This document shows positions 1 through 25,555 of a stretch of DNA of 25,555 bases, one piece after another. The translations under genes and the position numbers were made by a program. Each line of letters starts with the position of its first letter. The stretch's first letter is position 1. Under the pieces are notes generated by a model. The model did no database searches, was not told the DNA's origin, and saw only the letters and a program-made list of their open reading frames with translations. The stretch comes from a virus. The DNA is taken from the IMG/VR virus record IMGVR_UViG_3300011113_000347, positions 1-25,555 of that record. One strand, 5' to 3'.

Positions 1-540
1 ACGTGCAACTATGTTGATAAGATTATTGACCCGATTCAATCTCGTTGTCAAATCTTCAATATCGTTCCACCGTCAAAGAAAGATGTTGCCATTCACACGA
101 TTGGAATTCTTGAAGGCGAAGGAGTGGAGTTCTCGAAGGAAGACGTTGCACAAATCATCAATCTCACTTACCCAGATATTCGTCGTGTTCTGAATACAAT
201 GCAACGTTGTATTCTCGACGGTAAACTTCAACTTGATAAGTCAACACTTGTTCAGAATAATTTCTATTCTACCATCGTTGATATTTTGAAGTCGGGTAAG
301 AACAAGAAAGAAAAGTTCACGGAGATTCGTCAGATTCTTGCTGACAACAATATCCGTGATTACAATCCTCTGTTCCGTTATCTTTACGATAATGTAGAAC
401 AATATGCCAACGGATTTGTATCCACAGTAATCGTCATCATCGCGGAATCACAATACAAAGACGCCATGGTAGTAGACCACGAAATTAATGCTATGTCTAT
501 GTTTATTCAACTAATTATGGAAATCGACCAAAGGAAATAA
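1..540 (+). CDS. gp44: Sliding-clamp loader large subunit, C-terminal part (T4 gp44-like, 5' end outside window)
   Basis: The reading frame is open from base 1 and ends at the TAA closing at 540, giving about 179 residues with no start in the window. The first residues read TCNYVDKIIDPIQSRCQ, which is the sensor-1 and Ser-Arg-Cys (SRC) region of RFC-type AAA+ clamp-loader ATPases. The rest is the lid and the helical collar domain. In T4, gp44 with gp62 loads the gp45 clamp at primer-template junctions using ATP. The gp62-like gene lies 250 bases downstream, which supports the call. The Walker A and B motifs must lie upstream of the window. A GTG at 124 is an internal codon, not the start. The family call is firm; the exact phage lineage is not determined. 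Confidence 0.88.
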   Translation, partial: TCNYVDKIIDPIQSRCQIFNIVPPSKKDVAIHTIGILEGEGVEFSKEDVAQIINLTYPDIRRVLNTMQRCILDGKLQLDKSTLVQNNFYSTIVDILKSGKNKKEKFTEIRQILADNNIRDYNPLFRYLYDNVEQYANGFVSTVIVIIAESQYKDAMVVDHEINAMSMFIQLIMEIDQRK

Positions 541-541
541 T

Positions 542-808
542 ATGAGCAATGTATTTGACATCGGTGGTGGTGAACCACAACCACAACGTGTAAATGTAAA
601 TCTGAATGAAGCACAAGATCTAACTTGTCCAAATTGCGGTAGTCATTTTTTTAATACCGTTTTTATGTTCAAGAAACTTTCAGCGCTTGTTTCACCAAAT
701 GGTAGAGAGTCTTTGATTCCTATTGAAACATTTGCGTGTATTGAGTGCGGTACTATTCCAAAAGAACTTCTACCAAAGGCACCCGGTAATGGCTCGGAAC
801 TTGTTTGA
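542..808 (+). CDS. Small zinc-ribbon protein between the clamp-loader genes
   Basis: This 88-residue protein has two CxxC pairs, Cys29/Cys32 (CPNC) and Cys66/Cys69 (CIEC), separated by about 33 residues. That is the layout of a zinc ribbon as seen in transcription- and replication-associated small proteins. The N-terminal 25 residues are Gln/Pro/Asn-rich and probably flexible. The start codon follows the gp44-like stop by one base, and the 3' end overlaps the gp62-like start by 20 bases, so translational coupling with both clamp-loader subunits is likely. I do not recognise a named family. A role in DNA replication or late transcription is an inference from position only. Confidence 0.75.
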   Translation: MSNVFDIGGGEPQPQRVNVNLNEAQDLTCPNCGSHFFNTVFMFKKLSALVSPNGRESLIPIETFACIECGTIPKELLPKAPGNGSELV

Positions 809-1241
809 TCATATAAAGGGAGTCTCAAAAGATAAAATCAAATGGGACACTCTTTCGGCTGAAGACCAAAAGACGTGGAACAATTTTATTGTTTCACGTT
901 GGTTTTCTATGGAGATGGAATTGGTAGAAGCAATCAATGAGTTTCAAAAGTATTCCAACGGAATACTTACTTCAAAAGATTATTACAATCTTCTCTTTGA
1001 TGCTCTACCAAAAACATCTTTCTTTTTGAAATACACGAAGAAGAAAACAAAGATAGAGATTGACCAAGAGTTTGTAGAGATATTCCGCCAACATTTTCAA
1101 GTTGGAAAGAAGCTGATTTATGAGTATATTGTAGACCTAGTTCGTATCAATCCAAACGAATTGGTTTCTATCTTGGAATCCTACGGAACAAAGAAAGAAG
1201 ATATTGAGAAATTTAAGAAACAAATGAAAACAGTAAAATGA
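789..1241 (+). CDS. gp62: Clamp loader small subunit (T4 gp62-like)
   Basis: About 150 residues from the ATG at 789. The frame is open further upstream to 723, but 789 leaves only a short overlap with the zinc-ribbon gene and gives the expected length. The segment WFSMEMELVEAINEFQKYS followed by a Lys-rich FFLKYTKKK stretch and an alpha-helical C-terminus resembles gp62-type small clamp-loader subunits of T4-like phages, especially the shorter ones of marine phages (T4 gp62 is 187 residues). gp62 has no ATPase site and forms the fifth subunit of the gp44/62 complex. The gp44-like gene just upstream supports the call. The gene ends in an ATGA overlap with an alternative start of the next gene. 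Confidence 0.8.
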   Translation: MARNLFDHIKGVSKDKIKWDTLSAEDQKTWNNFIVSRWFSMEMELVEAINEFQKYSNGILTSKDYYNLLFDALPKTSFFLKYTKKKTKIEIDQEFVEIFRQHFQVGKKLIYEYIVDLVRINPNELVSILESYGTKKEDIEKFKKQMKTVK

Positions 1242-1252
1242 GGACAACGAAA

Positions 1253-1630
1253 ATGGCAATAAAAGAAATTGACTTGGGTCGGAACAAAGAAACAGACAGC
1301 ATTGTTATGCAGATGGAAGAAAAGTACCCACTAATGACAGATGACTTCAAGAGAATTCAACGTGAACAGTATGAACTCTTTTGCCGTAAACAGTCAAACT
1401 ATGGACCAGATAACATCTCGTTGGGTACAACTCTTGAAAGAGAGAATGATAGAAAGTTATCACTTCAAGGTTTGTTCTTCCGTCTGAATGATAAAATAAA
1501 TCGGTACAAACAAATGATTATGTTTGGTTCGGTAGATGCCGTCGGTGAATCACTTGAAGACACATTCAAGGACATTTCAGTTTATGGAATCATTGCCCAA
1601 CTCGTGCAGAATGGGAAGTGGGGTAAGTAA
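1253..1630 (+). CDS. DUF1599 / nucleotide-modification-associated (Nmad1-like) protein
   Basis: About 125 residues. I chose the ATG at 1253 because GAGG at 1240-1243 sits 9 bases upstream; an ATG at 1238, overlapping the gp62-like stop, is the alternative and adds five residues. The pattern F-x-K-x-x-x-YGPDNI, then GLFFRLNDKINRYKQM, then ESLEDTFKDISVYGII matches the DUF1599 family as I know it, an all-alpha protein found in phages and near nucleotide-modification genes. The conserved acidic and Asn/Asp residues suggest a MazG-like metal-binding nucleotide site, but this is inference. It ends in a TAATG overlap with the nuclease gene, so it belongs to the replication operon. Confidence 0.7.
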   Translation: MAIKEIDLGRNKETDSIVMQMEEKYPLMTDDFKRIQREQYELFCRKQSNYGPDNISLGTTLERENDRKLSLQGLFFRLNDKINRYKQMIMFGSVDAVGESLEDTFKDISVYGIIAQLVQNGKWGK

Positions 1631-2535
1631 TGCCTGCCGCTAAAATTTCCTTTTCACAATATCAAATGTGGAAGGGATGCCCTCACCGTTGGAAGTTGAA
1701 TTACATTGACAAGGTTGATGTTGGTTCACCTTCACTTGCACTTGTATTCGGAACTGCGATGCACGAAGTCCTTCAGATGTATATCGAGATGATGTATCGT
1801 TCTACTTTACAAGAAGCAAATGAACTTCCACTTGAAACTCTTCTTCGTGAAAAGATGCAAGAAGTTTATAAAGAATCGTTAGAAGAAAATGGTGGTGAAC
1901 ATTTCTCTGACAAAGAAGAAATGCAGGAATATCTAATGGATGGTATTGAAATCATCCGTTGGTTCAAGTCAAAGAGAGATGAGTTCTTTACAAAGAACGA
2001 TTGGGAACTTATCGGTATCGAATCACCAATCAACATTGTTCCTGTTGAATCTCACCCAACGGTTCGTCTCGTTGGATTCCTTGACCTTGTGATGAAGAAT
2101 AAAAAGACAGGAACAATCCACATCTACGATTTTAAAACTTCAACAAATGGTTGGAACAAGTATATGAAGGCAGACAAAACAAAGGTGTCTCAACTTGTTC
2201 TTTACAAAACCTTCTACGCAAAACAATTTAACATCGACCCCGATGATATTGTTGTTGAGTATTTGATTTTGAAGAGAAAGATTGATGAGAGTGCAGAGTA
2301 TGCCGCTATGCGGAAACGTGTTCAACGATTTGAACCATCTCACGGTAAGGTATCACAAGGACAGATTCTCAAAGAAATACAAAACTTCGTAGTATCAAAC
2401 TTCGATGAAGAAGGAAACAAGAGAACAGATATTACACACCCAGCAACTGCCGGTGATAAGGGTAAGAACTGCAAGTGGTGTGAATTCAAAGATAGATATG
2501 ATTTATGTCCAAAAGAAAATAGGGTGAAAGAATGA
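1630..2535 (+). CDS. PD-(D/E)XK nuclease, RecB/Cas4-like, with probable Fe-S cluster
   Basis: 301 residues. The N-terminus ISFSQYQMWKGCPHRWKLNY is the opening helix of the PDDEXK_1 (RecB/AddB/Cas4) family, with Cys17. A histidine in FGTAMHEVL follows near residue 45. The catalytic core is Asp152 in GFLDLVM and Asp167-x-Lys169 in IYDFKTS. Near the C-terminus Cys281, Cys284 and Cys293 (CKWCEF...LCP), with Cys17, have the 1+3 cysteine layout that holds a 4Fe-4S cluster in AddB and Cas4. The expected activity is a single-strand DNA exonuclease used in recombination or DNA processing. There is no cas1 or CRISPR array nearby, so the link is to phage recombination rather than adaptation. The start overlaps the previous stop (TAATG) and the end overlaps the next start (ATGA). 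Confidence 0.85.
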   Translation: MPAAKISFSQYQMWKGCPHRWKLNYIDKVDVGSPSLALVFGTAMHEVLQMYIEMMYRSTLQEANELPLETLLREKMQEVYKESLEENGGEHFSDKEEMQEYLMDGIEIIRWFKSKRDEFFTKNDWELIGIESPINIVPVESHPTVRLVGFLDLVMKNKKTGTIHIYDFKTSTNGWNKYMKADKTKVSQLVLYKTFYAKQFNIDPDDIVVEYLILKRKIDESAEYAAMRKRVQRFEPSHGKVSQGQILKEIQNFVVSNFDEEGNKRTDITHPATAGDKGKNCKWCEFKDRYDLCPKENRVKE

Positions 2536-3563
2536 AATACGCATACACGTTTGATGACATTCAAATTGTCCCAAAATATTCGGAAGTAGAAAGCCGAAGT
2601 CAATGTGATTTAACTACAAGATTCACAAGACAATATACAATTGGAACTCCACTTGTTGCATCACCAATGGACACCGTGACAGATTCAAAGATGTCTCTTG
2701 CGATTGCATCGTATGGTGGAGTTGGTGTCATCCATCGCTTTATGAAAATTAATGAACAAGTTAAACACGTTATAAAAGTTAAAGAACAAGAAAAGCTTGT
2801 ATCTGCTGCGATTGGTGCAACGGGTGATTATCAAGAACGTGCAGCTGCACTTGCCAATGCCGGTGCAATAGTTCTTTTGATTGATGTTGCTCACGGAAAC
2901 ACAAAACAAGTTCGTGATGCAATTAAGTGGTGTAAAGAAAATCTCCCGTCATATGTTGATATAATTGCAGGAAATGTTGCCACATACGAAGGTGCTCGTA
3001 ATCTTGCGGAGTGGGGTGCCGACGCAATTCGTGTTGGAATTGGTAATGGTTCACTTTGTGAAACTCGTATCAGAACTGGTATTGGTATTCCACAAGTAAC
3101 CGCACTGATGGAATGTATTCGTGGTGTAGAAGAAAGTGGACTTGATGTTCCAATTATTGCAGACGGTGGTATTCGTATGACAGGTGATGTTGCAAAGGCA
3201 CTTTCACTCGGTGCCGATACTGTAATGATTGGTTCACTTCTTGCAGGAACTCGCGAGAGTCCCGGTGAAATTCAAAGAATGGGAATGTGGCCAAACGAAC
3301 AACTCTTCAAGAAGTATCGTGGTTCTGCATCGGCGGAAGTAAAACAAGCACATGGTTTGGAAGAAAAGAATGTAGAAGGCAATTCAAAGTTGATTCCATA
3401 TAAGGGCAAGGCCGAACGAATAATAAATGACATCAGAGACGGTGTTCGCTCGGCGATGTCTTACGTGAATGCAACTAATATTCCCGAATTCCATGCAAGT
3501 TGTGAACATGTATTGATTACACAAAATGGTTTGATTGAAGCTAAACCACACTTGTTATTGTAA
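2532..3563 (+). CDS. IMP dehydrogenase / GMP reductase family enzyme
   Basis: 343 residues forming a TIM barrel. Seen features: FTFDD-type N-terminus ([19 protein letters not shown]), the substrate segment [10 protein letters not shown], the catalytic-cysteine loop GNGSLCETR with Cys176, then TGIGIPQ, and the phosphate-binding IIADGGIR...[16 protein letters not shown] dehydrogenase oxidises IMP to XMP with NAD+; GMP reductase does the reverse-direction conversion of GMP to IMP with NADPH. The N-terminal and loop motifs look like IMP dehydrogenase, but the length, absence of the CBS pair and short flap region (after YRGSASAEV) resemble GMP reductase, so I do not assign one reaction. It is coupled to the nuclease gene by an ATGA overlap and is the last gene before a promoter-bearing gap. 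It would shift the purine pool during infection. Confidence 0.85.
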
Positions 3564-3580
3564 TCGTTTTTTCGTATATT
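3552..3580 (+). promoter_or_regulatory. Promoter-like element before the glycosyltransferase block
   Basis: TTGTTA at 3552-3557 and TATATT at 3575-3580 are separated by 17 bases, with TTTTTTCG just before the downstream box. The same layout occurs at 8971 and 21741. It fits a sigma-70 promoter and also the Bacteroidota TTG-N20-TAnnTT pattern. Transcription would start near 3587, upstream of the ATG at 3622. The upstream box lies inside the end of the preceding gene. Confidence 0.6.
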
Positions 3581-3581
3581 G

Positions 3582-3589
3582 ATATTTAT
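3582..3589. promoter_or_regulatory. ATATTTAT motif (function unknown)
   Basis: This is one of five ATATTTAT-like octamers found in gaps between genes. Read on the minus strand it gives ATAAATAT, close to the T4 late promoter box TATAAATA but pointing away from the following gene. It overlaps the start region of the promoter at 3552-3580. Confidence 0.25.
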
Positions 3590-3621
3590 TAAAAAGAAGT
3601 TTCGTAATAAAAGGTTTTGTA

Positions 3622-5025
3622 ATGGCAAAGAAAAAGATTCTACTTCTATCAGACGACCTCCGTCTGACTAGCGGTATCGCCACCGTATCTCGTGATATGG
3701 TTCTTGGTACAGTTCAACAATATGATTGGTTTCAAGTTGGTGCCGCAATCAACCACCCAGAAAAAGGAAAATTATTAGACTTGTCAGATGACGCCAAAAA
3801 ATTAACTGGTGTGGAAGACGCGTCTATTAAAATTCTTTGTAATGATGGATATGGTGATTCAATGTTGATTCGTCGTCTGATTGATGCGGAGAAGCCAGAC
3901 GCAATCCTCCATTTCACTGACCCACGTTTTTGGGGTTGGTTGTATAATATGGAACATGAAATTCGAAAAAATATACCACTCATTTACTTGAACATTTGGG
4001 ATGATATTCCAGATCCAATGTGGAACAAGGAAGCATATTCTAGTTGTGATTTGTTGATGGCAATCTCAAAACAAACATATGGTATCAACCATCGTGTACT
4101 GAATCGATTCGAGGGTTCGGTTAATTCGGGTCGAGTAACATATGTTCCGCACGGAATTAACACGGAAATGTTTTATCCGATTAAAGAAGGTGGTAAGGGA
4201 TGGGATGCTCTTGTAAATGAAACAAATAAAGTTCGTGGTAATAACAAGGATAAGTTTGTTGTATTCTGGAATAACAGAAACATCCATCGTAAGCACCCAG
4301 GTGATGTTGTACTTGCTTACAAAGAGATGTGCGAGTTAATTGATAAGAACGGTGGTAATGCTGCCGAAGATTGTTTACTTCTTATGCACACACAACCAAT
4401 TGATCAAAATGGCACAGACCTTACAGCTGTTGTAAGTGAACTTTGTAACGAATATCCTGTTATGTTTAGTGATAAGGTAATTCCGTCAGAGGCTCTAAAT
4501 GTTCTATACAATGTTGCAGACGTAACTTTGAACATGACTTCGAACGAAGGTTTTGGTTTGTCAACTGCAGAATCAATCGTTGCCGGTACACCAATCGTTA
4601 TTAATGTGACCGGCGGTATGCAAGACCATTGTGGGTTTATAAATCCAAAGACAGGGAAATATTTTACCCCAGATGATTATATTGAAGTAAAGACTCTCCA
4701 CAGAAAAGAAGAATGGTCAACTCTCCAACATGGTGAATGGGTAAAGCCAGTATGGCCATCAAACATTTCACTTCAAGGTTCTGTCCCAACACCATACATC
4801 TTTGATGACCGTGCAGACTTCCGTGAAATTGGACAGGCACTTTATGAATGGTATAAGACTCCAAAGGAAGAACGTAAAGCCGCCGGTATGAAGGGTAGAG
4901 AATTCGCAACTTCAAAAGAGGTCGGTATGAGTAGAGAACTTATGTGTGAACGTGTTGTTGAAAGTATCGATGGATGCTTCCAGAACTTCACACCAAGAAA
5001 TCGTTATGAATTACATTTAGCGTGA
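3622..5025 (+). CDS. GT-B glycosyltransferase, group 1 / GT4-like
   Basis: 467 residues. The N-terminal half has a Rossmann-like opening (KKILLLSDDLRLTSGIATVS) typical of retaining GT-B enzymes, with the acceptor domain across roughly residues 1-180. The link region contains YVPHGINTEMF, and the C-terminal donor domain carries NEGFGLSTAESIVAGTPIV near residues 307-326, the E-x7-E nucleotide-sugar site of GT4. There is an unusual insert after the donor motif, around residues 345-400, rich in Trp and Pro. It would transfer a sugar from an activated donor in the cytoplasm. It opens a run of glycan genes and follows a promoter-like element. It is 7 bases upstream of a second GT-B gene. Donor and acceptor cannot be told from sequence. 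Confidence 0.85.
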   Translation: MAKKKILLLSDDLRLTSGIATVSRDMVLGTVQQYDWFQVGAAINHPEKGKLLDLSDDAKKLTGVEDASIKILCNDGYGDSMLIRRLIDAEKPDAILHFTDPRFWGWLYNMEHEIRKNIPLIYLNIWDDIPDPMWNKEAYSSCDLLMAISKQTYGINHRVLNRFEGSVNSGRVTYVPHGINTEMFYPIKEGGKGWDALVNETNKVRGNNKDKFVVFWNNRNIHRKHPGDVVLAYKEMCELIDKNGGNAAEDCLLLMHTQPIDQNGTDLTAVVSELCNEYPVMFSDKVIPSEALNVLYNVADVTLNMTSNEGFGLSTAESIVAGTPIVINVTGGMQDHCGFINPKTGKYFTPDDYIEVKTLHRKEEWSTLQHGEWVKPVWPSNISLQGSVPTPYIFDDRADFREIGQALYEWYKTPKEERKAAGMKGREFATSKEVGMSRELMCERVVESIDGCFQNFTPRNRYELHLA

Positions 5026-5032
5026 GGATAAG

Positions 5033-6340
5033 ATGAGTTATAAACCAGAATTAGTTTTTTGTGGACCAGTTGCAACACGCAGTGGTTATGGTGAACACGC
5101 CAGAGATTTACTCTTATCTCTATTTGAGATGGATAAATTTAATATCAAAGTAATATCAATCAATTGGGGAGAGACACCTATGAACGCTCTCAACCCAGAG
5201 ATATCAGACCATAAAAAGATATTGGATGCGATTATTCCAAATCTGCAATCACAACCGGACGTCTGGGTTCAATGTACAATACCAAATGAATTCCAAGCTG
5301 TTGGTAAGTACAATATCGGGATTACTGCTGGCGTCGAAACAGATTTATGTTCGGGTGAATGGATTGAAGGTTGTAATAGGATGAATCTTGTTATTGTTCC
5401 ATCGAAACACGCAAAAGACGTATTCATCAATACAAAGTATGAAAAGCGTGACAAACAAACAGGACAGGCGATTGGCAATGTAGAAATTACAGTTCCAATT
5501 GAAATTTTGCACGAAGGAGTCAGAACAGATATTTTCAATAGAGAATTGCCTTTGGAAGAAAATTTAAAGAATACATTAGATCAAATAAAAGAAGATTTCT
5601 GTTATCTTTTCGTTGGACATTGGTTGAAGGGTGATTTTGGTCAAGATAGAAAAGATTTGTCTGGACTCATTTTTACTTTCTTTGAAACTTTCGGAGACAC
5701 CGAAAATCCACCAGCACTGCTTCTAAAAGCATCCAATGGTTCATTTTCAATAACTGATAGAAGTGTATTTCTTAAAAAGATTGATCTCATAAAACAAATG
5801 TCAAAGAAGAAAAATCTTCCAAATGTTTACCTTCTCCACGGTGATTTGACCGACCAAGAAATGAATACACTTTACAATCACGAAAAAGTAAAGGCACTCG
5901 TTTCATTTACGAAGGGTGAGGGATATGGAAGACCTATTGCAGAATTTATCACAACAGGAAAGCCAGTTTTAGTTTCTGGATGGAGTGGTCATGTAGATTT
6001 TGTCAATCCAGCATTTCACACATATCTAGATGGTAAGTTGACGGAAATTCACCAAAGTGCAGTCTGGGAAGGAATCTTGAATAAGGGTTCTAATTGGTTT
6101 ACTGTGAATTATCAATCAGCGGCGGAAACACTACAAAAAGTTTACAAGAAGTATAAGTCATATCTTTCAGAGTCTAAAAAGTCTGTAAAGGAAATGGAAA
6201 CAAAGTGGTCTTATGATTCTATGAAAGATAAGTTTTCAGTTATGTTAGACAAGTACGTTCCAAAGTTTGCAGAGAAAGTTGCACTAAATCTTCCGCAGTT
6301 AAAGAAGTTGCCAACTTTAAAGAAAGTGGAGAATACATGA
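5033..6340 (+). CDS. GT-B glycosyltransferase, group 1 family
   Basis: 435 residues, started at the ATG at 5033 with GAGGAT upstream. The N-terminus LVFCGPVATRSGYGEHARDLL is a GT-B opening with the Gly-rich turn seen in GT4 enzymes. The segment EILHEGVRTDIFNRE marks the linker, and KGEGYGRPIAEFITTGKPVLVS near residues 293-315 is the donor-binding E-x7-E motif. The C-terminal 50 residues are Lys-rich and helical. It differs clearly in sequence from the preceding GT-B enzyme but shares its architecture, so the two may add successive sugars. The end overlaps the next gene by four bases (ATGA), which argues for one transcript. Confidence 0.83.
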   Translation: MSYKPELVFCGPVATRSGYGEHARDLLLSLFEMDKFNIKVISINWGETPMNALNPEISDHKKILDAIIPNLQSQPDVWVQCTIPNEFQAVGKYNIGITAGVETDLCSGEWIEGCNRMNLVIVPSKHAKDVFINTKYEKRDKQTGQAIGNVEITVPIEILHEGVRTDIFNRELPLEENLKNTLDQIKEDFCYLFVGHWLKGDFGQDRKDLSGLIFTFFETFGDTENPPALLLKASNGSFSITDRSVFLKKIDLIKQMSKKKNLPNVYLLHGDLTDQEMNTLYNHEKVKALVSFTKGEGYGRPIAEFITTGKPVLVSGWSGHVDFVNPAFHTYLDGKLTEIHQSAVWEGILNKGSNWFTVNYQSAAETLQKVYKKYKSYLSESKKSVKEMETKWSYDSMKDKFSVMLDKYVPKFAEKVALNLPQLKKLPTLKKVENT

Positions 6341-6963
6341 TCTCATACACAATAACAGCTTGTAACGAACATGAAGAACTTGATAAACTTCTTAATATAA
6401 TTCGCATAAATATAAAAGAAGATGATGAGATAGTTCTACAACTTGATTCGCAAAACACAACAAATGAAGTTCGTGAAGTTGTAAAAAAGTATGAGTATAC
6501 TTTGCCACCACTAAAAGTGATAGAGTTTTCATTGAATGGGGATTTTGCTTCTTTCAAAAATAATCTAAAGAATCATTGCACAAAAGAATGGATATTCAAT
6601 ATAGATGCAGATGAAATGCCGTCTGGATTTTTACTTGAAAACATAAGGGATATACTTGGTCATAATCAAGACATTGACCTTATAATAGTTCCAAGATGGA
6701 ATACGGTTAATGGTATAACATCTCGTCATATTAATTTATGGGGATGGCGTAATGATGATTTGGGTAGAATAAATTGGCCGGACTGGCAAATGAGAATCTA
6801 CCGCAATAAAGAAAATATACGATGGAAGAATAAAGTTCACGAACAAATAGAAGGATATGACAAGTATGCCTTCCTTCCAGAAGATAAGGACTATTGTCTT
6901 TTCCATAACAAGTCAATCGAAAAACAAGAATCACAAAATAACTTCTATACCACAATAGGATAA
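6337..6963 (+). CDS. Family 2 (GT-A) glycosyltransferase, short
   Basis: 208 residues. It begins MISYTITACNEHEELDKLL, the first beta strand and nucleotide-binding turn of GT2 enzymes. A DxD-type metal/nucleotide motif, NIDADEMPSG, lies near residue 90. The later segment with RIYRNKENIRWKNKVHEQIEG resembles the acceptor part of small bacterial GT2 proteins of the glycan-decoration type. No membrane segment is visible, so it should act in the cytoplasm. At 208 residues it is shorter than most GT2 enzymes but ends after the KVHE-type segment, so it looks intact. It starts inside the stop of the preceding gene and lies three bases before the next. Confidence 0.8.
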   Translation: MISYTITACNEHEELDKLLNIIRINIKEDDEIVLQLDSQNTTNEVREVVKKYEYTLPPLKVIEFSLNGDFASFKNNLKNHCTKEWIFNIDADEMPSGFLLENIRDILGHNQDIDLIIVPRWNTVNGITSRHINLWGWRNDDLGRINWPDWQMRIYRNKENIRWKNKVHEQIEGYDKYAFLPEDKDYCLFHNKSIEKQESQNNFYTTIG

Positions 6964-6966
6964 CAC

Positions 6967-7812
6967 ATGGATTCTCCGATGACATTTTGTATTAGCACGT
7001 ACAATAATTTAAACTACTTGAAGTTGGCGGTCGAATCCGTTAGAGAACATTCTTTTTATAAAGATTCCCCATTTATTGTTCATGCTGAAAATTGTACAGA
7101 TGGTACAAATGAATGGTTAGAAAAAAATAAAGAGCAGTACAATCTTGAAATTTATATAGAACCGAATAACACAACAGTTCGTGGTATTGGTGGTGGTATG
7201 AATTTCTGTGCAGAAAAAGTAAAGACAGAATACATAATGTTTTTACACTCTGATTTTTATGTTTCTAAAAATTGGGATTTAGAATGTCTAAAGATATTTG
7301 AAGAATACCCAGATGAAAAAATGTGGGTCTTCAGTCAAAGAATACAACCAAATATTTTTAATGAAGAATCTAGACCTGCAACATTAATTGTACCGACTGA
7401 ATGGTTTGGTGCGTACCACGATAACTTTGAAAAAGAAAGTTTCATAGATTATGCAGATGCATTTTCAGGAATGAATGACTTTACGTTTGAATGGGCGGAA
7501 GGTGTATCGGGTCTGATAAAAAAGAAAGATTGGGATTATATTGGAGGGAATGATCCTATATTTTCGCCAACAAGTTGGGAAGATAAAGACCTTTTCTTGC
7601 GTATGTTATATGAGGATTACAAGTTTGTTGTTACAACCAAATCTGTTGTCTGGCATTTTGGTGCAAGAGGTTCTCATCGTTTAGAAGAAAATGATGGTAA
7701 GAGTGATAAAAGACAGATAGAATCTGAAGTAAAGAATTATCAGAATTGGATAAATAAATGGGGAAGACCTCCACAGTTTGATGACCGTGGTTTTATAAAA
7801 AGGTTTGATTGA
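6967..7812 (+). CDS. Family 2 (GT-A) glycosyltransferase
   Basis: 281 residues. The N-terminus MTFCISTYNNLNYLKLAVES is a GT2 opening; ENCTDGTNEWLEKN follows as the usual second motif. The metal-binding DxD position is filled by LHSDFYVSKNWD near residue 93. A conserved downstream acidic pair is seen in SWEDKDLFLRMLYED near residues 202-216, which is where the catalytic base is expected. It resembles the later gene at 17767 in its N-terminal half (STYNNLNYLKL against SKNNLRYLKW; HSDFYVS against HADMYLC), so the two may be distant paralogues. The stop TGA shares its last base with the ATG of the next gene. Confidence 0.82.
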   Translation: MDSPMTFCISTYNNLNYLKLAVESVREHSFYKDSPFIVHAENCTDGTNEWLEKNKEQYNLEIYIEPNNTTVRGIGGGMNFCAEKVKTEYIMFLHSDFYVSKNWDLECLKIFEEYPDEKMWVFSQRIQPNIFNEESRPATLIVPTEWFGAYHDNFEKESFIDYADAFSGMNDFTFEWAEGVSGLIKKKDWDYIGGNDPIFSPTSWEDKDLFLRMLYEDYKFVVTTKSVVWHFGARGSHRLEENDGKSDKRQIESEVKNYQNWINKWGRPPQFDDRGFIKRFD

Positions 7813-8978
7813 TGAAAAATATACTAATGTTCGCTTCTTGTGAACGTTCATTTAATGAGCAGAAGAATGTTTACAATTCCTTATCGAAAAAAGATTGTAA
7901 AGTTATTTTCATATACACCAATGAAATTGCAACACAATATCCAACAAACAATTCTATTGAAAACTTTTCAATGTCATGTAATTTTGAAACAGAAGAATCT
8001 GATTTCAAGTATTATTCACAATCACTCGGAACTCATCTACCATTCATACCGGACGTTGTTGTAATTAGTAGAGAAGCTTGGTCTCCTGAAACGTCAATCA
8101 TAGATGAATTCAAACACGCTGGTTCTATAATAACTTGTATAGAAAATAGTACATGGATCCCAAACACTTTGAAATGTAGATTAGAAATATTAAGTAGATT
8201 CAGATACCCAACGAATGCGATTGATGTTTTCTTTGAACATAGTAAATGGTCTCTTGATACTAAAAAATTATCTGGTTGGATAGACAATAAATCCGTAATT
8301 GTTGGTATACCAAAATTTGATAACGTGGTGTCTTCGGAGTCATCGACGGAAAAGTATATTATTGTTTACGGTAATATGGATAAGTTAATTCGTCCAAAGA
8401 TATTGAAAATAATGGATGAGATAAAAAATAATAACGAACTATCACAAAAGTATGTTCTTTGTTATAAACCACATCCAAAAGAGTTTGAAGTATTTAAAGA
8501 TGATTTTTCTTCTGATATTTTCAACTCAATTAATGTGATAAAGTCTCAACAGGAACTTGAAAAATATCTTCAAGAATCCGTTTGTAATATAGGAATTATA
8601 ACTTCCGTTATAATGTACCCACTCATTTATGGAAAGAAATTTTTATACATAGACGAAGAGGACAGTAATATCCTACATAACTTTGATTTCGAACAATATC
8701 GTGGACACGAATACGAATTCTGGAAGAGAATTATAAATGTAGATTCTTTTGAAATGTTCAAGACAAAGATTGGTGAATCTCGTGTTCAATCTTTTATCGA
8801 GAGATACAATTATATGATGGGCGATATAAAGAATAATCTAAAGCCATATCATATAGATTCGATATTAAACCATGACTCGACTAAAAATTATACACATATA
8901 CAAAAATACTTTGATGAATTCTGTGATGGTAATGCATCGGAAAGAATATCAAATCACATTTTAAATATGTTTGACTAA
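7812..8978 (+). CDS. Putative GT-B-like glycan transferase (CDP-glycerol / polysialyltransferase-like)
   Basis: 388 residues from the ATG at 7812, which overlaps the previous TGA by one base; a TTG three bases earlier is less likely. The C-terminal half contains YIIVYGNMDKL, then LCYKPHPKEFEVF near residue 220, then ITSVIMYPLIYGKKFLYIDE. The KPHP-plus-Thr-Ser pattern is seen in GT-B enzymes that use CDP or CMP donors, such as CDP-glycerol glycerophosphotransferases and bacterial sialyl- and polysialyltransferases, where HP and Ser/Thr motifs bind the cytidine phosphate. A cytidylyltransferase and two NeuB-type synthases nearby make a CMP-nonulosonate transferase attractive, but no firm family was recognised. 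It is the last gene before the promoter-like element at 8971. Confidence 0.55.
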   Translation: MKNILMFASCERSFNEQKNVYNSLSKKDCKVIFIYTNEIATQYPTNNSIENFSMSCNFETEESDFKYYSQSLGTHLPFIPDVVVISREAWSPETSIIDEFKHAGSIITCIENSTWIPNTLKCRLEILSRFRYPTNAIDVFFEHSKWSLDTKKLSGWIDNKSVIVGIPKFDNVVSSESSTEKYIIVYGNMDKLIRPKILKIMDEIKNNNELSQKYVLCYKPHPKEFEVFKDDFSSDIFNSINVIKSQQELEKYLQESVCNIGIITSVIMYPLIYGKKFLYIDEEDSNILHNFDFEQYRGHEYEFWKRIINVDSFEMFKTKIGESRVQSFIERYNYMMGDIKNNLKPYHIDSILNHDSTKNYTHIQKYFDEFCDGNASERISNHILNMFD

Positions 8979-8999
8979 TTCAAAATAATTTGGTATATT
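8971..8999 (+). promoter_or_regulatory. Promoter-like element before the nonulosonate cassette
   Basis: TTGACT at 8971-8976 and TATATT at 8994-8999 are 17 bases apart, with TTTGG before the downstream box. This is the best -35 match of the three elements with this layout. A start near 9006 would precede the ATG at 9022 by about 16 bases. The upstream box overlaps the last codons of the preceding gene. Confidence 0.65.
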
Positions 9000-9021
9000 A
9001 CACTATCAATAATTTACAGAA

Positions 9022-9858
9022 ATGAACAACATGAATAAAACGTATATCATTGCAGAGATTGGTATTAATCACAATGGTGATATGAATATCGCAAAAAAGT
9101 TAATAGATATTGCCGCTGTTGCGGGTTGTGATGCTGTCAAATTCCAGAAAAGAAATCCAGATGTGTGTGTCCCAGAACATCAAAAGAATGTTATGAGAGA
9201 TACACCGTGGGGACAAATGACGTATCTTGAATACAAGCATATGGTAGAATTTGGCAAAGAACAATACGATGAAATAGATGCCTATTGTAAAGAAAAAGAA
9301 ATTGCTTGGTCTGCATCCCCTTGGGATTTGGATTCACTTGATTTTCTAAATGGATATGATATACCGTTTATTAAGATACCATCTGCAATGTTAACTAACG
9401 ATGAGTTATTAAAAGAATCAGTAAAGACTGGTAAGAAGATTATTCTTTCGGTTGGAATGTCAACGGAAGAAGAAATAAATCATGCCGTCGGTATATTGAA
9501 AGGCGCAAAAGAATTTGCTTTACTTCATTGCAATTCCACATATCCTGCACCAATCGAAGAACTTAACTTGTCTGCTATAAAAACATTAAAACAAAAGTAC
9601 AAGTGTGAGGTTGGTTATTCTGGACATGAATTTAGATTAGGGACATCTGTTGCTTCTATCTATCTTGGTGCATCAATAATCGAACGTCATATTACTCTTG
9701 ATCGGACAATGTGGGGAACTGACCATATGTCATCAGTAGAACCACAAGGTCTAATTAAGTTAGTTAAAGGTATACGTGAATTGGAACAAGCTTATGGTGA
9801 TGGGGTGATTCGTATAACAGATTCACAGGTTCCAGTAAGAAATAAGCTAAGAGGTTAA
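9022..9858 (+). CDS. neuB: NeuB-family nonulosonic acid synthase, without SAF domain
   Basis: 278 residues. The NeuB barrel is clear: IAEIGINHNGDMNIAKKLID, then AGCDAVKFQKRNPDV, then SASPWDLDSLDFL, LLHCNSTYPAP, VGYSGHE, and IIERHITLDRTMWGTDH near the C-terminus. These enzymes condense phosphoenolpyruvate with an N-acylated hexose (ManNAc or a 2,4-diamino-6-deoxy hexose) to a nine-carbon nonulosonic acid. The protein ends at VRNKLRG, right after the barrel, so the C-terminal SAF (antifreeze-like) domain of full-length (about 340-residue) enzymes is absent. That domain caps the partner's active site in characterised NeuB dimers, so activity may depend on a partner. A second NeuB-family gene at 11808 does have a SAF domain. 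It opens the cassette and lies four bases before the dehydratase gene. Confidence 0.88.
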   Translation: MNNMNKTYIIAEIGINHNGDMNIAKKLIDIAAVAGCDAVKFQKRNPDVCVPEHQKNVMRDTPWGQMTYLEYKHMVEFGKEQYDEIDAYCKEKEIAWSASPWDLDSLDFLNGYDIPFIKIPSAMLTNDELLKESVKTGKKIILSVGMSTEEEINHAVGILKGAKEFALLHCNSTYPAPIEELNLSAIKTLKQKYKCEVGYSGHEFRLGTSVASIYLGASIIERHITLDRTMWGTDHMSSVEPQGLIKLVKGIRELEQAYGDGVIRITDSQVPVRNKLRG

Positions 9859-9861
9859 TAC

Positions 9862-10851
9862 ATGGAAAACTTTTTTCAAAACAAAACAATCCTTATTACT
9901 GGCGGAACTGGTTCTCTTGGAAAAGAATTAGTAAAGAGATTGAAGAAGTACCAGTGTAATATCATAGTTTATTCAAGAGACGAGGGCAAGCAAGCTCTTT
10001 CTTTTAGTGGTGATTCAAGAGTATTCACAATCATCGGAGACATTCGAGATTATGATAAACTTCTTGTTTCGTTTAAGAAACATAAACCAGATTATGTAAT
10101 TCACACAGCGGCTCTAAAACGAATCGATGATATGGAATTCCACCCAGATGAATGTGTCAAGACAAATATATTGGGTTCTGAAAATGTTGCCCGTGCTGCA
10201 TTGGAAAGTGGTGTTAAGAAATGTATTCTGATCTCAACTGATAAAGCTTGTCAACCAGTAAATGTATATGGGTCAAGTAAGTTTATTGCGGAAAGAATAT
10301 TCACCAACTACGATTATAATTCGTCCGAAACAATATTCTCTTCTGTTAGATATGGAAATGTAATTGCAAGTAGAGGTTCTTTCATTCCACTCTGGATGGA
10401 AATGATTAATGATAACAAAAGAATACGAGTGACAGATACTGAAATGACTCGATTTTTATTTACACTCGATGATGCAGTCGATACTGTTTTAAATGCACTT
10501 TATCATTCAGTCGGTGGCGAAGTATTTGTTCCGAAGATAAATTCATATACTATATTGGATGTTGTCAATGCCCTTTCAAAGATTACAAACAAAGAAGTAC
10601 AATATGATGTAGTTGGTATTAGACCTGGTGAAAAACTTCATGAAGATATGTTAGCTATTACAGAATTGCCGTTTACTTATAAAGTGCCAGATATAAATCT
10701 TTTACAGATTCGACCTCAATATACAAACAAGACACACCAAACTTGGAATAAGTACGATGGTAGAGAATTTAATTCCTCATTGTATCTGACCAATGATGTT
10801 GAATCTTTGGTTCAACTTATCACCAGAGGCATTTTAGATGAAACTGTTTAA
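9862..10851 (+). CDS. UDP-sugar 4,6-dehydratase (FlaA1/PseB/CapD-like SDR)
   Basis: 329 residues. An extended short-chain dehydrogenase fold with the NAD(P) motif ITGGTGSLG at residues 12-20, IGDIRDYD near 54, then HTAALKRIDDME near 85 and ISTDKACQPVNVYGSSK ending in Tyr136-x3-Lys140. The TDKA and LKRI segments are typical of UDP-GlcNAc 4,6-dehydratases (inverting 5-epimerase type PseB/FlaA1, or capsule CapD-like), which make UDP-4-keto-6-deoxy sugars. The family's motif often has Met at the Tyr position in PseB, so the Tyr here leans slightly to the CapD side. PGEKLHEDML near residue 255 is also characteristic. The following aminotransferase overlaps it by 14 bases, the same gene order as pseB-pseC. 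Confidence 0.87.
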   Translation: MENFFQNKTILITGGTGSLGKELVKRLKKYQCNIIVYSRDEGKQALSFSGDSRVFTIIGDIRDYDKLLVSFKKHKPDYVIHTAALKRIDDMEFHPDECVKTNILGSENVARAALESGVKKCILISTDKACQPVNVYGSSKFIAERIFTNYDYNSSETIFSSVRYGNVIASRGSFIPLWMEMINDNKRIRVTDTEMTRFLFTLDDAVDTVLNALYHSVGGEVFVPKINSYTILDVVNALSKITNKEVQYDVVGIRPGEKLHEDMLAITELPFTYKVPDINLLQIRPQYTNKTHQTWNKYDGREFNSSLYLTNDVESLVQLITRGILDETV

Positions 10852-11845
10852 CACAGAAATCTTAAAAGAAGACGCGGAATTTGTTTCAGAAGTTCTTCAA
10901 AACGGTAATATCGGTTACGGACCACTCGTTGAAGAATTTCAAAACAAGTTCGTACCTTTCAGTAAAAAGAAGTATAATGTGGCAACAAATTCTGCGTCTG
11001 CCTCTGCATTTATGATATTTGCATATCTAAAAGAAAAGTATGGTACTTGCGATGTTTACACAACATCAATCGGTTTTATATCGCCAGCTTGGGCGGCACG
11101 TCATCTTGGACACAATGTTATTTTTGTAGATGTTGATGATAATTTGTTGTTTGATGTAAATCATTATCGTCAAATAAGAAAAGATAATGGTAGGAAAATA
11201 ATCTTAATGCCAATTTTATATGGTGGAGTCTCGGATATACATGGGTTTGATTCTATTAAAGAAGATGGATTTGACGAAATAATCCTTGTGGATTCTGCTC
11301 ACTGTGTAACTCCAACTATAAATTCCGATTTTATTTTCTTTTCATTCCATCCATTCAAACCGATTGCAGCATCTGATGGTGGTATGATTTCAACAGACGA
11401 TGAAGAATCTTATCACTACTTCAACTTGTATAGAAACTTTGGTAGAAAACAAATAGAAAATACCTACGATATAATTTCTGACGGATTCAAGTTTTACATG
11501 AATAATTTAAATGCCGCAATTGCACTGACACAATTAAACAGGTATGGGGAAAAATTAAAAGTACGGAAAGAATGTAATGAGTTAGTTAAAGGATTAAATC
11601 TAAATGGCAGATTGCTTCCACACGATTTACATTCGTCATACTACTTTGCAACGTTAATATGTGATACGAACTCCGTTGAACAATTGTACACAGAGTTTCC
11701 AACTTCAAAACATTATCCAATGATACATAAAACTTCATTGTTTAATGATAATTGTATTTTACCGAACACAGAACATTTACATAAACTAATTTTGAATTTA
11801 CCATTATATGAAAAAGACATTTATCATAGCAGAAGCCGGAGCTAA
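10838..11845 (+). CDS. DegT/DnrJ/EryC1 sugar aminotransferase (PseC-like)
   Basis: 335 residues. PLP-dependent sugar aminotransferase of the DegT family: NGNIGYGPLVEEFQNKF at the N-terminus, ATNSASASAFMI for phosphate binding, IILVDSAHCV around residue 148 with the PLP-ring Asp, and SFHPFKPIAASDGGMIST in which Lys174 is the expected Schiff-base lysine. It would transfer an amino group from glutamate to the 4-keto group made by the preceding dehydratase. It is a little shorter than typical members (about 370-390 residues), with a reduced C-terminal domain that ends in the IHKTSLF and LNLPLYEKD segments. The 5' end overlaps the dehydratase by 14 bases and the 3' end overlaps the second NeuB gene by 38 bases. 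Confidence 0.87.
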   Translation: MKLFNTEILKEDAEFVSEVLQNGNIGYGPLVEEFQNKFVPFSKKKYNVATNSASASAFMIFAYLKEKYGTCDVYTTSIGFISPAWAARHLGHNVIFVDVDDNLLFDVNHYRQIRKDNGRKIILMPILYGGVSDIHGFDSIKEDGFDEIILVDSAHCVTPTINSDFIFFSFHPFKPIAASDGGMISTDDEESYHYFNLYRNFGRKQIENTYDIISDGFKFYMNNLNAAIALTQLNRYGEKLKVRKECNELVKGLNLNGRLLPHDLHSSYYFATLICDTNSVEQLYTEFPTSKHYPMIHKTSLFNDNCILPNTEHLHKLILNLPLYEKDIYHSRSRS

Positions 11846-12788
11846 TCACAACCGTAGTTTTGACCAAGCTATTTCACTTATAGATGTGGCAAAAGAATCG
11901 GGTGCCGATGCCGTAAAGTTCCAAACATATTCTTCAGAAACACTTTACAGTAAAAATACACCAGATTTTGCAAATTATACGAACTTACCAAAACTGATAA
12001 AAGATATAGAACTTCCAAGAGAATGGCAACCAGATTTAAAAAAATACTGTGATGAGAACAATATTGAATTTATGTCCACTCCATTTGATGAAAAGGCAGT
12101 TGATGAACTTGTTAGTATTGGTGTGAAGAGATTGAAAATTGCTGGTTTTGAATCAACAGATCCCAGATTTGTAAATATGGTTTGTTCTGCAAAACTTCCA
12201 ATAATTGTTTCAATAGGAATTGGGGCGAACATTAAATTGATTGATAGTATTTTAGATATTGCAAATAAACATGGAGTAGATGATGTAACATTTTTACATT
12301 GTAATAATGCATATCCAACTCCACCTTCTGATGTGAATATGAATACAATTCAAGAGATGTCAATAGATAAACGATATAAGACTGGATTTTCAGACCATAC
12401 TATTTCTCCATTCACATCTGCACTAGCTGTTGCTGCGGGAGCAACAGTTATAGAAAAGCATTTTACATTAAGTAAATTTTTGAAAGGACCAGATCACCCA
12501 TTTGCAGTCGAACCTCATGAATTAAAAATTATGATTGAACACATTAGGTACACCGAAAAATGCATGGGAACAAAAGAATCTAATTTTACAGAATCAGAAA
12601 ATGATTTTAAAAAGGCCATGCGGTCTGTTGTGGTATCTAATCCAATAAAAGCAGGTGAAGAATTTTCCACCTATAATATCACAACAAAGAGACCGTTCTT
12701 GGAAGGAAATATTCCAGCAAATAAGTTTTATGATGTAATTGGAAAAATATCGGACAGAGATTATCAGGAGGATGATTTTGTCTTATGA
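11808..12788 (+). CDS. neuB: NeuB/PseI/LegI-family nonulosonic acid synthase with SAF domain
   Basis: 326 residues. Barrel motifs IIAEAGANHNRSFDQAISLI, SGADAVKFQTYSSETL, FMSTPFDEKAVDEL, FLHCNNAYPTPP, TGFSDHT and VIEKHFTLSKFLKGPDHPFA are all present. A C-terminal SAF-like part follows from about residue 268, including RSVVVSNPIKAGEEF and the ending SDRDYQEDDFVL. It condenses phosphoenolpyruvate with a hexose precursor. The FQTYSSETL and LPREWQPDLKKYC segments are closer to the PseI/LegI/SpsE style than to the first NeuB copy (FQKRNPDV). The two copies are therefore not a recent duplication. Which nonulosonate is made cannot be read from sequence. The start lies inside the aminotransferase gene and the end shares four bases with the next gene. 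Confidence 0.9.
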   Translation: MKKTFIIAEAGANHNRSFDQAISLIDVAKESGADAVKFQTYSSETLYSKNTPDFANYTNLPKLIKDIELPREWQPDLKKYCDENNIEFMSTPFDEKAVDELVSIGVKRLKIAGFESTDPRFVNMVCSAKLPIIVSIGIGANIKLIDSILDIANKHGVDDVTFLHCNNAYPTPPSDVNMNTIQEMSIDKRYKTGFSDHTISPFTSALAVAAGATVIEKHFTLSKFLKGPDHPFAVEPHELKIMIEHIRYTEKCMGTKESNFTESENDFKKAMRSVVVSNPIKAGEEFSTYNITTKRPFLEGNIPANKFYDVIGKISDRDYQEDDFVL

Positions 12789-13444
12789 TTGTTTTGATTT
12801 CTAAAAACAATGAATGGTCTCGCGAAGCATCAAATTTAGTTTCGAGAAAATTAGATGATGTTATATTTCTCAATAAATTTAGTATAGATGATTTAAGAAG
12901 AATACAACCAGATTGGATATTCTTTTTTCATTGGTCGGAAATAGTCCCAGAATCTATATTCAATGAATTTAGATGTGTTGTGATTCATACTGGAAATTTA
13001 CCGGATGATCGTGGTGGTAGTCCAATACAAAATCAAATATTAAAAGGGACTGTATCTACACGAGTTAATTTAATAGAGATGAAATCGGAAGTGGATTCTG
13101 GTGGAATTTATACAAATAAACAAATAACATTACAAGGTAGTTTGAGAGATATTTGGTTTACGATTGCTGGGGTTGCATCCGACTTAATAATTGAGTGCGT
13201 ACAAAAAAAATTATCACCAATACCACAATCGGGAAATTCTAACTCATATAAAAGACGAAAAAATAATGAATTAATTTTTGAAGATTCAAAAGATATTTCG
13301 TATATTTACGATCAAATAAGAATGTTAGATGCGGAAGATTACCCAAATCCATATATACAAATCGGAAGATATGTTTTAGAGTTTAGTAGGGCAAAAATAA
13401 TTAACGGAGAAATTATATCGGATGTTAAAATCATCAAAAAATAA
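12785..13444 (+). CDS. Formyltransferase-family protein (variant active site)
   Basis: 219 residues. The core resembles the methionyl-tRNA / sugar N-formyltransferase fold: VVIHTGNLPDDRGGSPIQN near residues 65-83 and EVDSGGIYTNKQITL near 102-116. The catalytic His68 and Asp104 are there, but the Asn of the usual Asn-x-His motif is replaced by Val66. I recall a subfamily with an RGGSPxQN signature and no Asn, often next to nonulosonate genes, so this is probably a feature of that group and not decay. The family transfers formyl from 10-formyltetrahydrofolate to an amino sugar. AGGAGG at 12766-12771 lies 13 bases before the ATG. The 3' end overlaps the deacetylase gene by 23 bases. Confidence 0.7.
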   Translation: MIVLISKNNEWSREASNLVSRKLDDVIFLNKFSIDDLRRIQPDWIFFFHWSEIVPESIFNEFRCVVIHTGNLPDDRGGSPIQNQILKGTVSTRVNLIEMKSEVDSGGIYTNKQITLQGSLRDIWFTIAGVASDLIIECVQKKLSPIPQSGNSNSYKRRKNNELIFEDSKDISYIYDQIRMLDAEDYPNPYIQIGRYVLEFSRAKIINGEIISDVKIIKK

Positions 13445-14084
13445 AATACTGGTATTAGCGGCTCATCCCGATGATGAAACTTTAGGATGTGGGGCAACTA
13501 TATCGAAATTATCGCGTGAAGGTAATGATATACATTTAATTACTTTTACGGATGGCGTCGGCAGTCGATTAGATGGGAGTCCAAATAGAAATTCTAAATT
13601 AGAAAAAGTTTCCGAAATACTAGGTATAAAAAAAATTAATTATGGAAACTTTCCAGATAATAAAATGGATTCTGTCTCTGTTTTAGATATTGCTAAATTT
13701 ATAGAATCGAATGTAGATTATGAACCGGATGTAATTTTTACTCACTTCATTGGTGATTTGAATATTGATCACGTTATCGTTACAAAGGCGGCATTAATTG
13801 CATTTAGACCACAATATGGTAATAAGATAAAAATTTACTCTTACTATGTGCCGTCTTCTACTGATTATAATCCAACTATAATTTATGACGGAAATACTTA
13901 CGTTGATATTTCACAGAGAGATGTAGATAACAAAATTGCTGCCCTAAAAATATACGATGAGGAAATGAGAACATATCCACATTCTAGAAGTTATGAGAAT
14001 ATAGAAAATCTTATGAAAGTATGGGGCTCTGAAGTTGGTGTAGTCTACTCTGAAAAATTCAAAATGATAAGGGAAATTATTTAA
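13422..14084 (+). CDS. PIG-L/LmbE family de-N-acetylase
   Basis: 220 residues. The metal motif AHPDDE is at residues 14-19 and the second motif, DLNIDH, at residues 112-117. Asp17 would be the base and His15, Asp18 and His117 would bind zinc, by comparison with MshB and PIG-L. These enzymes remove the acetyl group from N-acetyl sugars (GlcNAc-PI, GlcNAc-Ins, chitobiose, teicoplanin). No membrane segment is seen. It sits between two formyltransferase-family genes, which suggests a deacetylate-then-formylate step on an N-acetylated sugar; this is inference. A 24-base gap with an ATTTAT-type motif follows it. Confidence 0.87.
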   Translation: MLKSSKNKILVLAAHPDDETLGCGATISKLSREGNDIHLITFTDGVGSRLDGSPNRNSKLEKVSEILGIKKINYGNFPDNKMDSVSVLDIAKFIESNVDYEPDVIFTHFIGDLNIDHVIVTKAALIAFRPQYGNKIKIYSYYVPSSTDYNPTIIYDGNTYVDISQRDVDNKIAALKIYDEEMRTYPHSRSYENIENLMKVWGSEVGVVYSEKFKMIREII

Positions 14085-14086
14085 AT

Positions 14087-14094
14087 GTATTTAT
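14087..14094. promoter_or_regulatory. GTATTTAT motif (function unknown)
   Basis: A near copy of the ATATTTAT octamer found in four other gaps. It lies 15 bases before the ATG at 14109. No convincing -35 box is seen, because the upstream sequence is the end of the deacetylase gene. Confidence 0.2.
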
Positions 14095-14108
14095 TATACG
14101 GGGTTTAA

Positions 14109-14858
14109 ATGCGAATACTTTTTTTGGGTTATGATAAAACAAAAACACGACTGATTGAATTTTTAGAATCAAAAGGTCATGATGTATCGAACACATCGGA
14201 AAAAATTACTCCAACTGATGTCATGGGATTTGATTGGGTGGTGAGTTTCGGTTATTGTCATATAGTGTCAAAAGAAGTTATAGATACAACAAATGATAGA
14301 ATAATAAATTTACATATATCATATTTACCATACAATCGTGGAAAGCATCCATTATTCTGGGCTTTCCATGATAATACACCCGTCGGTGTGACAATACATA
14401 AGATAGATGAAGGATTAGATACGGGAGACATATATGTACAAAAGATGGTTGACATAGATCCTTTTACGGAAACTTTTAAAAGCGGTTATGATAAAGTAAT
14501 ACATGAGATAGAAAATCTATTCATGTCATATTGTGATGAAATACTTTCATCTAGTTTAGTACCATTCAAACAAATCGGAAACGGTACATATCATAGAGCT
14601 GCGGATTTACCTTTAATAAAATCATGGGACACTAACATATCGAGGTTTTTTGAAATGAATAAAAGAAGTGATTACGAAATTATCGATGATATCGAACGTA
14701 TAAGAGCTCGCAATAATGTAAATTGGATGGATGCCGTTAGACTTGCATTTGAAATTGCACCCGATAGAGCTAGAACAATATTCAAGGATATAAAAGAATG
14801 TGATGCTCGTATCAATGAATTGTTAAACGAACTTGCTGATAACGATGAAAAGAATTGA
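14109..14858 (+). CDS. Sugar N-formyltransferase-like protein
   Basis: 249 residues. The formyltransferase core is complete: MRILFLGYDKTK at the N-terminus, INLHISYLPYNRGKHPLFW near residues 66-84 with Asn67 and His69, and DEGLDTGDIYVQKMV near 100-114 with Asp104. These are the Asn-His-Asp residues of 10-formyltetrahydrofolate-dependent enzymes. The C-terminal part (residues 165-249) differs from methionyl-tRNA formyltransferase and is helical and acidic, so a sugar substrate is more likely than tRNA. The context, next to a de-N-acetylase and nonulosonate genes, supports an N-formylated sugar product. It overlaps the cytidylyltransferase gene by 14 bases. Confidence 0.8.
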   Translation: MRILFLGYDKTKTRLIEFLESKGHDVSNTSEKITPTDVMGFDWVVSFGYCHIVSKEVIDTTNDRIINLHISYLPYNRGKHPLFWAFHDNTPVGVTIHKIDEGLDTGDIYVQKMVDIDPFTETFKSGYDKVIHEIENLFMSYCDEILSSSLVPFKQIGNGTYHRAADLPLIKSWDTNISRFFEMNKRSDYEIIDDIERIRARNNVNWMDAVRLAFEIAPDRARTIFKDIKECDARINELLNELADNDEKN

Positions 14859-15525
14859 AGACATTTGTATATTAGTACAGGCTCGACTTGGCTCACAAAG
14901 AGTGCCTGGAAAAATGATAAGACCATTTGCAGGAACAACATTAGTTGATGTCCTTTTTGAGAAATTAAATAAATCAACTGTTATTCCAAAGTCAAATATT
15001 TATTTTTCAGCGTATGAAGATGAGTTAAAACAAATTGCATCTAATCACAGTATAAATATTTTCCACCGTTCAGAGAAGTCTGCAAAATCAGAGGGACAAC
15101 CGATGACCGAAATATATGAGTGGTGGGATAAACTACCATTCAAGTATGTTATTTTAGTTAGCGCGTGTAATCCTTTGTTGAAGATAGAGACAATAGACAA
15201 TTTTATAAAAAAATTTATTGAGTCAGATAAAGAAGGTGGTTTTGCAGTCTTTGAAAAGAAAACATATTATTGGAATTCTGATGGAATTCCAATTACAGAT
15301 TGGAAGGGTTCTACAATAATGAATACAAAATTTGTTGACCCAATTTATGAAGCCGCTCATTGTTTGTATGCAAGTCGTTTAGATATAATTGGCGATGGAC
15401 ATTGGATGGATAAAAACTATCCACCACAGCCGGAACTATTTGTAATGGAAGAACTTGATGCGTTTGATATAGATTATGAATGGCAGTTTAATGTTGCACA
15501 ATCTTTGTATGAAAAGTTATGTTAA
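14845..15525 (+). CDS. SpsF-type cytidylyltransferase (CMP-sugar synthetase-like)
   Basis: 226 residues from the ATG at 14845; a TTG at 14833 is an alternative start. The N-terminal motif ILVQARLGSQRVPGKM at residues 9-24 is the nucleotide-binding signature of the SpsF/NeuA cytidylyltransferase group, followed by a LVSACNPLL segment near residue 108 in the usual LQ.TSPL-type position. The family activates nonulosonic or Kdo-type acids as CMP sugars; SpsF-type members are less well characterised than NeuA. As the only nucleotidyltransferase here it is the natural activator for the NeuB product. It overlaps both neighbours slightly. Confidence 0.8.
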   Translation: MKRIEDICILVQARLGSQRVPGKMIRPFAGTTLVDVLFEKLNKSTVIPKSNIYFSAYEDELKQIASNHSINIFHRSEKSAKSEGQPMTEIYEWWDKLPFKYVILVSACNPLLKIETIDNFIKKFIESDKEGGFAVFEKKTYYWNSDGIPITDWKGSTIMNTKFVDPIYEAAHCLYASRLDIIGDGHWMDKNYPPQPELFVMEELDAFDIDYEWQFNVAQSLYEKLC

Positions 15526-16235
15526 AATTTCTAGAAACAAATTCAAGCACAATTTCTCCAGACATTTTCATTGAAAAATTTTCTGGTAAGAAAATACTAG
15601 TCATGGGTTCCGGTCCTTCTCTGAATGAACGGAAGTGGCAAAATATTGAGGTGGATGGAATCTGTACCACTTCATTTTTTTATTTGAATGATGAAATAAG
15701 AAATCTTAAAAATATAATACACATAACTTTGTCTGAAATAATAGACTTTGAAGATCATAGACTTATAACATTTCTAGAAGAAAATCCATCGTGTACAATT
15801 GCACTTGAACCAAAAGCCGGTAGACCTTTTTATAATTCAGAGACATTCAAGAAATTTGAATCGAAGTACAGGGAGCGATTTATTTTCTACAATACTAAAA
15901 TTGATAAAAAAGAAGGTGTTGCTGGAAGACTATGTTTCTTTGTTATGTCATTCGCACCATCACATTTATATTATATTGGTATAGATGGTAAGAGTAAAAA
16001 TTCAAAGAATGATCCACCGAATGCATTTAGAACTAATATAGTTGGAGATGCCGACGGTTATGTGTATGAGGAATTTTTAGATTCACACATGACATTTGCA
16101 AATGCGATATACGAACAATCTAAAACAACTGGAACTGAACTATTTAATTTAGGCGAAGGTTTGTATTATAATTTATCTTCAGTAATAAGTAATGTAAAGT
16201 TTCCTCTATCAGAAAAAATAAAACAAATGTTATAA
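15519..16235 (+). CDS. DUF115 / GT42-like protein of unknown activity
   Basis: 238 residues. An N-terminal nucleotide-binding strand-turn, KKILVMGSGPSLNERKWQ near residues 23-41, is shared by the DUF115 (MptE-like, flagellin-glycosylation Maf) group and by the GT42 sialyltransferases of Campylobacter type. A later YYIGIDGKSKN near residue 152 and a conserved-looking DSHMTFANAIYEQSK near residue 190 give a single Rossmann-like domain. Both families handle nonulosonic acids, Maf proteins by moving them onto flagellin, so a transferase role fits the context. This is an inference, because I cannot run a profile search. The gene overlaps the cytidylyltransferase by seven bases. Confidence 0.5.
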   Translation: MLKFLETNSSTISPDIFIEKFSGKKILVMGSGPSLNERKWQNIEVDGICTTSFFYLNDEIRNLKNIIHITLSEIIDFEDHRLITFLEENPSCTIALEPKAGRPFYNSETFKKFESKYRERFIFYNTKIDKKEGVAGRLCFFVMSFAPSHLYYIGIDGKSKNSKNDPPNAFRTNIVGDADGYVYEEFLDSHMTFANAIYEQSKTTGTELFNLGEGLYYNLSSVISNVKFPLSEKIKQML

Positions 16236-16247
16236 TAAGGAGCGGTT

Positions 16248-17144
16248 ATGGGTTCAAACATAAATTGGATTAACTGGCCAGACCCAAAAGCAGTTACGAA
16301 TGGAAATGTCAATCTACAAAAATTTAGTGATGCATATACACAAAGGAAAGAAAAATATCCCGACTATCTGCCATCTGACTCTGCATTATTGGTTGCACAT
16401 GAAATAGAAAAAAACGGATATGCTAAGATAGAAAATTTTATAGACTATAAATTAATAGATGATATACACCAAAAGACAGAAGAAATTCTGAATGACGCTA
16501 GTCATCCGTATAATCAAAATAAAATCTCACAACTTGAGGCAAAAAATTCAAAACCATATATTCAAGTTTTACAACCACTGGTATCTGTTCCTGAAATTCA
16601 TTCTCTTGTTTTCAATGATTTTATCATTGACATTGCAGGTGCGTATCTAGATTGCCAACCTGCATTTGGTACTTGTAATTTACGAAAAAGTTTTGTAAAT
16701 TCTTTACCAGAAGAAGGAACTCAACTTTATCACGTTGACCCTAATTCTCCAAGATTTCTAAAATTCTTTATTTACATGGATGATGTTGATATGGAAGGTG
16801 GTCCGTTCTCGTATGTTCAAGGTAGTCATACCAAAAAATTTGAAATAAACGGGACAAATTGGAACACAAAGTACAGATGGGAAACAGAATCTATCAATCA
16901 AATATACGGTGAAGAAAACGTAAAATACTTAACGGCAAAGAAGGGAGACCTATTAGTTGCCGATACAAATGGTTGGCATCGTGGAATCAAACCTAGCAGA
17001 AAAGATAGGACTATGCTAACATTAGATTATGTCTGTCATGATGAAGATTTCGATCAGAATCGTAGGTTTCAATTCAAGAAAGAACATTATGAAAGACTCG
17101 ATAAAAAACATAAACCAATGTGTGATTATTTGAAACTTATATGA
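16248..17144 (+). CDS. Fe(II)/2-oxoglutarate dioxygenase, PhyH family
   Basis: 298 residues. The jelly-roll iron site is visible: His162-x-Asp164 in YHVDPNS, the distal His244 in GWHRG, and Arg254 as the probable 2-oxoglutarate-binding arginine. GGPFSYVQGSH near residue 184 and GDLLVADTNGWH near 233 are typical of phytanoyl-CoA dioxygenase-like proteins. Members hydroxylate small molecules and sugar-like compounds. In this setting it probably modifies a sugar or lipid intermediate, which is inference. AAGGAG at 16237-16242 lies five bases before the ATG, a strong ribosome binding site in a region where most sites are weak. The stop overlaps the methyltransferase start. Confidence 0.85.
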   Translation: MGSNINWINWPDPKAVTNGNVNLQKFSDAYTQRKEKYPDYLPSDSALLVAHEIEKNGYAKIENFIDYKLIDDIHQKTEEILNDASHPYNQNKISQLEAKNSKPYIQVLQPLVSVPEIHSLVFNDFIIDIAGAYLDCQPAFGTCNLRKSFVNSLPEEGTQLYHVDPNSPRFLKFFIYMDDVDMEGGPFSYVQGSHTKKFEINGTNWNTKYRWETESINQIYGEENVKYLTAKKGDLLVADTNGWHRGIKPSRKDRTMLTLDYVCHDEDFDQNRRFQFKKEHYERLDKKHKPMCDYLKLI

Positions 17145-17767
17145 GAAAAGTTTTTATAGATTGTGGTGCAAACAATGGTTGTTCGGTTAAACTATTCTCA
17201 AAAGTTTTTTCTGACTACCAAGAATTTTCAGTTTATTCGTTTGAGTGTTCTGATGTGTTTTATGAACAACTAGTGAAGACTGGTAGAACAATTAGTTTTA
17301 AAGAATTCCATCCTATAAAAAAAGCGATATGGATTTCTGAAGGTAAGAAGAAATATAATGGATGGCAATTTGAAGACACGAAAAAAGAAGACGATGGTGA
17401 TGGTGTAAATTGCATAGACATTTCTAAATTTATAATCGATAACTTTTCAAAGGAAGACTATATTGTCTTCAAGATAGATATAGAGGGTGCCGAATATAAA
17501 GTAATAGACAAAATGTTTGATGATGGTTCTTTGTCATACATAAATGAGTTTTATGGAGAATTACACGGACCAAAGAAAGGTTATACCGAATCAGACAATA
17601 ATAATTTATTAAACAAACTGCATGAGTTTGGACTTTGTATGTATAATTGGGATGCAATAGACGCAAAAGATTTTGAGAAAATACAGATTGTTCCATTTGG
17701 AACAGAGGGTTCATTTACTAACAAATCTTCAAGCAGAGTTGGTCATGCTTATAAAAGGATAATATAA
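17141..17767 (+). CDS. FkbM family methyltransferase
   Basis: 208 residues. The SAM-binding start is FIDCGANNGCSVKLF, then YSFECSDVF, then an acidic linker, and VFKIDIEGAEYKVIDKM near residues 108-124, the diagnostic FkbM motif. The family O-methylates sugars and antibiotics. It is flanked by a dioxygenase and a glycosyltransferase, and it shares its stop with the next start, so it most likely methylates a sugar of the same glycan. At 208 residues it is a compact member without extra domains. Confidence 0.87.
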   Translation: MRKVFIDCGANNGCSVKLFSKVFSDYQEFSVYSFECSDVFYEQLVKTGRTISFKEFHPIKKAIWISEGKKKYNGWQFEDTKKEDDGDGVNCIDISKFIIDNFSKEDYIVFKIDIEGAEYKVIDKMFDDGSLSYINEFYGELHGPKKGYTESDNNNLLNKLHEFGLCMYNWDAIDAKDFEKIQIVPFGTEGSFTNKSSSRVGHAYKRII

Positions 17768-18984
17768 TGGAAAAGATAACGTTTTGTATACCATCAAAGA
17801 ATAATTTAAGATACCTGAAATGGTCTCTCCCATCGATTAGAAAAAATGCTCATCGTAAAGACCATGATATAATTGTCTTTATAGATAAGGACACCGATGG
17901 GACAGTTGAATGGATGAAAGAAAATGCCGAGTCTCTTGGTGTTAAGTACATCATAAATCCAGATTTAAACAATACACTTTACGGGATTGGTCGGGCATAC
18001 GATCGATGTGTTGGAGAGGCACAAACAGATATTGTTGTTGTGTTTCACGCTGATATGTACTTGTGCAAGGATGCAGACTTAAAGATGTATAATAAACTTA
18101 CGGAAAATTCAGTTGTTTGTGCAACAAGAATTGAACCACCACTACATCCACCGGGTCCAGAAAAGATAGTCATGGATTTTGGTCTTTGGCCAGAATCAGA
18201 TGTTGAAGATGGATTCAAGGAACAAGAATTATTGGTATTTGCCGATAAAGAAAGTTCGGAACAAGAAGGTAAGATTACTCATGGATGTTTCGCACCTTGG
18301 ATGGTTTACAAGAAAAAAATGACCGAGATAGGTGGACACGACCCTGTTATGAAATCCGCACGAGAAGATTCAGATATATTTAATCGATTTGTTTTAAATG
18401 GTATGGATTTAATTCAAGTTAGAGATGGTCTTGTTTATCATTTAACTTGTCGTGGTGGTCAATTCGAACATGGTGTTTTAACAACCGATCATTCACAGAA
18501 ATCAAAAGACTGGCAAATGTTGATGGAACAATCAACTTGGGACTATGTACGAAAGTGGGGATGTTTTGTTGAACACGATCACAATTTGATGCCAATTATC
18601 AAACCAAAGTACGATATAGGTTTTGTTCTCACAAATTCTGATTACAATGCTGCCAGATTTTTGGAGCCATGGTGTTCCACAATATATTTGGATGAACGAG
18701 CAGACCTTGAATTTTTAAAGGCAAGATTAAAAGAAGTATCATCTTATAACGCAAATGAAAGAGTAAAGTCAATATCTGAAATAATGGAACATGATATTGT
18801 TGTTGAAATCGATTCGAATAAATTGAATAATGAAAATGCAAAATGGATTGGTTTGTTAAATGAGATAATAACGGAAGACCAAGAAGTTGGTAAGTTTGAA
18901 TTGGAAGGTCTTATGATTTCCATAAATCGTGTGGTCAACAAAAATAAAGACCTTATTCATGTAAAAAATGAGTTTTTAAGTTGA
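17767..18984 (+). CDS. Family 2 (GT-A) glycosyltransferase with C-terminal extension
   Basis: 405 residues. The GT-A half (about residues 1-250) starts FCIPSKNNLRYLKWSLPSI, has DGTVEWMKE near residue 45 and FHADMYLCKDADL near residue 95 at the DxD position. SAREDSDIFNRFVLNG near residue 198 carries the later acidic pair, and VYHLTCRGGQFEHG follows. The last 150 residues (from about KPKYDIGFVLT) form a second domain I do not recognise, with alternating strands and helices. The N-terminal half is similar to the gene at 6967. This is the last gene of the glycan block; a 48-base gap with an ATATTTAT motif follows. Confidence 0.82.
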   Translation: MEKITFCIPSKNNLRYLKWSLPSIRKNAHRKDHDIIVFIDKDTDGTVEWMKENAESLGVKYIINPDLNNTLYGIGRAYDRCVGEAQTDIVVVFHADMYLCKDADLKMYNKLTENSVVCATRIEPPLHPPGPEKIVMDFGLWPESDVEDGFKEQELLVFADKESSEQEGKITHGCFAPWMVYKKKMTEIGGHDPVMKSAREDSDIFNRFVLNGMDLIQVRDGLVYHLTCRGGQFEHGVLTTDHSQKSKDWQMLMEQSTWDYVRKWGCFVEHDHNLMPIIKPKYDIGFVLTNSDYNAARFLEPWCSTIYLDERADLEFLKARLKEVSSYNANERVKSISEIMEHDIVVEIDSNKLNNENAKWIGLLNEIITEDQEVGKFELEGLMISINRVVNKNKDLIHVKNEFLS

Positions 18985-18989
18985 TTGGC

Positions 18990-18997
18990 ATATTTAT
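18990..18997. promoter_or_regulatory. ATATTTAT motif before the Dps-like gene
   Basis: The motif is extended to TATTTATA at 18991-18998, whose minus-strand reading is exactly the T4 late promoter box TATAAATA. The downstream gene is on the + strand, so the orientation is wrong for a classical late promoter. The element lies 35 bases before the ATG at 19033, which itself has CGGAGA as a ribosome binding site. Confidence 0.3.
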
Positions 18998-19032
18998 ATT
19001 TAAATAGTTAAAGTCTAAATACGGAGAATAAA

Positions 19033-19389
19033 ATGCACGAGATAGCAAGTAAACTTATCGAAGTACACAATCAATTAAAGTTCTTTCATTGGCAAACAAC
19101 GTCATATGCCCGTCATCAAGCTTATGGTGGAATTTATGATGCCTTAACTCCTTTGATTGATACTTTTGTAGAAGTTCTAATGGGTAAGTATGGTCGTGTA
19201 CCAGCGCTCCCAATGAAGGTTTACAATCGTAATGAAAAAGATTGTATGACATTTATTGACGAAACAATTGCATATCTTCTCATGTTATCAACTGCACTTA
19301 ACCCACAAACAGACACAGACTTACTAAACATTCGCGACGAAATGGTTGCAGAATTCAATAAGCTAAAGTATCTTCTTACATTAAAGTAA
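19033..19389 (+). CDS. Ferritin-like (Dps-like, DUF5856-type) small phage protein
   Basis: 118 residues and almost all alpha-helical. The N-terminal KLIEVHNQLKFFHWQTTSYARH resembles the first helix of Dps proteins (the LHNTHWNV-type segment), and GIYDALTPLIDTFVEVLMG gives the second helix with acidic metal-site-like residues. The family is a common small protein of T4-like phages, known as DUF5856. It is shorter than Dps (about 160 residues), so cage formation and iron oxidation are not assured. CGGAGA precedes the ATG. It starts a group of small phage genes. Confidence 0.65.
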   Translation: MHEIASKLIEVHNQLKFFHWQTTSYARHQAYGGIYDALTPLIDTFVEVLMGKYGRVPALPMKVYNRNEKDCMTFIDETIAYLLMLSTALNPQTDTDLLNIRDEMVAEFNKLKYLLTLK

Positions 19390-19410
19390 AACAATTATAA
19401 AGGTGACGGT

Positions 19411-19599
19411 ATGAATACAGACACACAACAAACGCAAACACAGGAATCACAAGGTCTTGGTGATACTATTGCAAAGGTTACAAACGCACTTGGTATTGAT
19501 AAGCTTGCTGAAGAAGTTGCACAAGCCATGGGTAAAGAAGATTGTGGTTGTAAAAAGAGACAACAAAAACTAAATGATATGTTTCCATATAAAAAATGA
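19411..19599 (+). CDS. Small hypothetical phage protein with Cys-Gly-Cys tail
   Basis: 62 residues. The N-terminus is Gln/Thr-rich and disordered; residues 20-42 form an amphipathic helix, and the end reads KEDCGCKKRQQKLNDMFPY. The CGCKKRQ...LN...FPY tail recurs, as I recall, in small proteins of T4-like phages from marine and gut samples, but it has no known function. AGGTGACGGT precedes the ATG. It lies 21 bases after the ferritin-like gene, probably on the same transcript, and just before a stem-loop. Confidence 0.6.
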   Translation: MNTDTQQTQTQESQGLGDTIAKVTNALGIDKLAEEVAQAMGKEDCGCKKRQQKLNDMFPYKK

Positions 19600-19622
19600 A
19601 ATGGAACATAAAATAAAACGTC

Positions 19623-19655
19623 AAATTCCTGAGATTCAAAAAATCTTGGGAATTT
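19623..19655 (+). terminator. Stem-loop, possible Rho-independent terminator
   Basis: A 14-base stem (19623-19636 with 19642-19655) closes on a five-base loop CAAAA; two of the pairs are G-U in the RNA. Only TTTT, counting the last stem bases, follows, then CG, so the U-tract is weak. It lies between the gene ending at 19599 and the one starting at 19682, where a terminator is plausible. Confidence 0.5.
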
Positions 19656-19681
19656 TCGTATGAATACTATGGGCAAATCAA

Positions 19682-20113
19682 ATGAACAATATAAATTACA
19701 TAACACCAGAAGAACTTTCAAAAATTAAGAAACCAGCTGCCGCAGGTTTATTGGTTGCAACATCAGACAATCAGTTTCTTTTGATGAAGAGAACAAAACA
19801 CGCAAAATATCTACCTGGTTGTTGGTCTGTTCCATCTGGTGAATCTCATGTAAACGAATTAGAGTCAATGGAAGATTGTGCCCGTAGAGAATTTAAAGAA
19901 GAAACAACACATGAAATACCAAAAAATCAAAAATTAGTTTGTATAGATAGGTATTATGCCGATGAAAGAATGTACTTTTTATTTTTTTGTAGAGTAAAAA
20001 GTAAGTTCTTTGTTAAAATAGATTGGGAACATGAAGAAGTTGGTTGGTTTACAAAAGATAAATTACCAGAACCAATATCTCCACAAATTTTAGATGCTAT
20101 TTCAAGGATATAA
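19682..20113 (+). CDS. Nudix hydrolase
   Basis: 143 residues. The Nudix box lies near residues 56-77: GESHVNELESMEDCARREFK followed by EE. The RE-x-x-EE end is intact, but the spacing between the first Glu and the Arg-Glu is two residues longer than the usual G-x5-E-x7-RE pattern. A strand LLVATSDNQFLLMKRTKHA and WSVPSGE precede it. Nudix enzymes hydrolyse nucleoside diphosphates linked to another group, such as NTPs, ADP-ribose, NDP-sugars or capped RNA. Substrate cannot be read; the neighbouring nucleotide-sugar genes make an NDP-sugar pyrophosphatase one possibility. No strong ribosome binding site is seen before the ATG. Confidence 0.82.
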   Translation: MNNINYITPEELSKIKKPAAAGLLVATSDNQFLLMKRTKHAKYLPGCWSVPSGESHVNELESMEDCARREFKEETTHEIPKNQKLVCIDRYYADERMYFLFFCRVKSKFFVKIDWEHEEVGWFTKDKLPEPISPQILDAISRI

Positions 20114-20114
20114 G

Positions 20115-20122
20115 ATATTTAT
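20115..20122. promoter_or_regulatory. ATATTTAT motif before a small phage gene
   Basis: It lies right after the Nudix stop and five bases before the ATG at 20127. TATTTATA at 20116-20123 is again the exact reverse complement of TATAAATA. If it were a forward promoter the transcript would have almost no leader, so another role is as likely. Confidence 0.28.
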
Positions 20123-20126
20123 AGTT

Positions 20127-20468
20127 ATGAAAAACCCAAAAACATACACGGAAATTAAAGATGCAAACTACATCATGGAAATGATGAAGGAAGATGTGTT
20201 TGGTCATAGAGTTACCTCTTGGTCTCCAAAAGATACTTTACGATTAAAAAATAAACTACGAGAACCTTTAACTGATAAAGAAAAAGAAATGCACGTCGCA
20301 GTAGTCGAACCTTTAATGAATAAAAAGTCTTATGTACCGAAGGAGAAGGATGCGTTTCTTGATTCTTTTGTTGATTTAACCACAAGAGTTAGTCCAAAAG
20401 ATTTTGATCCATCAGAAGATCCAGATGCAGAAGAACTAGATTCCATCCTTGGTGTAGATTTAACATGA
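20127..20468 (+). CDS. Hypothetical phage protein, charged
   Basis: 113 residues from the ATG at 20127; the frame is open upstream to 20094 but the earlier start would overlap the Nudix gene. The protein is highly charged, with helical N-terminal half and a very acidic C-terminus (SEDPDAEELDSILGVDLT). It has no Cys and no membrane segment. I recognise no family. The next gene begins eight bases after its stop, so the two are probably co-translated. Confidence 0.6.
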   Translation: MKNPKTYTEIKDANYIMEMMKEDVFGHRVTSWSPKDTLRLKNKLREPLTDKEKEMHVAVVEPLMNKKSYVPKEKDAFLDSFVDLTTRVSPKDFDPSEDPDAEELDSILGVDLT

Positions 20469-20476
20469 GATAAACT

Positions 20477-21256
20477 TTGGAAAAGAAAGAAATAATAAGT
20501 ATATTGGAGAAGTGGTCAAAGAAATATAAACGTTCTATTGATTGTTCCAATCCAAAAGGTTTCAGTCAGAAAGCACATTGTGCCGGAAGACGTAAAAGAA
20601 AACGTGGTGGTAAAACTAAATCAAGACCAGTAGAGTCTTTACAGGAGATTTCAATGAGTGATATTAAAAAATTTTTGGTGGAAGAAATTAACAAAACAGT
20701 TAATTCAGAAATGACCAAAAAGAAAATTAAGCAATCAAGTAAAAATCTTTACGAAGCTGTTAAACTTGCTTCTGATTTAAAAAAAGAAGGTAAGAGTCAA
20801 GAGAAAATAAAATTGGCAGAGGGTCTAATCGTAGTAGCAGAAAAACAACTGTCAGATGGGTATGATGAGTTGGATAGTGATTGTGGCTGTGGTCGAGACG
20901 GCGAAGGCCAAATGTTTAAAGCACAGCTTCTTTCTATCATGAAAAATTCTCAAAAACTTTATCACATGATTGATGAGTCAGATGAATTAGAAGACTGGGT
21001 TCAATCAAAAATTACACTAGCAGAAGATTATCTCCAAGCCGTTTATGGGTATATGGCATATCAAAATGGTGGAGATGATCCTGAAATGGGTGATGATTGG
21101 GATGATGAAGATGGTTGGGATGACATGGATGAAGAAGATTGGGACGGTGAATCATATGAAGATGATGGTATGGATGTGGGTATTGATGATTTTGATGGCG
21201 CCCTAGATTCAGAAGTCGAAGATGATGAACTTTTTGAATCAAAGAAAAAGAAGTGA
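20477..21256 (+). CDS. Phage protein with DCSNPKGFSQKAHC motif and acidic C-terminus
   Basis: 259 residues if started at the TTG at 20477. An ATG at 20654 would remove the N-terminal motif SIDCSNPKGFSQKAHC (Cys23 and Cys35, followed by a Lys/Arg-rich run). I recall this motif in many phage proteins near virion-assembly genes (DUF5872-type), so the TTG start is favoured. Residues 60-130 are Lys/Glu-rich and helical; CGCGRDGEGQ sits near residue 136, and the last 65 residues are mostly Asp/Glu with Gly, Trp and Met (DDWDDEDGWDDMDEEDW near residue 205). A highly basic start and highly acidic end suggest a scaffold or DNA/protein-binding role, but that is inference. Weak ribosome binding site. 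Confidence 0.6.
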   Translation: MEKKEIISILEKWSKKYKRSIDCSNPKGFSQKAHCAGRRKRKRGGKTKSRPVESLQEISMSDIKKFLVEEINKTVNSEMTKKKIKQSSKNLYEAVKLASDLKKEGKSQEKIKLAEGLIVVAEKQLSDGYDELDSDCGCGRDGEGQMFKAQLLSIMKNSQKLYHMIDESDELEDWVQSKITLAEDYLQAVYGYMAYQNGGDDPEMGDDWDDEDGWDDMDEEDWDGESYEDDGMDVGIDDFDGALDSEVEDDELFESKKKK

Positions 21257-21264
21257 GGTAATTT

Positions 21265-21465
21265 GTGTACCAACCATTCATGTTTGTAAATGATTGGAAT
21301 CTTTCATATAATGGTAAAACTCTAAACATCTCAAAAGAAGATTTAGAAAACTATCATGAGAACGGATTGTCAGATGAAGAAATAAAAACAATGGCCTTCT
21401 CTTGGCTTTCTAAACAAGCATTTTTCAGTTTTGATAAACCAAACGCTAACGAAGATGAACTTTGA
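21265..21465 (+). CDS. Small hypothetical protein, GTG start
   Basis: 66 residues. The GTG at 21265 is preceded by GAGGTAA, a good ribosome binding site, which decides the start. The protein is acidic with an aromatic N-terminus (MYQPFMFVNDWNL) and the segment SKEDLENYHENGLSDEEIKT, which looks like a short helix-turn-helix-like or degenerate wing but matches no family I know. Its 3' end overlaps the next gene by 11 bases. Confidence 0.55.
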   Translation: MYQPFMFVNDWNLSYNGKTLNISKEDLENYHENGLSDEEIKTMAFSWLSKQAFFSFDKPNANEDEL

Positions 21466-21739
21466 TACAAGAACTGTTTTGGATATAATACTACTCGATC
21501 CAAGTTTAGAAATGATTTTGACAGCACTCGTTGATGCTGAAAAATCTTTGTGGATAAAATCCGGTGGGACAAGTGAAAATGAATTTGTACGTTCTGTCAT
21601 ACCGCTTGTGAAAGATGAGTTAAAATTCTATATGAAGAATCGCATCCACAGAGTAATGAAATTAGGATTTCTGAAAAAACTTGTAGATTTAGATAAGGTA
21701 GACTACTACCATTTAATTCCTGCTGTAGCAAAAATATAG
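21455..21739 (+). CDS. Hypothetical protein, alpha-helical
   Basis: 94 residues from the ATG at 21455; the frame is open to 21431 but the earlier start overlaps more of the previous gene. Helices include TVLDIILLDPSLEMILTALV and VIPLVKDELKFYMKNRIHR. There are no cysteines and no membrane segment. I recognise no family. The stop lies two bases before the upstream box of the promoter-like element at 21741. Confidence 0.55.
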   Translation: MNFDTRTVLDIILLDPSLEMILTALVDAEKSLWIKSGGTSENEFVRSVIPLVKDELKFYMKNRIHRVMKLGFLKKLVDLDKVDYYHLIPAVAKI

Positions 21740-21740
21740 T

Positions 21741-21769
21741 TTGGAAATATCAAAAAAGTTTCGTATATT
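21741..21769 (+). promoter_or_regulatory. Promoter-like element directly before the gene at 21776
   Basis: TTGGAA at 21741-21746 and TATATT at 21764-21769 are separated by 17 bases, with GTTTCG before the downstream box, as at 3552 and 8971. Transcription would begin near 21776, on the ATG itself, which would give a leaderless mRNA. Confidence 0.6.
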
Positions 21770-21775
21770 AGTGTT

Positions 21776-22147
21776 ATGAAAAATCTATTAGAGACAAGAA
21801 TTAAATCTGGCGAATTTGACGCCTGTAAAAAGATTTCAAAATCATTGAAGGATTTGGAGTCAAGTTATTCCCGTGCAAAAAATACGATTCATACGATGCA
21901 CGAAAATGATGAAATGACACTTGAAGAATCTCTTGACCGAGAGTTTCTCGCATATTCCCGCAAGAAAAGAAACCTACTTGAGATGTATCTTACAGATGAG
22001 CAGAAAAAACTTTCATCTCTACGAAAAGAGTTCTATAAAATATTCAGGGTTGATGTATGGGATGAAGTGATATTGAATTATGAATTCGATACTCTATTGG
22101 AATTTTATGATTGTATGAAAAAATATGTAAGGATAAATTATGCTTAA
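21776..22147 (+). CDS. Hypothetical coiled-coil protein
   Basis: 123 residues. Heptad-like charged helices run through most of the protein (KKISKSLKDLESSYSRAKN, then SRKKRNLLEMYLTDEQKKL). The last part, VILNYEFDTLLEFYDCMKKY, is a separate helix. No family was recognised. Its ATG lies about 7 bases after the TATATT box, with no ribosome binding site between, so it is either leaderless or read from an upstream transcript. The stop overlaps the next start. Confidence 0.58.
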   Translation: MKNLLETRIKSGEFDACKKISKSLKDLESSYSRAKNTIHTMHENDEMTLEESLDREFLAYSRKKRNLLEMYLTDEQKKLSSLRKEFYKIFRVDVWDEVILNYEFDTLLEFYDCMKKYVRINYA

Positions 22148-22322
22148 ATCATTTATGGAATTTTTGGCAACAGGTGCCATCGTTATTGTTGGATATTTTG
22201 TTTATTTCATAACAGCATTTATCATCACAATAATTGTTGGATTGCCAATAGCTTTTGGGATTAACACATTGATTGATATTGTAAACCTTCTTTTTACAGG
22301 AGTAAATAATGCCAACCTATGA
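22140..22322 (+). CDS. Small membrane protein
   Basis: 60 residues with two closely spaced hydrophobic stretches, about residues 9-31 (LATGAIVIVGYFVYFITAF) and 30-54 (IITIIVGLPIAFGINTLI). No signal peptidase site, no lysis-gene features beyond small size and hydrophobicity, so a holin-like role is only one possibility. The start overlaps the previous stop by eight bases and the end overlaps the zinc-ribbon gene by 14 bases, so it is embedded in an operon. Confidence 0.6.
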   Translation: MLKSFMEFLATGAIVIVGYFVYFITAFIITIIVGLPIAFGINTLIDIVNLLFTGVNNANL

Positions 22323-22506
22323 TTTTAAATGTGAATCATGTGATAAAATTGATGAGTATATTGTACCAACATCAACATCCGTTCCAGCAAAATGTTCTTG
22401 TGGTAAAGAAGATTGTAAATTAGTAAAAGTAGAGTCATTTAGTTCATCAAAACCACATCTAAAAGGAAGTGGATTTTACGAAACAGATTATAAAAATAAA
22501 GGATAA
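22309..22506 (+). CDS. FmdB-type zinc-ribbon protein
   Basis: 65 residues. It begins MPTYDFKCESCDKIDEY, the FmdB/CxxC start, with Cys8 and Cys11; Cys29, Cys31 and Cys36 give the second metal-binding side. The end GSGFYETDYKNKG is a typical FmdB family tail. Family members are small putative regulators of unknown mechanism, common in bacteria and in T4-like phages. AGGAG lies about ten bases before the ATG at 22309. Confidence 0.82.
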   Translation: MPTYDFKCESCDKIDEYIVPTSTSVPAKCSCGKEDCKLVKVESFSSSKPHLKGSGFYETDYKNKG

Positions 22507-22510
22507 CAAC

Positions 22511-22852
22511 ATGGAAAATAGAAAATATCCAAAATTCAGAAACACCAGAGACGTAGATCTCAGATTTTCCCCACAACTTGCTGTAATGGAATGTGGTTAT
22601 AATCACATAGTTCGAACATTCGGTCAACCAACATATTCTGCAAATAACAATGATACATTCGATGGAACAGAACAATGTGCTTGGATTATTCAATTCGAGA
22701 GTGGTGAAGTTGTTCGTGTTGCGGAAGAGCGTGGGTTCGGAGACAAGGAACACGATTACACAAAGAGCACACGGTGGAAAATAAATTCTACAAACACCCG
22801 TGCATATGAATGGGTAAAAGAAGCTATTCGTGATGCTAATCCAAATGGGTGA
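22511..22852 (+). CDS. Hypothetical protein
   Basis: 113 residues from the ATG at 22511, which lies four bases after the FmdB-like stop; the frame is open upstream to 22469 within that gene. The protein is mixed alpha/beta with WIIQFESGEVVRVAEERGFG and a C-terminal TRAYEWVKEAIRDAN helix. It has two Cys, neither in a pair. No family was recognised. The next gene begins four bases after its stop. Confidence 0.6.
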   Translation: MENRKYPKFRNTRDVDLRFSPQLAVMECGYNHIVRTFGQPTYSANNNDTFDGTEQCAWIIQFESGEVVRVAEERGFGDKEHDYTKSTRWKINSTNTRAYEWVKEAIRDANPNG

Positions 22853-22855
22853 TAA

Positions 22856-23509
22856 ATGATACAACCAGTAGTTCTGTATAGTTCCAATCACAAAATACTA
22901 CGAACAAAAACTAAACATTCGGATGTAGAAAAAGAAAAAGAAAACCTTGAAAAGTTGATTGGAGATATGAAAGATACACTTCAATCAATCGGTGGTCTTG
23001 GTCTTGCCGCAAATCAACTCGGTAGAGATGAATCAGTTTGTCTTGTTCAATTTGGTGAACAATTAATAACGATGATAAATCCTGTAATAACAGGACGAGA
23101 AGGTGAAACAAAGATTTCAATTGAAGGTTGTCTTTCTATCCCCGATGTTTCTGCTAAGGTGCAAAGAGATGAAATTGTCTCTGTAAAATTCACCAATCCC
23201 GATAACGGGTGGCAAGAAGAAGAAATCAGAGTAGAGTTTCCAAACTCTGTTGTTGTTCAGCACGAAGTTGATCACCTTAACGGAAAACTTATGACTGATA
23301 ATTTATCACCGATGGAAAAAAATCTTATTGCTACAAAGTTAAAGAGAGTTTCTCGTGGTAATGCAGAGATAAATTACGTCGGTATGATTTGGAGAGATAC
23401 ACAAAAATCTTGGTCTTTGGTTGGACCATACAATAAATTAATGCAGTTTTATTCTCAATTTCAAAAAGAAGAAGAAAATTCTTCCGAAGAGGTGAATAAA
23501 AAAGATTAA
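22856..23509 (+). CDS. def: Peptide deformylase
   Basis: 217 residues. All three motifs are present: GLGLAANQLG (usual form GxGLAAPQ; here Asn replaces Pro), EGCLSIP with metal ligand Cys92, and QHEVDHLNGKL with ligands His136 and His140 and catalytic Glu137. The enzyme removes the formyl group from the N-terminal Met of new proteins. The C-terminal 60 residues, from about MEKNLIATKLKRVS, are longer than in most phage deformylases and end in a Lys/Glu-rich helix with a KSWSLVGPY segment. Phage-encoded deformylases are known from marine phages. The gene shares its transcript with the preceding gene, four bases upstream. Confidence 0.92.
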   Translation: MIQPVVLYSSNHKILRTKTKHSDVEKEKENLEKLIGDMKDTLQSIGGLGLAANQLGRDESVCLVQFGEQLITMINPVITGREGETKISIEGCLSIPDVSAKVQRDEIVSVKFTNPDNGWQEEEIRVEFPNSVVVQHEVDHLNGKLMTDNLSPMEKNLIATKLKRVSRGNAEINYVGMIWRDTQKSWSLVGPYNKLMQFYSQFQKEEENSSEEVNKKD

Positions 23510-23514
23510 GAAAC

Positions 23515-23522
23515 ATATTTAT
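23515..23522. promoter_or_regulatory. ATATTTAT motif in the gap before the secreted protein
   Basis: It sits six bases after the deformylase stop and 62 bases before the ATG at 23585. TAGGTTTC at 23529-23536 is close to the Bacteroidota TAnnTTTG box, but no TTG lies at the right distance upstream. The 75-base gap otherwise has a T-rich stretch and GAGGAAA as the ribosome binding site of the next gene. Confidence 0.3.
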
Positions 23523-23584
23523 CTCTGATAGGTTTCGGAAAGTTTTGTTTGTTTTTTTACTACAACTTTTCGAGGAAATTAGAG

Positions 23585-25492
23585 ATGAAAAAATTTATAC
23601 TTGCCCTTGGCATACTTTTCAGTACACTTACAGGGGCAGTAGCCCAAAATGGTTTAGGAGAGGTGTTACCGGCACCAGATGCTTCTAAACCATACGTGCT
23701 TGTAGACACGTCGTTTATCGTAGGTTCTTATCTTCAAGGTTCAACAACCTTGTATCTTCACTACAACTACACAGGTTCAGAAAAAGTAAAAGCTATTCAG
23801 ACCCGTATCTTCTTTGATACCGCAGCTTTTTCAAACGTAGTTGCAACTGCCGGTCCAACAATAACAAACGAATCTGTTTATTTCCGTTCAAACAGAGTCG
23901 CTAATTATCTTACCCTCACCGTATCTTACACAGGAAGCAACATAGGTTGGTCTTTCCCTGCCGGTGCTTGGGTAAAGTTAGTGTTTACACATGGCCCACG
24001 TTTCTATGATGTAGACCCCGATTCACTTAAACTTATCGGTACACCATCATACTCAAACAAGGCAACAATCAATAGTGGTACAGACGTAACATTAGGTATG
24101 GTAAACTATGGTGGATATTTTGTTCGTCCTCCGTTTACGATGCCTCTTTATGTTTTCAACCAAGACCAAACTCCAATGGGTAAGGTAAAGGTTCAGTTCT
24201 TCCAACGTAAGAAAGTTGCAACAAACTGGGACTCACTTGCCATCTACGAAACAGATTCAGCAACAGGTAAAGTTACACTCCGTACAAACGTTGATACATC
24301 TATCTCTTATGTAAAGATTCGTATCAATGGTGATACCGCAAAAGCTGGTGATGCTGTAAACGTAACAGATGCATACAAAATCAATGATGTTGTTCTTGAA
24401 ACAGACACACTCTCAAAGTTCCAATACTTTGCAGCTGACATCAACAAAAACAATGTCTATACAATCTCCGATGCCTTCCTTGTGTTCAATCGTATCGCAC
24501 AGGGTGCACAACGTTGGAATGACTTCCTTCCGGGAACAAAGGACGTAATGTTCTTCCGTGTTGGACAGAAACAATCTATATTTGCCGCTCCTGGTACAAA
24601 CTTCACATCTACAATCACACCAACACATGACCTCGTTGACACACTCAACGGTGAGGATAGTGTTTCTTATTGGGGTGTTCTTCTCGGTGATGCAAACGGA
24701 ACGGGTCTTACAAATATCGGCATGGTCATGGGACGTAATACAGATGACCCAACTTCATCGGAATATATTCGCGACTCTCGTGTTTCTTATAAGAATGCAA
24801 AAGAAACAGTATCATTTGAACTTCCACGTTTAACAATCTCAAACGAATCAGAAGTAACAGTTCCAGTTACACTTGTAACAAATGGCGTCGATATTGGTTC
24901 TCTTCAATTCGGTGTGGTATACGATCCAAATCTTCTTGAATTCAAGAACATCGATGTATCAGAACAAGTAAAGTCATGGACATCTTACATTCTTGTAAAG
25001 GGTGACCACGTTGAATGGGGTGGATATGAAACATCAAACAAACAAGATGTTATCCGTTCAAATGCAGAAGTTTTCAACCTTACATTCAAGGTAAAGAAAA
25101 CAGGTTGGACTGAATCACCTATCCGTGTTGTTACAAAGGCCGTTGGTAATTCAAAGGCAGAAGATGTAAACATCAATGAATCAAATTCTGATGGTAAGAT
25201 TGCTTACATGATGGCACCGATTGAATTCGACTTTGATAACCTGTTTGTTACATATCCTGTTCCTTTCAAGGAAAACCTCACAGTAGAAACAAAGCCACTT
25301 ATGGCCGGTGATCAATTCGGTGTTGAAGTTATCAACCAACTTGGTCAGCCAGTATTTGGTCAAACACAACAAGCTTATTCAGGTGGTACACAAAGAATGT
25401 ATATTGATATGTCATCCCAACCAAAGGGAGTTTATTTTGTAAGATATAAAAATGGAAATACAGTTTCGGTAAAACAAGTTGTTAAGAATTAA
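23585..25492 (+). CDS. Secreted protein with cohesin/dockerin-like domains and T9SS type A sorting domain
   Basis: 635 residues from the ATG at 23585, chosen for GAGGAAA upstream and the signal peptide MKKFILALGILFSTLTG, with likely cleavage after AVA. A beta-rich cohesin-like domain spans about residues 30-180. A Thr/Lys-rich beta domain follows, then a dockerin-like pair near 255-306, including INDVVL and ADINKNNVYTISDAFLVFNR, which has the Asp/Asn calcium-loop pattern. LLGDANGTG near 370 is another such loop. A clearer cohesin-like domain (ISNESEVTVPVTLV to FNLTFKVKK) covers about 408-538. The last 85-90 residues (YPVPFKENLTV, then INQLGQPVF, then PKGVYFVRYKNGN and VKQVVKN) match the Por/T9SS type A sorting domain (TIGR04183-like). 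Sec export, then outer-membrane secretion and anchoring by the host T9SS, is implied. Use as a structural protein is an alternative. Confidence 0.85.
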   Translation: MKKFILALGILFSTLTGAVAQNGLGEVLPAPDASKPYVLVDTSFIVGSYLQGSTTLYLHYNYTGSEKVKAIQTRIFFDTAAFSNVVATAGPTITNESVYFRSNRVANYLTLTVSYTGSNIGWSFPAGAWVKLVFTHGPRFYDVDPDSLKLIGTPSYSNKATINSGTDVTLGMVNYGGYFVRPPFTMPLYVFNQDQTPMGKVKVQFFQRKKVATNWDSLAIYETDSATGKVTLRTNVDTSISYVKIRINGDTAKAGDAVNVTDAYKINDVVLETDTLSKFQYFAADINKNNVYTISDAFLVFNRIAQGAQRWNDFLPGTKDVMFFRVGQKQSIFAAPGTNFTSTITPTHDLVDTLNGEDSVSYWGVLLGDANGTGLTNIGMVMGRNTDDPTSSEYIRDSRVSYKNAKETVSFELPRLTISNESEVTVPVTLVTNGVDIGSLQFGVVYDPNLLEFKNIDVSEQVKSWTSYILVKGDHVEWGGYETSNKQDVIRSNAEVFNLTFKVKKTGWTESPIRVVTKAVGNSKAEDVNINESNSDGKIAYMMAPIEFDFDNLFVTYPVPFKENLTVETKPLMAGDQFGVEVINQLGQPVFGQTQQAYSGGTQRMYIDMSSQPKGVYFVRYKNGNTVSVKQVVKN

Positions 25493-25504
25493 TAGGAGTT
25501 ACAT

Positions 25505-25555
25505 ATGGCGACGAAAAAGAAGAGTGTGGATTTAGAGGAATTGCAAGAATCTGTT
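25505..25555 (+). CDS. Start of a gene running past the window edge
   Basis: The ATG at 25505 has AGGAG at 25494-25498. Seventeen codons are visible, beginning MATKKKSVDLEELQES, and the frame is open to the last base. A Lys-rich start followed by an acidic helix tells nothing about function. It is 12 bases after the stop of the secreted protein, so it is probably on the same transcript. Confidence 0.6.
   Translation, partial: MATKKKSVDLEELQESV

Follow-up and report, generated by a model that had tools for sequence, protein, structure and literature searches.

The window, by which we mean the whole 25,555-base stretch of DNA analysed here, is a virus contig, the complete IMG/VR record IMGVR_UViG_3300011113_000347. 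Near its end lies the gene P0001, whose parts, together with the start of the gene that follows, are these:

23585..25492, + strand: P0001, 635 aa from ATG to stop; an exported protein with cohesin, dockerin-like and type IX secretion (T9SS) C-terminal sorting domain (CTD) parts
23585..23644, + strand: Sec signal peptide, residues 1-20 (AVA/Q), read by eye and by a family-wide rule-based scan
23675..24130, + strand: N-terminal domain of cohesin fold, residues 31-182; on the AlphaFold2 model, VIA-align gives Z about 13 to cohesins 3ul4_A and 1aoh_B
24131..24328, + strand: CarboxypepD_reg/CnaB-like Ig segment, residues 183-248; PF13620 in 6 of 24 homologues
24329..24502, + strand: dockerin-like segment, residues 249-306; PF00404 in homologues, 4uyp_B profile match, invariant loop residues
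24503..24784, + strand: post-dockerin domain, residues 307-400, common to the lectin protein g13; poorly modelled
24794..25201, + strand: type I cohesin domain, residues 404-539; PF00963, VIA-align Z 14 to CaCohA2
25241..25489, + strand: T9SS type A sorting domain, residues 553-635, ending VKQVVKN; TIGR04183, PF18962, 8glk_D/8glj_D profile match and structure
25505..25555, + strand: first bases of the following gene (MATKKKSVDLEELQESV), which encodes a single-TM protein at the position of g16; from sequence, cut by the contig end

A check of the reading frame places the ATG of P0001 at 23585 and the close of its stop codon at 25492; starting from the in-frame TTG at 23549 would lengthen the protein by 12 residues, but the signal peptide begins at the ATG. 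This signal peptide, MKKFILALGILFSTLTGAVA/QNG (MKKF...AVA/Q), was recognized by eye in agreement with the earlier note, and the simple rule by which signal peptides were called across the P family (P0001 and its homologues) and its gene neighbors found a type I signal peptide in 85 of the 87 distinct family members with an intact start. Over P0001 (window 23001-25500) the GC skew moves from about +0.15 to -0.02 and the GC content climbs to 0.38-0.39, unlike the remainder of the window's second half, a shift that may stem from Thr/Asn-rich coding or from a different origin. A promoter and terminator scan gave no informative site.

The C-terminal residues of P0001, which the earlier note had assigned to a type A sorting domain from motifs, score above the curated cut-offs of both profiles: TIGR04183 matches residues 557-635, the extreme C-end, at 1.3e-8 (34.7 bits against a cut-off of 23) and PF18962 matches residues 557-632 at 1.2e-9 (38.7 bits against 27), bearing the assignment out. 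The TIGR04183 match is far above chance, since only 1 of 14 control genomes crosses the cut-off. The domain is present in all 24 full-length homologues. In 16 long viral contigs, TIGR04183 gave a single clear match apiece (15 above the cut-off), always in an ORF of the P0001 type. A profile search of solved-structure sequences with P0001 retrieved the T9SS sorting domains 8glk_D (E 5e-5) and 8glj_D (1.3e-3), and residues 553-635 of the AlphaFold2 model, which adopt the seven-strand CTD fold, superimpose by VIA-align on 8glk_D, which is NucA, a substrate in the T9SS translocon (Z 10.4, rmsd 2.2, 75 of 75 residues), and on the PorU CTD (Z 12.0). The mean pLDDT of the model is 57.5, with values of 60-85 in the better domains and mostly 59-84 in the CTD; residues 249-393 are poorly modelled. 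The hallmarks PxP, G and GxY are kept in 99% of 69 non-redundant phage CTDs, a Lys/Arg-aliphatic C-end was found by pattern in 61 of them, and the modal C-end column is Lys in 74%. Because P0001 ends in VKQVVKN, its Lys falls one column before the modal place. In sorting domains the Lys near the C-end is almost invariant, functionally important and in contact with PorV (PMC10994853). From this full set of type A features in the sequence, we infer that P0001 would pass through a T9SS.

Elsewhere, T9SS sorting domains have been described only from Bacteroidota (PMC10202324), which could be taken to mean that the P0001 gene is bacterial and that the contig comes from the host or is chimeric. We regard this explanation as barely credible and reject it: the record is a virus record, the window carries phage replication genes, a homologue resides in an isolated phage, and the family is viral in its distribution. 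The clamp-loader genes reported previously are confirmed by PHROGs as phrog_168 (window 1-537, 2e-32) and phrog_225 (804-1238, 2.6e-8), and an exonuclease gene of a phage family is also present. Patterns derived from the alignment occur in 299 viral stretches and in only one contig among 84,980 species genomes. The exception (L165, RFPL01000028.1), a 16.5-kb contig binned as Sphingomonadaceae, itself carries the phage module described below and is, most simply, a probable misbinned phage. On this sequence distribution the P0001 family is phage-specific, and the contig is, as the earlier note had presumed, that of a phage and not a piece of bacterial chromosome.

The clear relative in culture is the Flavobacterium myophage vB_FspM_immuto (Immutovirus; MW353176.1; host Flavobacterium sp. 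LMO8), in which P0001 is represented by two adjacent genes. The product of gp14 has a signal peptide, the N-terminal parts and the dockerin-like unit, and that of gp15 has its own signal peptide, the cohesin and the sorting domain; jointly, they cover 95% of P0001 at 30% identity. The same C-terminal tail is thus present in immuto gp15, and the gene itself recurs in hundreds of related uncultured viruses. The genes gp13-gp19 of immuto constitute the same module as that headed by P0001 relatives elsewhere, but P is divided there into two ORFs, each with a signal peptide, and the public annotation lists only hypothetical, cohesin and lectin proteins. A further relative, the 636-residue A0A6J5M064 of an uncultured Caudovirales phage in BFVD, matches P0001 over its whole length (Foldseek E 2.6e-43) and bears the name 'Secretion system C-terminal sorting domain', which comes from automatic annotation only. 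The closest annotated relative of the window's backbone is Microcystis phage Mel-JY01 (PP395634.1), with 54% identity in the exonuclease, 53-70% in glycosyltransferases, the same nuclease-IMP dehydrogenase order and a related deformylase. Neither the sorting domain nor g17 was detected in Mel-JY01, and the empty g17 result shows little. Given that a cyanobacterial host is on record for Mel-JY01 and that immuto infects Flavobacterium, either the backbone has a wide host range or one of the hosts is misassigned.

Between the signal peptide and the sorting domain, P0001 contains two cohesin-fold domains and, between these, a dockerin-like segment, all of which the earlier reading of the protein had missed. 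The C-terminal cohesin is recognized by PF00963 at residues 420-539 (5.2e-12, 46.6 bits against a gathering score of 24.1). The N-terminal one is assigned from structure, because its hhalign comparison with the C-terminal cohesin was not significant and gave it no sequence-profile support. We call residues 249-306 dockerin-like only, since P0001 itself scores 12.2 bits with PF00404, under the gathering score of 22.9; the family is nevertheless matched in 11 of 24 homologues (best 2.1e-4), and the P0001 profile finds the PDB dockerin 4uyp_B at E 3e-3. The segment's second Ca-type loop, DINKNNVYTISD at residues 285-296, has D285, N287 and D296 invariant in 24 homologues, and its first loop is degenerate. 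The preceding Ig segment belongs to a 150-column unit that P0001 has in common with g13. At one locus (L004, 11598-13422) P is split at an interdomain linker, and either the second half gained a signal peptide of its own or the fused form lost it.

The module was defined with protein families derived from the immuto neighborhood, which were searched for in all fetched loci. In 76 of the 77 loci fetched by P alone, g16 and g17 lie downstream of P on the same strand, and in the sole exception the contig ends just past P. The usual order is P, g16, g17, g18, followed by g19 and g13, whose sequence varies; g13 lies upstream of P in the immuto group, and a further small TM gene is frequently inserted. 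The product of g16 is a protein of about 105 residues with a single TM; that of g17 is a CsgG-like protein of about 240 residues; that of g18 has a signal peptide, an N-domain, a Ser/Thr/Asn/Gly-rich linker and a conserved barrel-like C-part; and that of g19 is a small exported protein of about 150 residues. Pfam scans of g18 and g19 gave no credible family. By rule, signal peptides or lipoboxes were found in nearly all members of P, g14, g15, g17, g18 and g13 and in most of g19, with g16 as the exception. The TM protein encoded between g16 and g17 ends, in three loci (L264 9998-10630, L268 7354-7947 and L313 9944-10576), in a tail of the form EIDEDGDG...DFDGDG...CxHVWGDADGDGxEECLxCGKIK, which looks like Ca loops followed by a metal-binding Cys/His motif.

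The window stops inside the gene after P0001, so that the full module in its phage is deduced through synteny. An 86%-identical relative (L002) continues with a complete g16-like gene (11930-12397), of which the window has the first 51 bases, and then with a TM protein. A search with this g16-like gene returned L002 alone; one with the TM protein fetched 80 loci, 76 of which have g17, and the loci with a strong P among these (L251, L258, L307 and others) read P, g16, TM, g17, g18, g13, g19. Through L002 and L251/L258, the window's phage can be presumed, on gene order, to carry the full module.

The lectin protein g13 is adhesin-like, with an interchangeable carbohydrate-binding center that varies by phage: among 28 proteins, it was Lectin_C in 12, GEVED in 5, PA14 in 4 and LamG in 3. 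Identity is 0.17 in the middle, as against 0.29 and 0.385 at the ends. The C-terminal 150 residues of g13 are homologous to P residues 183-400 (hhalign probability 99.8, E 5.6e-30), and P and the lectin protein therefore have a common dockerin-containing unit; cohesin matches were seen in P alone. When covariation of the P cohesins with the g13 dockerin was analyzed, with g17 distance as a control, no domain stood out (partial r 0.02-0.05). The evidence for CsgG membership of g17 is suggestive but stays under the profile cut-off, and we therefore retain the term CsgG-like: the best whole-record match to PF03783 is 14.1 bits, short of the gathering score of 20.8; 3 of 23 members match, the best at E 8.5e-5; hhalign against phage CsgG was not significant; and among the Foldseek matches of the g17 model (pLDDT 64), GNA1162 and CsgG have probability 0.9 but E 0.2-0.5. 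Of 101 distinct g17 members, about half have a lipobox and most others a type I signal by rule. Separately, the 1.5-kb entry OR851715.1, listed as a Salmonella phage, has a CsgG gene and is apparently a bacterial contaminant among the phage records.

We posit, with a probability of about one in two, that P0001 is a phage surface scaffold in a cohesin-dockerin-lectin complex displayed on the infected cell via the host T9SS. During infection, P0001 would be exported by Sec, as its signal peptide suggests. A host T9SS, whose presence we assume, would then recognize the type A sorting domain and carry P0001 across the outer membrane, where PorU would be expected, from the type A features, to trim off the sorting domain. 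P0001 would present its two cohesin-fold modules outside the cell, and g13 could dock onto them through its dockerin-like unit, the docking being predicted from a homology that is itself evident; the TM protein, the CsgG-like protein, the barrel-like protein and the small exported protein would export or anchor the partners. That no sorting domain was seen in g13 counts against such a surface complex. The infected cell would thereby acquire a coat of lectins, whose likeliest use may be to mask or cross-link surface glycans; this could restrict superinfection, keep progeny from being lost to debris or hold neighboring cells. The purpose of the coat is the weakest step of the model. Extended from this protein to a class of viruses, the proposal would be that large Bacteroidota phages equip the infected cell with a cohesin-dockerin assembly resembling a cellulosome, with a T9SS-delivered scaffold, lectin heads swapped between phages and support from a phage outer-membrane protein; we offer this tentatively, at somewhat less than even odds.

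The surface scaffold has to be weighed against a purely structural role, in which the CTD-like domain is only a beta-sandwich throughout and P0001 stays in the periplasm or outer membrane, in an envelope complex of the phage that includes the CsgG-like protein, without involvement of the host T9SS. This account gains from the distant relatives of the module, where the CTD-like domain is a separate lipoprotein of about 120 residues placed directly before g16, in the position that P holds elsewhere. In L320 (9211-9561) it scores 24.1 bits with TIGR04183, 26.7 with PF18962 and E 5e-13 with a family-CTD HMM; in L328 (9217-9567) it scores 26.1 with PF18962 and 1e-13 with the HMM; weaker examples precede g16 in many loci (L252, L264, L313 and others). 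The CTD fold can therefore serve without being a cargo tag, and P0001 relatives, moreover, always adjoin the phage's own envelope-protein genes. The fused CTDs, however, mostly keep the C-terminal Lys motif, whereas the lipoproteins of L320 and L328 have Thr at this position, and of all P domains the CTD shows the lowest conservation (mean identity 0.33) yet retains its fold motifs, a combination reported for sorting domains (PMC10994853). We consider the structural role unlikely, if far from negligible. One possibility is that the CTD originated as an envelope component, or later turned into one, and that it acts as a genuine sorting signal in its fused form; the stand-alone lipoproteins could be such components or might even compete with the host T9SS.

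The main functional rival to the surface scaffold is lysis or egress, because a GH19 endolysin homologue lies near the module and a lytic role has been proposed for CsgG pores (PMC9004378). Here, a holin-like protein, an endolysin, inner-membrane TM proteins and outer-membrane proteins would act together to open the envelope, and P0001 would be an envelope-disrupting or scaffolding part. The homologue, of an endolysin with GH19 and PG-binding domains, lies close to the module in roughly half of the loci and, in L038 and L100, only tens of bases off on the same strand; a short TM protein, possibly a holin, is often nearby, and the lysis proposal concerns CsgG/CsgF of the phage Melnitz. It is hard, though, to see what lysis would gain from swappable lectins, cohesin and dockerin units and a sorting domain, and the immuto module adjoins replication and RNR genes, with no endolysin directly beside it, which together make this role quite improbable. 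Phage decoration proteins can contain lectin and Ig-like domains, and P0001 might by that token be a virion protein, a head or tail decoration with borrowed bacterial surface domains, as the earlier note had suggested among other roles. But the virions of tailed phages are put together in the cytoplasm, export signals (signal peptides or lipoboxes) occur on nearly all module proteins, and no PHROG structural family was matched; these signals make a place in the virion very unlikely.

A surface scaffold delivered by T9SS would bring together themes known separately. The supposition that a phage-encoded T9SS substrate would be unusual holds only in part: such cargo had been reported, as a unique occurrence, in Cryophage (PMC7468147), and among the phages studied here it is not rare, heading a module in many viral contigs. 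The Cryophage genes likewise end in type A sorting domains, but their products are an endoglucanase, a GH39 protein and a PA14 protein, each phage having three and the set differing between variants (PMC7468147), whereas here there is one clear match per genome, in a conserved cohesin/dockerin scaffold that heads a fixed module. Phage curli pores are known from pelagimyophages (PMC7029224), and the CsgF/CsgG operon of these phages and of Melnitz similarly places a phage outer-membrane secretion-type protein beside exported proteins without a known role (PMC7029224, PMC9004378). Pelagimyophage CsgG, however, is unmistakable (180 bits in HTVC008M) and accompanied by CsgF, whereas g17 is only CsgG-like, CsgF was not recognized in the module, and cohesin, lectin and T9SS parts are added. 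With the X-dockerin arrangement of cellulosomes, P0001 shares the cohesin fold and a dockerin-like Ca-loop motif followed by an accessory domain; here the system is viral, lectins take the place of enzymes, and the cohesin-dockerin contact is predicted.

Our literature search retrieved nothing relevant on cohesin or dockerin in phages, nor a conserved cohesin/dockerin/lectin module that joins the T9SS-cargo and phage-curli themes. Phages alter surface glycans and encode small exclusion proteins; the literature searched did not describe a conserved module of several exported proteins, with cohesins and lectins, that exploits the dedicated outer-membrane secretion route of the host. A cellulosome-like phage assembly, if real, would represent a way of remodelling the cell surface that had not been described for viruses, and the present assignment provides a functional lead for a family that is mostly 'hypothetical' in public annotation. 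Since the module is common in environmental viruses and present in the cultured immuto, phage T9SS cargo and cohesin-dockerin assembly are directly testable. Elsewhere in the window, positions 9022-15525 hold, amid glycosyltransferases, a run of genes that, judged by eye, we take to resemble a pathway for nonulosonic (sialic-acid-like) sugar synthesis, presumably with two NeuB-like synthases, a CapD-like epimerase, an aminotransferase, formyltransferases, a PIG-L-like deacetylase and a CMP-sugar synthetase.
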